Source of the DNA: Tsukamurella asaccharolytica
GTDB lineage: Bacteria > Actinomycetota > Actinomycetes > Mycobacteriales > Mycobacteriaceae
Direction of reading: 5' to 3'
Assembly (NCBI RefSeq): GCF_007858435.1
Contig: NZ_VIGW01000012.1
Span: 32,130-96,129, forward strand
Length of the DNA stretch: 64,000 nt
A program made the translations under genes and the position numbers. Below are positions 1-64,000 of the stretch, piece after piece. The notes beneath the pieces were generated by a model. That model did not search any database. It was not told the DNA's origin and saw only the letters and a list, made by a program, of their open reading frames with translations. The first letter of the stretch is position 1; each line of letters opens with the position of its first letter.

Positions 1-282
1 GCCCGGGTCGTCGGCATCTCCCCCGTGATCGGCGGAGCACCGCTGCGCGGCATGGCGGACCGCTGCCTGGAGGTGCTCGGCATCGAGACCAGCGCGCAGG
101 CGATCGGCGCGCACTTCGGCGCCCGCAGCGGCAACGGCATCCTCGACGGCTGGCTCGTCGCGGAGGAGGACGCGGGCGTCGCGATCGACGGCCTAGCCGT
201 CGCCGCGGTGCCGCTGCTCATGAGCTCGCCGCGGGCCACCGCGGCGATGATCGACGCGGCCCTCGAGCTGGTGGGCCTGTGA
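1..282 (+). CDS. fbiA: 2-phospho-L-lactate (PEP) transferase FbiA/CofD, C-terminal part
   Basis: The reading frame is open from the first base and ends in TGA at 280-282, so only about 93 C-terminal residues are present. They match the end of CofD/FbiA: a [10 protein letters not shown] segment followed by the conserved tail with L-L-M-S-S-P. The family transfers the phospholactate/phosphoenolpyruvate moiety from its GDP-activated form to the deazaflavin FO, giving (dehydro)F420-0 in the cytosol. The stop overlaps the GTG start of fbiB in a GTGA junction, the usual fbiA-fbiB coupling, which supports the call although the substrate-binding N-terminal part is outside the window. Confidence 0.9.
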
Positions 283-1700
283 GTACGCCGGCGCACGGCG
301 ACGCGGACGATCCCGGCATCGTCGGCCCGGAGCGGTCCGCGCCGCGCCCCGACCGCGACCACGGCGCCGCGTCGCTCGAGATCCTCCCCGTGGTCGGCGT
401 CCCCGAGGTGTTGCCGGGCGACGACGTGGCCGCGCTCCTCGCCGCCGCCGCACCCTGGCTCGCGGACGGCGACGTCGTCGTCATCACCTCGAAGGTCTTC
501 TCCAAGGCGGAGGGCCGGGTGCTCGACGCACCGACGGACCCCGAGGAGCGGGACGCCTTCCGACGCCGGCTCATCGCCGAGGAGTCGGTGCGCGTGCTGG
601 CGACCAAGGGCCGCACCTGGATCACCGAGAATCCCCTGGGCATCGTGCAGGCCGCGTCCGGCGTGGACGCGTCGAACGTCGCCTCGGACACCGTCGCCCT
701 GCTGCCCCGGGATCCCGACGGCAGCGCCGCCGCCGTGCGCTCCGGGCTGCGCGAGCGCCTCGGCGTGGACGTCGCGGTGCTGGTCACCGACACCATGGGC
801 CGCGCGTGGCGGAACGGTCAGACGGACGCGGCGATCGGCGCCGCCGGCATGCAGGTGCTGCACGGCTACGCGGGCGCGGTCGACGCCTACGGCAACGACC
901 TGGTGGTCACCGAGATCGCCGTCGCCGATGAACTCGCCGCCGCCGCCGACCTGGTGAAGGGCAAGCTGGGCGGTGTTCCCGCCGCGGTGGTGCGCGGCTT
1001 CACCGTGCGCGCGCCCGAGGCGGGGTCGCCGCTCGCGACGGCCCGCGGCCTGGTGCGCCCGGGCGAGGACGACCTGTTCCACACCGGTGTCGAGCTCGCC
1101 CGCCGGCAGGCGCTCCTCGTGCGGCGATCGGTGCGCGCCTTCGCCGACGAGCCGGTGCCCGCCGACGACGTCCGTGACGCCGTCGCGGAGGCCCTGACGG
1201 CCCCAGCACCGCACCACACGCACCCCGTGCGGTTCGTGTGGGTCCGGGACGCGGAGCGGCGTACGGCATTGCTGGACGCCATGAAGGAGCAGTGGGCGCA
1301 GGACCTCTCCGGCGACGGGCGCACGCCCGAGTCCATCGCCAAGCGGGTGCGCCGCGGCCAACTGCTCTACGACGCCCCCGAGCTGATCCTCCCGTTCATG
1401 GTCCCCGACGGCGCCCACGACTACCCGGACGCCCGGCGGACCGCCGCCGAGGAGACGATGTTCACCGTGGCCGTCGGGGCAGCGGTGCAGTCGCTGCTGG
1501 TGGCGCTGGCCGTGCGCGGGATCGGCAGTTGCTGGGTGGGATCGACGATCTTCGCGGCCGAGAACGTGCGCGAGGCGCTGGGCCTCCCCGACGACTACCG
1601 CCCCGCGGGCGCGATCGCCGTCGGCTACCCGGCGGACCCGGGCGCGCTGTCCGCACCCCGGCCACCGCTCCCGCCGGGCGACATGCTGATCGAAAGGTAG
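279..1700 (+). CDS. fbiB: Bifunctional F420:gamma-L-glutamate ligase / dehydro-F420 reductase FbiB
   Basis: This 473-residue protein has the two-domain layout of FbiB. The N-terminal CofE-like glutamate ligase covers about residues 28-270, with T-S-K-V-F-S-K, a [14 protein letters not shown] motif and [10 protein letters not shown]-terminal nitroreductase-fold FMN domain (about 280-470) contains R-R-S-V-R-A-F and [10 protein letters not shown]. The family adds gamma-linked glutamates to F420-0, and the C-terminal domain reduces dehydro-F420. Length is slightly above the M. tuberculosis protein because of an Asp/Arg-rich N-terminal stretch of about 25 residues. The GTG start overlaps the fbiA stop, indicating translational coupling. 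Confidence 0.95.
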
Positions 1701-1707
1701 CCCGCGC

Positions 1708-2265
1708 ATGACTTTCTCCTCCCTGCACGCCTCCGCCGTCGACGTGCTCGCGCGGTTCGACGCCCGCACCGACGCCGACGACGCCCTGCGCCACACCGTG
1801 CTCGCCTTCCTCGACGCCCAACCCGACGCCTGCGCCCGCTCCAACGTGCCGGGCCACATCACGGCGTCGGTGGTGATCCTCAACGAAGCCCGCACCCACG
1901 TGGTCCTCACCCACCACCCGCGGGTCGGCGAGTGGCTGCAGCTGGGCGGGCACTGCGAGGGCACCGATGCGACGGTGGCCGCCGCCGCGCTCCGCGAAGG
2001 GCACGAGGAGTCCGGGCTGGCCGACCTCGTCCTCGACGCGGACCTGCTCACGCTGCATACGCACCCCATCCGGTGCTCCCTCGGCGTCGCGACGCGCCAC
2101 CTGGACCTCCGCTTCCGCGCCTTCGCCGTGGGCGCCGGCACGCCGGAGCTCGCGATCAGCGACGAGTCGAACGACCTCCGCTGGTGGCCCGTCGACGCGC
2201 TCCCCGAGTCCGCCGAGCACACCACCGTGGCCCACCAGGTGCGCGCCGCCCTCGCCCGGGATTGA
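1708..2265 (+). CDS. NUDIX hydrolase
   Basis: A 185-residue protein starting at ATG eight bases after the fbiB stop, preceded by an AAAGG-like ribosome site. It carries a NUDIX box around residues 80-103 (G-G-H-C-E-G-T-D, then R-E-G-H-E-E-S-G-L). The catalytic R-E-x-x-E-E core is intact, while the upstream acidic position is shifted as in many GGHCE-type NUDIX proteins. The family hydrolyses nucleoside diphosphates linked to another group; the substrate cannot be read from sequence. Close coupling to fbiAB suggests co-transcription, but a role in F420 synthesis is only an inference from position. Confidence 0.85.
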   Translation: MTFSSLHASAVDVLARFDARTDADDALRHTVLAFLDAQPDACARSNVPGHITASVVILNEARTHVVLTHHPRVGEWLQLGGHCEGTDATVAAAALREGHEESGLADLVLDADLLTLHTHPIRCSLGVATRHLDLRFRAFAVGAGTPELAISDESNDLRWWPVDALPESAEHTTVAHQVRAALARD

Positions 2266-2308
2266 TCCTCGCCCCTGCCCATCCACGACGGCCGCGCCCC
2301 ACGGCCCA

Positions 2309-3772
2309 TCACGACGCCTCTCCGATCCGTGCGGCCCGCAACCTCGCGAGCGCCTCGTCTCTCCGCTCGCGCCATCGACGCAGGGCCTCCTCGTAGAGCT
2401 CGTCGGGGTGGTGGGCGTGGTTCACCCGAGCGGGCCCGTCACCACGCCGCCAGACGGTGCGCCCCGCGTACCGGCTCCCCGGAGGCGCGGCGATCGTCTC
2501 CCAACCCGCCTCCGCGCCCGGCGGTCCGACACTGTGGTGGTCGCCGCTGCAGGCGAGCGTGAGGTTGTCGATGTCGGTGGCTCCGCCGCCTGCCCATTCG
2601 TCGCGGTGGTGCACCTCGCAGTAGGCCGGAGCGCTGTCGCATCCCGGTGCGGTGCAACCTCGTTCGGCGCCGACCAGAGCAAGCCGCTGGTCCGCCGTTG
2701 CGAGCCGCCGGGATCGTCCGAGCCACAGGGGCCGCGAGTGCGCGTCCAACAGGAGGACGTAGTACGGGTGCGTTCGCAGGATCTCCACGGCGTCCGCCAC
2801 GGAGACCGACCCGCCCGTCGCGGTCGTCGCGACCCCGACCTCTGCCTCGACCTGCTCCAGGGTCATCGTCACGATCGGGACAGCAGGGAGACCGCGGTGC
2901 GCGCCCGTGAGTCCCGCATCCAGCACGCTCGCGAGGGCAGTGCACAGCGCGTCGTGCCGCCGCTGCGACGCCGATCGGTCGTCCCGTTCGGCCGCCGCGG
3001 CCATCGCTGCGGCGTCACCGCCCTCACCCAGGAGCCGATCGTCGCCGTCCGCCGGGTTGTTGATTCCGGGGCGCGCCCACTTCGCGAAGACCGCGTCGAG
3101 CATGGCGCGCACGGGCGCGGTGACGACGCCGCCGATCTCGCTGGTGAGGTCGTCCGCGTTCTGCGGTCCGAGGTCGATGCCGCGCTGGGCGCGGGCCCGG
3201 CGATCGTCGGGCTCCTCGCCCTGCGCGTCGAGCAGGGACATGGCGTACCGCCCGGCCGCCCACAGCGCGTGCGGCTGCTCATCGAGCGCGGCGTCCGCGA
3301 GGATCGACTCCATCAGCGACAGCACCTCGGCGTCGGCACCCGCGCGCGCCGCCTTCGAGAGCACCTTCTCGATCTCGGCCAGCTGCCCCTCGGACACCGC
3401 GCCCGCACGCTGATGCTCGGCGAGCAGCGGGTACCGCGGCTCGCTGACGGCGCCGCTGAGCTGCTGCCGCGCCGCCCGGTTCTGCACACCACGCACCCGC
3501 GCCGCCGCCTCGCCGCCGGTGAGCCGGTAGCGACGCTGGAGCAGCACCTTGAGGTTGGCGTATCCGCACCGCCCCGGCACTCCCGCGGCGTTCGCCGCCG
3601 CGGCGACCGCGACCTGCACCGCGGAGAGCCTCCGCGCGACGGTCTCGATCCGCCCCAACGCGTCGGTCAGCTCCGCCGGCCCGAGCCGCGCCGGGTCCTC
3701 GGCGAGCACGCGTGCGACCGCGTGTTCGAGTTCCCCCACCGCCTCGCCGTACCCGCCAATAGTGCTGTTCAT
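2309..3772 (-). CDS. DUF222 / HNH endonuclease domain protein (13E12 repeat family)
   Basis: A 487-residue protein with an N-terminal DUF222 region (about residues 10-330) and a C-terminal HNH module near 385-435. The module has two Cys ligands (G-C-T-A-P-G-C), the catalytic H-H pair in C-E-V-H-H-R-D-E-W, a D-N-L-T-L-A-C segment and a final C-x4-H-H. This is the layout of the 13E12 family, multi-copy in mycolata and probably linked to mobile DNA or DNA repair; no cellular function is established. The ATG at 3772 sits behind a strong GGGGAGGTGA ribosome site. It is convergent with the NUDIX gene. No frameshift or missing ligand is visible, so it looks intact. Confidence 0.88.
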   Translation of the reverse strand: MNSTIGGYGEAVGELEHAVARVLAEDPARLGPAELTDALGRIETVARRLSAVQVAVAAAANAAGVPGRCGYANLKVLLQRRYRLTGGEAAARVRGVQNRAARQQLSGAVSEPRYPLLAEHQRAGAVSEGQLAEIEKVLSKAARAGADAEVLSLMESILADAALDEQPHALWAAGRYAMSLLDAQGEEPDDRRARAQRGIDLGPQNADDLTSEIGGVVTAPVRAMLDAVFAKWARPGINNPADGDDRLLGEGGDAAAMAAAAERDDRSASQRRHDALCTALASVLDAGLTGAHRGLPAVPIVTMTLEQVEAEVGVATTATGGSVSVADAVEILRTHPYYVLLLDAHSRPLWLGRSRRLATADQRLALVGAERGCTAPGCDSAPAYCEVHHRDEWAGGGATDIDNLTLACSGDHHSVGPPGAEAGWETIAAPPGSRYAGRTVWRRGDGPARVNHAHHPDELYEEALRRWRERRDEALARLRAARIGEAS

Positions 3773-4010
3773 CCATCACTCACCTCCCCAGGTGGACGAC
3801 TCCCATCCTATCCTCGAAATTCGCTCACAAGGTCACAATCACATAACTTTCGAACATTGATCGAACACGTCTCGCCACGAACCATCACCCGCGCCTTTTC
3901 TGAGAGGTATTGCGTCGACATCTATCGATCCGTACGCTCCGAACAATCCGTCCGGCGCACCGTCGGACTGCGCGGGCCCGCCCGCGCCGACCACGACGAG
4001 GTGGCACACG

Positions 4011-4820
4011 ATGTTGGCGTACGAACGATTCGGATCGGGCGAGCCGCTGGTCCTGGTACACGGGATCGCACACCGCCGTCAGGCCTGGTACCCCGTGGCC
4101 GAACGGCTCGCGCAGCACCGCGAGGTCATCCTCCTCGACCTTCCCGGTCACGGCGAGTCCCCCGCGCTCGACCTCGCGGGACGGACGGTCCCGGAGGCCC
4201 TGCAGCAGCACCTGGAGGAGCTGTTCGACGAGTTGGGGCTGGTCCGGCCGCACATCGCCGGAAACTCCCTGGGCGGACGCATCGCGCTCGAGGCGGCGGC
4301 CAGCGGCATCGTCAGCAGCGCGACAGGACTCTCCCCCGCCGGCTTCTGGCACGACGACAGGGACTTCCTGCTGATCCGCGCTCACTTCACCGCACTGATC
4401 GCCGCGGGCCGGCTGGCGGCACCGCTCGCGCCGCTACTCACGCGCAACGGCATCGGCCGGCGCCTGATGCTCGCGTCACTGATGACGCACGGCGAGCGCC
4501 TCGCCGCCGACCGCGTGCTCGGTGACCTCCGGAACATGGTCGAGGCGCGGCACGCCCTCCGCGACATCATCGGCGTCGCGTTCCCGTTCGAGGCCGAGAT
4601 CGCCGCCGACATCCCCGTCACCATCGCGTGGGGCACGCAGGACCGCGTCCTCTTCCCGTACCAGGCCCGGCGCGCGCGGCGCCTGCTGCCGCAGGCCGAG
4701 CACGTCTGGCTTCCCGGCAGCGGTCACGTCCCCATGTCCGACGATGCCGACGCCGTCGTCGACGTCATCCTGCGCGGCTCCTCGCACGGACTCCTCGCCC
4801 GCGCCGACGACGCGGCCTGA
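4011..4820 (+). CDS. Alpha/beta-fold hydrolase
   Basis: A 269-residue alpha/beta hydrolase. Visible features are an oxyanion-hole H-G-I-A-H near residue 19, the nucleophile elbow G-N-S-L-G-G (Ser around 85), an acid in W-G-T-Q-D-R-V near 208 and the catalytic His in G-S-G-H-V-P near 237. The family includes esterases, lipases and C-C hydrolases; the substrate is not evident. The start at 4011 follows a GAGGTGG site seven bases upstream. The preceding 238-bp gap (3773-4010) is relatively AT-rich and contains the promoter region shared with the divergent DUF222-HNH gene. It is convergent with glgC. Confidence 0.85.
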   Translation: MLAYERFGSGEPLVLVHGIAHRRQAWYPVAERLAQHREVILLDLPGHGESPALDLAGRTVPEALQQHLEELFDELGLVRPHIAGNSLGGRIALEAAASGIVSSATGLSPAGFWHDDRDFLLIRAHFTALIAAGRLAAPLAPLLTRNGIGRRLMLASLMTHGERLAADRVLGDLRNMVEARHALRDIIGVAFPFEAEIAADIPVTIAWGTQDRVLFPYQARRARRLLPQAEHVWLPGSGHVPMSDDADAVVDVILRGSSHGLLARADDAA

Positions 4821-4850
4821 CGACCGTTCGGAGTCCCCGCCCCGAGCGCC

Positions 4851-6068
4851 TCAGCCGATCCGGATGCCCTTGCCGACGGTGACGACACCACCGGCGGAGA
4901 CGTTGAGCCGTTCGCGCTCGCGGTCGAGGTTCACGCCCAGGATCTCTCCGCGCCCCACCACGACGTTCTTGTCCAGGATCGCGCGACGCACCACGGCGCC
5001 CGGTTCGATCCTCACGCCGGGCATGAGCACGGAGCCCTCGACCGTCGCGCCGTCGCCGATGGTGACGTTGGCGCCGATGACGGAGTTGCGCACGGTCGCG
5101 CCGGAGATGATGCTGCCGGCGCCCACCATGGACTCCTGCGCGAGTCCGCCGCGCGCGAACTTCGCCGGGGGCAGGTTCTCGTTCTCGCAGCGGATGGGCC
5201 ACTGGCGGTTGTAGAGGTTGAAGATCGGGTGCACCGAGACGAGGTCCATGTGGGCGTCGTAGAAGGCGTCGATGGTGCCCACGTCGCGCCAGTAGCCGGC
5301 ATCGCGCTCGGTGGCGCCGGGCACCTCGTTGTCACTGAAGTCGTAGACGGCGGCCTCGCCCCGGGCCACGAACGCGGGGATGATGTCGCCGCCCATGTCG
5401 TGATCCGAGTCCGGGTTCTCGGCGTCGGCGATGATCGCCTCGACGAGGGCCTGTCTGCTGAAGACGTAGTTGCCCATCGACGCGAAGGCGACCTCGGGGT
5501 CGTCGGGGGTGCCGGGCGGGTCCGCCGGCTTCTCCAGGAACTGCGTGATGCGGCCGGACTCGTCGGACTCGATGCAGCCGAAGGCCTTCGCCTCGGCGCG
5601 CGGCACGCGGATGCCCGCGACGGTGACGCCCGCGCCGGACTCGATGTGCGCCTGCACCATCTGCGACGGGTCCATGCGGTACACGTGGTCCGCGCCGAAG
5701 ACCACGATGTGGTCGGGATCGTCGTCGGTGATGAGGTTCATCGACTGGAAGATCGCGTCCGCACTCCCCGTGAACCAGCGCTTGCCCACCCGCTGCTGCG
5801 CCGGCACGGGGGTGATGTACTCGCCGCGGAAGCCGAACATGCGCCACGTCTGGCTGATGTGCCGGTCCAGCGAGTGCGACTTGTACTGGGTGAGCACGCA
5901 CAATCGTTGATACCCGGCGTTCACCAGGTTCGACAGCACGAAGTCGATGAGTCGGTACGACCCGCCGAAGGGCACCGCGGGCTTCGCGCGATCCGCGGTC
6001 AGCGGATACAGGCGCTTGCCCTCGCCGCCGGCGAGGACGATTCCCAGGACTCGAGGCTGGTTGCTCAC
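4851..6068 (-). CDS. glgC: Glucose-1-phosphate adenylyltransferase GlgC
   Basis: A 405-residue ADP-glucose pyrophosphorylase. The N-terminal nucleotidyltransferase domain begins with [16 protein letters not shown] (residues 9-24) and includes [10 protein letters not shown] and F-L-E-K-P; a left-handed beta-helix follows from about residue 300 with hexapeptide-like repeats. It makes ADP-glucose from glucose-1-phosphate and ATP for glucan synthesis. The GTG start lies exactly six bases after TAGCGT (6075-6080 on the minus strand), so a leaderless transcript is likely. It is divergent from glgA, as in M. tuberculosis Rv1213/Rv1212c. Confidence 0.96.
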
Positions 6069-6235
6069 GGGTCCACGCTAACCCCAATCCGGGCGCCCGT
6101 GCAGCGCTCTGCGCCAGTGCACGCCGATCCACCGCCATGCACAGGCGTCCGGGCGGAGAACCACAGGTGAACCGCACCGCTCGGGCTGCCTCGAACCTTC
6201 TGCGTGCAGCCCCGGCACGCTCTAGCGTGGTGGCC
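6069..6235. promoter_or_regulatory. Divergent glgC/glgA promoter region
   Basis: This 167-bp gap between glgC and glgA holds a TAGCGT hexamer for each gene: minus strand 6075-6080 (six bases before the glgC GTG) and plus strand 6223-6228 (seven bases before the glgA ATG). The identical hexamer and start-proximal placement suggest leaderless mRNAs and coordinated expression. The glgA hexamer lies in a small inverted repeat, CACGCT-ct-AGCGTG (6216-6229), a possible operator. No riboswitch or ribosome binding site is apparent. Confidence 0.5.
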
Positions 6236-7417
6236 ATGCGCGTAGCGATGATGACGAGGGAGTACCCGCCGGAGGTGTACGGCGGGGCGGGCGTCCACGT
6301 GACCGAGCTCGTCGCGCGCCTGCGCAGCCTGTGCGAGGTCGACGTGCACTGCATGGGCGCGCCCCGGCCGGACATGGACGGCGTCACCGTCTCCGGTCCG
6401 GATCCTGAGCTCGCCGGCGCGAACACCGCGCTCGAGATGTTCTCCACGGACCTGCGGATGGCGAACCTCGCCGCCGAGGCCGACGTGGTGCATAGCCACA
6501 CCTGGTACACGGGCCTCGCCGGGCACGTCGCCGCTCAGCTCTACGGCGTGCCGCACATCCTCACCGCGCACTCCCTCGAGCCGCATCGCCCGTGGAAGGC
6601 CGAGCAGTTGGGCGGTGGCTACCGGCTCTCGAGTTGGGCGGAGCGCAATGCCGTGGAGTACGCGGATGCCGTGATCGCCGTCAGCCGGGGCATGGCGAGC
6701 GACGTGCTCGACGCCTACCCGAACCTCGATCCAGCGCGGGTTCACGTGGTGCTCAACGGCATCGACTCCGAGGTCTGGCACCCGGCTCCCACCTTCGGCG
6801 AGGACTCGCCGCTCGTGGAGCGCCACATCGACCCGGATCGCCCGATCGTCGCCTTCGTCGGCCGGATCACCCGGCAGAAGGGCGTCAAACACCTCATCGC
6901 TGCCGCGCACCGGTTCGATCCGGACATCCAGCTCGTGCTGTGCGCCGGCGCCCCGGACACCCCCGAGATCGCCGCGGAGACGGCCGACGCCGTCGCCGCG
7001 CTGGCCGAGTCCCGGGACGGCGTGCACTGGGTGCAGGACATGCTGCCCACGCCGAAGGTCCGCGAGATCCTCAGCGCCGCGACGGTCTTCGTCTGCCCTT
7101 CGGTGTACGAGCCGCTCGGCATCGTCAACCTCGAGGCCATGGCGTGCGGCACCGCCGTCGTCGCCTCCGACGTCGGCGGCATCCCCGAGGTTGTCGTGGA
7201 CGGCGAGACCGGCACGCTGGTGCACTACGACGAGGCGCACACCGGCGCCTTCGAGGCGGGCCTCGCCGACGCCGTGAACGCCCTGTGCGCGGATCCGGCG
7301 CGCGCCGCCGCGTACGGCGCGGCCGGTCGCGCGCGGGCCGTCGCCGACTTCAGCTGGGCGTCCATCGCCGCGCAGACGCTGGACGTCTACCGGCACGCGA
7401 TCGCCGCGCGGGGCTGA
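6236..7417 (+). CDS. glgA: Glycogen synthase GlgA / alpha-maltose-1-phosphate synthase (GlgM type)
   Basis: A 393-residue GT4-type glycosyltransferase nearly collinear with M. tuberculosis Rv1212c. It starts M-R-V-A-M-M-T-R-E-Y-P-P-E-V-Y-G-G-A-G-V-H; the donor-binding domain has F-V-G-R-I-T-R-Q-K-G-V and the E-x7-E motif in P-S-V-Y-E-P-L-G-I-V-N-L-E-A. The mycobacterial enzyme uses ADP-glucose and glucose-1-phosphate to form alpha-maltose-1-phosphate for the GlgE pathway, so GlgM is an equally apt name. I chose the ATG at 6236 rather than an upstream in-frame start at 6137, because family alignment begins there and a -10-like TAGCGT ends seven bases before it. Confidence 0.95.
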   Translation: MRVAMMTREYPPEVYGGAGVHVTELVARLRSLCEVDVHCMGAPRPDMDGVTVSGPDPELAGANTALEMFSTDLRMANLAAEADVVHSHTWYTGLAGHVAAQLYGVPHILTAHSLEPHRPWKAEQLGGGYRLSSWAERNAVEYADAVIAVSRGMASDVLDAYPNLDPARVHVVLNGIDSEVWHPAPTFGEDSPLVERHIDPDRPIVAFVGRITRQKGVKHLIAAAHRFDPDIQLVLCAGAPDTPEIAAETADAVAALAESRDGVHWVQDMLPTPKVREILSAATVFVCPSVYEPLGIVNLEAMACGTAVVASDVGGIPEVVVDGETGTLVHYDEAHTGAFEAGLADAVNALCADPARAAAYGAAGRARAVADFSWASIAAQTLDVYRHAIAARG

Positions 7418-7430
7418 CCGGGCCCGGCCG

Positions 7431-8294
7431 CTACCGCGCCGCGTAGACGCTGACGGTCCCCGAGGCCGTCACCGCGGCGGTGCCGTCCGCGGTGAGGCGG
7501 GCGATCGCGGCGGCGCGTTCCTGCGGTGCGCCGTGGTGCGCGCTGGGCCCCATCGCGACGAGATCGGCGGCGGCCTCGGCGGTGAGGTCGATGACCCACT
7601 CGTGCCTCTCGCGGGAGACGAGCGAGAAGTCGTGCAGCGCACCGTCGAGCCTGGCGACCTTGCCCTCCTCGACGGAGATCATCCCGAGCGGTTCGACGAT
7701 CTCGCGCAGGTGCCGCGGCCCGGGCGTGAGCACCACCAGCCGGCCGCCGGGCGCGAGGACGCGGGCGAACTCGGCGGCGTTGCGGGGCGCGAAGACCGAG
7801 AGCACCGCGGCGACGGCACCGTCGGCGACCGGCAGCCTCGCCCAGCCGTTCGCGACGACGGCGCCGATCAACGGCCCCCGCCGGGCGGTGCGCCGGGCGG
7901 CGGGCTTCGAGAGGTCGAGCCCGATGCCGGTGCCGCCGAGCCCGTCCACGGCGCGGGCCGCGCAGGCGCGCGCGAGGTACTCGCCCTCCCCCGCGCCGCA
8001 GTCGAGGACGGTGCCCGGGGGCGCCCCGGCGGCGGCGGCGGCCACCGCGGCGTGGAATTCCTCGTAGTGGCCCGTTGCGAAGAACCGCTCCCGCGCAGCG
8101 ATCATCGCGGCGTCGTCCGCGATGAGGCCGCTCGCGTCGCCGGCGAGCAGCGACACGTAGCCCTGGCGGGCCACGTCGAAGGCGTGCCCGGCGGGGCACA
8201 GGAGCGTGCCGGCGTCGGCGTCGAATCCTCCGCCGCAGTGCGGACAGGCCAGCGCGGGCAGGACGGCGGTCAGGCCGGGCGGAACGTGCACCAT
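7431..8294 (-). CDS. RlmA/TlrB-type 23S rRNA (guanine-N1) methyltransferase
   Basis: A 287-residue protein with the RlmA architecture: an N-terminal zinc-binding module with C17, C20, C33 and H37 (C-P-H-C and C-P-A-G-H), then F-D-V-A-R-Q-G-Y-V-S-L-L, and a SAM-binding Rossmann motif L-D-C-G-A-G-E-G-E-Y near residue 100. The family methylates N1 of G745 or G748 in hairpin 35 of 23S rRNA; the G748 enzymes (TlrB/RlmAII) can confer macrolide resistance. Which guanine is used here cannot be decided. It is convergent with glgA and separated from DUF3117 by a hairpin. It is absent at this position in M. tuberculosis. Confidence 0.85.
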   Translation of the reverse strand: MVHVPPGLTAVLPALACPHCGGGFDADAGTLLCPAGHAFDVARQGYVSLLAGDASGLIADDAAMIAARERFFATGHYEEFHAAVAAAAAGAPPGTVLDCGAGEGEYLARACAARAVDGLGGTGIGLDLSKPAARRTARRGPLIGAVVANGWARLPVADGAVAAVLSVFAPRNAAEFARVLAPGGRLVVLTPGPRHLREIVEPLGMISVEEGKVARLDGALHDFSLVSRERHEWVIDLTAEAAADLVAMGPSAHHGAPQERAAAIARLTADGTAAVTASGTVSVYAAR

Positions 8295-8312
8295 GGGATC
8301 CCCTGGGAACGA

Positions 8313-8347
8313 GAAGATCCCGCACGGTCACACCGCGCGGGATCTTC
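8313..8347 (-). terminator. Rho-independent-like hairpin after DUF3117
   Basis: An 11-bp perfect inverted repeat, GAAGATCCCGC (8313-8323) with GCGGGATCTTC (8337-8347), lies between the DUF3117 stop and the methyltransferase start. In minus-strand orientation a short T-rich stretch follows the stem. It probably ends the DUF3117 transcript. Confidence 0.65.
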
Positions 8348-8368
8348 GAGGTAGAGCAGGACGACGGG

Positions 8369-8536
8369 CTACGACGTGACGCCGCGCAGCTCCTCGCCGA
8401 GCGCAGCGGCCTCGTCCGGCGTGAGCTCCACTACGAGGCGTCCACCACCCTCCAGGGGTACGCGCATCACGATCCCGCGCCCCTCCTTGGTCGCTTCCAA
8501 GGGGCCGTCCCCCGTACGTGGCTTCATAGCCGCCAT
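8369..8536 (-). CDS. DUF3117 conserved microprotein (Rv1211 type)
   Basis: A 55-residue protein beginning M-A-A-M-K-P-R-T-G-D-G-P-L-E-A-T-K-E-G-R and continuing G-I-V-M-R-V-P-L-E-G-G-G-R-L-V-V-E-L to a terminal stop at 8369. This is essentially the entire DUF3117 family consensus, found across actinobacteria. The M. tuberculosis counterpart Rv1211 sits next to glgA in the same way and has been described as calmodulin-like, but no function is secure. The start at 8536 follows an AAGGGAG ribosome site, with a TAGAAT -10 about 60 bp upstream. Confidence 0.93.
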   Translation of the reverse strand: MAAMKPRTGDGPLEATKEGRGIVMRVPLEGGGRLVVELTPDEAAALGEELRGVTS

Positions 8537-8596
8537 CCGTTGCTCCCTTCAGATCCTTCACCCACCCGAGCGCAGCCCGCAGCGGGTCCGCTCCAT

Positions 8597-8627
8597 ATTC
8601 TAGCCTGTGCGCTGCACCGATCGGTGC
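8597..8627 (-). promoter_or_regulatory. DUF3117 promoter with 14-bp palindrome
   Basis: On the minus strand a TAGAAT -10 element (8597-8602) lies downstream of the perfect palindrome GCACCGATCGGTGC (8614-8627), which covers the expected -35 position. The palindrome could be an operator or, read from the upstream DivIVA-domain gene, a short terminator stem. The regulator is unknown. Confidence 0.45.
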
Positions 8628-8647
8628 GGACCACTGGCAACGGGCAC

Positions 8648-8968
8648 CTAATCGGCCTCGCCGGTGAGCTCGGTCGTGGCCGACGCTGGGCCCCGTTCCG
8701 CGGCCAGGCGGGCGCGCAGGACGTCGATCTCCCGCGCCAGCCGTTCGAGGGCCCAGTCCACCTCGGCGGGCTTGTACCCTCGTACCACCTGTTGGAACCG
8801 GAGGGCGCGCACATCGGCGCCCGCGACGTCCTCGGCGGGCAGCACCGTCGGCGTGCCGCCGGTCTCCAGCGGCGGGGTGTCGTCGCCCCGTCCGAAGACC
8901 AACGCGGCCACGCCGTACAGCACGGCCGCGACGGCCAGCAGTCCCAGGGCGTACAACACGATCACCAT
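8648..8968 (-). CDS. Small membrane-anchored DivIVA-domain protein (Rv1209 type)
   Basis: A 106-residue protein with one N-terminal membrane segment (M-V-I-V-L-Y-A-L-G-L-L-A-V-A-A-V-L-Y-G-V), a linker, and a C-terminal DivIVA-like helix pair with F-Q-Q-V-V-R-G-Y-K-P-A-E-V-D and a short coiled coil (L-A-R-E-I-D-V-L-R-A-R-L-A). DivIVA-like domains recognise curved membrane or cell-division sites. An upstream GTG (9007) is in frame, but it would overlap the esterase gene by about 30 bases; the ATG at 8968 sits seven bases after that gene's stop and begins directly with the membrane helix, so I prefer it. M. tuberculosis has the equivalent gene next to gpgS. Confidence 0.8.
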   Translation of the reverse strand: MVIVLYALGLLAVAAVLYGVAALVFGRGDDTPPLETGGTPTVLPAEDVAGADVRALRFQQVVRGYKPAEVDWALERLAREIDVLRARLAAERGPASATTELTGEAD

Positions 8969-8975
8969 GGGGCCA

Positions 8976-10154
8976 TCATGCCCGAATCTCGGGGAGGAAG
9001 AGGACACCGTCGGTCTCCGCCAGCCGCGCGGGCTCCAGCGGGAAGTAGGCCCCGAGCGCGTCCCGGTCGGTCCGGGCGGACGCGCCGCGCAGCCGCTCTG
9101 CGAGCTCCGGCCCTGTGTACAGGCGGGGCCGGCCGCCCTGCTCGCGACCCAGCTCTCCCTCGACGGTGCCCCGCGCCGGCGCAGCGAGTCCGTGCGCGGG
9201 CGCGGCGCCGATGGCCGTCGCCACGTACCGATAGCCGTCGCCGAGGCGGACGGCCGCCTGCGCGCCGCCGCCGAACCAGCGCACCGGACGCGGCCCCATC
9301 CGCATCTCGCTCGCCCCGCGCTGCAGGTGCAGGTTGTGCGCGAGGGCGACGGTGCCGCCGCGCGGCTCCTCGCGGCGAACGATCGCCACCAGATTGCGGC
9401 CCATCATCGCGTCCCGCTGGGCGCTCAGCCGCGCGAGCCGATCGGGGGTGTCGGTCGCCATGATCGCGTGGTAGCGCAGCAGGCCGACGGCGGTGGCGGC
9501 GTCGGCCCGCAGCCACCACCAGTCGTCCGCCGGAGCGGCGAGGACGGGGGAATGCACATCCAGGACGGCGCACAGGTCGTCGGTCAGCACGCGCACCGTG
9601 TCGGCGTCGACGGTCCGCCCCACGCCCCGGTCCGCCTCGTACATGGCGCGTTCCTCAGTCCACCGGCCCTCGTCGCCGAGCAGGCCGTCGAGTTCCGCCT
9701 CGCGGACGACGCCCGGAGCGACGTCGGCCAGCGCGGCCCGCAGGCGCAGGAGGAACGCGCGCGGGCTCGGCGCAGCGGCCATCTCCATCGGGCCGTCGAA
9801 GCCGTAGAACCGCACGGGGATCGTCAGCGTCCGGTTGATCTCGCGCAGGCGGAGGAGCAGCTCGCGCGTTGCCTCCAGGCGGTGCAGGTAGGGGTGACTG
9901 AAACCGTCCTCGAGCACGCGCGCGAGGTCGAGGTCCGCGCCGGCGAGGTAGTCGTTCACCAAGGGCGCGCGGTGGAGGTCGGACTCCATCGCGATCGAGC
10001 GGTAGCCGCCGCGCTCCACGAGGTCCAGGACGACGGCGTTGCGCGCGCGGAGGATCTCCTCGGAGCCGTGCATCGGTTCGCCGAGGGCGAGGAGTCGGGT
10101 CGGAGTGGGCTGGGCGGCGAGGAAGGAGATGACGTCGACCTGATCGGAATTCAT
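8976..10154 (-). CDS. Erythromycin esterase family protein
   Basis: A 392-residue member of the erythromycin esterase (Ere) family. Characteristic segments are G-E-P-M-H-G-S-E-E near residue 26 (His/Glu pair), S-I-A-M-E-S-D near 53, and A-H-N-L-H-L-Q near 265, corresponding to the active-site His and Glu residues of EreA/B. True Ere enzymes open the macrolactone of erythromycin, but most family members are uncharacterised, so resistance is not assured. The ATG lies seven bases after a TATCGT -10 (minus strand, 10162-10167) inside a palindrome shared with the divergent merR, suggesting a leaderless, MerR-controlled transcript. This block is absent from the M. tuberculosis locus. Confidence 0.85.
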   Translation of the reverse strand: MNSDQVDVISFLAAQPTPTRLLALGEPMHGSEEILRARNAVVLDLVERGGYRSIAMESDLHRAPLVNDYLAGADLDLARVLEDGFSHPYLHRLEATRELLLRLREINRTLTIPVRFYGFDGPMEMAAAPSPRAFLLRLRAALADVAPGVVREAELDGLLGDEGRWTEERAMYEADRGVGRTVDADTVRVLTDDLCAVLDVHSPVLAAPADDWWWLRADAATAVGLLRYHAIMATDTPDRLARLSAQRDAMMGRNLVAIVRREEPRGGTVALAHNLHLQRGASEMRMGPRPVRWFGGGAQAAVRLGDGYRYVATAIGAAPAHGLAAPARGTVEGELGREQGGRPRLYTGPELAERLRGASARTDRDALGAYFPLEPARLAETDGVLFLPEIRA

Positions 10155-10157
10155 TCA

Positions 10158-10193
10158 CTTCACGATATCGTTGAAGAATCCGTTGAAACTTCA
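10158..10193. promoter_or_regulatory. Palindromic operators between ere and merR
   Basis: A near-perfect 19-bp dyad, CTTCA-CGATATCG-T-TGAAG (10158-10176), has a perfect CGATATCG core, and a second small dyad TGAA-ac-TTCA lies at 10184-10193. The first overlaps TATCGT hexamers on both strands (minus 10162-10167 for ere; plus 10166-10171 for merR). The size and position fit a MerR-family operator controlling both divergent genes. Confidence 0.6.
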
Positions 10194-10211
10194 GCGAGAG
10201 GAGCTGGGAAG

Positions 10212-10910
10212 TTGCCCCGGAACTCTCAATCCGGCCTTCGCCCCGTCGACCTGGCGCGACCTCACGGACTCTCGTCTCAGGCGGTGCGGAACTACGAGGA
10301 GCAGGGCATTCTGCCGCCGGCCGAGCGGGCCCCGTCGGGCTACCGGGCCTACACCCCACGGCACCGCCTGGCCCTGGACGCCTTCCTCGCGCTGGTCCCC
10401 GGATGCGGGCACGCGCGCGCCGCGGAGATCCTCCGCGCCGTCCACCGCGACGATCTCGACGGGGCCTTCGCGCTGGTGGATGCGGCCCACGAGGAACTGG
10501 CCGAGGACCGCGCCACCTTCCGTCGGGTGCGTGCCGCGCTCGGCGACATGCACGCCCGCGACGGCGATGGGGGTTCCACGCTGTTCGTCGGTGACGTGGC
10601 GCAGCTGCTCGGCGTCGTGCCCGCCACCCTGCGCGCGTGGGAGCGCGCCGGAATCGTCCGTCCGCGGCGCGACCGCACCACCGGCTATCGCGTGTACTCC
10701 CCTGCCGACGTTCGCGACGCCCGGATGGCGGAGCAGCTCCGGCGCGGCGGCTTCGGCCTCGCCCGGATCGCGGAGCTCACCGAGCATGTGCGCTCCGCGG
10801 GCGGGGTCGAGCCCCTGCGCGAGACGCTCGACGGCTGGCGCGCGAACCTGGTCCGACGGGGCCGCGCCCTCGTCGCCGGCGCCGCCGCGCTCGACGCCCT
10901 TCTGGGCTGA
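10212..10910 (+). CDS. MerR-family regulator with two HTH domains
   Basis: A 232-residue regulator with two MerR-type helix-turn-helix units. One lies near residues 11-45 (V-D-L-A-R-P-H-G-L-S-S-Q-A-V-R-N-Y-E-E-Q-G and S-G-Y-R-A-Y); the second near 120-170 (V-A-Q-L-L-G-V-V-P-A-T-L-R-A-W-E-R-A-G and T-G-Y-R-V-Y). MerR proteins normally have one such domain and dimerise, so the internal duplication is notable. The TTG start at 10212 is chosen because GAGAGGAG (10196-10203) is ideally spaced upstream and no ATG or GTG fits. It is divergent from the erythromycin esterase gene and is probably its regulator, with an unknown ligand. Confidence 0.85.
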   Translation: MPRNSQSGLRPVDLARPHGLSSQAVRNYEEQGILPPAERAPSGYRAYTPRHRLALDAFLALVPGCGHARAAEILRAVHRDDLDGAFALVDAAHEELAEDRATFRRVRAALGDMHARDGDGGSTLFVGDVAQLLGVVPATLRAWERAGIVRPRRDRTTGYRVYSPADVRDARMAEQLRRGGFGLARIAELTEHVRSAGGVEPLRETLDGWRANLVRRGRALVAGAAALDALLG

Positions 10911-11216
10911 CTACCCCTCCGCTATCGCGCGCAACGCCGCGAGATGCGCTTCGAGGGCCCTGCGACCTTCCGCCGTCAGCGAGAGCCAGGTGCGCGGGCG
11001 CTTGCCCACGTGCCCCTTTCTGATCGCGACGTAGCCGGCCGCCTCGAGCTGCGCGGCCTGCTTCGACAGCACCGAGTCCGAGAGTTCCACCGCATCCCGC
11101 ACCGCGGCGAACTCGGCGTTCTCGACCTTCGCCAGCGCCGCCACGATGGAGAACCGCACCGGCGCGTGGATCACGTCGTCGAGCCGGTGCCGCGCGTGGC
11201 CGCCCGTCGTGGTCAT
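10911..11216 (-). CDS. Winged-helix transcriptional regulator (HTH_34 type)
   Basis: A 101-residue winged-helix protein: R-L-D-D-V-I-H-A-P-V-R-F-S-I-V-A-A-L near the start, recognition helix D-S-V-L-S-K-Q-A-A-Q-L-E-A-A-G-Y-V, then a wing with K-R-P-R-T-W-L-S-L-T. This fits the small one-domain HTH_34 regulators that often control a neighbouring membrane protein. Its ATG (11216) overlaps the stop of the upstream membrane-protein gene by four bases, so the two are translationally coupled. It is convergent with merR; the two stop codons abut. Confidence 0.85.
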   Translation of the reverse strand: MTTTGGHARHRLDDVIHAPVRFSIVAALAKVENAEFAAVRDAVELSDSVLSKQAAQLEAAGYVAIRKGHVGKRPRTWLSLTAEGRRALEAHLAALRAIAEG

Positions 11217-11686
11217 CGCAGCGCCAGCGTGGAGATCGCCCGCGCCCCCAGGAGCGCCGGGATCACGGTGACCAGCGCCGCGGCGATCGCCCACGGCCAC
11301 GGGAGTGCGTCGTCCCCGCGCACCGACGGGACCGCGACATAGACGGCGTACAGCAGCATCGTGACGCCCAGCCCCAGGTTGTAGCGCAGGGTGAAACCGC
11401 GAGGCGCGGCGGACGCGCGACGCATGAGGATCGTCGCCGCCGCGACCGCCACCAGATAGAGCGCCGTCACGACGAAGAGTCCGCCGAGGCGGAACCACTG
11501 CGGCGCGTCGGGATTCCCCACCGTCAGCCGCAGCGCGAGCACCAGCGCGCCGACTGCGAGGCCGATCGCGACGAGACCGCGCACGAGCCGGGTGCGGTCG
11601 GCGGGGGTGGCGACGGAGGCCCTGTCCGCCAGGTCGAGGGCGCGGCGCGCCTCCTCCGGGGTGGGGCTGGCGGTGTTGTCGGTCAT
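11213..11686 (-). CDS. Four-helix integral membrane protein
   Basis: A 157-residue protein with a polar N-terminus of about 40 residues and four hydrophobic segments, starting at L-V-R-G-L-V-A-I-G, L-G-G-L-F-V-V-T-A-L, L-G-V-T-M-L-L-Y-A-V and A-I-A-A-A-L-V-T-V-I. I do not recognise a specific family; such proteins are commonly annotated only as hypothetical and paired with a winged-helix regulator. The ATG at 11686 is preferred over an upstream in-frame start at 11716 because AGAAGGAG lies five bases before it. The 68-bp gap to gpgS (11687-11754) is AT-richer and probably holds the promoter. Confidence 0.7.
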   Translation of the reverse strand: MTDNTASPTPEEARRALDLADRASVATPADRTRLVRGLVAIGLAVGALVLALRLTVGNPDAPQWFRLGGLFVVTALYLVAVAAATILMRRASAAPRGFTLRYNLGLGVTMLLYAVYVAVPSVRGDDALPWPWAIAAALVTVIPALLGARAISTLALR

Positions 11687-11754
11687 GACGGCTCCTTCTA
11701 CGGTCGGTGAAACCAACCATAGAAACTACTTTCCATATCGTCAAGTACATGCCG

Positions 11755-12663
11755 TTACGGCAGAGATACCACCGGCGGCCGGTCCTCCAGGGACAGCTCC
11801 GTCGTGACCTCGGTGAACCGATCCTCCGGCCCCGGCTCGACGAGGTACTGCGTGATGCCCGCGCCCGAGTCCTCGATCCCGCAGCGCCGCAACGCCGTCC
11901 CGAGGATCTGCCGGCTCATGACGCCGAGGTCGCGCAGGTCGCGGTTGCGGTGTTTGCGCACCGACAGGTTCACCTGTGCGATGCCCGCCAACCCGTACCG
12001 GGCCTCCGCGTCCAGGAGCAGGCCGATCTCCACGCCGTAGCCGGGCGCGAAGGGCACCGAGGCGAGGAACTCGCGCGTGCCCGCGTACTCGCCGCCCAGC
12101 GGCTGCAGTATCGCGCGCAGCGGCGGCCGCAGCGCCGCCAGGACCGGCCGCGCCACGAGCTCCGTCACGCGCCCGCCGCCCGTCGGGTCCTCACCCTGCG
12201 TGAAGACGCGGAGCGGTCGCCGGTAGTACGCCTTGACGAGGTGCACCTCGGGGTGGAACAGCATGGGGCCCAACAGCCGCGGCACGTACCGCGGGTCGGG
12301 CTCGATGAGGTCGGAGTCGACGAACGCGATGAGGTCGCCCGAGGCGGCCGCCACCCCGCGCCACAGGGCCTCCCCCTTGCCGGGCACGGGCGGCAGCCCC
12401 GGGATCGCCTCCTCGCGGCTGATCACGGTGGCGCCCGCGGCGCGGGCCCGCTCCGCCGTGGCGTCGGTCGAGCCCGAATCCAGCACGATGAGCTCGTCGA
12501 CCAGGGTCCCCACCAGCGGCGCGATCGTCGCCACCACGGCGCCGACGGTGGCCTCCTCGTTCAACGCCGGGAGCACGACGGAGACGGTGCGCCCGGCCTT
12601 CGCCGCGACGAGCTCGTCGACGCTCCAGCGGGGCTCCTCGAAGAACCGGTGCGCGGTGCTCAT
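11755..12663 (-). CDS. gpgS: Glucosyl-3-phosphoglycerate synthase GpgS
   Basis: A 302-residue GT-A glycosyltransferase (GT81) matching M. tuberculosis Rv1208. The nucleotide-binding strand reads V-S-V-V-L-P-A-L-N-E-E, the metal-binding motif is F-V-D-S-D-L near residue 115, and P-V-P-G-K-G-E-A-L-W and Y-G-V-E-I-G-L-L-L-D are conserved. It transfers glucose from UDP-glucose to 3-phosphoglycerate, the first step of methylglucose lipopolysaccharide synthesis. The ATG at 12663 overlaps the folP2 stop by four bases. It is the last gene of the long minus-strand run starting at mgtE or dapE. Confidence 0.93.
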   Translation of the reverse strand: MSTAHRFFEEPRWSVDELVAAKAGRTVSVVLPALNEEATVGAVVATIAPLVGTLVDELIVLDSGSTDATAERARAAGATVISREEAIPGLPPVPGKGEALWRGVAAASGDLIAFVDSDLIEPDPRYVPRLLGPMLFHPEVHLVKAYYRRPLRVFTQGEDPTGGGRVTELVARPVLAALRPPLRAILQPLGGEYAGTREFLASVPFAPGYGVEIGLLLDAEARYGLAGIAQVNLSVRKHRNRDLRDLGVMSRQILGTALRRCGIEDSGAGITQYLVEPGPEDRFTEVTTELSLEDRPPVVSLP

Positions 12664-13553
12664 GCCAGCCCTCGCACGACGCGGGCCGGCGGGCGGGCTC
12701 CGTCGATGGAGGCCACCATCTCCACCACGCGGCGGGTATCGGCGACCTGGTGCACGCGGAACATGCGGGCCCCGGCCTGCGCGGCGAGGGCGGTCGCGGC
12801 CAGGGTTCCGGCGACCCGTTCCTCGAGGCCGGCGTTCAGAGTTTCGCCGATGAAGTCCTTGTTGGACAGCGCCATCAGCACCGGCCAGCCCGTGCCGACG
12901 AGCGCGTCGAGGTGCCGCAGCAAGGCGAGGCCGTGGTGGGTGTTCTTGCCGAAGTCGTGGGTCGGATCGATGACGATGCCGTCCTCCCGCACGCCCGCCG
13001 CGAACGCCGCCTCGGCGGCGGCGGCGAGCGAGTCGCGCACGTCGGCGACCACGTCCGGGTAGCGCACCCGGAAGGGTCGGGTCCGGGGCAGGGCCCCGCC
13101 GGTGTGCGAGCAGACCAGGCCCGCCCCGGTGGCGGCCGCGACCCGGGGCAGGTCCGGATCGGCGCCGGCCCAGGTGTCGTTGATGAGATCGGCGCCCGCG
13201 TCGACGGCGGCCTCGGCGACGGACGCCCGCCACGTGTCCACGCTGATCAGCAGGTCCGGATGCCGGTCGCGCACCTGCCTGATGAAGGGCACCGTCCGCG
13301 CGATCTCCTCGGTCGCGTCGACCTCCTGCCCGGGGCCCGCCTTGACGCCCCCGACGTCCACCACGTCCGCTCCCTCGGCGACCGCCGCGTCCACCCGCTC
13401 CAGCGCGGCGTCCACGGCGAAATAGCTGCCGCGGTCGTAGAAGGAGTCGGGCGTGCGATTGATGATCGCCATCACCAGAGCCCGGTCCGTCGGGACCCGG
13501 CGGCCGCAGAAGGTCGGGCGCACCGGGATCGGGCCCGCCGGCGAAGCGGCCAT
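12660..13553 (-). CDS. folP2: Dihydropteroate synthase-like protein FolP2
   Basis: A 297-residue TIM-barrel DHPS homologue with A-I-I-N-R-T-P-D-S-F-Y-D-R-G near the N-terminus, D-V-G-G-V-K-A-G-P-G (loop 2), L-I-N-D-T-W-A-G and a C-terminal F-R-V-H-Q-V-A-D-T. Relative to true DHPS the loop-2 sequence is altered, as in M. tuberculosis FolP2 (Rv1207), which is not thought to replace FolP1 in folate synthesis; the real substrate is unknown. The same neighbours (fadD6, gpgS) flank it there. The ATG at 13553 was chosen over an upstream in-frame start (13634) that would run into fadD6. Confidence 0.85.
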   Translation of the reverse strand: MAASPAGPIPVRPTFCGRRVPTDRALVMAIINRTPDSFYDRGSYFAVDAALERVDAAVAEGADVVDVGGVKAGPGQEVDATEEIARTVPFIRQVRDRHPDLLISVDTWRASVAEAAVDAGADLINDTWAGADPDLPRVAAATGAGLVCSHTGGALPRTRPFRVRYPDVVADVRDSLAAAAEAAFAAGVREDGIVIDPTHDFGKNTHHGLALLRHLDALVGTGWPVLMALSNKDFIGETLNAGLEERVAGTLAATALAAQAGARMFRVHQVADTRRVVEMVASIDGARPPARVVRGLA

Positions 13554-13554
13554 C

Positions 13555-15366
13555 CTAGGAGCGCAGATCCGGGACCTTGGCGGCCACGACGTGCTCCGCG
13601 TACCCGTCGTAGGCGGGGACGTAGCCGTCCGCACCGCCGACGAAGACGTAGAGCGGGTCGTCCCCGACCTCCTCGAATCCCTGCTTGCGCAGCTCGCCCT
13701 TGAGGCTCTTGAAGGTCGAGGTCACTTCCAGGCTGGCCACGACGCGCGTGTACAGCGGGATCGCATAGTCCGGCAACGTCTTCCGAAGCTGTGCCGCGAG
13801 CGCGGCTCCGTCGAACTCCCGCCCCTCCGCGAGCTTGACCGCGGCCATGCCCGCTTTGCCGTCGGCACCGGGGATCCCGACGCCGTAGACGATCGCGCCC
13901 TCCACCTGCTCGGCCTCGTCGAGCGCGCCCTCGACCTCGGTGGTCGCGACGTTCTCGCCCTTCCACCGGAAGGTGTCACCGAGGCGGTCCACGAAGGCGA
14001 TGTGGTCCAAGCCCTGGTTGGTCACCACGTCGCCGGTGTTGAACCAGACGTCGCCGTCCTTGAAACCGTCGCGGATCAGCTTGGCGTCACCCGCCGTCCC
14101 GTCGGTGTAGCCGTCGAAGGGCGCCGACTTGGTGATCTTGGTGAGCAACAGGCCGTTCTGCCCGCGCTTCACGCGGGTGAGCCTGCCGCGAGCATCCCGC
14201 AGCGGGCCCGCGGTCTCGAGGTCGTACTCGACCACGGCGTGCGGCAAGGGGCACAGGCCGACGGTGCCCTCGATGTTGAAGACGTTGACGAAGGCGATGT
14301 TCGTCTCGCTCGCGGCGTAGAACTCCATGATCCGCTCGATCCCGAAGCGCTCCTGGAATTCCCGCCAGATCTCGGGTCGCAGGCCGTTGCCGGCCGCCAC
14401 CCGGATGGTGTTGGACCGGTCGCTGGGCTTCGGCGGCTGGTTGAGCAGGTAGCGGCAGATCTCGCCGATGTAGATGAACATCGTGGCCGAGTTCTGGTTC
14501 GCCTCGTCCCAGAACTTCGAGGCCGAGAACTTGCGACCGATCGCGAGTGTGGCACCGGAGACCAGCACCGAGCCGAGGGCGACGAGTGCAGCGTTGTTGT
14601 GATACAGCGGAAGTGGGCAGTACATGACGTCGTCGCCGCGCATACGCACCGCGGTCGCGCCGAAGCCCGCCATGCCCTTGAGCCAGCGGTAGTGCGTCAT
14701 GATCGACGCCTTCGGCATGCCCGTGGTGCCCGAGGTGAAGACGTAGAAGGCGCGGGTGCTGGCCGGCAGAGTGGCGGTGACGGCCGGATTCTCCGTGGCA
14801 CGCGGATCCTGCTCGCGCACCTGTCGAGCCTGCTCGGCGAGCTGGTCGATGGTGAGCACCACGCCGTCGGCGGGACGGTCCGCGGCGTCCAGCGAGTCGA
14901 AGGCCTCGAGGTCCTCCGCGCCGACGATGATCGTCTCGGTCTCGAGAATGCCGAGGCTGTGCGCGAGTACGGCGCCGCGCTGGTTGTAGTTGACGAGGCC
15001 GGCGGTGGCGCCGACCTTGACGATGGCGAGCATCACGAGCACCATCTGCGGGTGGTTGTGCATGACGACCCCGACCACGTCGCCCACCTTGACGCCGCGC
15101 TGGAGCAGGACCCGCGCGTAGGTGTTGACGGTGGCGTTGGCCTCGCCGTAGCTGATGCCCTCGCCCTGGAAGCGAAGGAAGTCGCGCGAAGGGTGCTGCG
15201 CCGCACGCTTGGCGAACACCGTTCCGATTGACTCCTTGCTGGTCGGCCTGCGCAGCAGGATCGACGGGCCCTCCTTGACCAGCAGGGGCAGATCGGGCAA
15301 CAGCTTGCCGACGCCTCTGGCCAGATCCGCGATACCGACCGTACTGTTCTTCTGCGTAGAGCTCAC
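13555..15366 (-). CDS. fadD6: Long-chain acyl-CoA synthetase FadD6 / FATP-type
   Basis: A 603-residue adenylate-forming enzyme of the very-long-chain/FATP subgroup. Visible are the AMP-binding P-loop Y-V-F-T-S-G-T-T-G-M-P-K near residue 210, F-Y-A-A-S-E-T-N near 355, the F-N-T-G-D-V and D-R-L-G-D-T-F-R-W-K-G-E-N-V-A-T-T-E-V hinge, and a C-terminal lid. It activates fatty acids to acyl-CoA with ATP, probably at the membrane. Synteny with M. tuberculosis fadD6-folP2-gpgS supports the name. The start at 15366 is nine bases after the upstream LOG gene. Confidence 0.9.
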   Translation of the reverse strand: MSSTQKNSTVGIADLARGVGKLLPDLPLLVKEGPSILLRRPTSKESIGTVFAKRAAQHPSRDFLRFQGEGISYGEANATVNTYARVLLQRGVKVGDVVGVVMHNHPQMVLVMLAIVKVGATAGLVNYNQRGAVLAHSLGILETETIIVGAEDLEAFDSLDAADRPADGVVLTIDQLAEQARQVREQDPRATENPAVTATLPASTRAFYVFTSGTTGMPKASIMTHYRWLKGMAGFGATAVRMRGDDVMYCPLPLYHNNAALVALGSVLVSGATLAIGRKFSASKFWDEANQNSATMFIYIGEICRYLLNQPPKPSDRSNTIRVAAGNGLRPEIWREFQERFGIERIMEFYAASETNIAFVNVFNIEGTVGLCPLPHAVVEYDLETAGPLRDARGRLTRVKRGQNGLLLTKITKSAPFDGYTDGTAGDAKLIRDGFKDGDVWFNTGDVVTNQGLDHIAFVDRLGDTFRWKGENVATTEVEGALDEAEQVEGAIVYGVGIPGADGKAGMAAVKLAEGREFDGAALAAQLRKTLPDYAIPLYTRVVASLEVTSTFKSLKGELRKQGFEEVGDDPLYVFVGGADGYVPAYDGYAEHVVAAKVPDLRS

Positions 15367-15375
15367 GCGGCGAGC

Positions 15376-15924
15376 CTACCGTGGTACCGCCGTACCACGG
15401 CACGCCTCGAGAGCGGCCGTGACGTCCGTCGCACGCAGCAGCCTTCCGAGAGCGGCGTCACTCACGAAACCCCGAGCGCCGAGCCCGTCGATCCAGTCGA
15501 GCAGCGGCGTGTAGAAGTCGTCGTGGTTGAGGATCACGACGGGCTTGTCGTGCATCGAGAGATAGCCCGCGGTCCATGCCTCGAAGAACTCCTCGAGGGT
15601 GCCCACGCCGCCCGGCAGCACCAGGAAGGCATCGGCGTTGTCGTCCATGAGCTGCTTGCGCTCGCGCATGGTGGCGACCACCAGCAGCTCGTCCGCGCCG
15701 TGGTCGGCGACCTCGCGGTCGACGAGCGCCGTCGGAATGACCCCCAGGGTGTGGGCTCCGCCGGCGCGGGCGGCCTGCGCGACCGCGCCCATCATCGAGA
15801 CGTGCCCGCCGCCCCAGACCAGTGCGTCCCCGCCGGCAGCGATAGCCCGGCCCACGTCGGTCGCGAGATCGAGGTACTCCTGTGGCACGGGGCGCGATGC
15901 GCAGAAGACGGCGATCGCGGTCAC
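15376..15924 (-). CDS. LOG family nucleotide 5'-monophosphate phosphoribohydrolase (short form)
   Basis: A 182-residue Rossmann-fold LOG protein with W-G-G-G-H-V-S-M-M-G-A-V-A near residue 40 and the signature P-G-G-V-G-T-L-E-E-F near 108. LOG enzymes release free base from nucleoside 5'-monophosphates, including cytokinin precursors; M. tuberculosis Rv1205 is the counterpart. Its ATG overlaps the stop of a second, longer LOG gene by four bases, giving a tandem pair. Confidence 0.9.
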   Translation of the reverse strand: MTAIAVFCASRPVPQEYLDLATDVGRAIAAGGDALVWGGGHVSMMGAVAQAARAGGAHTLGVIPTALVDREVADHGADELLVVATMRERKQLMDDNADAFLVLPGGVGTLEEFFEAWTAGYLSMHDKPVVILNHDDFYTPLLDWIDGLGARGFVSDAALGRLLRATDVTAALEACRGTAVPR

Positions 15925-16715
15925 GAGGGATCCACCTCGCTCGCGCGCGCCTCGCGCTCGCGCGCGGCGTCGGCGCGCACGATGATGTCGATGGCCTCCG
16001 CGACCGAGTCCGTCACGGTGATCAGGTCGGCGTCGCCGGGCGAGATCATGCCCCGCTCGGTGAGCGTGCCGCGGATCCAGTCCACCAGGCCGCCCCAGAA
16101 GGCGGATCCCAGGAGCACGATCGGGAAGCGGGTCACCTTGTGCGTCTGGACCAGGGTCAGCGCCTCGAAGAGCTCGTCAAGGGTGCCGAAACCGCCGGGC
16201 AGGCAGACGAAGGCCTGCGCGTACTTGACGAACATCGTCTTCCGCACGAAGAAGTAGCGGAAGTTGATGCCGAGGTCGACCCAGTCGTTGAGGCCCTGTT
16301 CGAAGGGCAGTTCGATGCCCAGCCCCACCGAGAGCCCGTCGGCGTCCTTAGCGCCGCGGTTCGCGGCCTCCATGGCGCCCGGTCCGCCACCGGTGATCAC
16401 GGCGTAGCCCGCACGCACCAGACCGGCACCCAACTCGCGCCCGGTGGCGTACTCGGGCGAATCCGGCGTGATCCGCGCCGAACCGAAGACGGTGACCGCG
16501 GGCGGCAGTTCGGCGAGGGCACCGAAGCCCTCCACGAACTCCGCCTGGATCCGCATGACCCGCCACGGGTCGCGGTGCAGCCAGTCGGCGTCGTCCGCAT
16601 TCGCGAGGAGCCGCTGGTCGGTGGTCGACGATTCCTTCGCCGCCGCGCCCTGCACGCGGACGGGTCCGCGGTAGCGCAGGTAGTCATCGGCCGAGGGCAT
16701 CTTTTCGGAGGCCAT
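15921..16715 (-). CDS. LOG family (TIGR00730) Rossmann-fold protein, long form
   Basis: A 264-residue LOG-family protein with an N-terminal extension of about 70 residues before the core. Motifs are V-F-G-S-A-R, V-I-T-G-G-G-P-G-A-M-E-A-A-N-R-G and C-L-P-G-G-F-G-T-L-D-E-L-F-E. Both catalytic elements, the R-K-T-M-F-V-K arginine and the P-G-G-x-G-T-x-x-E loop, are present, so it should be active on nucleotides. An upstream in-frame start at 16724 adds three residues; 16715 is the more typical ATG. It directly follows dapE (10-bp gap) and overlaps the short LOG gene. Confidence 0.88.
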   Translation of the reverse strand: MASEKMPSADDYLRYRGPVRVQGAAAKESSTTDQRLLANADDADWLHRDPWRVMRIQAEFVEGFGALAELPPAVTVFGSARITPDSPEYATGRELGAGLVRAGYAVITGGGPGAMEAANRGAKDADGLSVGLGIELPFEQGLNDWVDLGINFRYFFVRKTMFVKYAQAFVCLPGGFGTLDELFEALTLVQTHKVTRFPIVLLGSAFWGGLVDWIRGTLTERGMISPGDADLITVTDSVAEAIDIIVRADAAREREARASEVDPS

Positions 16716-16725
16716 GACGCACAAC

Positions 16726-17802
16726 CTACCCAGCGAGGAAGTCGCGCAGCACGGCGGCCACCTCGGTGATCTGCGCGGTCTCGACGTGCTCGTCGCGCTT
16801 GTGCGCGTAGTTGGGATCCCCGGGACCGAAGTTCACGGCCGGGATGCCGAGCGCCGCGAAGCGCGCGACGTCGGTCCACCCGTACTTGGCGCGGAACCGC
16901 CCGCCGGCGGCCGCCACGAGCTTCGCCGCGGCGGGCGCCCCCAGGCCCGGCAGCGCGCCGGGCGCGGCGTCGGTCACCTCGAAGCCGAGCGCACCGTCGG
17001 CGAGCGGCCCGGCGAGGACCTCCCGGACGTGGGCGACCGCCTCGTCGACCGTGCGGTCCGGCGCGAAGCGGAAGTTGACGTCCACGAAGGCCTCGTCGGG
17101 CACGACGTTGCCGGCGACGCCGCCCTCGATCGCCACGGCGGAGAGGCCCTCGCGATACTCGCACCCGTCGATGTCGACGGTGCGCGCGGTATAGCTCTGC
17201 AAGACCGTGAGCACCGACCCGAGCTTGTGGATCGCGTTGTCGCCCAGCCACGATCGCGCGCTGTGCGAGCGAACGCCGTCCGCGGTGATGCGCACGCGGA
17301 CCGTGCCCTGACAGCCGGCCTCGATGAGCCCGCCGGAGGGTTCGCCGAGGATCGCGACATCGGCCTCGAGCCACTGCGGGAGCTCGCGCTCGATGCGGCC
17401 GAGGCCGTTGAAGTGCGAGGCGATCTCCTCGCACTCGTAGAAGATCAGGGTCAGGTCGTAGGCCGGGTCGGCCATCGTGGCGGCGAGGTGCAGGAAGACC
17501 GCGTCGCCGCTCTTCATGTCGACGGTGCCGCAGCCGTGGAGGATGCCGCCCTCGCGGCGGCTCGGCACGTTGTCCGCGATCGGCACGGTGTCGAGGTGCC
17601 CGGCGAGCATCACCCGCTGCGGCAACCCGCGATCCGTCCGCGCGAGCACGTTGTTCCCCACGCGGAGCACCTCGAATCGGCCCAGCGCCCGCAGCGCCGA
17701 TTCCACCTCGTTCGCGATGCGCTCCTCGTCGTGGCTCACGCTGGGGATGTCCACCAGCGCGGCGGTGAGGTCGATCGGGTCGGCGGCGAGTTCGAGAGTC
17801 AC
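16726..17802 (-). CDS. dapE: Succinyl-diaminopimelate desuccinylase DapE
   Basis: A 358-residue M20 metallopeptidase. The metal ligands are visible in L-A-G-H-L-D-T-V-P (His/Asp), G-T-V-D-M-K-S-G-D (Asp), Y-E-C-E-E-I (Glu pair) and L-G-E-P, with the last His in A-H-K-R-D-E-H. It hydrolyses N-succinyl-LL-diaminopimelate in the lysine/peptidoglycan pathway. The GTG at 17802 follows GGAGGG, and 16 bp separate it from the mgtE stop. dapD and dapC lie within 5 kb, as in M. tuberculosis. Confidence 0.95.
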
Positions 17803-17818
17803 CCCTCCAGGGTAGTGG

Positions 17819-19171
17819 TCAGATCCCGAGGATCGCCTTGGCGATCAGGAAGTACAGGATCAGGCCGGTCGCGTCGACGAACGTGCTGATGAACGGGTTG
17901 GAGAAGACGGCGGGATCGACACCGATGGACTTCGCCACGATCGGCATGAGCCCGCCGACGGCGGCGGACATCGTGCACACCCCGAACAGCGTGGCACCGA
18001 TGACCAGGCCCACGTCGGCGCCGAAGAGGAGGCCGGCGATGATCGCGCCGAGGCTGCCGAGGACGAGCCCCAGCGTCGCGCCGACGCGGATCTCGCGCCC
18101 GAGCACGCGGAGCACGTCGGAGGTGGTGATGTCGCCGAGGGCGAGCGCGCGGGTCACGGTGGTGGCGGCCTGATTGCCGGTGTTGCCGCCCGTGCCGATG
18201 ATGAGCGGCACGAACAGCGAGAGCACCACCATCTCCTGCAGGCTGTCCTCGAAGACGGAGAGCACCTTCACGGTGAGGGTGGCGCCGATCGCCAGGACGA
18301 GCAGCCACACCACCCGCGAGCGCACCAGGGTGCGCACGGGCGTCGACAGATAGGGCCGGTTCAGCGGCTCCACGCCGCCCTGGCGGGCCGCGTCCTCACT
18401 CTCGGCCTCCTCGAGGATCCGTAGGGCGTCGTCCACGGTGAGGATGCCGACGAGGCGGTGCTCGTCGTCGACGATGGGCATCACCAGCAGCCGCTGCTCC
18501 GCGCACCGGCGGGCCGCGTCCTCGGCCGACTCCCGCGCCCGCGCCGTGCCCGCGACGTTCATGATCTCGCTCACCGGGGTCGCGGGCGCGCTGCGCAGGA
18601 GCCCGCGCAGCCCGACGATGCCGACCAGCACCCGCCCGGGGCCGACGACCGGGATGCCGTAGATGGTCTCGACGTCGTCGATGCGGGCCCGCACCGCGGC
18701 GAGGGCCTGCTCGGCGGTGTCGCCGGGGTGGACCGAGACGAACTCGGGCGTCATCTCGCGGCCGACGGAACCCTGCGGGTAGCCGAGCAGGGCTGCGGTC
18801 GCGGCGCGCTCGCTCTCCGGGAGGCCCTGCAGCAGGCGTCCGGCGACGGTGGCCGGCAGCTCGTCGAGCAGGGTGACCCGGTCGTCGGGGTCGAGCTCCA
18901 CGAAGAGGCCCGTCACCTGCTCGTCCTGAAGGTCGCGGATGAGCTCGCCCTGGAGCGGCGCGTCGAGGGACTCGAAGACGGTGAGCGCCTCGTCCTTCGC
19001 GAGCAGCCGGAAGACCACGGCCCGGTCCTTGCGCCCGAGGCGTTCGAGGACGTCCGTGACCTGGCGGTAGGTCAGGGGCGCGATGAGCGACGCGACCGCA
19101 GTCAGGTCTCCGTCGTCGACCGCGTCATCGATCCTGTTGGCCAGCTTCGCCGTGTCGGGTGTCGTGGTCAC
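17819..19171 (-). CDS. mgtE: Magnesium transporter MgtE
   Basis: A 450-residue MgtE with the standard order: N-terminal superhelical domain (about 1-130), two CBS domains (about 135-255), then a membrane domain from about 285 with five hydrophobic segments, including [19 protein letters not shown]. It is a Mg2+-gated channel of the inner membrane. The GTG at 19171 lies seven bases after TACCGT (19179-19184, minus strand), so translation is probably leaderless. The much longer open frame upstream is antisense to dapD and was discarded. Confidence 0.93.
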
Positions 19172-19240
19172 TCGCAGAACGGTATCCGAATCCCGGGGCT
19201 CCGCAGTACGAGCGCGGCGGGGCGCACGTAGGCTGGGCGG
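19172..19240. promoter_or_regulatory. Divergent mgtE/dapD promoters, both apparently leaderless
   Basis: This 69-bp gap has TACCGT (minus, 19179-19184) seven bases before the mgtE GTG and TAGGCT (plus, 19229-19234) six bases before the dapD GTG. No ribosome site is seen for either gene, and there is no room for a magnesium riboswitch. Confidence 0.5.
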
Positions 19241-20191
19241 GTGACGAATCGTGGAGCGAAAGCGTACGGACTGGCCACCCTCACCGACGACGGGACGGTG
19301 CTCGACACCTGGTTCCCCGCGCCGGAGCTGACGGACGGCGGCGGCACCGTCGGCACGGTCCAGGATCCGGACGGTGCCCCGGAAGCGCTCGTGTCCTCCG
19401 CCGGCGCGGATGCGGAGCGCCGGGTCCGGATCGTGGTCGTGCAGACCACGATCGGCGACCTCGACGCCGCCCCCGTCGACGCGCACGACGTGTACCTGCG
19501 CCTGCACCTGCTGAGCCACCGGCTGGTGCAACCGCACGGGCTCAGCCTCGAGGGCCAGTTCGGCCTGCTCGCGAACGTCGTGTGGACCAATTTCGGCCCC
19601 TGCTCGCCGGTGGACTTCGAGTCGGTGCGCGCGGCGCTGCGCCGCCGCGGCCACGTCACCGTCCACTCGGTGGACAAGTTCCCCCGCATGGTCGACTACG
19701 TGCTGCCCGGCGGCGTCCGCATCGGCGACGCGGACCGCGTCCGCCTCGGCGCTCATCTCGCCGAGGGCACGACCGTCATGCACGAGGGCTTCGTGAACTT
19801 CAACGCCGGCACGCTCGGCACGGCGATGGTCGAGGGCCGCATCTCAGCGGGCGTCGTCATCGGCGACCACTCCGACGTGGGCGGCGGCGCGTCGACGATG
19901 GGCACCCTGTCGGGCGGCGGCAAGGAGATCATCGCGGTCGGCGAGCGGTGCCTGCTGGGCGCGAACTCGGGGCTGGGCATCCCGCTCGGCGACGACTGCG
20001 TGCTCGAGGCGGGCCTGTACCTGACCGCCGGCACCAAGGTGACCGGCCCGGACGGGACGCAGATCAAGGCGCGCGAGCTCGCCGGGCAGAGCAACCTGCT
20101 GTTCCGCCGCAACTCGGTCACCGGCGCGGTCGAGGTCGTGCCGTGGAAGAGCGAGGGCGTCGAGCTCAACGCCGCGCTGCACAAGAACTGA
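19241..20191 (+). CDS. dapD: Tetrahydrodipicolinate N-succinyltransferase DapD
   Basis: A 316-residue actinobacterial-type DapD with a central left-handed beta-helix (about residues 150-260): hexapeptide-like repeats around [23 protein letters not shown] and [13 protein letters not shown]. It succinylates tetrahydrodipicolinate with succinyl-CoA in the DAP pathway. The GTG start lies six bases after a TAGGCT -10. The gene is followed by a strong palindromic hairpin. Confidence 0.95.
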
Positions 20192-20199
20192 GGGCCCCC

Positions 20200-20243
20200 G
20201 ACGAGAAGGGCGGCCGGTGCGCGCACCGGCCGCCCTTCTCGTC
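20200..20243 (+). terminator. Perfect 44-bp palindrome after dapD
   Basis: Two perfectly complementary 21-base arms (20200-20220 and 20223-20243) flank a GC centre eight bases after the dapD stop. The whole 44 bp is a perfect palindrome beginning GACGAGAAGGGC. There is no U-tract, as is common for actinobacterial intrinsic terminators, and it could stop transcription from either direction. Confidence 0.8.
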
Positions 20244-20263
20244 GCCACCCCAGTGAATTCTCT

Positions 20264-20512
20264 TCAGCGTCTGCCGCCCCCCAGTGGGACGGCCTTGCAC
20301 CCCAGCCCGTCGAGGACTCGGTCGATCGCAGACTGCACGGCCCGCACCTCGCCGGGCGACTCGACTGCGGACACGCGGGGCGAACCGGTGCCCACGCACT
20401 CGGGATAGGTGGTCAGCAGGCGCGATTCCACGTGCCATAGGCCGATACCGCACAACACCACCACCGAACAGAGCACCGCGATCAGCACCACCCTGGCTCC
20501 CGCGATCGCCAA
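20264..20512 (-). CDS. Hypothetical small single-pass membrane protein
   Basis: This open frame in the 499-bp gap between dapD and dapC could encode 82 residues from a TTG at 20512, which has AGGAGA eight bases upstream. The product begins with one membrane or signal-anchor helix (V-V-L-I-A-V-L-C-S-V-V-V-L-C-G-I-G-L), followed by an extracytoplasmic tail with two Cys residues (P-E-C-V-G and G-L-G-C-K) that could form a disulfide. No family is recognised. An ATG-initiated 107-residue form (from 20587) is possible but has no good ribosome site. Confidence 0.45.
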   Translation of the reverse strand: MAIAGARVVLIAVLCSVVVLCGIGLWHVESRLLTTYPECVGTGSPRVSAVESPGEVRAVQSAIDRVLDGLGCKAVPLGGGRR

Positions 20513-20690
20513 CCCACCGTCTCCTATCCAACCGAACCTCACTATTGTTTGCAGTAGCGTACCAATGAAACAACGGTGGAGTTGCACGGGCGTCGGATTC
20601 AGCCGGGAAAGTGAGCAGAGCGCTCAACAGAACAACGCGAACGCCGCAGGCGGCCGCGGGCCACGCGGCCGAGACACCGGAGATTCCCGG

Positions 20691-21791
20691 TCAGGCCAGA
20701 CGCTCGGCGGCGGCGGCGATCCGCTCGTCCGTCGCGGTGATCGCGATCCGGACATGCTCAGCGCCGTGCGGACCGTAGAACTCACCCGGGGCGGCGAGGA
20801 TGCCGCGCTCGGCCAGCCAGTCGACGGTGTCGCGGCAGGGCTCACCGCGCGTCGACCACAGGTACAACCCCGCCTCGGAGTGATCGACGGCGAAGCCGGC
20901 GCCGCGGACTGCCTGCAGCAGCACGGCGCGCCGCGCGGCGTAGCGGGCGCGCTGCTCGGCCTCGTGCTCGTCCACCGAGAGGGCGTAGGTCATGGCGGCT
21001 TGCACCGGGAAGGGCACGATGGCACCCGCGTGCTTGCGCACGGCGGCCAGCTCGGCGATGAGCGCCGGATCGCCCGCGAGGAAGCCTGCACGGTACGAGG
21101 CCAGGTTCGAGGTCTTGGACAGCGAGTGGATCGCGATCAGCCCGGTGGTGTCACCGTCGCACACGCGCGGGTCGAGCACCGATACGGCCTCGGCCTCCCA
21201 GGCCAGGCCCAAGTAGCACTCGTCGGACGCCACGATCGCGCCGCGCTCGCGCGCCCACTGCACCACCTTGCGCAGATGATCGACGCCGAGCACGGCGCCG
21301 GTCGGATTGGACGGCGAATTCACGAACACCAGCGCCGGCCGCTCCGGGCCGAGCTGGGCGGTACCGTCGGCCCGCACCGGCCGCGCGCCGGCGAGCAGCG
21401 CGCCCACCTCGTAGGTCGGGTACGCGACCTCGGGGATCACGACCACGTCACCCGCGCCGAGGCCGAGCGTCGACGGCAGCTGCGCGATCGCCTCCTTGGT
21501 CCCGATCACGGGCAGGATCGCGTCCTCCGCGAGCTCGACGGTGCCGTACCGGCGGCTCAGGGCCGCGGCCGCCGCCTCGCGCAGCGCGACGGTGCCGATC
21601 GTCGCCGGGTAGCCGGGGAACGCAGAACCCTCGTAGAGGGCGCGGCGGATCGGCTCCGCCACCGGATCGACGGGCGTGCCGACGGAGAGGTCGACGATGC
21701 CGCCCGCGTGCGCCGCGGCCTTCGCCTTCGCGCCCGCCAGGGTGTCCCACGGGAAGTCCGGCAGGCCGGACGCCACGGGCACGCGCGGCAC
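20691..21791 (-). CDS. dapC: Succinyldiaminopimelate transaminase DapC
   Basis: A 366-residue fold-type I aminotransferase closely similar to M. tuberculosis Rv1178. It has F-P-W-D-T-L-A near the N-terminus, D-L-S-V-G-T-P-V-D-P, F-V-N-S-P-S-N-P-T-G, and the PLP lysine in S-L-S-K-T-S-N-L near residue 230. It transaminates N-succinyl-2-amino-6-ketopimelate in lysine/DAP synthesis. The GTG at 21791 is two bases past the ferredoxin stop; longer in-frame extensions run through the ferredoxin gene. Operon fdx-dapC, as in mycobacteria. Confidence 0.93.
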   Translation of the reverse strand: MPRVPVASGLPDFPWDTLAGAKAKAAAHAGGIVDLSVGTPVDPVAEPIRRALYEGSAFPGYPATIGTVALREAAAAALSRRYGTVELAEDAILPVIGTKEAIAQLPSTLGLGAGDVVVIPEVAYPTYEVGALLAGARPVRADGTAQLGPERPALVFVNSPSNPTGAVLGVDHLRKVVQWARERGAIVASDECYLGLAWEAEAVSVLDPRVCDGDTTGLIAIHSLSKTSNLASYRAGFLAGDPALIAELAAVRKHAGAIVPFPVQAAMTYALSVDEHEAEQRARYAARRAVLLQAVRGAGFAVDHSEAGLYLWSTRGEPCRDTVDWLAERGILAAPGEFYGPHGAEHVRIAITATDERIAAAAERLA

Positions 21792-21793
21792 GA

Positions 21794-22126
21794 TCAGTGC
21801 TCGGTGTCGGTGTTCATGGGCGGGAGCGCCTTGATGAAGGGGTGATCGTAGTCGATCTTCCCCTGCTTGGCGGCGCCGCCGGGCGAACCGATCTCGTCGA
21901 AGAAGTCGATGTTCGCGGTCACGTACTCGGCCCACTCGTCCGGCACGTCGTCCTCGTAGAAGATCGCCTCCACGGGGCACACCGGCTCGCAGGCGCCGCA
22001 GTCCACGCATTCGTCGGGCTGGATGTACAGCATCCGGTTGCCCTCGTAGATACAGTCGACGGGGCACTCCTCGATACATGCCTTGTCGAGCACATCCACA
22101 CAGGGCTCTGCGATGGTGTACGTCAC
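21794..22126 (-). CDS. fdxC: 7Fe-8S ferredoxin (FdxA/FdxC type)
   Basis: A 110-residue ferredoxin. The N-terminal cluster region has C-x7-C-x3-C-P (C-V-D-V-L-D-K-A-C-I-E-E-C-P) for a 3Fe-4S centre with a later Cys, and C-V-D-C-G-A-C-E-P-V-C-P binds the 4Fe-4S centre. Cytosolic electron carrier; partners are not evident. The GTG start follows GGAGATGACAG. Position before dapC matches Rv1177-Rv1178. The gene symbol follows that locus. Confidence 0.93.
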   Translation of the reverse strand: MTYTIAEPCVDVLDKACIEECPVDCIYEGNRMLYIQPDECVDCGACEPVCPVEAIFYEDDVPDEWAEYVTANIDFFDEIGSPGGAAKQGKIDYDHPFIKALPPMNTDTEH

Positions 22127-22216
22127 CTGTCATCTCCTTCGCACCGACGTCGTCCCTTCGACAGTATTCCGCCCCGCCAGGACCTGTCACAAAGAAGTGT
22201 CGCCTAACTTGCCGGG

Positions 22217-23449
22217 GTGTGCTTTCATTCACCAGTGCACGTAATCGTCGGTGTGTTCGGACTCGTCGTCTTCCTCCTTCTCGCGTACCTGCCCACGCGG
22301 AACGTCGCCATGCTCAAGAAGAAGGCGCCGTACATCCTGGGCATGCTCGCGATCCAGTTCGTGCTGGGCCTGATCATGCTGAAGACCCCCGTCGGCAAGA
22401 TCGTCATCGACGGGCTGTCGGCCGGCTTCAAGCAACTCCTGAGCTACGCCCACGCAGGCACCGCATTCGTCTTCGGGGGCCTCGTCGACTTCAAGGACGA
22501 GAACGGGGGTACACCGTTCTTCCTCAACGTGCTCACGCCGATCATCCTGGTCTCGGCCCTCATCGGCATCCTGCAGTTCGTGAAGGTGCTGCCGCTGATC
22601 ATCAAGTACCTCGGCCTGGCTCTGTCCAAGATCACCGGCATGCCCAAGCTCGAGTCGTTCAACTCGGTGAGCTCGGCGATCATCGGCCAGTCCGAGAACT
22701 TCATCGCGATCAAGAAGATCCTGCCGACCCTCCCGGCGAACCGCCTGTACACCCTGTCGGCATCGGCGATGTCGACGGTGTCGATGTCCATCGTCGGCTC
22801 GTACATGACGATGATCGAGCCCAGGTACGTGGTCGCCGCGATCGTGCTGAACCTGTTCGGCGCCTTCATCGTGGTCTCGCTCCTGAGCCCCTACGAGATC
22901 GCCCCGGAGGACGACGTCTTCGCCGCCCCCGCGCAGAAGAAGCAGTCCTTCTTCGAGATGCTCGGCGAGTACATCCTCGACGGCGCGAAGGTGGCTCTCA
23001 CCGTCGCCGCGATGCTCATCGGCTTCGTCGCACTGATGGCCCTGGTCAACGGCCTTTTCGCCGCCGTCTTCGGCGGTACCACTTTTCAGGACGTCCTGGG
23101 CTACGTCTTCGCGCCGCTCGCCTGGCTCACCGGCGTCCCGTGGAACGAGTGCACCACCGTCGGCAGCCTGATGGCCACCAAGCTGGTGACCAACGAGTTC
23201 GTCGCGATGCTCTCCTTCACTGAGCAGAATCCCGGCGGCCCGGTGGTGCTCTCGCCCCGCGGCGAGGCCATCATCCAGACCTTCCTGGTCTCGTTCGCGA
23301 ACTTCAGCTCCATCGGCATCATCGCCGGCGCGGCGAAGTCCTTGGCACCCGAGCAGGGCGACCAGATCGCCAAGTTCGGCCTCAAGCTGCTCTACGGCGC
23401 GACGCTGGTCTCGTTCATCTCGGCGACGATCGTCGGGCTCATCTCGTAG
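22217..23449 (+). CDS. CNT-family nucleoside transporter (NupC type)
   Basis: A 410-residue concentrative nucleoside transporter with about nine to ten membrane segments. The signature region Q-S-E-N-F-I-A-I near residue 157 and the late N-E-F-V-A-M-L and F-A-N-F-S-S-I-G-I segments are the conserved substrate/ion-site sequences. It imports nucleosides with H+ or Na+ across the inner membrane. TAACTT (22205-22210) lies six bases before the GTG, supporting a leaderless start here; an in-frame GTG at 22235 is an alternative. It is divergent from the ferredoxin gene. Confidence 0.92.
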   Translation: MCFHSPVHVIVGVFGLVVFLLLAYLPTRNVAMLKKKAPYILGMLAIQFVLGLIMLKTPVGKIVIDGLSAGFKQLLSYAHAGTAFVFGGLVDFKDENGGTPFFLNVLTPIILVSALIGILQFVKVLPLIIKYLGLALSKITGMPKLESFNSVSSAIIGQSENFIAIKKILPTLPANRLYTLSASAMSTVSMSIVGSYMTMIEPRYVVAAIVLNLFGAFIVVSLLSPYEIAPEDDVFAAPAQKKQSFFEMLGEYILDGAKVALTVAAMLIGFVALMALVNGLFAAVFGGTTFQDVLGYVFAPLAWLTGVPWNECTTVGSLMATKLVTNEFVAMLSFTEQNPGGPVVLSPRGEAIIQTFLVSFANFSSIGIIAGAAKSLAPEQGDQIAKFGLKLLYGATLVSFISATIVGLIS

Positions 23450-23495
23450 TCCCGACGGTGCGCCGCGCGCCTCGATGCTCGGACCACCGTCGAGG

Positions 23496-24260
23496 TCACG
23501 CCTCGGGCTCGAGGTCGGAACTCCCGCCCCGAGCCGCGGTGCCGGCCAAGGACGCCTCGAGGCCGAGGATCTTGGCGCCGTCGGAGGCACGGGACTCGAC
23601 GGTGCGCAGGGTGGCGAACTCGCCGATGTACCCGGCGGCGGCGCCGACGACCGGCAGCTTCCCCATCGTGTCGAAGACGCCGCCCGGCCGCGGCCGCGAC
23701 TCGAGCGCCGAGCGGGCCGACTTCACGGTGTGCAGCACGCCGCGGACCGCGCCGATCGCCGAGAAGACGCCGCCCCGCAGCTTGGTGGTCGTCTCCCGCA
23801 CGGGGACGAGGTCCTGGAATCCGGGGTGGTCGCCGAGGAGCGCGCGGGCGTCGATCTGGCGGCGCGAGAGCACCCGCGCGACGAGATCGATCTGCTCGGG
23901 CACCTGGTCCACGCCGTGCTCTCCCGCCACACCGACGACCACGAGGGTCTGGTTCGCGAAGCCCAGGTAGGTCTGCAATGGCAGCAGGCGCGCGACGAAA
24001 CCGAGAGCGCCCGGCCAGGCCACCGCCACCGTCGAGACCGCGCCGACGGGGATGACCCACCACCGGGAGCGGCCGTCGGCGTCCCGCTTGAGGTAGCCGT
24101 TGACCAGCGGGATCGGGGTGAGCCCGGCCAATGTCGAGACGCCCCGGACACCGGCGACAACCGGCCGCGCGACCGTCACGAAGACGCCGACTGTCCGCGC
24201 CAATTCGAGGTCGGTGACCGTGCCCGTCACCGCGCCGCCGCGCGGCTCCAGCGCGTTCAC
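23496..24260 (-). CDS. Hypothetical protein translationally coupled to fbiC
   Basis: A 254-residue protein I cannot assign to a family. The GTG at 24260 overlaps the fbiC stop (GTGA), fixing the start. The N-terminal half has moderately hydrophobic stretches ([15 protein letters not shown] and [15 protein letters not shown]) that suggest membrane association; the middle has [12 protein letters not shown] and a charged segment with Q-I-D-A-R-A-L-L. Coupling to fbiC suggests expression with F420 synthesis, but no functional link is shown. Codon use resembles its neighbours. It is convergent with nupC. Confidence 0.7.
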
Positions 24261-26848
24261 GCCGCACCCCGCTGGGCGTGCGTCGTGGTGCGCTCGCGCG
24301 CCGGGCGCCCGATTCCGTTCGCTATCGCGTGCAGTTCCGCCACTGTCTTCTCCGATCCGTGTGCCGATCCCGCCATCCGCGAGATCGTCTCCTCCATCAG
24401 GGTGCCACCGAGGTCGTTGGCGCCGCCCTGCAGCATGGCCTGCGTCCCCGCGGTGCCCAGCTTCACCCACGACGTCTGGACGTGGTCGATGCGGCCGTGC
24501 AGCATCACGCGCGCCAGCGCATGCACGGCGCGGTTGTCCCGCTTGGTCGGCCCCGGTCGCGCGGCGCCCGCGAGGTACAGCGGGGCGCTCTGATGCACGA
24601 AGGGCAGCGGCACGAACTCGGTGAAACCGCCGGTGCGGTCCTGGATATCGCGCAGGACGTTCAGGTGGGTCACCCAGTGCGACGGGTTGTCGACGTGGCC
24701 GTACATCATGGTCGACGACGACCGGATGCCCACCTCGTGCGCCGTGGTGACCACATCGATCCACGCCGACGTGGGCAGCTTGCCCTTGGTGAGCACCCAG
24801 CGGACCTCGTCGTCCAGGATCTCGGCGGCGGTGCCCGGGATGGTGTCGAGGCCCGCCTCGCGCAGGCCGATCAGCCAGTCGCGCACGGACTCTCCGGAGT
24901 GGGCCGCGCCGTTGACGATCTCCATCGGACTGAAGGCGTGCACGTGCATGCCGGGCACGCGGTCCTTGACGGCGCGTACCAGGTCGGCGTAGCCGGTGGC
25001 GGGCAGGTCCGGGTCGATGCCGCCCTGCATGCAGACCTCCGTGGCGCCCACCCGCCACGCCTCCTCGGCGCGGTCGGCGACCTCCGTCATCGACAGGGTG
25101 AAGGCATCGGCGTCGCCCTTGCGCTGCGCGAAGGCGCAGAACCTGCAGCCCGTGTAGCAGATGTTGGTGAAGTTGATGTTCCGGTTGACCACGTAGGTCA
25201 CCACGTCGCCGACGGCGTCCTTGCGCAGCTGATCCGCCAGCGCCACCAGGGCCTCCAGACCGGCGCCGTCGGCGTGAGCGAGGGCGCGGTACTGATCGTC
25301 GCTCAGCCCGCCCGGAGTCTTCTCCGCGGCACGCAGGGCCGACAGCACGTCGGACTCCACCTTCTCCGGCGCCGACAGCGAGAGCACCTGCTCGCGCACG
25401 GACTCCCAGTCGCCGAAGGCGGAGCCGAGGTCCGAGCGGGCGTCGGTGGCGCGGCCGTCCAGATCGATGGCGGTGTTCAGGTCGGTGCGGCCGGAGGACG
25501 CCCATTCCTCGTCCGGCTCCTGCCAGGGCAGGCCGGCGGGGATCGCAGCAGGGTCCGCGAGCCCCGTCTCGGCGTCGGCGAGCGCCGCGACGTGCGGCGC
25601 GACCCGCGGGTCGATCCACGGGTTCCCGGCGCGCACGTACTTGGGCTGGGCCGTGAGCCGCTGGCGCAGCTCGAAGCCCGCGTCGGCGGTGATCGCGGCG
25701 AGCGCGTCAAGGTCGGGCCAGGGGCGCTCGGGGTTGACGTGATCCGGGGTCACCGGCGAGACGCCGCCCCAGTCGTCGACGCCGGCCTCCAGCAGCAGCC
25801 GGCACTCGTCGGCCGAGACGAGGTTCGGCGGCGCCTGCACCCGCATCGCGGGCCCCAGCACCAACCGGGTCACGGCGATCGCCGCGCGGTAGACCTCGAG
25901 ATCCGCGTCCTCGACGGAGCGCATCGCGGTATCCGGCTTGGCGCGGAAGTTCTGGATGATGACCTCCTGCACGTGCCCGAAGGCCTTGTGCACCTTGCGG
26001 ATGGCCATGATCGACTCGGCGCGCTCGCGCTCGTCCTCGCCGATGCCGATGAGCAGGCCCGTGGTGAACGGGACCGAGAGCCGGCCGGCATCGGTGAGGG
26101 TGCGCAGCCGCACCGCCGGATCCTTATCGGGCGAGCCGTAGTGCGGCTGCCCCTTCTCGGTGAAGAGCCGCTCGGAGGTGGTCTCGAGCATCATGCCCAT
26201 CGACGGCGCGACGGGCTTGAGCCGCGAGAGCTCCTCCCAGCTCATGACGCCCGGGTTGAGGTGCGGCAGCAGCCCCGTCTCCTCCAGCACGCGGATCGCC
26301 ATCGCGCGCACGTAGTCGAGCGTGGAGTCGTAGCCCCGCTCGTCGAGCCAGGTCCGGGCCGCCTCCCAACGGTCCTCCGGTCGGTCGCCCAGCGTGAACA
26401 GGGCCTCGTGGCAGCCGAGCTCGGCGCCACGGCGCGCGACCTCGAGGATCTCGTCGGGCTCCAGGTAGGCGCCGTGGCCCTCCGCGGCCAGCTTGCCGGG
26501 TACCGTCACGAAGGTGCAGTAGTGGCACCTGTCGCGGCACAGCCGCGTGATCGGGATGAACACCTTCTTGCTGTAGGTGACCTGCGGCGTCCCGTCCGCC
26601 CCCGTCAGGCCCGCCTCCAGCAGGCCGACGTCGCGCACCCGCGCCGCGGATCGGCACAGGTCGTCCAGGTCGTCGCCGCGGGCCGCGAGGAGCACCTGCG
26701 CCTCATCGACGTTGAGCACCGCCCCGTCCCGCGCCCGACGCAGGGCGCGCCGCATCGCCGACGCCGTCGGGACGTACGGCTCCGCCGCGCGTTTCGGCAC
26801 CGTCGGCAGCGGGAGAAGCGCGGGAGTCTGCTCTGAAGCGTGCGTCAC
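24257..26848 (-). CDS. fbiC: FO synthase FbiC (fused CofG-CofH)
   Basis: An 863-residue fusion of two radical-SAM enzymes. The CofG half has C-R-D-R-C-H-Y-C near residue 105, and the CofH half has C-Y-T-G-C-R-F-C near 570, each the C-x3-C-x2-C ligand set for a 4Fe-4S cluster. From tyrosine and 5-amino-6-ribitylamino-uracil it makes FO, the chromophore of F420. The GTG at 26848 overlaps the stop of the upstream membrane-protein gene; a longer ATG frame to 27232 overlaps that gene wholly and is rejected. M. tuberculosis Rv1173 has the same neighbours (mshB, Rv1171). Confidence 0.96.
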
Positions 26849-27201
26849 TTCTCCGATGATGCCAGGTGTCCCGCCAGGATCGGCATCCCGATTCCACACA
26901 GCAGGAGCAGGAGTAGCCGCCAGTCGGCCAGGAGCACGATGTAACCGCCCGGCACGCCGAGCAGGAAGGCGGCGATCACCAGGAGGAACGCGATCACGGG
27001 CAGCGCGCCGTGCAGGGGCTCGCCGCCCAGGCGGCGCGCGGCCACGGAGATCCCCGCCAGTAGCGCGCCGAACAGAACCGCGGAGAGCGGAAGGGGCACG
27101 GCACCCGCGTACAGGTAGAGGTACATCGTCGCGCCGACGGCGCACACCGCTCCGCCCGCGACGGCGAGGCCGAGCAGGATCCAGTCGAGCGGTTCCATCA
27201 C
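26845..27201 (-). CDS. Conserved membrane protein (Rv1171 type)
   Basis: A 118-residue protein with four hydrophobic segments and little else. It corresponds in position to M. tuberculosis Rv1171 between mshB and fbiC. Start is either the GTG at 27201, overlapping the mshB stop by four bases, or the adjacent ATG at 27198. Its stop overlaps the fbiC GTG, so mshB, this gene and fbiC form an uninterrupted translationally coupled chain. Function unknown. Confidence 0.8.
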
Positions 27202-28109
27202 ACCACCCCCGCGAACAGGTCACGCTCGACACCGTCGGGCCCGGGGGCGGCGGTACCGCGGGCCAGGACGTAGGCCTCCTCGGCGAAGACGGGTTGCGCG
27301 ATCCGATTGGTCAGGGCGAGCGCGGCGCCGCCGGCCCCGACGCCGAGCTGCGTCGCGTGGGCGTCGAGCGCGGCGCGCTTGCGGTGGAGGACGGTGGTGA
27401 CGTCGATCCGGGTGGTGATCGTCGCGTCGTCGTGCGCGGGTAGCTCGTCCACGGCGGGCACGCGCCAGCCGTCCGGCAGCCGGGCGCCCCGTAGCGCGGC
27501 GAGCCCGGCCTCGAGGTCACCGCGGGAGGTCACGGTCCAATACAGCTTCGCCACCTCCCAGGGCTCCCCCGGGATCTCGGGATCCGCGGCGGCGGCGACC
27601 GCCCCGCCGGTCACGTGGTGCGCGGCGATGTGATCGGGGTGGCCGTAGCCGCCCGCCTCGTCGTAGGTGATCACGACGTGCGGCCGCGTCTCGCGGATGA
27701 TCCGCGTCAGCGCCTGCAGAGGGCTGCCGTCGACCCCCGGAAGATGCGCCGACGAGGCGAAGGCGCGCGGGTGCTCGGCGGCGGGGGTGCCGGCCATGCC
27801 GGAATCGCGCCAGCGCCCGATGCCGCCGAGGAAGCGGGGCCGCAGTACCGGCCCCGCGGGGTCGCTCAGCGCGGCCAGCGCGCCGGTGAGCTCGCCGACC
27901 CGGTACCCGCCCAGCTGATCGGCGTTCTCGGCGGTGAGCTGCGCGAAGCGCGGCTCCATCACCTCGCCCTCCTCGCCGAGCGTGCAGGTCACGACGGTCA
28001 CCTCGACGCCCTCGGCGAGGGAGCGCGCGATGGTTCCGCCGGTGGTGATCGTTTCGTCGTCGGGATGCGCGTGCACCAGCAGCAGCCGCCGTCCGCTCGC
28101 GTGCGTCAA
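27198..28109 (-). CDS. mshB: Mycothiol deacetylase MshB
   Basis: A 303-residue PIG-L/LmbE deacetylase, the same length as the M. tuberculosis enzyme. Zn ligands are in H-A-H-P-D-D-E (residues 13-19) and G-H-P-D-H near 150. Other MshB-specific segments are [17 protein letters not shown] and [11 protein letters not shown]. It removes acetate from GlcNAc-Ins in mycothiol synthesis. The TTG at 28109 overlaps the lpqW stop (TTGA) and follows GGAGGGG, giving a start that matches the family exactly. Confidence 0.94.
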
Positions 28110-29965
28110 CTGCGGGCCCACCCCTCCACGCCGGAGAAGACACCGTCGCGCGGCGGCCCCTCGAGGGTCACGCCCTGCACCGCCGGGCCGACGGCCGTCA
28201 GGGTCACGTCCTGCAGAATCGGCAGCACCGTCGCGCGCGACCACAGCCGCGCGTCGATCGCAGCGAGGTCGATGGGCCCGCCGCGCAGCCCGTCCAGCGC
28301 GAGGACCTGCAGGTCCGCATCGCACAGGCCGGCCAGGTTGCCGCCCACGGTGGTGGCGGCGGGATCGCTCTCGAGGTCCGGCGCCGACGGCGCGCTGGAG
28401 GTCGTGGGCTGCTGGCCGCCCTCCGACGGGGGCGCGGGGCACTCGACGCGGGCGGCGAACCGTTCCGCCGGCGTCGGGCCGGTGCTGGACCAGCCGACCA
28501 CGGCGTCGACGGCACCGTCGAGCAGCGCCGTCCCGGCGACCACCTGGGGCTCCAGCGTCACCACCGACGCGAAGACGCCCATGGCCCGCAGCTGGTCGGT
28601 CGCGTTGCTGGCGACGGCGAACGCCGCGACGTTGCCCTGGGGCACGCCGATCCGCAGGAACATGGGCACCCCGTCGCGCACGTACTGCTGGACGTTCTGG
28701 CCGGGCGACGGCGACGGCGGCACGGGCAGCGCCGACGGGTCGGTGCTCCCGCTCGGGCCGGACGGCTGCGTCGTCGGCGGCAGCGGGGTGGGTGGCACGC
28801 TCTGGCTGGGCGGAATGGGGGCGCTCTGCAGCGTGTACCCGGCACCGGCGAGGGCGCGCTCGAGGCGGGCCTTCGCCTCCGCGGGCGCGGGGCGCGCCGG
28901 CATCGTCGGGGCGTAGCCGGGGTCCGATGGTGCCAGCACCTGCGCCCGGGCGGGGCGCACGGCGTCGCCTCCGGAGCCGACGGTGGTGAGCAGGTCCACG
29001 TTCACGGCGTCCAGCAGCGCGCGCCGCACCGCGACGTCGGCGAGGAACTTCGAGCGGGTGTTTAGCGTCAGCGAGAGCACGCGCGGATCGACCTGCTCGA
29101 CGGCCCGCACCTCGTAGATGGAGGTGAGCTGGGCCAGCAGCGACGGCCCACCGTGCACCGAGACCACCTGCACGTCGCCGTTGCGGACGGAATTGGCGAG
29201 CTGGGCGGCGGTGCCACCCCTGCGCAGCACGATGCGGTCCACGACGGCCGGCTTCGCCCAGTAGCGGTCGTTGCGCTCGAGGGTCACCTCGTCGCGCGCC
29301 ACGTCGACCCTCTTGACCAGATAGCCGGCGCCCGACGCGGGGATCTTCTCCCGCATGGCGCCGTTGAAGCCGCCCGGCGCCCCCTTGATCAGGTGACTCG
29401 GCAGCAGGTTCTGGAACAGGGTCCGCCAGCCGGGCAGGGGCGCCGCGAGGGTGACGATGACGCGCTTGCCGCCGGCCCCGGAGGCCACCGATTCGATCTG
29501 CCGATAGGGCGCGGAACCGACCGTGTCCGGGGCGGTGGTCATCGACTGCCACAGGTACACGAAGTCCTCGGCGGCGATCGGGGCACCGTCGGACCACTGC
29601 GCGTCCTGCCGGATGGTGTAGACGATCTGCAGCGGGGTGGGATGCTCGATCGCCGGGATCAGGTCGGTGTTCTGGGCCAGCGTCACCCGCCCGTCGGGCT
29701 CCTTGACCTCGCGGAAGACGCTCGGCAGGGTCATCGCGGCCAGTGCCCGCGAGGCCGACGACGAGTTGGACGCGAGATGCGGGTTGAAGCCGGGCCCCAG
29801 GCCGTCGATCGCCACCTGCACGGTGGCACCGGTGGTGACCGGGGCCTGCGGGGGCGCGGAGGTCTCCGAGCCCGGCACCGCCGGCGGCGGGTCGGCGACA
29901 CAGGCGGTCAGGGCCGTCGCGAGCAGGGCCGACGCCACCGTCAGCCCCAGGGACCTACGCCGCAC
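28106..29965 (-). CDS. lpqW: LpqW-type lipoprotein (substrate-binding-protein fold)
   Basis: A 619-residue lipoprotein with a lipobox ending L-T-A-C at Cys22, then an SBP_bac_5 (peptide-binding) fold: D-A-Q-W-S-D-G-A-P-I-A-A-E-D-F-V-Y near residue 120. A Pro/Ser-rich insertion lies around 405-450. In mycobacteria LpqW is not an importer subunit but influences how phosphatidylinositol mannosides are divided between PIM and lipoarabinomannan synthesis, acting with PimE; pimE is 9 kb away here. The GTG at 29965 has GGAGG upstream. An ordinary oligopeptide-binding role is the alternative. Confidence 0.88.
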   Translation of the reverse strand: MRRRSLGLTVASALLATALTACVADPPPAVPGSETSAPPQAPVTTGATVQVAIDGLGPGFNPHLASNSSSASRALAAMTLPSVFREVKEPDGRVTLAQNTDLIPAIEHPTPLQIVYTIRQDAQWSDGAPIAAEDFVYLWQSMTTAPDTVGSAPYRQIESVASGAGGKRVIVTLAAPLPGWRTLFQNLLPSHLIKGAPGGFNGAMREKIPASGAGYLVKRVDVARDEVTLERNDRYWAKPAVVDRIVLRRGGTAAQLANSVRNGDVQVVSVHGGPSLLAQLTSIYEVRAVEQVDPRVLSLTLNTRSKFLADVAVRRALLDAVNVDLLTTVGSGGDAVRPARAQVLAPSDPGYAPTMPARPAPAEAKARLERALAGAGYTLQSAPIPPSQSVPPTPLPPTTQPSGPSGSTDPSALPVPPSPSPGQNVQQYVRDGVPMFLRIGVPQGNVAAFAVASNATDQLRAMGVFASVVTLEPQVVAGTALLDGAVDAVVGWSSTGPTPAERFAARVECPAPPSEGGQQPTTSSAPSAPDLESDPAATTVGGNLAGLCDADLQVLALDGLRGGPIDLAAIDARLWSRATVLPILQDVTLTAVGPAVQGVTLEGPPRDGVFSGVEGWARS

Positions 29966-30047
29966 TGCCCGTGCCTCCTACCGCTCGCTCGAAGTCCACA
30001 CCGCCCGACGGCGTCGCCGTCGCATCCCGTCACCGCGACCGCGGCGG

Positions 30048-31955
<1,908 letters not shown>

Positions 31956-32104
31956 TGTGGTTCTCCTGTGTGGTGATCGTGCGCGCCCGCACCGGTCGAG
32001 GTGGTCCGTGGGCGCGTCGAAGGGGGCGTGTGGACACGCCTGGTCGTGACCAGGTTACTTCCCGAAGACCCGAGGGGCCGCATCGCGACCGCCGGATGTG
32101 ACGG

Positions 32105-32137
32105 TTGGCATCGCGGGATTAGGTTGCGCTAACCTAT
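32105..32137 (+). promoter_or_regulatory. IdeR/DtxR-type iron box over a leaderless promoter
   Basis: The 19-mer TTAGGTTGCGCTAACCTAT (32119-32137) matches the IdeR/DtxR iron-box consensus at 16 of 19 positions and keeps both TTAGG and CCTA arms. It covers a TAACCT -10 (32130-32135), with TTGGCA (32105-32110) as a plausible -35 at 19-bp spacing. The -10 lies six bases before the GTG at 32142. Holo-repressor binding would block transcription, so the gene should be induced by iron limitation. Confidence 0.75.
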
Positions 32138-32141
32138 GCGG

Positions 32142-32339
32142 GTGAGTAAGACCAAGGCGCACAAACTCGTGGGCAGCAAGCCCAAGTCGAAGTGCTGTCG
32201 CAAGAAGACCCGGTGCATGAAGTGCCCCGTGGTGATCCACAAGCTCAACCGGATGGCCGCCCACGGCGCCACCAAGAAGGAACTCGAGAAGTCCCTGAAG
32301 ACGGTGCGCGCCAATCCGGAGCGCAGCCGCGTCGCCTGA
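32142..32339 (+). CDS. Basic Cys-rich microprotein under an iron box
   Basis: A 65-residue highly basic protein beginning S-K-T-K-A-H-K-L-V-G after the start residue, with a central C-C-R-K-K-T-R-C-M-K-C-P-V-V motif (four Cys as C-C-x5-C-x2-C) and a Lys/Glu-rich helix at the C-terminus. I recall similar short proteins in other mycolata, but no function. An ATG at 32136 is in frame, but it lies inside the iron box and right behind the -10; the GTG at 32142 coincides with the predicted transcription start, so a leaderless GTG is preferred. The Cys motif could bind Zn or Fe; nucleic-acid binding is another possibility given the charge. Confidence 0.8.
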   Translation: MSKTKAHKLVGSKPKSKCCRKKTRCMKCPVVIHKLNRMAAHGATKKELEKSLKTVRANPERSRVA

Positions 32340-32369
32340 CGCGAAGGGCACGCCTCGGTCGGAATGCGC

Positions 32370-33041
32370 TCAGTTCCCGCCCGACGGTGCTGTCACCAGC
32401 AGGTTCGTCAGCACGGACGTGAGCACGCGCACCAGCTCGGCGGGATCCGAGCGGTCGCCCGCGTGCTGCCACCAGGCCAGGAGGAACTCGTTGACCGACG
32501 GGATGAACCCCGCGTGCACCCAGGGCGCCACGGGCCGCGCGCCCGCTGCCTCCGCCGCCGACCGGATGGTCCGCGCCCAGTGGTCCCGGGTCGCCATCCG
32601 GTGCGCCTCCAGCTCGGGGCTCACGCCAACGACCTCGACGAGGACCACCCGCAGGCCGCGCGGGTCGGCGAGCAGCGAGTCGATGTAGGCCGTCAGTCCC
32701 GACGCGACCAGCGGCGCGATCGCCCCGTCGCCCGATCCCACGGCGGGGGCACCGTCGGCCAGGGCCTCCGCGACGGCGACGCGCCCCCGGTCGTGAACAC
32801 CGGTGTAGAGGTGCCGCAGGAGGGCCTCGCGGTCGGCGAACAGCTCGTAGAAGTGGCGCCGCGAGACCTTCGCCCGCCCGCAGACGTCCGCGACGGTCGT
32901 CCGCTGGTATCCGACGGTCGCGAACAACTCCAGCCCGGCGTCCTCCAGCCGCGCCAGCCGCTCGGCGCGCCGGGTCCGCGCGTCGGCGCCGCCGTAGACC
33001 CGGCCGGCCGCGCGGGGCGTGCCGGCCCTCGCCGCGGTCAC
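32370..33041 (-). CDS. TetR family transcriptional regulator
   Basis: A 223-residue TetR-type regulator. The HTH lies near residues 24-68 with G-L-E-L-F-A-T-V-G-Y-Q-R-T-T-V-A-D-V and the recognition helix V-S-R-R-H-F-Y-E-L-F; the C-terminal ligand domain is unspecific. The GTG at 33041 overlaps the aldo-keto reductase stop (GTGA) and is preferred to an upstream GTG at 33065 inside that gene. Coupling suggests it regulates the akr-tetR unit; the ligand is unknown. Confidence 0.88.
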   Translation of the reverse strand: MTAARAGTPRAAGRVYGGADARTRRAERLARLEDAGLELFATVGYQRTTVADVCGRAKVSRRHFYELFADREALLRHLYTGVHDRGRVAVAEALADGAPAVGSGDGAIAPLVASGLTAYIDSLLADPRGLRVVLVEVVGVSPELEAHRMATRDHWARTIRSAAEAAGARPVAPWVHAGFIPSVNEFLLAWWQHAGDRSDPAELVRVLTSVLTNLLVTAPSGGN

Positions 33042-34102
33042 GGCGTCGAGGCGGTCGCGCCCCACCAGATGTTCACGTCGCCGTCCACGGCGAACTCATC
33101 GATCGCGGCGAGCTCGTCGGCGGTGAAGGCGAGGTTCGCGACGGCGCCCACGCTGTCCTCGAGCTGCGCGACGCTGGAGGCCCCGACGAGCGCGGACGTC
33201 ACGGCGGGCGACCGCAGCACCCACGCGATCGCCAGCTGTGCGAGCGTCTGCCCGCGGTCGGCGGCGATACCGGCCAGTCCGCGCACCCGCGCCAGGTTCT
33301 CCTCCGAGAGCATGCCGCCGGACAGGCTCTTGCCTGCGGCGGCGCGGGAGTCCTCCGGCACGCCGCGGAGGTAGCGGTCGGTGAGCAGGCCCTGCGCCAG
33401 CGGCGAGAAGGCGATCACGCCCATGCCCTCGGCGGCGGCGGTCTCCAGCAGCGACGGCGCGCGGCCCTCCCCTGGGCTTTCGATCCAGCGGTTGAGCATC
33501 GAGTACGAGGGCTGGTGGAGGAGCAGCGGTGTGCCGAGCCCGCGCATGATCTCCTGTGCCCGCGCGGTGAGCTCGGCGCCGTACGACGAGATGCCCACGT
33601 ACAGCGCCCGGCCGGAGGTCACGGCGGTGTGCAGCGCGCCCATCGTCTCCTCGAGCGGCGTCTCGGGATCGGGGCGGTGGCTGTAGAAGATGTCCACGTG
33701 GTCGAGGCCCATCCGACGCAGCGAGTTGTCCAGCGACGAGAGCAGGTACTTGCGGGAGCCGCCGAAGCCGTACGGGCCGGGCTGCATGTCCCATCCCGCC
33801 TTCGAGGAGATGATCAGCTGATCGCGGTAGGGCCGGAAGTCCTCGGCGAAAAGAGTGCCGAAGTTCCGCTCCGCGCTGCCGGGCGGCGGCCCGTAGTTGT
33901 TCGCGAGGTCGAAGTGGGTTACGCCCAGGTCGAAGGCGCGGCGCAGGATGTCGCGCTGGGTCTGCAGCGGCTTGTCGTCGCCGAAGTTGTGCCACAGGCC
34001 CAGTGAGACCGCGGGGAGCGTGAGCCCCGACTCCCCGACCCGGCGATACGGGACCTCGTCGTAGCGACGATCGGCGGCGACGTACGGATCGAATGCACCC
34101 AT
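33038..34102 (-). CDS. Aldo/keto reductase, GpR/YghZ type
   Basis: A 354-residue aldo-keto reductase closely resembling E. coli YghZ (L-glyceraldehyde-3-phosphate reductase). It shares [24 protein letters not shown] with the catalytic Asp and Tyr, I-S-S-K-A-G (Lys), Y-S-H-R-P-D and the W-I-E-S-P segment. NADPH-dependent; probably methylglyoxal or glyceraldehyde-3-phosphate detoxification. The ATG at 34102 was chosen over a very long upstream frame that is antisense to the CDF gene. It forms an operon with tetR. Confidence 0.92.
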
Positions 34103-34150
34103 GCCCCCATCATGCCCGGCGCGCGCGCCGCCGGGCCTACGATCAGCAGC

Positions 34151-35149
34151 ATGAGCGACGACGCGGCGGACGGTCCTCAGGACGAGAGCTTGGTGACGGT
34201 GCTCATCGCCTTCACCGCGAACGTCCTGATCGCAGTGGCCAAGTCGGTCGCTGCAGTGGTCACTGGCTCGGCCGCGATGGTGGCGGAGGCGGCGCACTCG
34301 TGGGCCGACACCGGCAACGAGGTCTTCCTCCTCATCGGCGCGAAACGCGCCGGCAAGCCCGCCGACGAGGCGCACCCGTTCGGGTACGGACGCTCCGGCT
34401 ACGTGTGGTCGATGTTCGCCGCCTTCGGCCTGTTCAGCGTGGGCGCGGCCGTCTCGGTCTGGCACGGGATCTCGACGCTCGGCGCGCCCGAGGAGGCGAC
34501 GGACTACGGCTGGGGCTACGCCGTGCTGGCCATCTCCTTCGTGCTCGAGGGAATCTCCTTCCTGCAGGCACTGCGCCAGACCAAGGAGGGCGCGCAGGAG
34601 CGCATGCTGCACCCGTTGCGGTACGTCCGGGTCACGTCGAATCCGGTGCTGCGCTCCGTCTTCGCCGAGGATCTGAGCGCCCTCATCGGCATCGTCATCG
34701 CCGCGAGCGCGATGGCGTTGCACCAGATCACCGGGAACCCCGTGTGGGATGCCATCGGGTCGATCCTGGTCGGCGTCCTGCTCGGCGTCGTCGCGGTCTT
34801 CCTGATCCGGCGCAACATGGACTTCCTCACCGGCGAGGAGGCGACGCCGCTGGCGCGCAACCGCATGCTGGAGGCGCTGCAGTCACACCCCGACATCAAG
34901 CAGGTGAGCTTCCTGCACATGGAGTGGGTCGGCGCCGACCGGCTGTTCGTCGTCGCGGCCGTCGACCTCGAGGGCGATCTGCCGGAATCGCAGGTCGCGG
35001 CGCGACTTGCGGCGATCGCGGACGACATGAACCGCGTGCCCCGCATCCAGCGGGCCCTGCTCACCCTCACCCGCCCCGGCGACACCACTCGGCTCGCCGC
35101 CGAGCCGCTCCCCGACTGGTACCTCCCCGAGGACGAACGCCGCCCCTAG
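34151..35149 (+). CDS. Cation diffusion facilitator (CDF) metal transporter
   Basis: A 332-residue CDF protein. Membrane segments start at [10 protein letters not shown]; the metal site H-S-W-A-D-T-G-N in helix 2 and a matching site in helix 5 ([10 protein letters not shown]) are visible. A cytoplasmic C-terminal domain follows. It exports divalent metals (Zn, Fe, Co or Mn) in exchange for protons; the specificity is not determinable. TACGAT (34138-34143) lies seven bases before the ATG at 34151, favouring this start over an upstream in-frame one (34112). It is convergent with thiQ. Confidence 0.92.
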
Positions 35150-35180
35150 CCGGTACACCTCGCGGGTGGCGGTCACGGGG

Positions 35181-36209
35181 CTACCCGATCACGGCGATCC
35201 GGCGCGGGTTGAGCGCGACGCGCACCACCTCGCCGTCCGCGGGCGCCGTGTCACCGAGGGCGTCGACCAGAAGCTCGCCGTCGGCGGTGTCGACGGCGGC
35301 GGTGATCCGCACCCCGTCGGCGGTGGGGACGGAACCGGTCACCCGGGCGGGGACCCCGTGCGCCTGGATCACGACGGAGCCGGGGCGCAGGCCCAGCCGG
35401 AACCGGCCGTCGGGGCAGTCGACGAGGACCTGCCCCAGCGCGGACGTGGCCTGCAGGTTCTTGACCTGCGCTTCGATCAGCACGGAGTAGCCGAGGAAGC
35501 GGGCCACGTCGGGGGTGCGCGGACGCCGCCACAGGCGGTCGGGCCGGTCGACCTGGGCGAGCTCGCCGGCGTCGAGGACGGCCACGGTGTCGGCCAGCTC
35601 GACGGCCTCGTCGTGGTCGTGGGTCACGATGAGGGCGGGCGTCCCCGTCTCGCGCAGGATGCGCCGCAGGTCGCCCACGAGGCGGTCGCGCAGCTGCCGG
35701 TCCAGCGCGGAGAGCGGCTCGTCGAGCAGCAGGAGCCGGGGTTTCGGAGCCAGCGCGCGGGCCAGCGCTACGCGCTGCTGCTGCCCACCGGACAGCTCCC
35801 CGACGGGCCGGGCGCCCATCCCGGGAAGCCCGACGAGCTCCAGCAGCTCCTCGACCCGGGCGCTGGCCTCGGCGCGCGGCCACCGGTGCCGCTGCAACCC
35901 GTAGCGGATGTTGCCGGCCACGTCGCGGTGCCCGAAGAGCTGCCCGTCCTGGAAGACGACGCCGAAGCCGCGGCGATGGGTGGGCACGTCCGCGAGGTCC
36001 GCGCCGTCCCACAGGATGCGGCCGCCGGCCAGCCGCTCGAGACCCGCGACGGCCCTCAACAGAGTGGACTTGCCGCAGCCCGACGGCCCGAGCAGCGCGG
36101 TCACGGAGTCCGCACCGTCGGCCGCCGCCGCGTTCCCGACGGTGAGCGAGACGTCCCGCACGGCCGTCCGGTCGCCGTAGCGGACCGAGACCCGGTCGAT
36201 GGTCAGCAC
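35181..36209 (-). CDS. ABC transporter ATP-binding protein, predicted thiamine uptake (ThiQ type)
   Basis: A 342-residue ATPase with Walker A G-P-S-G-C-G-K-S-T, signature L-S-G-G-Q-Q-Q-R, Walker B L-L-L-L-D-E-P and the switch H in V-T-H-D-H-D. The extra 110-residue C-terminal region resembles a TOBE regulatory domain, absent in the short E. coli ThiQ and more like FbpC/PotA. Substrate is inferred from the linked binding protein. The GTG at 36209 follows AGGAG. It is the last gene of the pimE-thiB-thiP-thiQ run; iron(III) transport is an alternative. Confidence 0.8.
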   Translation of the reverse strand: MLTIDRVSVRYGDRTAVRDVSLTVGNAAAADGADSVTALLGPSGCGKSTLLRAVAGLERLAGGRILWDGADLADVPTHRRGFGVVFQDGQLFGHRDVAGNIRYGLQRHRWPRAEASARVEELLELVGLPGMGARPVGELSGGQQQRVALARALAPKPRLLLLDEPLSALDRQLRDRLVGDLRRILRETGTPALIVTHDHDEAVELADTVAVLDAGELAQVDRPDRLWRRPRTPDVARFLGYSVLIEAQVKNLQATSALGQVLVDCPDGRFRLGLRPGSVVIQAHGVPARVTGSVPTADGVRITAAVDTADGELLVDALGDTAPADGEVVRVALNPRRIAVIG

Positions 36210-36249
36210 ACCGACTCCTCTCCTCCGCCGTAACACTCGCGGATAGCCA

Positions 36250-37887
36250 TCAGAACTCCGCCCGCCCGCCGTCGTCGCGGCGCAGCGCCTCGACCACGCC
36301 GATCACCACCACCGTCGCCGCGATGAGCAGCACCGAGCACGACGCGGCGAGCGCGGCGTCGGCCCAGCCGGGGCGGCCGGAGATCCGGCCGATCAACACC
36401 GGCAGGGTCATCTGCTCGGGCCGCACCAGGAAGCTTGCGGCCCCGAACTCCCCCAGCGTAACGACGTACGCGAAGCCCGCCGCCACGGCCACCGACCGGC
36501 TGATCACCGGCAGGTCGACGGAGGTGAAGACGCGCACCGGCGAGGCACCGAGCACGGCGGCGGCCTGCCGCTGCCGCGGGTCGACGGCCCCGAGCGCCGG
36601 TACCAGCACGCGCACCACCAGCGGCAGCGCGACGAGCGCCTGCACGAAGGGCAGCACGACGGGCGACTCCCGGAGCGCGGGCAGCGATTGCAGCGCCAGC
36701 AGGTAGCCGAAGCCGAGCGTCACCGCGCTCACGCCGAGCGGCAGCATCACCACGGCGTCGGCGAACCGGCTCAGCGGCCCGCGGGAGCGGGCGATCGCCA
36801 CCGCGGCGAGCCCGCCGACCAGCAGCGCGAGCGCGCCGGCCTGCGCGGCGGTGACCAGCGACATCAGCAACGCCTTCACCGGCACGACGCCGCCGAAATC
36901 GCTGGTGAGCCGACGGTAGGCGTCGAGGCTGAGCGCGCCCGACGGGTCGGGGTGCAGCGAGCGCAGCAGCAGCGCGCCGAGCGGCAGCAGCAGCACCGCG
37001 ACGCTCACCGGCACGCCGAGGAACACCGCGATCCGGGCGCGGCCGCCGGCCCGGGGCGGCTCGATCCGGGCGGCCGCCGACGGCCGCGACGCCCGCACCC
37101 GCAGCGCGCTGCTCAGGGCCACGGCGAGCACCACGATGCCGATCTGGACCAGGGCCAACAGCGCGGCGGTGCGCAGGTCGAAGGCGCCCACGACCTCCTG
37201 GTAGACCGCGGTCTCCAGGGTGCGCAGGCGGGTGCCGCCGACGACGAGGACGATGCCGAAGCTCGTCGCGCAGAACAGGAAGACCACCGACGCGGCCGAC
37301 GCGACCGCGGGCAGCAGCGCCGGCGCCGTGGCGGTGAGGAAGGCGCGAACCGGGCCGGCGCCCAGCGTGCGCGCGGCCTGCTCGGCGCGCGGATCGACGG
37401 CCGACCACACGCCGCCGACGATCCGCGCCACCACGGAGACGTTGAAGTAGGCGTGCGCGAGCAGCACCGCCCACACGGTCTCGGAGAGGCCGAGGAAACC
37501 GAGACTCCCGCCGGGCGCGAAGAGGGTGCGGAAGGCGACGCCCACCACAACGGTCGGCAGCACGAAGGGCACCGTCGCCACCACCCGGACGAGCCATTGC
37601 CCGCGGAACCTCACCCGCGCGGTGAGCCACGCGAGCGGCAGCCCGAGAACCACGGTGAGCAGCGTCGACGCCGCGGCCTGCCATACGGTGAACCAGACCA
37701 GCCCCAGTCCGCCCGCGCCGGTGAAGCCGTCCCAGAGGCTGACACCGTCGGACGAGAGGCCCCGCGCGAGGATCGCGGTGACGGGCCACAGGAAGCACAC
37801 CGCGACGAACAGCAGCGGGGCGGCCAGCACCGCGAGCCGCCCGAGGGACGCCGAGGACACGGGGCTCCGCAGCACCCGGGAGGTCAC
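36250..37887 (-). CDS. ABC transporter permease, fused double domain (ThiP type)
   Basis: A 545-residue permease with two tandem BPD_transp_1 domains and about twelve membrane segments. Each half carries an EAA-type cytoplasmic loop (Q-A-A-R-T-L-G-A-G and R-Q-A-A-A-V-L-G-A-S-P). The fused form is typical of ThiP and FbpB/SfuB permeases. Its GTG at 37887 overlaps the binding-protein stop (GTGA), so translation is coupled. A much longer open frame upstream is antisense or shifted and ignored. Confidence 0.85.
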   Translation of the reverse strand: MTSRVLRSPVSSASLGRLAVLAAPLLFVAVCFLWPVTAILARGLSSDGVSLWDGFTGAGGLGLVWFTVWQAAASTLLTVVLGLPLAWLTARVRFRGQWLVRVVATVPFVLPTVVVGVAFRTLFAPGGSLGFLGLSETVWAVLLAHAYFNVSVVARIVGGVWSAVDPRAEQAARTLGAGPVRAFLTATAPALLPAVASAASVVFLFCATSFGIVLVVGGTRLRTLETAVYQEVVGAFDLRTAALLALVQIGIVVLAVALSSALRVRASRPSAAARIEPPRAGGRARIAVFLGVPVSVAVLLLPLGALLLRSLHPDPSGALSLDAYRRLTSDFGGVVPVKALLMSLVTAAQAGALALLVGGLAAVAIARSRGPLSRFADAVVMLPLGVSAVTLGFGYLLALQSLPALRESPVVLPFVQALVALPLVVRVLVPALGAVDPRQRQAAAVLGASPVRVFTSVDLPVISRSVAVAAGFAYVVTLGEFGAASFLVRPEQMTLPVLIGRISGRPGWADAALAASCSVLLIAATVVVIGVVEALRRDDGGRAEF

Positions 37888-38948
37888 CGCCCCATCAGCT
37901 GGCGCCACTGCCGTACCCAGCCGTCGCGCTCGTCGGCGAGGCGGTCGGCGGGCAGGGTGGCGGGCTTCGGCGGCACGGGCGCGTACTTCGCCCACGCCTC
38001 GGGCAGGGGGACACCGCGGGTCACGGGGTAGACGTACATCGCGTCGGGGATGGTCGCCTGCGCCGCGGGCGAGAGCAGGAAGTCGATCAGCTTGCGCGCG
38101 CCGTCGGGGTTCTTGGTGCCGCGCAGCACGCCCGCGTACTCGACCTGCCGGAAGCAGGTGTCGAGCAGCGCCTTGGTCGGGGGCGCGGCGCCGTCCTTGC
38201 CCACCTCGGCGGCGGGCGAGCTGGCGTAGGAGACCACGATCGGCTTCGGCCCCCGGCCCGAGGAGCCGGAGAAGTCGGTGGAGTAGGCCGTGGTCCAGTT
38301 CGGCGTGACGGCGACGTCGTTCGTGCGCAGCGCGCGCCAGTAGTCCTGCCAGCCGTCGCCCAGCGTCGCGACGGTGCCGGCCAGGAAGGCCATGCCGGGC
38401 GACGCCGTCTCCGGGTTCTGGACCACGGTGAGGCCGCGGTACTCGGGTTTCGCCAGGTCCTGGTAGGTGACCGGCTCGGGCAGGTTCTTGTCCTTGAAGA
38501 AGCGCGTGTCGATGTTGACGCACACGTCGCCGAAGTCGACGGCGGTGAGCTGCGGCATGCCCGCGAGGGCGTAGTCCCGGGCCCCGTTCGCCGCGGCCGG
38601 CGAGACGTACTCGTCGAAGACGCCGGCGCGTACGGGGCGGGCCGCGTAGGTGTTGTCCACGCCGAAGGCGACGTCGCCGGGCGGGTTGCCCGGGGTCAGC
38701 GACAGCTTGGTCGCGAGCTCGCCGCCGTCGCCGAGCTCGACGGTCCTGACCGCCAGCCCGGTCTGCTTCGTGAAGTCGGCGAGCACGTTCTCGGGCAACT
38801 GGAAGCTGGAGTGCGTCACCAGCGTCACGGTCCCGGTGGCCGCCGGCGCGTCACTCTGCGCCGACGGTGCCGTGCTGGTCGCGCACGCGCTGGTCGCGAG
38901 GGTCGCCGCGGTGAGGATCGCAAGGCCTACACGGCCGAGGGTGGTCAT
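37884..38948 (-). CDS. Thiamine-type ABC transporter substrate-binding lipoprotein (ThiB/TbpA type)
   Basis: A 354-residue exported binding protein with a signal sequence ending A-T-S-A-C (Cys22, probable lipidation). Resemblance to TbpA is clear in V-T-L-V-T-H-S-S-F, D-V-A-F-G-V-D-N-T, N-W-T-T-A-Y near residue 210, V-V-S-Y-A-S-S-P-A and Y-V-Y-P-V near the C-terminus. It should bind thiamine or its phosphates for the downstream permease and ATPase. It starts four bases after the pimE stop. No TPP riboswitch is seen upstream, so regulation may follow pimE. Confidence 0.85.
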   Translation of the reverse strand: MTTLGRVGLAILTAATLATSACATSTAPSAQSDAPAATGTVTLVTHSSFQLPENVLADFTKQTGLAVRTVELGDGGELATKLSLTPGNPPGDVAFGVDNTYAARPVRAGVFDEYVSPAAANGARDYALAGMPQLTAVDFGDVCVNIDTRFFKDKNLPEPVTYQDLAKPEYRGLTVVQNPETASPGMAFLAGTVATLGDGWQDYWRALRTNDVAVTPNWTTAYSTDFSGSSGRGPKPIVVSYASSPAAEVGKDGAAPPTKALLDTCFRQVEYAGVLRGTKNPDGARKLIDFLLSPAAQATIPDAMYVYPVTRGVPLPEAWAKYAPVPPKPATLPADRLADERDGWVRQWRQLMGR

Positions 38949-38952
38949 CCGC

Positions 38953-40263
38953 TCAGAGTAGTGCGTCCAGCCGTCGCCGCTGCGCGAGGATCAGCGCGAC
39001 GAGGACGCCCGCCGCGAGCGCGCCGGGCGCCATGAAGACCGCCCAGAGCACGCCGTCCTCGATCCCGATCGCGGCGAGGCCCTTGCGCAGGAAGTGCACG
39101 CCGATGTAGCCGAACACCGCGGTGACGGCGGCGACCCGCGTCGCCCACGGGGTGAAGGCCGCGCCCGGGCGGCGGAAGTCCGCGCCGCCGCGCGGCCCGA
39201 GCGGCCCGTGCACCACCCAGATCAGCAGCGGGACGATCCACACGAAGTGGTGGATCCACGAGATCGGCGAGGACAGCAGCCCGAGGAACTGCACGAGGAC
39301 GAGGGCGATGAGGGCGTCGCCGCGACGCACCACCCACCAGGCGGCGAAGAGCAGGGCGGCGGCCACGATCACCGCGACGATCCACGCCGGCCCGGTGCCC
39401 ACGTCGTGCCCGGTGAACCGGGACACGGCGCCGCGCAGCGCCTGGTTGTCGGGCTTCGCGGGGTCGCCGATGGGGCCCGTGTCGCCGAGCAGGATCGTGA
39501 AGTAGCGGCGCGTCTCCGCGGGCAGGACAAGGTAGCTGATCCCCACCGTGGCGGCGAAGGTCACAGCGGAGAAGACGGCGGCCCACACCCGGCCGCGGGC
39601 GAGCAGGAACAGCCCGCCCACGGCGGGGGTCAGCTTGATCCCCGCCGCGAGGCCGATGAGGAGGCCGGAGGCACCGTCGACCCGCCCCGGCCTGCGCGCG
39701 AGGGACGGCGACGGGGCGGCGCGCGTGACGAGGTAGGCGGCCCAGACGCCGAAGGTCATGAGGACGACGTTGATCTGGCCGTAGTCGAGGTTGGTGCGCA
39801 CGGGGTCGATCCAGAGCGCGGCCGCGGTCCACACCAGGGGCAGCTCGCGCGGCACGTCGCCCAGGCGCGACGGTGCGCCGCGCCCCGCCGCGAGGATGGC
39901 CAGGCACATGCGGATGACCAGGAACAGCAGGCCCGCGGTGAGCGCCACCCAGCCGACCGCGACGACCGGGAACGGGAGGAACTTGAGCGGGTAGAAGAAC
40001 AGGGCCGCGAAGGGCGGATAGGTGAAGGGCAGCGGCTGCTGCGGCGTGTAGTCGCGGAGCGCGAAGTCGTAGAGGCCGCCGTCCGCGGTCACCCGCTGCG
40101 CGGCCTCGTAGTAGACCCGCAGGTCGACGAAGTTGAAGTTGTGCTGACCGGCGAGGATCCACACGATCCGGGCGCCGAGGGCCACGACGAAGAGGGGAAG
40201 CGCGACGCTGCGGAGGCCGCTAGACCGGCCGCCGTCGGCCGACGTGCTGCGGTCCATGGTCAC
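38953..40263 (-). CDS. pimE: PimE-type polyprenol-phosphomannose-dependent alpha-1,2-mannosyltransferase
   Basis: A 436-residue GT87-family membrane protein with about ten to eleven hydrophobic segments. The first periplasmic loop holds N-F-V-D-L-R-V-Y-Y, containing the Asp essential in mycobacterial PimE (Rv1159), and later segments D-Y-G-Q-I-N and S-W-I-H-H are typical. It adds the fifth mannose to phosphatidylinositol mannoside using polyprenol-phosphomannose, leading to PIM6. The GTG at 40263 lies eight bases after TAAGGT (minus 40272-40277). Shared locus with lpqW and typA as in M. tuberculosis supports the assignment. Confidence 0.85.
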   Translation of the reverse strand: MTMDRSTSADGGRSSGLRSVALPLFVVALGARIVWILAGQHNFNFVDLRVYYEAAQRVTADGGLYDFALRDYTPQQPLPFTYPPFAALFFYPLKFLPFPVVAVGWVALTAGLLFLVIRMCLAILAAGRGAPSRLGDVPRELPLVWTAAALWIDPVRTNLDYGQINVVLMTFGVWAAYLVTRAAPSPSLARRPGRVDGASGLLIGLAAGIKLTPAVGGLFLLARGRVWAAVFSAVTFAATVGISYLVLPAETRRYFTILLGDTGPIGDPAKPDNQALRGAVSRFTGHDVGTGPAWIVAVIVAAALLFAAWWVVRRGDALIALVLVQFLGLLSSPISWIHHFVWIVPLLIWVVHGPLGPRGGADFRRPGAAFTPWATRVAAVTAVFGYIGVHFLRKGLAAIGIEDGVLWAVFMAPGALAAGVLVALILAQRRRLDALL

Positions 40264-40320
40264 GGGTGGACACCTTAACCGTGCTCACACCCGTTGCGCG
40301 AACCGCCGCGCGTCTGGACC

Positions 40321-41085
40321 ATGGAGCGGGTGACCACAGCCGAGACGACCGTCCCCGATCACTCCGCGCTGCGCTCGGCGGTGTCCGGGGCACGCGCGAT
40401 CGTCGACGTGGGCGTCGTCGTCGCGGTGCTGGTCGCGACCAACCTGGTCGCCCATTTCACCGGCAGCTGGGCCGCGCTGCTGGCCGTCCCGGTGTCCGCG
40501 GTTCTGCTCATCGGCATCGCCCGGCACCGCGGCCTGGACTGGCACGAACTGGGCCTGGGCCGCGAGCACTGGCGCTCCGGGGCGAAGTACGCCGCCGCTG
40601 CGGTCGCCGTGGTCGCGACGGTGATCGTCATCGGAGCCCTGCTTCCCGTCACTCGCGGCCTGTTCCTCAACGACCGCTACGCCACCTTCTCGACCGCGAT
40701 CATCGCGTCGATGGTGATCATCCCGCTGCAGACGGTGATCCCCGAGGAGCTGGCGTTCCGCGGCGCGCTGCACGGCACCCTGTCGCGCGCGATGCACTTC
40801 CGCTGGGTCGTGGTCACGGGCTCGCTGCTCTTCGGCTTCTGGCACATCGCCTCGTCGCTGGGACTGACCAGCGGCAATGCGGGCCTGACCAAGATCCTGG
40901 GCGCCGGCCCGCTGGCACAGTTCCTCGGCATCGCGGGCGCCGTGATCGCGACCGCCTTCGCAGGCTGGGTGTTCACCTGGCTCCGCTCCCGCAGCGGCTC
41001 CCTCCTCGCCCCCATCGCCCTGCACTGGTGCCTCAACGGCGCGGGCGCGCTGGCCGCCGCCTTCGCCTGGCAGCTCCTACGCTGA
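40321..41085 (+). CDS. CPBP-family intramembrane glutamic endopeptidase
   Basis: A 254-residue membrane protein of the CPBP/Abi (CAAX-like protease) family. The three catalytic motifs are present: P-E-E-L-A-F-R-G (E-E-x3-R), F-G-F-W-H and H-W-C-L-N. About seven hydrophobic segments. Substrates of actinobacterial members are mostly unknown; related proteins mature peptides or provide bacteriocin immunity. Start is uncertain: ATG at 40321 is used, with GTG at 40330 and an upstream start at 40294 as options. It is divergent from pimE and precedes a structured repeat. Confidence 0.82.
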   Translation: MERVTTAETTVPDHSALRSAVSGARAIVDVGVVVAVLVATNLVAHFTGSWAALLAVPVSAVLLIGIARHRGLDWHELGLGREHWRSGAKYAAAAVAVVATVIVIGALLPVTRGLFLNDRYATFSTAIIASMVIIPLQTVIPEELAFRGALHGTLSRAMHFRWVVVTGSLLFGFWHIASSLGLTSGNAGLTKILGAGPLAQFLGIAGAVIATAFAGWVFTWLRSRSGSLLAPIALHWCLNGAGALAAAFAWQLLR

Positions 41086-41115
41086 CCCGCCCCGCCGCGC
41101 ACTCGCTTCGCTCGT

Positions 41116-41218
41116 GGCGCTCCCTAGCGGGGCGACCACCTCCCCATGTCCATGGACATGGGGAATGCACGACACGCGATGGCGCAGCACCTCCCTCTAG
41201 GGAGGGCCCGACGGTGCC
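41116..41218. repeat. Structured 103-bp repeat, copy 1
   Basis: This 103-bp unit recurs in the same orientation at 42291-42393 with about 84% identity and no gap. It contains a perfect 24-bp palindrome centred on CCATGG (41141-41164) inside a weaker outer dyad (CTCCCTAG / CTAGGGAG), and it ends in GACGGTGCC. It lies between the CPBP gene and the broken AbiEi-like gene and is not coding. Confidence 0.8.
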
Positions 41219-41239
41219 GGGCGCGCACACCCCCTCGTC

Positions 41240-42153
41240 TCACCCGGGGAACCGCGGGATCGAGGCGATCACGCCGGCGTTGTACATCTGCGTGGTCAGA
41301 ATCGAGTAGAACCGCTTCCGGTCGAGCAGGTCCTCCCACTTCCAATGGCAGACGGTGATCCCGATGGTGGCGAAGTCGCTGTCCCGTCTCTGCTCGTAGC
41401 GCCGACGGTCCGCGTCCGAGCGGCACTTGTCCTCCCCGTCGAACTCCCCGACGAGCCGACCCCAGCAGAAGTCGACGTAATAGGTCCGGCCCCTGATCCG
41501 GAACGTGCGCTGGAGCTCCGGCGGCGGTACTTCCACTGGAGCATCCGAGCCCTCGACCACGATTCCCCCGCGGATTCGCTGCACTCCACGGAGTCCGCGA
41601 GCGCACGGATCACCATGTCGCTGCCCGTCCGCCTGCCGAGCGTTTTCACCACCCGCACCAGTTCCGCGAACGGCACGGTCGGGCGATCCGTGGGCCTGGG
41701 AAACCGCGGGACCTGCCGCGCACCGTCGATCAGGACGAGCGCCTGCTCGTAGTCGCCGGCCATGGCACCGTCGATCGCCGTCCGAGCGAGCGACGTGACG
41801 CGGATCCCGTCGAGGAGGACCACGTCCTCCGGCGGCAGCGGTCGCGGGTGGACATGCCGCTTGCCGCTGACCAGGCCGCCTTTGTGCCGATCGTCGATCG
41901 TGGTGTGCACTCGGGAGTAATCGGGCCTCAGTGCGGGCAGGCCCCACAGCACCGCCGCACTCTGATGGCTGATCACTCCCCAGCCCCCGACGGTGCCGGC
42001 CGCCCGCACCATCCGCTCGTATTCGATCCATGCCTCCCCAACGGACGCATCGGTGTAGATCGTCGGCCACACCATCCGCAACTTCTTGACGCGAATCGCC
42101 TGCCTGATCCCGTTGCGCGTCCACCCCTGCGCGAGCAGTAGATCGCGCGTCAT
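41240..42153 (-). pseudogene. Frameshifted AbiEi/DUF559-like protein
   Basis: From ATG 42153 the frame encodes M-T-R-D-L-L-L-A-Q-G-W-T-R, an AbiEi-like HTH start, then a mid-region with T-S-L-A-R-T-A-I-D-G, reaching R-M-L-Q-W near 41533. There the homologous continuation (P-P-P-E-L-Q-R, Y-Y-V-D-F-C-W, V-G-E-F-D-G-E-D-K, ending C-H-W-K-W-E-D-L) switches frame. Loss of one G in TGG(G)AAG at 41530-41535 would explain it. The C-terminal part resembles DUF559/Vsr-like nuclease folds with D and E-x-D residues. Such proteins are common, variable accessory genes. A sequencing error cannot be excluded. The region 42154-42290 holds no other gene. Confidence 0.75.
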
Positions 42154-42290
42154 CAATTCCCCCATGGGGTCGATGGTGCCGCGCCGCCGCTCCCGCCCCC
42201 TCCTGCCGATCCGCCGAATCAGACCGTCCATCCACAGGACCGCGGTCATCCACAGGCCCCCGCGCGACCGTCGTCGCTCGCTCCGCTCGC

Positions 42291-42393
42291 GGCGCTCCCT
42301 AGCGGGACGGCCACTTCCCTACGTCCATGGACGTATGGAATGCACGACACACGGAGGCGCAGACCGTCCCGCTAGGGAGGGTCCGACGGTGCC
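42291..42393. repeat. Structured 103-bp repeat, copy 2
   Basis: Direct copy of 41116-41218. Here the outer dyad is a perfect 16-bp pair, CTCCCTAGCGGGACGG (42295-42310) with its complement at 42364-42379, enclosing an inner 16-bp palindrome TACGTCCATGGACGTA (42320-42335) extended by flanking pairs with one mismatch. Inner-stem differences from copy 1 include two compensated base pairs. The 3' end merges into the 43-bp tandem repeat. Confidence 0.8.
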
Positions 42394-42522
42394 CGCCCGC
42401 GCCCGCACGTCCCGCTAGGGAGGGCCCGACGGTGCCCGCCCGCGCCCGCACGTCCAGCTAGGGAGGCCCCGACGGTGCCCGCCCGCGCCCGCACGTCCAG
42501 CTAGGGAGGCCCCGACGGTGCC
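42366..42522. repeat. 43-bp tandem repeat, about 3.7 units
   Basis: Units start at 42366, 42409, 42452 and 42495 (last one truncated at 28 bp). Each begins GTCCCGCTAGGGAGG or GTCCAGCTAGGGAGG, continues to CCGACGGTGCC and a CGCCCGCGCCCGCAC spacer. The first unit is the 3' arm of the structured repeat, so the tandem array looks like an expansion of that end. It stops eight bases before the MFS stop codon and may act on that gene's 3' end. Confidence 0.85.
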
Positions 42523-42530
42523 GGCGCGCC

Positions 42531-43751
42531 TCAGCCGACGTTCGACGGTGCGGAGGGTGCGGGCTCGCGTGCCGCGGGCGCGACGATCACCGCGACGGCG
42601 ACGGCGACGAGCACCAGGATCAGTGCGTAGAGCAGCGTGACGTATTCGCCCAGCGCGCCGATGATCGGCGGGCCGGCGAGGAACGAGAGGTAGCCGATGG
42701 TCGAGACCACGGAGACCCGCGCGGCCGCCATGCGCGGCTCGTCGGCCGCGGCGGACATGCCGACGGGAAAGCCGAGCGAGGCACCCAGGCCCCACAGCGC
42801 GACGCCGACGTACGCGGCCTCGGTGGGGCCGAAGATCACCAGCGACAGGCCGAGGAAGGCGAGCACGCCGCAGGCGCGCAATGTCCGCACCCGGCCGTAC
42901 CGGTCGAGCACGCGAGTGCCCGCGAGCCGGCCGATCGTCATGAACACCACGAAGACCGCGAAGGTCAGCGTTCCGACGGTCTTCGACGTTCCGTGGTCGT
43001 CGACCATGGCCAGCGCCAGCCAGTCGTTCGCGCTGCCCTCGGTGAGCGCCATGCCGAGCACCATGAGGCCGATGAGCAGCGTGCGGGGCTCGCGCCACAC
43101 CGAGAGGCGCTCGCGGCGGGAGACCGGCGCGTGGTCGTCGGCGTCGTGCGCCCGGAAAGGCACGTGCCGCAAGGCGAACCACCCGGCGACGAGCAGGACG
43201 CCGTTCACGGCGAGCAGGTGCGGCAACAGCGGCACGTGGGTCGCCTGGGCTGCGGCGGCGAGGAGCGCGCCGGCCACGGTGCCCAGCGAGAAGGCGGCGT
43301 GGAAGGCCGGCATCACGGTGCGCCCCAGCGCCCGTTCGTTCTCCGCGCCGGAGAGATTCATGCACACGTCGGTGATGCCGTGCGAGAGCCCGACGAACAC
43401 CAGCGGCAGCAGCGTGAGCGCGTAGTTCCCGGACTGCGCCCCGGCGGCGGCGGCGATCATCGTCACCCCCAGCGCGGGCAGGGTCACGGCGATAACCCGC
43501 CGGGCGCCGAACCGCGCGGCCAGGGCACCCGACCCGACGAGCCCCACCACCGAGCCCACGGCCAGACCGAAGGTGAGCAGGCTGACCTGCAGCGTCGTGG
43601 CCCCGAGGTCGTCGCGAACCTGCGGCAGGCGCCCCAGGTAGCTCGCGAAGGTGAGCCCGCTCAGCGCGAAGATCACCGCGACGGCGTTGCGCCAGGCGAG
43701 CACCGAGCTGCCCGCCGCGTCCGCCTTCTGCTCCTGGAGGTCCGTGGTCAC
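42531..43751 (-). CDS. MFS transporter (YbjJ-like)
   Basis: A 406-residue major facilitator with twelve predicted membrane segments and the motif-A-like G-A-L-A-A-R-F-G-A-R-R between helices 2 and 3. The S-G-L-T-F-A-S-Y-L-G-R-L-P start and the G-L-S-H-G-I-T-D-V-C-M-N-L-S-G segment resemble YbjJ-type proteins, related to FucP-like sugar carriers. Its substrate is unknown. It is divergent from a LacI-family repressor with a palindromic operator between, suggesting control by a sugar-like effector. Confidence 0.85.
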   Translation of the reverse strand: MTTDLQEQKADAAGSSVLAWRNAVAVIFALSGLTFASYLGRLPQVRDDLGATTLQVSLLTFGLAVGSVVGLVGSGALAARFGARRVIAVTLPALGVTMIAAAAGAQSGNYALTLLPLVFVGLSHGITDVCMNLSGAENERALGRTVMPAFHAAFSLGTVAGALLAAAAQATHVPLLPHLLAVNGVLLVAGWFALRHVPFRAHDADDHAPVSRRERLSVWREPRTLLIGLMVLGMALTEGSANDWLALAMVDDHGTSKTVGTLTFAVFVVFMTIGRLAGTRVLDRYGRVRTLRACGVLAFLGLSLVIFGPTEAAYVGVALWGLGASLGFPVGMSAAADEPRMAAARVSVVSTIGYLSFLAGPPIIGALGEYVTLLYALILVLVAVAVAVIVAPAAREPAPSAPSNVG

Positions 43752-43762
43752 CGATCAATCCT

Positions 43763-43776
43763 TCGAAACGTTTCGA
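43763..43776. promoter_or_regulatory. LacI-type operator between MFS gene and lacI
   Basis: A perfect 14-bp palindrome TCGAAACGTTTCGA with the central CG typical of LacI/GalR operators lies 11 bp from the MFS start. A TAGGCT -10-like hexamer for the regulator follows at 43788-43793. It probably mediates repression of the transporter and autoregulation. Confidence 0.7.
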
Positions 43777-43801
43777 TTGCCGCTTGCTAGGCTAGGTTCC
43801 C

Positions 43802-44791
43802 ATGACACGCGGGTCAAACCGAACAACGCTGGTGCACGTCGCCGAGGCGGCGGGCGTCTCGTTGTCGACCGCCTCGCACGCCTTCGGCGTCGATAAGCCC
43901 ATCAGCGACGCCACCCGCGCCCGCGTCCTCGCCGCCGCCGCCGCCCTCGGCTACGAGGGCCCCGACCCCCGGGCCCGGTCGCTGCGCAGCGGCCGCACCG
44001 ACATCATCGGCGTCCAGGTGGACGACGAGGCCGGCCGCGCCTTCCGCGATCCCGTGATCATCGGCATCCTCGACGGGGTGTCCGCAGCCCTAGCCGCAAG
44101 CCCCACGTCCGTCCTGCTCCTCCCCGACTCCCTCCCTGAGGAGCGCCTGCGGACCCTCCCCGTCGACGGTGTCGTCGCCGCCGGCTGCTCCCCCGCGCTC
44201 GAATCGCTGCGCGCGGCTATGGCGAGACGTTCGATCCCCGTCGTCACCGCAGGCAACCAGGTGGACGACATCGGCAGCGTAGGAGTCGAGAACCACTCCG
44301 CCACCGCTCTTCTCACGGACCACCTCCACACACTCGGCCACCGCTCGGTCAGCGTCGTCCGGCTCCGGGACGGCGACGTCGAGCGGGCCCGCACGGCGGC
44401 AGCGCTCGCCGCCTTCCCCGACGCCGCCGTCGTGACCTCCGCCGACAGCACGATCGACGAGGGCTTCCGCGCGGCCGGTGAACTGCTCGAAAGGGCTGTG
44501 CCCACCGCAGTGATCGCCCAGTCGGACCTGTTGGCCGTCGGGGCGATCCGCGCCGCCGAGGCCCGCGGGCTCCGCGTCCCCGAGGACCTCTCGGTCGTCG
44601 GCTTCGACGGCGTCCGCATCGACGGCTTCGACCGCGCCCTCACCACGATCCGGCAACCGATCGTCGAGATGGGAAGGCGCGCAGCGCAGGCCGTCCTCGC
44701 GGCGCAGGAGGGTGCGCCGCTGCCGACGCTGGCGCTCGACGTCGAGCTCGTCGTCGGCGACACCACCGGCGCTGCGCCTCAGCGGCCCTGA
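43802..44791 (+). CDS. LacI family transcriptional regulator
   Basis: A 329-residue LacI/GalR regulator: N-terminal HTH L-V-H-V-A-E-A-A-G-V-S-L-S-T-A-S-H-A-F with hinge L-R-S-G-R-T, then a periplasmic-binding-protein-like effector domain ending R-Q-P-I-V-E-M-G-R-R-A. The recognition helix has S-H-A-F where most members have S-R-A-L, so the operator preference may be altered. It presumably controls the divergent MFS gene. Its 3' end overlaps the convergent acyltransferase by 13 bp. Confidence 0.9.
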   Translation: MTRGSNRTTLVHVAEAAGVSLSTASHAFGVDKPISDATRARVLAAAAALGYEGPDPRARSLRSGRTDIIGVQVDDEAGRAFRDPVIIGILDGVSAALAASPTSVLLLPDSLPEERLRTLPVDGVVAAGCSPALESLRAAMARRSIPVVTAGNQVDDIGSVGVENHSATALLTDHLHTLGHRSVSVVRLRDGDVERARTAAALAAFPDAAVVTSADSTIDEGFRAAGELLERAVPTAVIAQSDLLAVGAIRAAEARGLRVPEDLSVVGFDGVRIDGFDRALTTIRQPIVEMGRRAAQAVLAAQEGAPLPTLALDVELVVGDTTGAAPQRP

Positions 44792-46107
44792 GCCACCTCG
44801 TCGAGCGCCGCCGCCAGCAGGCCCGCGTACTCATCGGGGTCGGGCACCGCGGTCCGGCTACTGGTGGTCGACACCGTCACCGTCTCCCCCAGTCCGTGCA
44901 CCCCGTGCGTGAGGCCCATCGCGGGCGACAGGGCCGGGAAGCCCGCGGTGAACACCGATGTCCCGCCGAGCAACTCGAGGTCCGACGGCCCGCGGTGCAC
45001 GCTCGAGAGCACCGTCGCCCCCGCCATCGTCGCGGGGACGACCGTCGGGTCGAAGGCCCGGACGCCCAGCGCCGCGAGCACCGACGGTGCCGCGTCGTCG
45101 GCCGCACGGACCCTGCGCCACAGAGGACTCGAGGCCCGCTCCCGTGCCTTGGCGAGGGACTCGGCGATGCGTTCGGCCCGCTCCGCAGCGGGGGTGCCGG
45201 GGTGCAACGGCACGGAGACATTGCCGAAAGCATTGCGCTCGTAATCCCGTCGGGCACGGGCGACCATCACTTCAGCGGACAGCTCCGGCGGCACGGTGCC
45301 GCCGCGCACAAGGAGGTACCGCTCCACGGCGAGCGAGACCGCGGCGAGCGCGGTCACGGTGACGGTGTGCCCGGCGCGCAGGCGGCCGCCGTCGCGCACC
45401 AGCATTCGCACGTCGCGGGTGGCGTCGGGCGCGGCGTTGAGGAGCGTGCGCGGGCAACCGGCGACGGCGGGCGGCAGCGTCCCGGCGCGAGTGCCGCGGT
45501 CGATGGCGGCGCGGGCACCTGGCGCGAGCGCGCCGAGCGTCACCGTGCGGGCGAGCGCGACGGGCAGCCCCAGCAGCCCGCGCGCGGCCCGCAGCCGGCC
45601 CGGCAGCGGCCGGAAGGTCCGCACCTCCGGGGAGTCGCCGCCGCCGAACAGGGCGCGCGCGATCTCGGCGGAGCGCCGTCCGTCGGCGAGGGCATGGGCC
45701 ACCTGGAGCACCACCACCGTCGCGGGCCCGACGCACCGAGGCGCGCCGGCCACGCGCGGGAAGACGTGCAGTCGCCACGGTGCGACGGTCGCGTCCACTT
45801 GGCGCGCGAACAGCCGGGCAACGGCGGCGGGCACGGCATCCCAGGTGCACGCGACGCCCTCGCGGACCGCGGGCACCTCCCCTGGCGCCCAGGCCGGATG
45901 CTCGAGATCGCCGGGGGCGGGGGCTATCCGCAATCCCAGGTCGGTGATCAACGGTGCGCGCGCCAGCACGGCATCAGCCACCTGAGCGGCCGACGGGGCC
46001 GCACCGTCGCCATGATCGAAGCAGTACAGCAAGAACTGGTCGCTCGGGATCACCCCGGACGCCCAATAGGTTCGAGCGTCGCGGGGCGAGAGCAGCCCAC
46101 GGCTCAC
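44779..46107 (-). CDS. WS/DGAT-like acyltransferase
   Basis: A 442-residue protein of the wax ester synthase/diacylglycerol acyltransferase superfamily. The catalytic H-x3-D-G motif is H-A-L-A-D-G at 138-143; the C-terminal part has N-V-S-V-P-L and the S-S-V-H-R-G-P-S-D segment seen before the last beta-strands. It would esterify acyl-CoA to diacylglycerol or an alcohol, or another acceptor; the sequence is divergent at the N-terminus (no P-x-x-x-W motif), so the acceptor is uncertain. The GTG at 46107 overlaps the ROK gene stop, coupling it to the glgP operon. Confidence 0.78.
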   Translation of the reverse strand: MSRGLLSPRDARTYWASGVIPSDQFLLYCFDHGDGAAPSAAQVADAVLARAPLITDLGLRIAPAPGDLEHPAWAPGEVPAVREGVACTWDAVPAAVARLFARQVDATVAPWRLHVFPRVAGAPRCVGPATVVVLQVAHALADGRRSAEIARALFGGGDSPEVRTFRPLPGRLRAARGLLGLPVALARTVTLGALAPGARAAIDRGTRAGTLPPAVAGCPRTLLNAAPDATRDVRMLVRDGGRLRAGHTVTVTALAAVSLAVERYLLVRGGTVPPELSAEVMVARARRDYERNAFGNVSVPLHPGTPAAERAERIAESLAKARERASSPLWRRVRAADDAAPSVLAALGVRAFDPTVVPATMAGATVLSSVHRGPSDLELLGGTSVFTAGFPALSPAMGLTHGVHGLGETVTVSTTSSRTAVPDPDEYAGLLAAALDEVAQGR

Positions 46108-47009
46108 GGCAACAGGTCCCGGCGATAGACCAGTGCCGCCGCGCCGACGAGCGGGGCGTCACCGCCGAGTCCCGCGGGCACGACGCGGGCCGCGGCCACG
46201 TAAGGCAGCGGATGAGCTGCCACGGCTGCCTGTACGAGGTCCACGAAATCGTCAGCGACGGCGGTGAACCCACCGCCGAGCACGACGACCGAGACCGGTA
46301 CGAGCGCTACTGCGCTACCGATCCCCTGGCCGACGGCGGCGGCGCACCGTCGGACCGCGGCGACGGCGACGGCATCGCCGGCGCGGTAGGCGGCGCCGAG
46401 GTCCTCCCCCGTCTCGCCGGCGAAGCCCTGCGAACGCGCCCAGTCCACCGTGTGCGGGCCGGAGGCGACGGATTCGAGCATCGTGGTGCGGCCGAGCGAT
46501 TCGCTGCCGGTGTACCCCGAGACCTCCACCTGGCCGATGTGCCCGGCGTTGCCGACGAGCGCGCGTCCGCCGATGAGGAAGCCGCCGCCGATACCGGTGG
46601 AGACCACCATGCCGAGGGCGTCGTCGTACCCTCGCGCCGCACCGAGCCAGTGCTCGCCCAGGACGATCGCGACGCCGTCGCGCCGGAACTCCACGGGCAG
46701 GCCTCCGGCGGCGTCGGCCACGAAGTCGCGCAGTGGGAAGCCGTGCAGCGCCGTGAGGTTGATCGGCGACGCGGTGCCCGCCGCGTCGTCGACGGGACCG
46801 GCGGCCGCGAGGCCCACCCCCTGGACGGGCCCGTCCGCCGCGCCCAGGGCGTCGCGGACGACGCCGGCGATCCCGGCCTCGAGTTCGGCGGTCGTCGCCT
46901 CGTGGCCGGTGGGGGCACGGTGCCGTGACGCCTCGACGACGGTGCCGTCCGCCGCCACGAGGGCTGCTGCCACCTTCGTCCCGCCGAGGTCCACCGCGAG
47001 CACCGTCAT
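46104..47009 (-). CDS. ROK family sugar kinase
   Basis: A 301-residue ROK protein with the phosphate-binding D-L-G-G-T-K near residue 6, S-T-G-I-G-G-G near 148 and V-V-L-G-G-G near 255. The usual ROK zinc motif (C-x-C-G-x2-G-C) is replaced by S-G-Y-T-G-S-E-S-L-G, so no Zn site is present. It has no HTH, so it is a kinase and not a repressor. Position downstream of glycogen phosphorylase suggests glucose phosphorylation. The ATG overlaps the glgP stop by one base. Confidence 0.85.
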   Translation of the reverse strand: MTVLAVDLGGTKVAAALVAADGTVVEASRHRAPTGHEATTAELEAGIAGVVRDALGAADGPVQGVGLAAAGPVDDAAGTASPINLTALHGFPLRDFVADAAGGLPVEFRRDGVAIVLGEHWLGAARGYDDALGMVVSTGIGGGFLIGGRALVGNAGHIGQVEVSGYTGSESLGRTTMLESVASGPHTVDWARSQGFAGETGEDLGAAYRAGDAVAVAAVRRCAAAVGQGIGSAVALVPVSVVVLGGGFTAVADDFVDLVQAAVAAHPLPYVAAARVVPAGLGGDAPLVGAAALVYRRDLLP

Positions 47010-49471
47010 CAGGCGTACCGCACCAGGCCGAGTTCGGCGGGGCCGGTGAGCAAACGGTGCTGCGGCAACACGCGCACGGCGTAGCCGAACCGGCCCACCT
47101 GACCGGGGAGCACGGCCCGGTAACGCTCGCCGTCGAAGTGCAGCCGAACGGATCTGCCGTTCACGATGTCCCCGGCCTCGTCGACGCCGCCGATCACGGC
47201 CTCGACGCGGACGTCGCCGTCCTCCAGCGACCCCAGCGCGATATCGGCGGCGATCTCCACTCCCTCCGGCCGGACGGTCGCGGCCGACGCGCCCACGCGG
47301 ACCGCATCCCATCCCGCCCTGACCTTCTCGATGTACTCGACGAGCTCGCCGATGGCGGGCCGCGTCGAGCGGGCGGAGCGGGCGGCGGGGCGGTAGTAGT
47401 CGGTGGCGTACTCGCGGACCATGCGGTCGGCGGCCACCTCGGGCGCGGTCACCGCGAGCGTGTGCCGCACCTTCGCGAGCCAACGCAGGGGCGCGTCGTC
47501 CGCGTCGCGGCGGTCGTAGAAGGTCGGTACCACGTCGTGTTCGAGCAGGTCGTACAGGGCGTCGGCTTCGATGTCGTCGCGCCGCCCCGGGTCCACTCCG
47601 ACCGCCGACGGGATGGCCCAGCCGTTGCTCCCGTCGTAGAGCTCGTCCCACCAACCGTCGAGGACCGAGAGGTTGAGCCCACCGTTCATCGCGCTCTTCA
47701 TCCCGGACGTCCCGCACGCCTCCAGCGGGCGCAGCGGATTGTTCAGCCAGACGTCGCAGCCGTGGTAGAGGTAGCCCGCCATGCCGATGGAGTAGTTGGG
47801 CAGGAATGCGATCCGGTGTCGCAGGGTGCGGTCGTCGGTGAAGTGCAGCAGCTGTTGCAGCAGGCGCTTGCCCTCGTCGTCGTGGGGGTGGCTCTTCCCC
47901 GCGATGACCACCTGCACGGGGCGGTCCGGGTCAAGGAGAAGCGCCCGCAGGCGCTCGGGATCGCGCAGCATCAGCGTGAGCCGCTTGTAGGTGGAGACGC
48001 GGCGGGCGAAGCCGATCGTGAGGACCGAGGGATCGAACATCCGGTCCGTCCAGCCGAGTTCGGCGTCGACGGCGCCGCGCTCGCGCCACGCGGCCCGGGT
48101 GCGGGTGCGCACTTCGTCGACGAGGCGGTGCCGCAGGGTGGTACGCAAGCGCCACAGCGCGTCGTCGGGCATGGACAGCGGATCGGTCGCACGTTCGGCG
48201 ACGAGACGATCGGCCCACGTGCCGTGGTGCACGCCGTTGGTGACCGAGCCGATGGGGATCTCGGCGGGCTCGAAGCCCGGCCACAGGTCGGCGAACATCT
48301 CGCGGCTCACGGCGCCGTGCAGCTTCGAGACGCCGTTCGCGCGCTGGGCGAGCCGGAATCCCATGTGGGCCATGTTGAAGACGCCGGGGTCGGCCTCGGC
48401 GCCGAGGGCGATCACCTCGTCGAGCGGCACCGTCGGGAGCAGAGAGCACATCTGCCCGCCGTCGCCGAAGTAGCGCCGCACCAGGTCCACCGGGAACCGG
48501 TCGATGCCCGCGGGCACTGGCGTATGGGTGGTGAAGACGGTGGCGGTGCGGGCGAGCGTCCGCGCCTGCGGATAGGTCAGCTCCTCGGTGGCCATGAGCT
48601 CGCGGATACGCTCAAGGCCGAGGAAGCCGGCGTGGCCCTCGTTGGCGTGGAAGACCTCGATCCCGGGGTGGCCGGTGAGGTCGCAGAAGGCCCGGGCCGC
48701 GCGGACTCCGCCGATGCCGAGCAGGATCTCCTGACGCAGGCGGTGTTCGGCGTCGCCGCCGTACAGGCGGTCGGTGACGCCGCGGAGATCGGGGTCGTTT
48801 CCCTCGATGTCGGTGTCCAGGAGCAGCAGCGGGATGCGGCCGACGTCGGCCCGCCAGACAGCGGCGCTGAGCACGCGCCCCTCCAGCGGCACGGAGACCA
48901 CCAGCTGCTGCCCGCTGGAGAGCGTCACGGGGCGGAGCGGCAGCCGCTCCGGATCCAGCTCGGGGTAGGCCTCGAGCTGCCAGCCGTCCGCGGAAAGGGA
49001 CTGCTGGAAGTAGCCCTGCCGGTATAAAAGGCCCAGTGCGATGAGCGGGAGCCCGAGGTCGGACGCGGCCTTGAGGTGGTCGCCCGCCAGGACGCCCAGG
49101 CCGCCGGAGTAGTTCGGCAGCGTCTGGCTCACGCCGAACTCCATCGAGAAGTACGCGATGCCCTTCGCGCCGTCCTTGAGCGCGTCGGCCCACGCCGGGC
49201 GGGTGAGGTAGTCGTTCAGGTCGGCGCGGAGGGCGCGGACCAGGGAGACGAACTCCTCGTCGACGCCGAGGGCCGCCACCCGCGCCTGATCGGCGCAGCG
49301 GAGCGTCTCGAGCGGGTCGCGGGTGTCCGCCCACACCTCGGGCGCGACGGTCGAGAACAGGTCCTGGGTGGGGCCGTGCCACACCCAGCGCAGGTTGCGG
49401 GCCAGGTCGGCGAGCGGCGCGAGCGACTCGGGGTAGGTGGGCTCGACGGTGAAGGTTCCTTCTGCGTGCAC
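47009..49471 (-). CDS. glgP: Alpha-glucan phosphorylase GlgP (GT35)
   Basis: An 820-residue alpha-glucan phosphorylase of the form with an N-terminal DUF3417 domain (about residues 10-120). The catalytic parts include F-H-A-N-E-G-H-A, T-H-T-P-V-P-A-G, R-R-V-S-T-Y-K-R-L and the PLP lysine in A-C-G-T-S-G-M-K-S-A-M-N-G near residue 595. It releases glucose-1-phosphate from glycogen or maltodextrin. The GTG start lies eight bases after TAGGGT (minus 49480-49485). First gene of glgP-rok-ws/dgat. Confidence 0.95.
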   Translation of the reverse strand: MHAEGTFTVEPTYPESLAPLADLARNLRWVWHGPTQDLFSTVAPEVWADTRDPLETLRCADQARVAALGVDEEFVSLVRALRADLNDYLTRPAWADALKDGAKGIAYFSMEFGVSQTLPNYSGGLGVLAGDHLKAASDLGLPLIALGLLYRQGYFQQSLSADGWQLEAYPELDPERLPLRPVTLSSGQQLVVSVPLEGRVLSAAVWRADVGRIPLLLLDTDIEGNDPDLRGVTDRLYGGDAEHRLRQEILLGIGGVRAARAFCDLTGHPGIEVFHANEGHAGFLGLERIRELMATEELTYPQARTLARTATVFTTHTPVPAGIDRFPVDLVRRYFGDGGQMCSLLPTVPLDEVIALGAEADPGVFNMAHMGFRLAQRANGVSKLHGAVSREMFADLWPGFEPAEIPIGSVTNGVHHGTWADRLVAERATDPLSMPDDALWRLRTTLRHRLVDEVRTRTRAAWRERGAVDAELGWTDRMFDPSVLTIGFARRVSTYKRLTLMLRDPERLRALLLDPDRPVQVVIAGKSHPHDDEGKRLLQQLLHFTDDRTLRHRIAFLPNYSIGMAGYLYHGCDVWLNNPLRPLEACGTSGMKSAMNGGLNLSVLDGWWDELYDGSNGWAIPSAVGVDPGRRDDIEADALYDLLEHDVVPTFYDRRDADDAPLRWLAKVRHTLAVTAPEVAADRMVREYATDYYRPAARSARSTRPAIGELVEYIEKVRAGWDAVRVGASAATVRPEGVEIAADIALGSLEDGDVRVEAVIGGVDEAGDIVNGRSVRLHFDGERYRAVLPGQVGRFGYAVRVLPQHRLLTGPAELGLVRYA

Positions 49472-49510
49472 GTCTACCGACCCTATTGGTTGCCCGCGCC
49501 GCCCGCGACG

Positions 49511-51274
49511 TTACCGGCGGGTCACGTGCCCCTGCGCCGCGCCGATCACGGCGGCGGCCGTCGCGGCCAGCACGGAGCGGTCGCGCCCCATGCTCCACCG
49601 CACCTCGCCGTCGCGCCGGTACGCGATCAGCGTGAGCGCCTCCGCGTCATCGCCGCGGCCGAGCGCGGTCTGGTGCAGCGCGAGCACGTCGATCTTCGCG
49701 TCGTGCTCACCCAGCGCTGCGACAATCGCCTCGACCGGGCCGACGCCGTCGACGGTGGTGCGGTGCGGCGCACCGTCGACCCGGAGTCCGACCGTCACGC
49801 GGCTGCCGGCCGCGGTCTCCTCGGCGACGCACTCGACGAGTTCGAACCGGCCGGCCCCGGCCTGGTACGCCCGCTCGAACACGGCCCACAGCGCGGCGGT
49901 GTCCATCTCCGCGCCGTGCTCGTCGGCGTGCGCCTGGACGTGTCGGGCGAAATCGATCTGCAGGCGCCGCGGCAGCTCCAGCCCCAGGTCCCGCTCCAGC
50001 AGGTAGGCCATGCCGCCCTTCCCGGACTGGGAGTTGACGCGGATGACGGCGTCGTAGGTCCGGCCGATGTCGGCGGGGTCGACGGGCAGGTAGGGCACGC
50101 GCCACTCGATCTCGCGCTCCGGGCGCCCCTCGGCCGCGGCGCGGGCGCGGTGCTCAGCGAGGCCCTTCTTGATGGCGTCCTGGTGCGTGCCGCTGAACGC
50201 CGTGTGCACCAGATCCCCGACGTACGGGTGCCGGTCGTGGACGGCGATCCCGTTGCAGGCCTCCACGGTCCGCCGCACCTCATCGATGTCGGAGAAGTCG
50301 ACCATGGGATCGATCCCTTGCGCGAACATGTTGAGCGCCAGCGTCGCCAGATCCACGTTGCCGGTGCGCTCGCCGTTGCCGAAGAGACAGCCCTCGACGC
50401 GCTGCGCCCCGGCGAGCACGGCCAGCTCGGCGCAGGCGATGCCGGTTCCGCGGTCGTTATGGGGGTGCACCGAGAGGATCACCGCATCGCGCCGGCCCAG
50501 GTTGCGGTGCATGTACTCGATCTGGTCGGCGTAGACGTTCGGCGTCGCCACCTCGACCGTCGCGGGCAGGTTGAGGATCACCGGCCGCTCGACGGTCGCG
50601 TCCCACAGCGCGGTCATCGCGTCGCAGACCTCGAGCACGTAGTCGGGCTCCGTGAGGTTGAAGACCTCGGGCGAGAACTCGAACCGCACGCCGTCGAGGT
50701 CGCCGGCGGCGGCGAGCAGGTCGCGGCCGCCGTCGAGGATCAGCGACCGCAGCTCGTCGCGGTCCCGGCCGAGCACCACGTCCCGCCAGGTCGGCGCGGT
50801 CGCGGTGTACATGTGGATCACCACCTCGTTGCGGATCCCGCGCACGGACTCGACGGTCCGCTCGATCAAGTCTCAGCGCGCGGGCGTGAACACCACGACG
50901 GTGACGTCCTGCGGCGCGATGTCGGTCTCGGCGATCAGGCGGACGAAGTCGTAGTCGGTCTGGGAGGCGGACGGGTAGCCGACCTCGATCTCCTTGTACC
51001 CCATGGCGACCATGAGCTCGAAGAAGCGGCGCTTGCGCGTGGGGTCCATGGGTTCGGGCAGGGCCTGATTGCCGTCGCGCAGGTCGACGGGCACCCAGAG
51101 GGGTGCCGTGGTCAGGCGGCGCGCGGGCCAGGTGCGGTCGGCGAGCGGGACGTCGACACGGGCGTGGACGTCGCGGTAGCGACGGTGCGGCATCTGCGAG
51201 CCGCGTTGCCGGTTCCAGGCGGGTGCGGCGGCGGGGACGGGGCCGTGGGGCGTGTCGATCGTGGAGAAGGGCAT
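49511..51274 (-). pseudogene. leuA: 2-isopropylmalate synthase LeuA interrupted by in-frame TGA
   Basis: The two parts (51274-50873 and 50872-49511) are in one frame and together match full-length Leu[22 protein letters not shown], then I-H-M-Y-T-A-T-A, S-V-H-P-H-N-D-R-G-T-G (metal site), G-N-G-E-R-T-G-N-V-D and a C-terminal allosteric domain from about 440. A TGA (50873-50875) follows V-F-T-P-A-R, where M. tuberculosis has Pro before E-L-I-E-R-T; D-L-I-E-R-T resumes immediately after it. No frameshift is needed. The nonsense codon would leave a 133-residue fragment unless it is an assembly error, is read through, or the TTG at 50869 reinitiates. Start ATG 51274 follows GAAGGAAC. Confidence 0.85.
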
Positions 51275-51302
51275 GACGGTTCCTTCGTCGAGCGGGGCGA
51301 GA

Positions 51303-51361
51303 GGGCCGGCGCGGATTCCCCACGGCGGGATGCCGGCCCGAGGAATCAGGCCCCGCCGTGG
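51303..51361 (-). promoter_or_regulatory. leuA attenuator-type alternative hairpins
   Basis: Two interlocking stems lie between the leader peptide and leuA. Stem A pairs 51352-51361 with 51320-51329 (10 bp; CCACGGCGGG with CCCGCCGTGG) and starts inside the leader peptide gene. Stem B pairs 51332-51339 with 51303-51310 (8 bp; GGGCCGGC with GCCGGCCC) and encloses the 3' arm of A. Both cannot form as simple hairpins, so ribosome stalling at Leu codons could choose between them. Confidence 0.7.
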
Positions 51362-51396
51362 CGCGGAAGGAGAAGGAGGTGTCCCCGGTACGTCAT
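51346..51396 (-). CDS. leuL: leuA leader peptide (leucine attenuator)
   Basis: A 16-residue [19 protein letters not shown], 71 bp upstream of leuA, with four consecutive Leu codons (CTC, CTT, CTC, CTT). Its ATG lies seven bases after TAGGGT (minus 51404-51409), so translation would begin at the mRNA 5' end. Leu-rich leader peptides before leuA are known in actinobacteria. The ORF ends inside stem A of the attenuator, the expected arrangement. The symbol leuL is used for leucine leader peptides in general. Confidence 0.82.
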
Positions 51397-51403
51397 GGCG
51401 ACG

Positions 51404-51437
51404 ACCCTAGCACAACTCCTCAGACAAGCTGAGAAGT
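51404..51437. promoter_or_regulatory. Divergent leuA/gntR promoter with inverted repeat
   Basis: An interrupted dyad, ACTcCTCAG-acaag-CTGAGaAGT (51415-51437), lies between the leuA leader -10 (51404-51409, minus) and the GntR -10 TATGCT (51437-51442, plus). GntR/FadR proteins bind dyads of this size, so the divergent regulator may control itself and leuA. Confidence 0.55.
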
Positions 51438-51448
51438 ATGCTCGACGC

Positions 51449-52126
51449 ATGCCCCCGCTCCGCCGCACCTCGCTCGCCGATCAGGCCGCCGACGCGCTGC
51501 TCGCCCGCGTCCGGTCCGGGGAGTGGGCGGTCGGCGACAAACTCCCCGGCGAGACCACCCTGGCCCCGCAGCTCGGCGTCGGACGATCGACGGTGCGCGA
51601 GGCGATCCGGCGGCTGGCGGGGATCGGTGTGCTCGCCACCCGGCAGGGCGCCGGGGTGTTCGTGACCAGGCTCGACGCCCCGTCCGGCCTCGACGTGCTC
51701 CTCGACGGCGCCGCCATCGACGCGGTGCTCGAGGCACGGATCGCGGTCGAGGTGGAGGCCGCGACGCTCGCCGCGCGGCGCCGGACCGAGGAGGACCTGG
51801 ACGCCGTTCGCGCCGCGCTCGCCATCCGTGCCGCGCACCGCGCGGATCTCGTGCGGCACGTCGAGACCGACACCGATTTCCACCGGGCGGTCATCGCTGC
51901 CGCGCACAACCCCGTCCTGCTCGAGATGTTCGACGGCATCGCCGCGCACCTGCGCCGGGCGATGATCGACATGCTGCGGACCCGCGACGAAGACTTCGGC
52001 GGCGACGACGATCAGCTCTCCCACGCCGCACTGCTCGACGCGATCGAGCACAGGGACGCGGACGCGGCCGCACGGCTGAGCCGGGAGCACTTGGCGGGCA
52101 TGCTCACCCGGCGCGACGCGCACTGA
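51449..52126 (+). CDS. FadR-subfamily GntR transcriptional regulator
   Basis: A 225-residue GntR/FadR-type regulator: N-terminal winged helix with L-A-D-Q-A-A-D-A-L-L-A, G-D-K-L-P-G-E-T-T-L-A and V-G-R-S-T-V-R-E-A-I-R-R-L (recognition helix), then an all-helical FCD domain with metal-type ligands D-x3-H (T-D-F-H-R-A) and later H residues. ATG 51449 lies six bases after TATGCT, indicating a leaderless start; the long open frame running back to 49076 is antisense to leuA. Divergence from leuA suggests a link to branched-chain or keto-acid metabolism. Confidence 0.9.
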   Translation: MPPLRRTSLADQAADALLARVRSGEWAVGDKLPGETTLAPQLGVGRSTVREAIRRLAGIGVLATRQGAGVFVTRLDAPSGLDVLLDGAAIDAVLEARIAVEVEAATLAARRRTEEDLDAVRAALAIRAAHRADLVRHVETDTDFHRAVIAAAHNPVLLEMFDGIAAHLRRAMIDMLRTRDEDFGGDDDQLSHAALLDAIEHRDADAAARLSREHLAGMLTRRDAH

Positions 52127-52141
52127 GCGGCGCCGGCGGCG

Positions 52142-52975
52142 TCAGGCGTCGCGATACTCCGGCGGGACGATCCGGGTCAGCCGTTCGCGGGTGTCCTCGT
52201 CGCGCGGGAGGTAGGTCAGCATCCGCAGCGAAGGCCGGTCGCGCAGGTTGAACGTGCTCACCTGTAGGCGCAGCTCCCCCACCCGCGGATTGCGGATCGT
52301 CTTCTCCCAGTCGGCGGCGTCGAGCACCAGGCCCGCGTTCCACAGGTGCGCGAACAGCGGCGAAGCCGCCTGCAGCCGGCGCAGCAGCGGCTCCCACGCG
52401 GGATCGGCGTGACTGCCCGCGTACAGCGCGCGCGTCCGCGCGACGACGGCCTCGAGCTCCTGCCGGTCGGCGGCGTAGGCGCCGAGCCACAGCTCGTCCG
52501 TGAAGTCCAGCCAGAGGCAGTTCCGGTGCTCCGGCGGGAACCGTTCGACGTCGGTGATGAGGAAGCGGAAGGTGCGGTTGTACAGAACCATGTCGCCGCG
52601 GGTGTTGAGCACGGCGGCGGGATTGGGCAGGAGCGCGTCGAGCACAGGTTGGACGGTGGCCGCCGCCCCGGACTCCTCGGCCGCGGGCCCCGGCGGATGA
52701 CCGGCGAGGCGCAGGACGTGGTCCCGCTCCCCCGGATCGAGCAGGAGCGCGTCGGCGACGGCGCAGAGCACCGCCGGGCTGGGATTGACGTCGCGGCCCT
52801 GCTCGACCCACGTGTACCAGGTCGTGCCGACGTGAGCCCGCGCCGCGACCTCCTCCCGGCGCAGCCCGGGCGTGCGGCGCCGGCCGCCTGCCGGGAGCCC
52901 GACCCGTTCCGGAGTCACCTGCTCACGGCGGGTCCGCAGGAAGCGCGCCAGCTCTGCGTTGTTGCGGGTGCCCAT
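52142..52975 (-). CDS. XRE-family regulator with MmyB-like ligand domain
   Basis: A 277-residue regulator: an HTH_31-type N-terminus (L-A-R-F-L-R-T-R-R-E, R-R-T-P-G-L-R-R-E-E-V-A, Y-T-W-V-E-Q-G-R) and a C-terminal MmyB-like domain with P-N-P-A-A-V-L-N, W-L-D-F-T-D and R-N-P-R-V-G-E-L. This two-domain family is abundant in actinobacteria and usually represses an adjacent divergent gene. ATG 52975 is chosen over an upstream in-frame start (53089). A GATACT element is seven bases upstream. Its target is probably the divergent MFS exporter gene. Confidence 0.9.
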   Translation of the reverse strand: MGTRNNAELARFLRTRREQVTPERVGLPAGGRRRTPGLRREEVAARAHVGTTWYTWVEQGRDVNPSPAVLCAVADALLLDPGERDHVLRLAGHPPGPAAEESGAAATVQPVLDALLPNPAAVLNTRGDMVLYNRTFRFLITDVERFPPEHRNCLWLDFTDELWLGAYAADRQELEAVVARTRALYAGSHADPAWEPLLRRLQAASPLFAHLWNAGLVLDAADWEKTIRNPRVGELRLQVSTFNLRDRPSLRMLTYLPRDEDTRERLTRIVPPEYRDA

Positions 52976-53087
52976 GCCACTGAGTATCCCCGCTCGCCGC
53001 ACGCTCGCGCGCCGCGAGCCCGGTGGTCTCACTACTAGGATCCGTGCGGTCTGGATACCCGGATGACGACGAGGCACCGTCGGGGCC

Positions 53088-54530
53088 ATGACCTCCGCTC
53101 CCCTCCCCCGCCTGACCGGCGCCGGGCTCGCCGTGCTCGGCGTCGCCTACTTCCTCACGACCTTCCTGTTCGCGTCGGCGAACGTCGCCGTCCCCGAGGT
53201 GGCGCGGCGGCTCTCCGCGTCGCCGGCGCAGCAAACGCTGATCCTGGCCGCGTTCTCGGCGACCTTCGCGACGGCACTGATCCTGTTCGGCCGGCTCGGC
53301 GACAACCGCGGGCGACGCCAGGTCTTCGTGGTCGGCCTCATCGCGGCCGGGATCGCCTCCATCGCCGCCGGATTCGCCCCGGATATCACCTCGCTCATCG
53401 TGCTCCGCGCGATGCAGGGGGTCGGCGCGGCGGCCTTCACCCCGCAGGTGCTCTCGACCGTGCAGGCGACCGCCACGGGCGAGGCGCGCCGCCGGGCGAT
53501 CGCGGTCATCGCCGCCACGGCGGGCCTGGGCTTCTGCGGCGGGCAGGTCGTCGGCGGCGCTCTGCTGGCGTGGGACCCGGCGGGCCTCGGGTGGCGCACC
53601 GTGTGGTGGTCGGCCGCCGGCATCGCGCTCGTCGCGGCGGCCGCCGCCCGCGCGGTGCCCGACACGCGCGCGCAGCGCCGGCTCCCGCTGGACTACCGCG
53701 GCACGGCGCTGCTGACCGCAGCCCTGCTGGCCCTGCTGGTGGGGCTCTCGATGGGAGGCTCGCTGGGCTGGCCCCCGGTCTCCTGGGTGCTGCTCGCCGT
53801 CGCCGTCGGTGCCGGCGCGGCGTTCTGGTCGGCGCAGCGTCGCGCGGAGGCCGCGGGCGGCGCGCCGATGCTGCCGCCGTCGGTGTTCGCGCACCGGCCG
53901 ATCCGGGTCGGGCTGCTCATGGCGCTGCTGTTCTTCTCCGGCTACGGCGCCCTGGTCTTCGAGTACGCGCTGGTGAGCGAGCACGCCCTGGGGATGAGCC
54001 CGATGGCGTCGGGCCTGGCCCTGGTGCCGTACGGCGCCGCCTTCGTGGCCGTCTCCCTGGGCCAGCCGGCGATCCACCGCGTCCTCGGCGCGCGGACCAT
54101 GCCGGTGGGGGCCGCGCTCAACGCCGTCGGCCTCCTCGCCCTCGCGGCGACCGGCCTCGCGGCCCCGCAGATCTGGGCGTGGGGGGTGCAGCCCGCCCTG
54201 ATCCTCGTGGGCGCGGCCCAGGCGATGCAGTTCGGGCCACTGGTCGGGGCCATCATGGGGGCGGTGCCGGACCGCATCGCCGGGCTCACCGGCGGTCTCG
54301 TGTCGACGGCGCAGCAGGCGGCGTTCGCGCTGGGCGTCGCGACGCTCGGGACGGGCTACACCGCGCTGGCCGGCGGGATGCCCGCGCAGCACGCCTTCGC
54401 GGTGGTCCTGGTGGTGCACGCGGGACTCGCCGCCGCCTTCGCTGCGTGCGCCCGGAGCCTGCACCGCGCACCGTCGACCGACGGCACGGAGCCCCGACTC
54501 CCCGCCGCGGCGGTCAGAAGTCGCCGTTGA
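53088..54530 (+). CDS. MFS transporter, DHA2-type drug exporter
   Basis: A 480-residue major facilitator with about fourteen membrane segments. The DHA2 signatures are visible: motif A G-R-L-G-D-N-R-G-R-R between helices 2 and 3, L-R-A-M-Q-G-V-G-A-A-A-F, and motif C-like G-L-G-F-C-G-G-Q-V-V-G-G in helix 5. The family exports cationic and other drugs by proton antiport. Divergent XRE regulator suggests ligand-induced expression. Its 3' end overlaps the convergent marR by 17 bp. Confidence 0.88.
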   Translation: MTSAPLPRLTGAGLAVLGVAYFLTTFLFASANVAVPEVARRLSASPAQQTLILAAFSATFATALILFGRLGDNRGRRQVFVVGLIAAGIASIAAGFAPDITSLIVLRAMQGVGAAAFTPQVLSTVQATATGEARRRAIAVIAATAGLGFCGGQVVGGALLAWDPAGLGWRTVWWSAAGIALVAAAAARAVPDTRAQRRLPLDYRGTALLTAALLALLVGLSMGGSLGWPPVSWVLLAVAVGAGAAFWSAQRRAEAAGGAPMLPPSVFAHRPIRVGLLMALLFFSGYGALVFEYALVSEHALGMSPMASGLALVPYGAAFVAVSLGQPAIHRVLGARTMPVGAALNAVGLLALAATGLAAPQIWAWGVQPALILVGAAQAMQFGPLVGAIMGAVPDRIAGLTGGLVSTAQQAAFALGVATLGTGYTALAGGMPAQHAFAVVLVVHAGLAAAFAACARSLHRAPSTDGTEPRLPAAAVRSRR

Positions 54531-55014
54531 AGCGGCGCAACGAGCGGATCGCGCCGACCAGGGCGGCGGACTCGTCGTCCGGCATGCCGATGTCGGAGAA
54601 GACGTCGTTGAGCACCACGGTCGCCTTCTCCACCAGCTCCCGGCCGTCCGGGGTGATGGCGACGAGCGTGGTGCGGCCGTCGGTCGGGTGGGGCTTGCGC
54701 TCGACCAGCCCGGCCTCGCCGAGCCTGTCGATCGCGTGGGTCACCGACGAGACGTGCACCTGCAGCCGGGTGCTCGCCTTCGAGATCGGCAGTTCGCCGC
54801 GCTTGGTGAAGGCGAGCAGCCGCAGCAGCTCGAATCGGGAGAACGACAGGCGGAAGGGCTTGAGCGCCGTCTCGATCCGCGCGAGCAGGATCTGGTGCGC
54901 TCGCATCACGGAGGTCACCGCCTCCATGCCCGAGGCGACGTCGCCGCCCCAGCCCGCGTCCTCCCAGTTGCGGCGGGCGCGCGCGATCGGGTCCCGGGGG
55001 TCCGGTTCAGCCAT
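54514..55014 (-). CDS. MarR family transcriptional regulator
   Basis: A 166-residue MarR protein: S-F-S-R-F-E-L-L-R-L-L-A-F, recognition helix S-S-V-T-H-A-I-D-R-L-G-E-A-G-L-V, and the wing D-G-R-T-T-L-V-A-I-T. It follows mmsB by 27 bp at the end of the valine-degradation run, so it probably regulates that operon and the divergent ligase through the palindrome at 58718-58735. The effector may be an acyl-CoA. Confidence 0.9.
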   Translation of the reverse strand: MAEPDPRDPIARARRNWEDAGWGGDVASGMEAVTSVMRAHQILLARIETALKPFRLSFSRFELLRLLAFTKRGELPISKASTRLQVHVSSVTHAIDRLGEAGLVERKPHPTDGRTTLVAITPDGRELVEKATVVLNDVFSDIGMPDDESAALVGAIRSLRRFNGDF

Positions 55015-55041
55015 CCCGCCCGCCTTCCTCGTCGTGAATCG

Positions 55042-55911
55042 CTACCTCAGCGTCTGAATGATCGCACTGAAGTCCAGGCCGCCGTTGTCCTGCGCGAACG
55101 CGGAGTACAGCTCGGCGGCATGCGTGCCGAGCGGCGCGCGGGCACCGGTGGACGCGACGGCGTCCATGGCCAGACCGAGGTCCTTGTTCATCAGGGCCGT
55201 CGCGAAGCCGGGCTTGAACTCGTTGCCCGACGGTGCCCCCGCCACCGGCCCCGGCACGGGGCAGTTGGTGTGCAGCGACCAGCAGTTGCCGGTGGCGCCG
55301 GTGACCACGTCGTACAGCGCCTGATCCGCCAGGCCGAGCTTCTCGGCGAGGACGAAGGCCTCGCCCACGACGATCTGCTGGACCGCCAGGATCATGTTGT
55401 TGCACACCTTCGCGGCCTGCCCGTTACCCGAGCCGCCGCAATGGATCACCTTGCCCGCCATCGGATCCAGCACGGGCTGGGCCGCGGCGAACGCAGCGTC
55501 GTCGCCGCCCACCATGAAGGCGAGAGTGCCCGCGTCGGCGCCCTTGACGCCGCCCGAGACGGGGGCGTCCACCTGCTGCATGCCCGCGGCCTCGGCCAGC
55601 GCGTGCACGGCGCGGGCGTCGTCGACGGAGATGGTGGAGCTGTCGATGAACAGCGTGCCCCGCGCGGCGTGCGGGAGGACCGACTCGTACACCGACCTCA
55701 CGATGGCGCCGTTGGGCAGCATGGTGACCACGGCGTCGGCGCCGGTCACCGCCTCCTCGGCGGTGTCGATCACGGTGACACCGGCGGCGCGGGCCGCGTC
55801 CTGCGCCGCGGGGACGAGGTCGAATCCGCGCACGGTGTGGCCGGCGGCGACGAGGTTCTTCGCCATCGGGCCGCCCATGTGGCCGAGGCCCAGGAATGCG
55901 ATCGTGCTCAT
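55042..55911 (-). CDS. mmsB: 3-hydroxyisobutyrate dehydrogenase
   Basis: A 289-residue beta-hydroxyacid dehydrogenase. NAD-binding G-L-G-H-M-G-G-P-M-A-K-N-L is at the N-terminus, the substrate motif is D-A-P-V-S-G-G-V-K-G, and the catalytic Lys lies in G-N-G-Q-A-A-K-V-C-N-N near residue 170. It oxidises 3-hydroxyisobutyrate to methylmalonate semialdehyde in valine breakdown, feeding MmsA upstream in the same operon. It starts 13 bp after the acyl-CoA dehydrogenase. Confidence 0.94.
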   Translation of the reverse strand: MSTIAFLGLGHMGGPMAKNLVAAGHTVRGFDLVPAAQDAARAAGVTVIDTAEEAVTGADAVVTMLPNGAIVRSVYESVLPHAARGTLFIDSSTISVDDARAVHALAEAAGMQQVDAPVSGGVKGADAGTLAFMVGGDDAAFAAAQPVLDPMAGKVIHCGGSGNGQAAKVCNNMILAVQQIVVGEAFVLAEKLGLADQALYDVVTGATGNCWSLHTNCPVPGPVAGAPSGNEFKPGFATALMNKDLGLAMDAVASTGARAPLGTHAAELYSAFAQDNGGLDFSAIIQTLR

Positions 55912-55924
55912 GAAGCTGTTCCTC

Positions 55925-57088
55925 CTACTTGCCCTGGATGCGGGCGGCTTCGGCGCGGCCGATCACCATCCGCATGATCTCGTTGGTGCCCTCGAGGATC
56001 CGATTCACCCGCAGGTCGCGGACGATCTTCTCGACGCCGGTCTCGTGCAGGTAGCCGTAGCCGCCGTGCAGTTGGAGCGCCTGGTCGGCGACCTGGTAGC
56101 AGGTCTCGGTGACGAACTTCTTCGCCATGGCGCAGAGCTCGACCTTGTCGGGGTCGTTCTCGTCGAGCGCGGTGGCCGCACGCCACAGGATCAGGCGCGA
56201 GGCCTCGAGCGAGGTGGCCATGTCGGCGAGCGTGAACCGGATGGTCGGCTCGTCGATGAGCTTGCGACCGAAGGTCTCGCGCTCCGTCATGTACCGCAGC
56301 GCGAGATCGTAGGCGGCCTGGGCGCCGCCGAGGGAGCAGGCCGCGATGTTCAGGCGGCCGCCGTTGAGCCCGTTCATGGCGATGCCGAAGCCCTTGCCGG
56401 CCCCGTCGACCCCGCCCAGCATTCGATCCGAAGGGACCCGCACGTTCTCGAAGATCACCTGGGTGGTGGGCTGGCTGTGCCAGCCCATCTTCACCTCGGG
56501 CGGCCCGAAGGACAGCCCGGGAGTCCCCTTGTCCACCAGGAAGGTCGAGATGCCGCGGGCGCCCTCGCCCTCGCTGCGCGCCATGACCACGTACAGGTCG
56601 GACGCGCCGCCGCCGGAGATGAACTGCTTCGTGCCGTTGAGGACGAAGTCGTCGCCGTCGCGGTCGGCCTTCGTGGTGAGCGACGCCGCGTCCGAGCCGG
56701 CGCCCGGCTCGGTGAGGCAGTAGCTGGCCATCACGTCCATCGGGGCCAGCTTGGGGATCCACTCCTGCCGCTGCTCCTCGGAGCCGTAGGTGTCCACCAT
56801 CCAGGTGCACATGTTGTGGATCGAGATGAACGCCGCTGTGACCGGGTCGCCCTTGGCGAGCTCCTCGAAGATGCGAACGCCGTCGAGCCGGCGGAGGCCG
56901 GACCCGCCCACGTCCTCGCGGGTGTAGATGGCGGCCATGCCGAGGCTGCCCGCCTCTTTCATCTCGGCCACGGGGAAGTGCTTGGTGGCGTCCCACTCCA
57001 GTGCGTAGGGCGCGAGGCGCTTGCGGGAGAAATCGCGCGCCATCTCGACGATGGCGAGGTCGTCCCCCGTCAGGTTCGGGTAGGGCAC
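55925..57088 (-). CDS. Acyl-CoA dehydrogenase, probable isobutyryl-CoA dehydrogenase
   Basis: A 387-residue acyl-CoA dehydrogenase. FAD/substrate regions include A-S-Y-C-L-T-E-P-G-A-G-S-D near residue 125 and the C-terminal H-G-G-Y-G-Y and L-E-G-T-N-E-I-M-R segments. Location between mmsA and mmsB points to oxidation of isobutyryl-CoA to methacrylyl-CoA in valine degradation; short branched-chain substrates in general are possible. The start (57088) lies nine bases after the mmsA stop. Confidence 0.88.
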   Translation of the reverse strand: MPYPNLTGDDLAIVEMARDFSRKRLAPYALEWDATKHFPVAEMKEAGSLGMAAIYTREDVGGSGLRRLDGVRIFEELAKGDPVTAAFISIHNMCTWMVDTYGSEEQRQEWIPKLAPMDVMASYCLTEPGAGSDAASLTTKADRDGDDFVLNGTKQFISGGGASDLYVVMARSEGEGARGISTFLVDKGTPGLSFGPPEVKMGWHSQPTTQVIFENVRVPSDRMLGGVDGAGKGFGIAMNGLNGGRLNIAACSLGGAQAAYDLALRYMTERETFGRKLIDEPTIRFTLADMATSLEASRLILWRAATALDENDPDKVELCAMAKKFVTETCYQVADQALQLHGGYGYLHETGVEKIVRDLRVNRILEGTNEIMRMVIGRAEAARIQGK

Positions 57089-57097
57089 GTGCCGCTC

Positions 57098-58648
57098 CTA
57101 GTTCATCGTGGGGATGGAGAACTCCGCGCCGTCCTTGATGCCCGAGGGCCAGCGCGAGGTCACCGTCTTGGTCTTGGTGTAGAAGAGGATCGAGTGCGGG
57201 CCGTGCTGGTTCAGGTCACCGAAGCCGGACCGCTTCCAGCCGCCGAAGGTGTGGTAGGCAACCGGCACGGGGATCGGCACGTTGACGCCGACCATGCCGA
57301 CCTCGACCCGCGCCACGAAATCGCGGGCGGCGTCGCCGTCGCGGGTGAAGATCGCCACGCCGTTGCCGTACTCGTGCTCGGTCGGCAGCGCGAGGGCGTC
57401 CTCGTAGCTGTTCGCGCGGACGATGCAGAGCACGGGGCCGAAGATCTCGTCCGTGTAGATCGACATGTCCTTGGTGACGTGGTCGAACAGGGTCGGCCCG
57501 AGGTAGTTGCCGCCGGAGAGGTCGGCGTCGCCGAAGGTCAGCTCGTCGCTGGTGCGCTCGCGGCCGTCGACCACGAGGTCGGCGCCGGCGTCCACACCCT
57601 GCTGGATGTAGCTCTTGGTGCGCTCCACCGCGGCCGGGGTGATGAGCGGCCCGTAGTCGGCCTTCGGGTCGTGGCTGTGGCCGACACGCAGCTGTTGCAC
57701 CCGCTCGACGAGTCGCTCACGCAGGCGGTTCGCGGTCTCCTCGCCCACCGGCACGGCGACGGAGATCGCCATGCAGCGCTCGCCGGCGGAGCCGTAGCCG
57801 GCGCCGATGAGCGCGTCCACGGCCTGGTCCAGGTCGGCGTCGGGGAGGATCACCATGTGGTTCTTCGCACCGCCGAAGGCCTGGCTGCGCTTGCCGTTCT
57901 TGGCGCACGTCTCGTAGATGTACTGCGCGATGTCCGAGCTGCCGACGAAGCCGACGGCCTTGACGTCGGGGTTGTTCAGCAGGGCATCGACGGCCTCCTT
58001 ATCGCCGTGGACGACCTGGAAGACCCCCTCGGGCAGGCCCGCCTCGATGAACAGCTCAGCCAGACGGACGGGCACCGACGGGTCGCGCTCGGAGGGCTTG
58101 AGAATGAAGGCGTTGCCGCACGCCAGGGCCGGTCCGGCCTTCCACAGCGGGATCATGGCCGGGAAGTTGAAGGGCGTGATGCCGGCGACAACGCCGAGCG
58201 GCTGGCGCATCGAGTAGACATCGATGCCGGTGCCGGCACCCTCGGTGTACTCACCCTTGAGCAGGTGCGGAATGCCGATCGAGAACTCGATGACCTCGAT
58301 GCCGCGCTGGATGTCGCCCTTGGCGTCGGCGACGGTCTTGCCGTGCTCGCTCGAGAGCAGCGAGGCGAGCTCGTCGATGTTCTGGTGGACGAGGTCGATG
58401 AACTTCATGAAGACGCGGGCGCGGCGCTGCGGGTTGAATGCGGCCCACTGGACCTGCGCCTTCTTGGCGCGCGCGACGACATCGTCGACCTCGGCGGTGC
58501 TCGCCAGCGGGACGGTGGCCTGCACCTGACCCGTGCTGGGGTCGAAGACGTCGGCGGTGCGGCCTGCGCCGGCGGAGCCGGCAATGACGGCACCAGCCTC
58601 CACGCGACGACCGTCGATGAAGTGCGGGATGGTGCGCACGTCAGCCAT
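57098..58648 (-). CDS. mmsA: CoA-acylating methylmalonate-semialdehyde dehydrogenase
   Basis: A 516-residue aldehyde dehydrogenase of the MmsA type: F-N-F-P-A-M-I-P-L-W, K-P-S-E-R-D-P, G-A-K-N-H-M-V-I-L-P-D-A-D and the catalytic Cys in G-E-R-C-M-A. It converts (methyl)malonate semialdehyde to propionyl-CoA or acetyl-CoA. ATG 58648 follows GAAGGACACACC; the longer open frame to 58732 runs through the operator. First gene of mmsA-acd-mmsB-marR. Confidence 0.94.
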   Translation of the reverse strand: MADVRTIPHFIDGRRVEAGAVIAGSAGAGRTADVFDPSTGQVQATVPLASTAEVDDVVARAKKAQVQWAAFNPQRRARVFMKFIDLVHQNIDELASLLSSEHGKTVADAKGDIQRGIEVIEFSIGIPHLLKGEYTEGAGTGIDVYSMRQPLGVVAGITPFNFPAMIPLWKAGPALACGNAFILKPSERDPSVPVRLAELFIEAGLPEGVFQVVHGDKEAVDALLNNPDVKAVGFVGSSDIAQYIYETCAKNGKRSQAFGGAKNHMVILPDADLDQAVDALIGAGYGSAGERCMAISVAVPVGEETANRLRERLVERVQQLRVGHSHDPKADYGPLITPAAVERTKSYIQQGVDAGADLVVDGRERTSDELTFGDADLSGGNYLGPTLFDHVTKDMSIYTDEIFGPVLCIVRANSYEDALALPTEHEYGNGVAIFTRDGDAARDFVARVEVGMVGVNVPIPVPVAYHTFGGWKRSGFGDLNQHGPHSILFYTKTKTVTSRWPSGIKDGAEFSIPTMN

Positions 58649-58711
58649 GGTGTGTCCTTCTCTCTCGATCAAGGTCCATCGCGAAAACCCTTGCGCGATG
58701 TGGTGCCCATC

Positions 58712-58735
58712 ACTATATACTTGGATATCCAAGTA
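58712..58735. promoter_or_regulatory. MarR-type operator and divergent promoters for mmsA and acyl-CoA ligase
   Basis: A perfect 18-bp palindrome TACTTGGATATCCAAGTA (58718-58735) overlaps TATACT (plus, 58716-58721), a -10 for the ligase, and abuts TATAGT (minus, 58712-58717), a -10 for mmsA. The ACTTG..CAAGT half-sites are typical of MarR-family operators, and a MarR gene ends the mmsA operon. Confidence 0.8.
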
Positions 58736-58755
58736 ATCAACCGGAGGGTCCGAAA

Positions 58756-60423
58756 GTGACTAGCACACAGGGATATCAAGACTTCCTCGCCGCGCGAGAC
58801 CTGCTGGTCGAGCTCGCCGACGACTACGACGCGGCGCGCGAGCGCTTCAGTTGGCCGCAGCTCGACGAGTGGAACTTCGCGCTCGACTGGTTCGACCGGG
58901 TCGCCGAGAACAACGACGCGCCGGCGCTCTGGATCGTCGAGGAGGACGGCTCCGAGTCGAAGTTCAGCTACGCGGAGATGAGCGCGCGCTCGAACCGGGT
59001 GGCGAACTGGCTGCGGGAGCGCGGCGTGGCGCCGGGCGACCGCATCCTGCTCATGCTCAGCAACCAGGTCGAACTCTGGGACGTCATGCTCGCCGCGATC
59101 AAGCTCGGCGCCGTGGTCATCCCCGCCACCACCCTGCTGGCCGAGGCCGACGTCGCCGATCGGATCACCCGCGGCGGCGCGAAGCACGTGATCGTGCGCA
59201 GCGAGTTGACCGACCGCGTGCCGGACGATGTCGCGGTCAGCCGCATCGTCATAGGCTCGCCCGTACCGGGCTGGGAGACCTTCGCCTCGGCGTACACCGT
59301 GCCGGACACCTTCACCCCGACGCACACGACCCGCGCCGACGACACCCTGCTGCTGTACTTCACCTCCGGCACGACCAGCGCGCCGAAGCTGGTCGAGCAC
59401 ACGCACGCGAGCTACCCCGTGGGCCATCTGTCCACCATGTACTGGATCGGTCTGCGCCCCGGCGATGTCCACCTCAACGTCAGCTCGCCGGGCTGGGCGA
59501 AGCACGCGTGGAGCAACGTCTTCACACCCTGGATCGCGCAGGCCTGCGTGTTCATCTACAACTACAACCGGTTCGACGCGGCCGCCCTCATGCAGCAGAT
59601 GGAACGGGCGGGTGTGACCAGCTTCTGCGCCCCGCCCACGGTGTGGCGCATGCTCATCCAGGCCGACCTGGCGGCCCTGAAGACTCCGCCGCGCGTGGTC
59701 GTGGGCGCCGGCGAGCCGCTCAACCCCGAGGTGATCTCTCGCGTGCGCGACGCCTGGGGCGTGACGATCCGCGACGGCTTCGGACAGACCGAGACCACCG
59801 TGCAGGTGGCGAACACGCCGGGCCAGCCGCTCAAGGACGGCTCCATGGGGCGTCCATGCCCCGGCTACGACGTGGTGCTGGTCGATCCCGCCACCGGCGA
59901 GCAGGGCGTGACCGAAGGCGAGATCTGTCTGCGGCTCGACCCGCGGCCGCTCGGCCTGATGGTCGGCTACCACGGCGATGCGGAGAAGACCGCGCGGGTG
60001 ATGGAGGGCGGCGTCTACCACACGGGCGACGTGGCCGCGGTGGACGCGGACGGATACCTGACCTACGTCGGCCGGACCGACGACGTCTTCAAGTCCAGCG
60101 ATTACAAGATCAGCCCGTTCGAGCTGGAATCGGTCCTCCTGGAGCACGATGCCGTGGCCGAAGCTGCCGTCGTCCCGGCGCCGGACGAGCTCAGACTTGC
60201 GGTACCGAAGGCGTACATCGTGCTCGTCGAGGGCTACCTCCCCGACGAGTCCACGGCGAAATCGATCTTCGACTACAGCCGCGAGCACCTCGCGCCGTAC
60301 AAGCGCGTGCGCCGCATCGCCTTCGCCGAGCTGCCGAAGACGATCAGCGGGAAGATCCGCCGCGTCGAGCTGCGTAAGGCCGAGGAGCAGGGCCTGACCT
60401 CCGCGGAGTTCCGCGAGTCCTGA
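58756..60423 (+). CDS. Acyl-CoA synthetase (AMP-forming), medium-chain/ACSM-like
   Basis: A 555-residue adenylate-forming ligase: P-loop Y-F-T-S-G-T-T-S-A-P-K near residue 195, N-V-S-S-P-G-W-A-K-H, D-G-F-G-Q-T-E-T-T near 335, and C-terminal lid Lys in T-I-S-G-K-I-R-R. The pattern resembles medium-chain and benzoate-type ligases. Its divergent pairing with mmsA at a shared operator suggests activation of a short or branched carboxylic acid such as isobutyrate for the valine route; the substrate is inferred only. The GTG start follows GGAGGGTCCGAAA. Confidence 0.88.
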   Translation: MTSTQGYQDFLAARDLLVELADDYDAARERFSWPQLDEWNFALDWFDRVAENNDAPALWIVEEDGSESKFSYAEMSARSNRVANWLRERGVAPGDRILLMLSNQVELWDVMLAAIKLGAVVIPATTLLAEADVADRITRGGAKHVIVRSELTDRVPDDVAVSRIVIGSPVPGWETFASAYTVPDTFTPTHTTRADDTLLLYFTSGTTSAPKLVEHTHASYPVGHLSTMYWIGLRPGDVHLNVSSPGWAKHAWSNVFTPWIAQACVFIYNYNRFDAAALMQQMERAGVTSFCAPPTVWRMLIQADLAALKTPPRVVVGAGEPLNPEVISRVRDAWGVTIRDGFGQTETTVQVANTPGQPLKDGSMGRPCPGYDVVLVDPATGEQGVTEGEICLRLDPRPLGLMVGYHGDAEKTARVMEGGVYHTGDVAAVDADGYLTYVGRTDDVFKSSDYKISPFELESVLLEHDAVAEAAVVPAPDELRLAVPKAYIVLVEGYLPDESTAKSIFDYSREHLAPYKRVRRIAFAELPKTISGKIRRVELRKAEEQGLTSAEFRES

Positions 60424-60618
60424 CGGGACGCTGCCCCGCCGACGCGAACCGGCTCGTCGCGCCACTGCGCCCGATGAGCCGGGCCCGTTGGGCAACCGGT
60501 TACCCACGGGTAGCTAGCACTCGTCGCATAGGAATCCCCAGGAAGCGTTCTGGGCTAACGCTGTTAAGTCACGAAGGGGGGCGCGGCGGAAGCGGCGCGG
60601 CTCTAAGCTGGGCGTCTC

Positions 60619-61617
60619 ATGCTCACCTACGTGCTCGACGTCCGCGACCTCTCGGACGTGCGCTTCGTCCTGGCGCCGATGAACGAGACGTCGCTGAGCC
60701 TGTTCCACCTGAACACGACACATAGGAGCTCCGCGCACCTGCGCCGTTGGCGCAGCAACGCCCAGGCGCAGCGCGACCGGTACGACCACCGGCTGGTCAG
60801 TGCGCTGGTGGCCCCGTCGGGGAAGGCGATCCCGGACTTCCTGACCCCGATGCCGCCGCTCGGGGACTCGCGACCGTCGCTCGACGAGGGCCTGGCGGCG
60901 ATCGCGGCGACCGATCCGGCGCTGATCCACGCGCAGCTGGACGAGCTGCGGGAGGGCGGGGAACCGTCACCCGCGCTGGCGCGCCTGCTCGACGATCCCG
61001 AGCGCGCGGGGCCGCGCATCGCGGCGGCGCTGGAGCGCTACCACCGGGTGGTCATCGCGCCGATCTGGCCGTCGGTGAACCGGATCCTCGAGTCCGACGT
61101 CACGTTCCGCGGCAGGGAGTTGGCGATAGGCGGGCCGACGCAGCTGTTCGCCTCGCTCAATCCGAATCTCACCTGGGACCGCGACGGCCGGTTGCGACTG
61201 GACCTGGCCTACGCGCGGGGCTCCGGCGAGTACGCCTCCGCGGGCCGCGGGCTCACCCTGATCCCGAGCGTCTTCCTCACCCGTCTCGTCAGCGCGCACT
61301 CCCCGGAGACGGCGACGCCGCACGCCGGCTACCCGGCGCGGGGCAGTGCGACCCTCATGGAGTCGATGCGCGAGGTCCCGCCGGGCGCACTACGGCGGCT
61401 CATCGGCGGGGCGAAGGCGGACGTGCTGCATGCCCTGGACGAACCGGTGGCGGTCAGCGAGTTGGCGCGGCGGCTGGAGGTGACGCCGTCGGCGGCGTCA
61501 CAGAGCCTGCGCGTGCTCCACGAGAACGGTCTGGTCGACCGGGCCCGGAGCGGGCGCGAGGTGCTCTACCGGCGCACGCCGGACGGTGACCGGTTGGTGC
61601 GCGGCCACCGTGCCTGA
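60619..61617 (+). CDS. DUF5937/ArsR-type transcriptional regulator
   Basis: A 332-residue protein with an uncharacterised N-terminal ligand-type region (about 1-245; L-D-V-R-D-L-S-D-V-R-F and R-G-L-T-L-I-P-S-V-F) and a C-terminal ArsR-like winged helix (V-S-E-L-A-R-R-L-E-V-T-P-S-A-A-S-Q-S-L-R-V-L). This arrangement is common in actinobacteria. No metal-binding Cys cluster is seen, so it is unlikely to be a metal sensor. TAAGCT (60604-60609) is nine bases before the ATG. The 195-bp upstream gap shows only a short TACCC-ac-GGGTA dyad. Confidence 0.85.
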   Translation: MLTYVLDVRDLSDVRFVLAPMNETSLSLFHLNTTHRSSAHLRRWRSNAQAQRDRYDHRLVSALVAPSGKAIPDFLTPMPPLGDSRPSLDEGLAAIAATDPALIHAQLDELREGGEPSPALARLLDDPERAGPRIAAALERYHRVVIAPIWPSVNRILESDVTFRGRELAIGGPTQLFASLNPNLTWDRDGRLRLDLAYARGSGEYASAGRGLTLIPSVFLTRLVSAHSPETATPHAGYPARGSATLMESMREVPPGALRRLIGGAKADVLHALDEPVAVSELARRLEVTPSAASQSLRVLHENGLVDRARSGREVLYRRTPDGDRLVRGHRA

Positions 61618-61632
61618 GGGTGGAGCGGTCGA

Positions 61633-61839
61633 TCAGAAGCGCAGCGCGGCGGGGCCGGTGTACTCGGGGTTCGCGGTGACGAAACGCCGCAGCGCGGCGC
61701 GCAGGCCGGAGGCGGCGAACCCGGAGCGGGGCGCGGCGGTGGGCTTCGCGGCGTCGTCGTGGATGTCGGCGAGGCGGGCGTAGACAGCGCCTGCGGTCGG
61801 GTCGGCGGTGAGGCTGGTGAAATCACGGTAATCGGTCAT
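61633..61839 (-). CDS. Hypothetical small protein
   Basis: A 68-residue protein beginning T-D-Y-R-D-F-T-S-L-T-A-D-P-T-A-G after the start Met, with a conserved-looking A-R-L-A-D-I-H-D-D and a C-terminal A-L-R-R-F-V-T-A-N-P. I do not recognise a family. A longer in-frame extension (to 62025) is antisense to selB sequence and Ser/Cys-rich, so the ATG at 61839 is preferred. Upstream lies an AT-rich imperfect dyad CTTTA-N10-TAAAG (61878-61897) that could be an operator. It is convergent with the ArsR-type regulator. Confidence 0.6.
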   Translation of the reverse strand: MTDYRDFTSLTADPTAGAVYARLADIHDDAAKPTAAPRSGFAASGLRAALRRFVTANPEYTGPAALRF

Positions 61840-61942
61840 GACAACGAGTCTCTCGACCGCGCAGTCGCACCGCCAATCTTTAAGCGATGAGCTAAAGTGT
61901 GATCGGGAACACTGTGCACTGGAACACATTCCGACGGCGGTG

Positions 61943-63724
61943 TCAGCGCACGACTTCGCGCCGCCCCGCGTCGAGCCGACGAGTCCACCCGCGGCCGTCG
62001 AGCAGCTCGAGCAAAGGGACCGCAACCCGCCGGCTCGTGCCGAGCGCCTGCCGCGCCTGCGAGACGGTGAACGGCTGCGCCAGCCTCGCGAGCTCCCGCA
62101 TCGCGAGCGCGGGTGCGCGCGGCGCGAGCACGATGCCCTCCGCCAGCCGGATCAGGCGCCCCGCCCGCTCGGCCGCGGCGAGTTCCCGGGCCCCGAGCTG
62201 CAGCGCCGCCAGCTCGTCTGCCTCCGGGGCCGCGAACGGGGCTTCGGCCAGCCGCCGCTCGATCTCCGCCACGGCGGCCTCCGCAGGCCCCAGCTCGGCG
62301 CGGTGCCCCGGCATCGCGAGCCGCCCGCCCTCCGCTTCGAGCCCGGCCCCGTCGAGCACCGCCGACAGCAGCGACGGATCGGGCAGTTCCAGGGCCTCCC
62401 GCGCGGCACCGAGCGACATACCGGCGGCGAGCGGGTCCCGCTCGTGCAGCTCAGCCACCAGCCCGCGCAGGCGTGCCTGCCAGGCGTCGAGCGCGGCGTC
62501 GTGGATCCACCACTGCCCGATCACCCGCACGCCGTCCGGGACGCCCGCGCCGAAGCCGAGATCGTCGAGGCGCTCGCGCCGCACGGCACCCCGGCGAGAC
62601 ACCTCGGCGAGCAGGTCCCCGTCGGAGCCCCGGCCCGCGAGCGCTTCGGCGCGACGGGCTCCGTCGCCACGCCGGCGCAGGGCCGGCGGGTGCGCATCGA
62701 GCACCCGCGCGCCGCCGACGACCCGCTTCTCCCCCGGGTCCCGCAGCACCAGCGGGTCGCCGAGCACGAGCGGCAGGTCTCGGGCCAGCGTCAGCCGGGC
62801 GTGCTCACCGTCGAAGGGACGCACGCGGGCGGGGACGGCGGCGGTGCCCGCGTGCACGGTGATCCATACGGGCACGGCCGCGTCCGGGTCCGACGGTGCG
62901 ATCCGCACGTCCACGACGCCGGTGACACGCCACTGCCCGGGCGTGAGCAGGGCGTCGCCGCGGTGGATCTCCTCGACCGCGACCCCGCGCAGGTTCACCG
63001 CGACGCGCGAGACCGGCCCCACCGCGTCCGCGGCCGCGCCGTGCCGCTGCAAGCCGCGCACGGTCACCCGGCGGGTGCCGCGCCCGCCGAACAGCTCCAG
63101 CTCGTCTCCCACGCGCACCGTTCCCGCCGCCACCGTGCCGGTCACCACGGTGCCGGCTCCGACGACGGTGAACGCCCGGTCGATCCAGATCCGCACGCGT
63201 GCCTTCGGATCGGGCGGAGGCACATCCGCGAGGACGGCGTCGAGGACGACTCGCAGCTCGTCGAGCCCGTCCCCCGTGACTGCGGAGACGGCAACGACCG
63301 GGGCCTCTGCGAGCCCGGTGCCCGCCAGCTCACGGCGAGCCTGCGCGGTCACAGCGGCGACGGCGTCGGGCGCCCTGTCGGTCTTGGTGATCACGACGAG
63401 GCCGTGCTCGATCCCCAGGGCCGCCACCGCGTCTCGGTGATCGTCGGACTGCGCACTCCAGCCCTCGTCGGCCGCGACGACGAAGCACACCACCGGGACG
63501 GGTCCGAGGCCGGCGAGCATGTTGCCGAGGAAGCGCTCGTGCCCGGGCACGTCGACGAAGGCCAGCTCGCGGCCGGACGGCAGTGCGGTCCAGGCGAATC
63601 CGAGGTCGATGGTCAGGCCGCGGCGCTGCTCCTCGGCCCAGCGGTCGGGCTCGATCCCGGTGAGGGCGCGGACCAGCGTGGACTTACCGTGGTCGACGTG
63701 GCCCGCGGTGGCTACGACGAACAC
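61943..63724 (-). CDS. selB: Selenocysteine-specific elongation factor SelB
   Basis: A 593-residue translational GTPase: A-G-H-V-D-H-G-K-S-T-L (G1), D-V-P-G-H-E-R-F (G3), T-K-T-D (G4), EF-Tu-like domains 2 and 3, then C-terminal winged helices (the last with S-Q-A-R-Q-A-L-G-T-S-R-R-V-A-V-P-L-L) that bind SECIS hairpins. It delivers Sec-tRNA to UGA codons. The GTG at 63724 overlaps the selA 3' end by 13 bp. Neither selC (tRNA-Sec) nor selD is in the window. Confidence 0.95.
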   Translation of the reverse strand: MFVVATAGHVDHGKSTLVRALTGIEPDRWAEEQRRGLTIDLGFAWTALPSGRELAFVDVPGHERFLGNMLAGLGPVPVVCFVVAADEGWSAQSDDHRDAVAALGIEHGLVVITKTDRAPDAVAAVTAQARRELAGTGLAEAPVVAVSAVTGDGLDELRVVLDAVLADVPPPDPKARVRIWIDRAFTVVGAGTVVTGTVAAGTVRVGDELELFGGRGTRRVTVRGLQRHGAAADAVGPVSRVAVNLRGVAVEEIHRGDALLTPGQWRVTGVVDVRIAPSDPDAAVPVWITVHAGTAAVPARVRPFDGEHARLTLARDLPLVLGDPLVLRDPGEKRVVGGARVLDAHPPALRRRGDGARRAEALAGRGSDGDLLAEVSRRGAVRRERLDDLGFGAGVPDGVRVIGQWWIHDAALDAWQARLRGLVAELHERDPLAAGMSLGAAREALELPDPSLLSAVLDGAGLEAEGGRLAMPGHRAELGPAEAAVAEIERRLAEAPFAAPEADELAALQLGARELAAAERAGRLIRLAEGIVLAPRAPALAMRELARLAQPFTVSQARQALGTSRRVAVPLLELLDGRGWTRRLDAGRREVVR

Positions 63725-64000
63725 GCGCGCACCGCTTCCGCGACCGTCGCATCCGCCTCCTCGGGCACGCAGCGCAGGTCGAGCAGGCAGGCACCGTCGG
63801 ACAGGCGCGGGAGGACGGGCGGGTGCCCGGCGCGCAACGGCGCCGCGAGCGCCTCCGGAAGGCGGACGGCCCAGCCGGGCAACGGCACACCCGGCGCGCC
63901 GCCACCGCCGACACGCCCGTCGTGCGGGACGACGGTGCCGCCCACGCGGGCGGCGAGGCGCTCCGCGCGGCGGCGCAGGTCCTCGGGGTCGGCGTGCAGG
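63712..64000 (-). CDS. selA: L-seryl-tRNA(Sec) selenium transferase SelA, C-terminal part
   Basis: About 95 C-terminal residues are present, open to the window edge. The tail G-G-G-G-A-P-G-V-P-L-P-G-W followed by P-P-V-L-P-R-L-S-D-G and L-L-D-L-R-C-V-P is the conserved end of SelA, a PLP enzyme converting seryl-tRNA(Sec) to selenocysteinyl-tRNA. It overlaps selB, forming the usual selAB operon. Confidence 0.88.
   Translation of the reverse strand, partial: LHADPEDLRRRAERLAARVGGTVVPHDGRVGGGGAPGVPLPGWAVRLPEALAAPLRAGHPPVLPRLSDGACLLDLRCVPEEADATVAEAVRACSS

Follow-up and report, generated by a model that had tools for sequence, protein, structure and literature searches.

Small palindromic repeats are usually read as relics of REP sequences or as MITEs, and their structure as RNA. 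Bacterial MITEs are small, non-coding elements with inverted terminal arms and without coding capacity, and dyad-symmetric sites of the operator or parS type offer a further comparison. REP sequences are described as being 20–40 bp in length and carrying a GTAG or CGTC tag. According to the reports drawn on here, they usually exceed 100 copies per genome (PMC2817692), lie preferentially between convergent and tandem genes (PMC3733652), and are landing sites for insertion sequences (PMC1525189); placement at gene ends or between convergent genes is, in such accounts, typical of palindromes to which a function in RNA is ascribed (PMC3733652, PMC1590033).

Here, we describe what is very probably a low-copy, Tsukamurella-restricted family of ~88-bp extragenic palindromic elements that are inherited mostly vertically and lie at gene 3′ ends. 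Within open-licence literature on Tsukamurella repeats and actinobacterial intergenic palindromes, we found no paper title describing this family. The DNA analyzed (the window) is a stretch of 64,000 nt from Tsukamurella asaccharolytica, and its relevant features, including two copies of the element, are as follows (model R1 and the site numbers S are explained below):

40294–41085, (+): upstream flanking gene, CPBP/Rce1-like protease (PF02517, E 8.4e-16)
41102–41114, (+): companion motif CTCGCTTCGCTCG upstream of copy 1
41120–41207, (+): copy 1 of the 88-position element, site S0 (model R1, 104.7 bits, E 3.7e-17; in the model's seven-copy building set)
41120–41135: left outer arm of copy 1, core CCCTAGCGGG
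41141–41164: inner dyad of copy 1, TCCC-CAT-GTCCATGGAC-ATG-GGGA
41189–41204: right outer arm of copy 1, CCCTCTAGGG (family form CCCGCTAGGG)
41240–42249, (−): AbiEi-like gene between the copies, frameshifted, with two frames each holding part of the gene
42277–42289, (+): companion motif CTCGCTCCGCTCG upstream of copy 2
42295–42382, (+): copy 2 of the 88-position element, site S3 (model R1, 105.6 bits, E 2.4e-17; in the building set)
42295–42310: left outer arm of copy 2, 16/16 complementary to 42364–42379
42316–42339: inner dyad of copy 2, TCCC-TAC-GTCCATGGAC-GTA-TGGA
42364–42379: right outer arm of copy 2
42365–42529, (+): 43-bp tandem array of the right arm plus CCGACGGTGCC, 3.8 units, continuing the right end of copy 2 (Tandem Repeats Finder)
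42531–43751, (−): downstream flanking gene, MFS transporter, convergent with the CPBP gene (PF07690, E 6.7e-24)

The original prediction had described ungapped, ~84% identical direct copies of 103 bp, sharing an inner palindrome and flanking a broken AbiEi-like gene, with a perfect 16-bp outer stem in copy 2, and all of this holds. Specifically, 41116–41218 and 42291–42393 are identical at 87/103 positions without gaps, and the match extends to 117 nt at 85% (99/117, 84.6%; 41102–41218 and 42277–42393; plus-strand self-BLAST, E 1.4e-30), with the array at 42365–42529 as the one further plus-strand self-match in the window at E ≤ 1e-6. The exact inner palindrome measures 24 bp in copy 1 (41141–41164) and 16 bp in copy 2 (42320–42335), while the outer stem is complementary at 12/16 and 16/16 positions, respectively. 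The two inner-stem pairs said to differ by compensated substitutions do so when the two window copies are taken as a pair. The letters GTCCATGGAC occur twice in the window, once per copy, against a shuffle mean of 0.04 and a higher-order Markov expectation of 2.0. Insertion linked to tRNA genes was rejected, with none found in the window.

A BLAST search with copy 1 returned seven good matches in the T. asaccharolytica genome, and a covariance model of 88 positions (R1) built from these seven copies located nine copies there, with seven further model rows covering these copies on the opposite strand or in part. At E ≤ 0.01, R1 matched 10 of 16 Tsukamurella genomes and none of the other six (G001, G007, G008, G012, G013, and G015); the per-genome maximum was 12 rows, opposite-strand rows counted, and most positive genomes held two to nine clear copies. 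The covariance-model search proposed with the original prediction therefore found further copies in both the genome and its relatives, and the reading as a repeated, palindromic, non-coding element is borne out by the nine own copies and the 10/16 positive genomes. Merging the 73 model rows left 60 places: 12 rows read a retained place on the opposite strand, and a single weak match (G005:C3:933835–933922, E 0.0094) was left out; relatives are given here by genome number, G000 being T. asaccharolytica. A 22-letter pattern had 16 matching stretches in a contig collection, every one from Tsukamurella (T. asaccharolytica records may be left out of this count), and matched 9/41 genomes, including 0/25 outside the genus. 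Under stricter filters, R1 matched 7/151 Mycobacteriaceae genomes, all of them Tsukamurella, one genus of the 31; no copy outside Tsukamurella was found by pattern in the 25 genomes or by model in the family genomes of these 31 genera.

The element sits just past gene 3′ ends, with the same neighboring genes in many species of Tsukamurella. It is extragenic between convergent or tandem genes at 58 of the 59 places that could be classed; the 60th place lies at a contig end. With gene orientation taken from a simple codon-usage caller and the background limited to the 56 gene pairs of this single window, flanking genes were convergent at 36 places, tandem at 22, and divergent at 1, compared with 12 convergent, 33 tandem, and 11 divergent background pairs. 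The excess of convergence is significant by copy (Fisher p 2.5e-5), where copies at one site are not independent, and also by site (9/15, p 0.008), where site S1, with places of both orientations, was assigned to the convergent class by majority (4/7). In comparison, the deficit of divergent spacers by site is not significant (0/15 versus 11/56, p 0.10). The flanking genes are ordinary and share no common function (PPK2 and LtrA, PknG and an ABC ATPase, NUDIX and a ThiE-type gene, ferritin and TetR, and others).

Grouped by their flanks, the 60 places fall into 15 syntenic sites, 11 in at least two species and four in a single one, and at 13 of the 15 the element stands alone, without a gene enclosed. 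Mean identity is 85.2% between orthologous copies, 82.0% between copies from different sites in one genome, and 80.9% between the others. Because 11/15 sites are common to at least two species, we regard the family as old and mostly vertical, and site S0 itself must be old, since it is also occupied in the deep branches G010 and G009. Recent mobile insertion, as a reading of the copies, is not supported, most of them being at orthologous positions. In G009, the two flanking copies are identical at 67/69 positions in columns 20–88, which suggests that conversion or duplication may have acted there. In G004, G014, and G010, the distance to dnaA was measured for 21 places and never exceeded 1.23 Mb; we give this little weight, since conserved genes may cluster there anyway.

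It is improbable, in our view, that the copies are dormant non-autonomous transposons (MITEs) whose conserved parts are transposase recognition sites with no host use, even though the element has defined ends with inverted arms and 6/16 genomes lack any model match. A filled/empty pair also speaks for that origin: site S5 is occupied in G011 and empty in its sister G002, the difference being 89 bp with CC at both edges and a target duplication that is not clear beyond 2–3 bp. However, the site is filled in relatives outside the pair, which makes a deletion in G002 no less likely than an insertion in G011, and on the tree the empty site is explained at least as well by this loss. G001 and G012 have no detectable copy though nested on the tree among element-bearing species, where two of the nodes placing G001/G012 and G014 have support of 0.73 and 0.82. 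Against a MITE origin, most copies occupy orthologous positions in different species and are not scattered, and BLAST revealed no longer element with the same ends in the T. asaccharolytica genome. The Y1 (RAYT) transposase domain PF01797, a search that covers Y1 transposases only, was found in 0/16 genus genomes, some of them drafts, with the control positive in 5/14 named genomes. Membership in the REP/RAYT system was rejected on this absence in 16 genomes together with the low copy number (nine here).

The compensated changes had been taken as evidence for selection on pairing, and this argument fails in the larger sample. Among the 49 of 60 copies with exact GTCCATGGAC (a slightly different set from the 49 used below), the three variable inner pairs hold 81 Watson-Crick cells, compared with ~77 expected by shuffling (p 0.23), so that they pair no better than shuffled columns. 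Column, pair, and flank statistics rest on the ungapped 88-position copies outside G009 and G010 (49/60). For pairs 26–41, 27–40, and 28–39, covariation p values were 0.26, 1.0, and 0.45, and allowing G-U (0.38, 1.0, and 0.53) did not change the outcome. Over the whole proposed structure (49 rows, with one G010 copy added and G011:C200:230080 left out), 91.6% of cells pair, compared with 91.2% after shuffling; the covariation score was reached by 58/500 shuffles, and the 19 both-sided changes (shuffle mean 12.9) by 52/500. Among the 26 pairs tested, the edge pair 1–85 shows covariation (p 0.006). Membership among structured RNAs on the basis of stem covariation was rejected, no such covariation appearing over the 49 copies apart from this edge pair.

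In contrast to pairing, individual letters are strongly conserved. The 49 of 88 columns without any variation among the nine own copies reach 97.1% identity in 57 ortholog pairs excluding T. asaccharolytica. In the same pairs, the remaining 39 columns reach 71.7%, a value similar to or lower than that for fourfold sites in the adjacent CPBP gene (76.7%); the 30-nt flanks are 68.8% identical, compared with 56.9% when shuffled. Homogenization by itself would not pick out particular columns in this way. Many fixed columns form dyads, such as TCCC-N3-GTCCATGGAC-N3-GGGA; since the 36 dyad columns were chosen after seeing the data, the figures relied on are the cross-validated 49-column ones. The outer and central letters of the inner dyad are nearly fixed, and its two N3 stretches vary without covariation. 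Read from the outside inwards, both half-sites are mainly Y-A-B (on the right, its reverse complement), with letters that vary independently between the two, and with exceptions among the 49 copies of one on the left and, on the right, one at the first letter and nine at the second. Columns 3–12 and 74–83, the terminal inverted arms, are nearly fixed and complementary, and a stretch to the right of the inner dyad (approximately columns 47–58) is conserved without being symmetric. Base-specific conservation independent of pairing, as looked for in protein-binding dyads, is thus present. Evolution holds specific letters constant, not base pairing, and this hints more at a protein-binding mark than at an RNA fold.

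The main rival to base-specific DNA recognition is action in RNA, with the element serving as a 3′-UTR hairpin that ends transcription both ways between convergent genes or protects mRNA ends, which we consider somewhat unlikely. The position just past stop codons and between convergent genes fits such a role, as does folding: both window copies, on both strands, fold more strongly than dinucleotide shuffles (z −3.8 to −7.2). By eye, the inner dyad is lengthened to a 58-bp perfect palindrome at G002:C110:42642–42702, a lengthened palindrome variant occurs at G011:C200:230080–230167, and such long perfect palindromes in two relatives would suit a hairpin as well. However, no T-run accompanies the element, a search for terminator-like hairpins followed by T-runs finding 0 sites on either strand of 41080–42540, and no Rfam family reached its gathering score anywhere in the window. 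Furthermore, the four central letters, which a hairpin would place in its loop, hardly vary, whereas pairs within the stem do so without compensation. Some copies nevertheless look, by eye, as if selected for structure, namely the long palindromes in G002 and G011 together with copies of G009 in which inner pair 30–37 has changed symmetrically from T-A to A-T.

The gene between the window copies is confirmed as frameshifted, and in five relatives it is a single open frame of 308–346 aa (G002, G004, G006, G010, and G014; in G009, the frame is shorter with a different end). PADLOC AbiEi models match two of these open relatives (best E 6.5e-11 and 2.6e-13), while Pfam and NCBIfam contain no model matching the two at E ≤ 1. 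Altogether, 7 of the 15 genomes compared have the gene, namely these six and T. asaccharolytica (G000). Without it, the CPBP-MFS spacer is short or non-coding in G001, G008, G011, G013, and G015, and has longer inserts in G003, G005, and G012 (with ORFs listed for G012 and G003); what the spacer holds, a point raised in the original prediction, therefore differs from species to species. By eye, the G013 spacer contains an element-like stretch, yet without a model match at E ≤ 5, and the G011 spacer contains an insertion-sequence end (model E 0.29). In the G015 spacer, CTCCCTATAGGGAG and GGACTCCCC...GGGGAGTCC were seen by eye in an element-like layout with other letters.

This variation, with the enclosed gene in 7/15 genomes and absent or replaced in others, is what speaks for the copies as boundaries of a replaceable gene cassette of an integron- or recombination-like kind. 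That explanation, raised in the original prediction, is by now largely refuted and extremely improbable, since 13/15 sites are solitary, the spacers of G003, G005, and G012 hold other genes with no element match at E ≤ 5, and the flanked gene is identical in kind in all seven genomes having it.

Shared letters also occur beside the element. For 24/60 copies, CTCGCTNCGCTCG is found in the 40 nt upstream; with both strands counted, this motif matches the window twice, at the two copies. GACGG[TG] follows within ~25 nt downstream of 28/60. As a rough control, within 60 nt of 55 gene 3′ ends in the window, GACGG[TG] on either strand was found at 14/55 and CTCGCTNCGCTCG at 1/55. At site S6 in G014 (C2 around 785914), the right arm and downstream letters are also arrayed, as three shorter units by eye, so that arrays of this make-up are seen at two unrelated sites. 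In T. asaccharolytica, gene ends often carry letters resembling CCGACGGTGCC (e.g., 41208 and 42383). Such letters sometimes form inverted pairs (site S5 in G002 and G011) and could be a terminator-type hairpin of the genus. In G001, which lacks the family, CGACATCTCAGCG occupies spacers at two of the same sites and is perhaps a different, lineage-specific repeat.

One of the own copies appears to carry an insertion sequence with the ends TGTGATGTCCAGGGA within CTAG. Contig C7 starts with the TGTGATGTCCAGGGA end followed by CCTAGC, and CCTAGC precedes the end on C74, as expected of a 6-bp duplication; the two contigs would thus join around the insertion sequence. Its ends were seen at four contig ends in all (C7 start/C74 start with CCTAGC, C4 end/C42 start with TCTAGA), and from these ends and the NCTAGN target we take it to be IS481-like. 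NCTAGN is the target given for an IS481-family element of Rhodococcus in one report (PMC6794481).

Taken together, we propose a genus-restricted family of gene-end palindromes that is kept by protein recognition of linked dyads in double-stranded DNA, a statement to which, as a whole, we assign a probability of roughly 45%. Copies would be inherited mostly vertically and lost by deletion. A candidate protein, probably a dimer, would recognize TCCC-N3-GTCCATGGAC-N3-GGGA in the middle and CCC-N4-GGG arms outside, and the bound element would mark or insulate the junction between opposing transcription units. The two-fold symmetric recognition site is suggested by N3 half-sites that share restricted letters and drift separately. 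Judged from sequence, protein recognition taken by itself has a little less than an even chance of being the mechanism; the conserved non-symmetric columns (~47–58) would not be explained by a simple dyad, and the lack of a common function among the flanking genes counts against a protein mark. We consider it unlikely, if worth stating, that the elements are landmarks for a putative Tsukamurella DNA-binding protein marking the borders of convergent units, lost jointly with its sites in lineages such as G001/G012. If so, the dnaA proximity of all 21 measured places would suit a role in organizing the origin-proximal half.

With its low copy number and sites that stay fixed throughout the genus, the family allows selection on letters to be told apart from selection on pairing, and it is letters that are selected. 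If a protein binds the sites, Actinobacteria would have a gene-end mark of a new kind, and the element-free lineages would provide a natural way to look for the binder. If none does, the family offers a clean example of two compensated copies that suggest an RNA structure which a larger sample contradicts.

The element belongs to a real, old, genus-restricted family of gene-end palindromes with an anatomy of a known, REP- or MITE-like kind. With REPs and BIMEs, it has in common a short extragenic palindrome placed between convergent or tandem genes, and the landing of an insertion sequence is likewise known for REPs; unlike them, it is 88 bp long and present in two to nine clear copies in most positive genomes. 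As in MITEs, it is small, non-coding, and bounded by inverted terminal arms, but it occupies fixed syntenic sites, and the search for a Y1 transposase partner found none in 16 genomes. The combination of fixed sites with conservation of letters, not pairs, is what sets the family apart. Operator- and parS-like sites share with it the near-invariant palindromic core and the degenerate symmetric half-sites that vary independently, whereas the Tsukamurella element is much longer, links three dyads, and lies past the ends of genes rather than before them.
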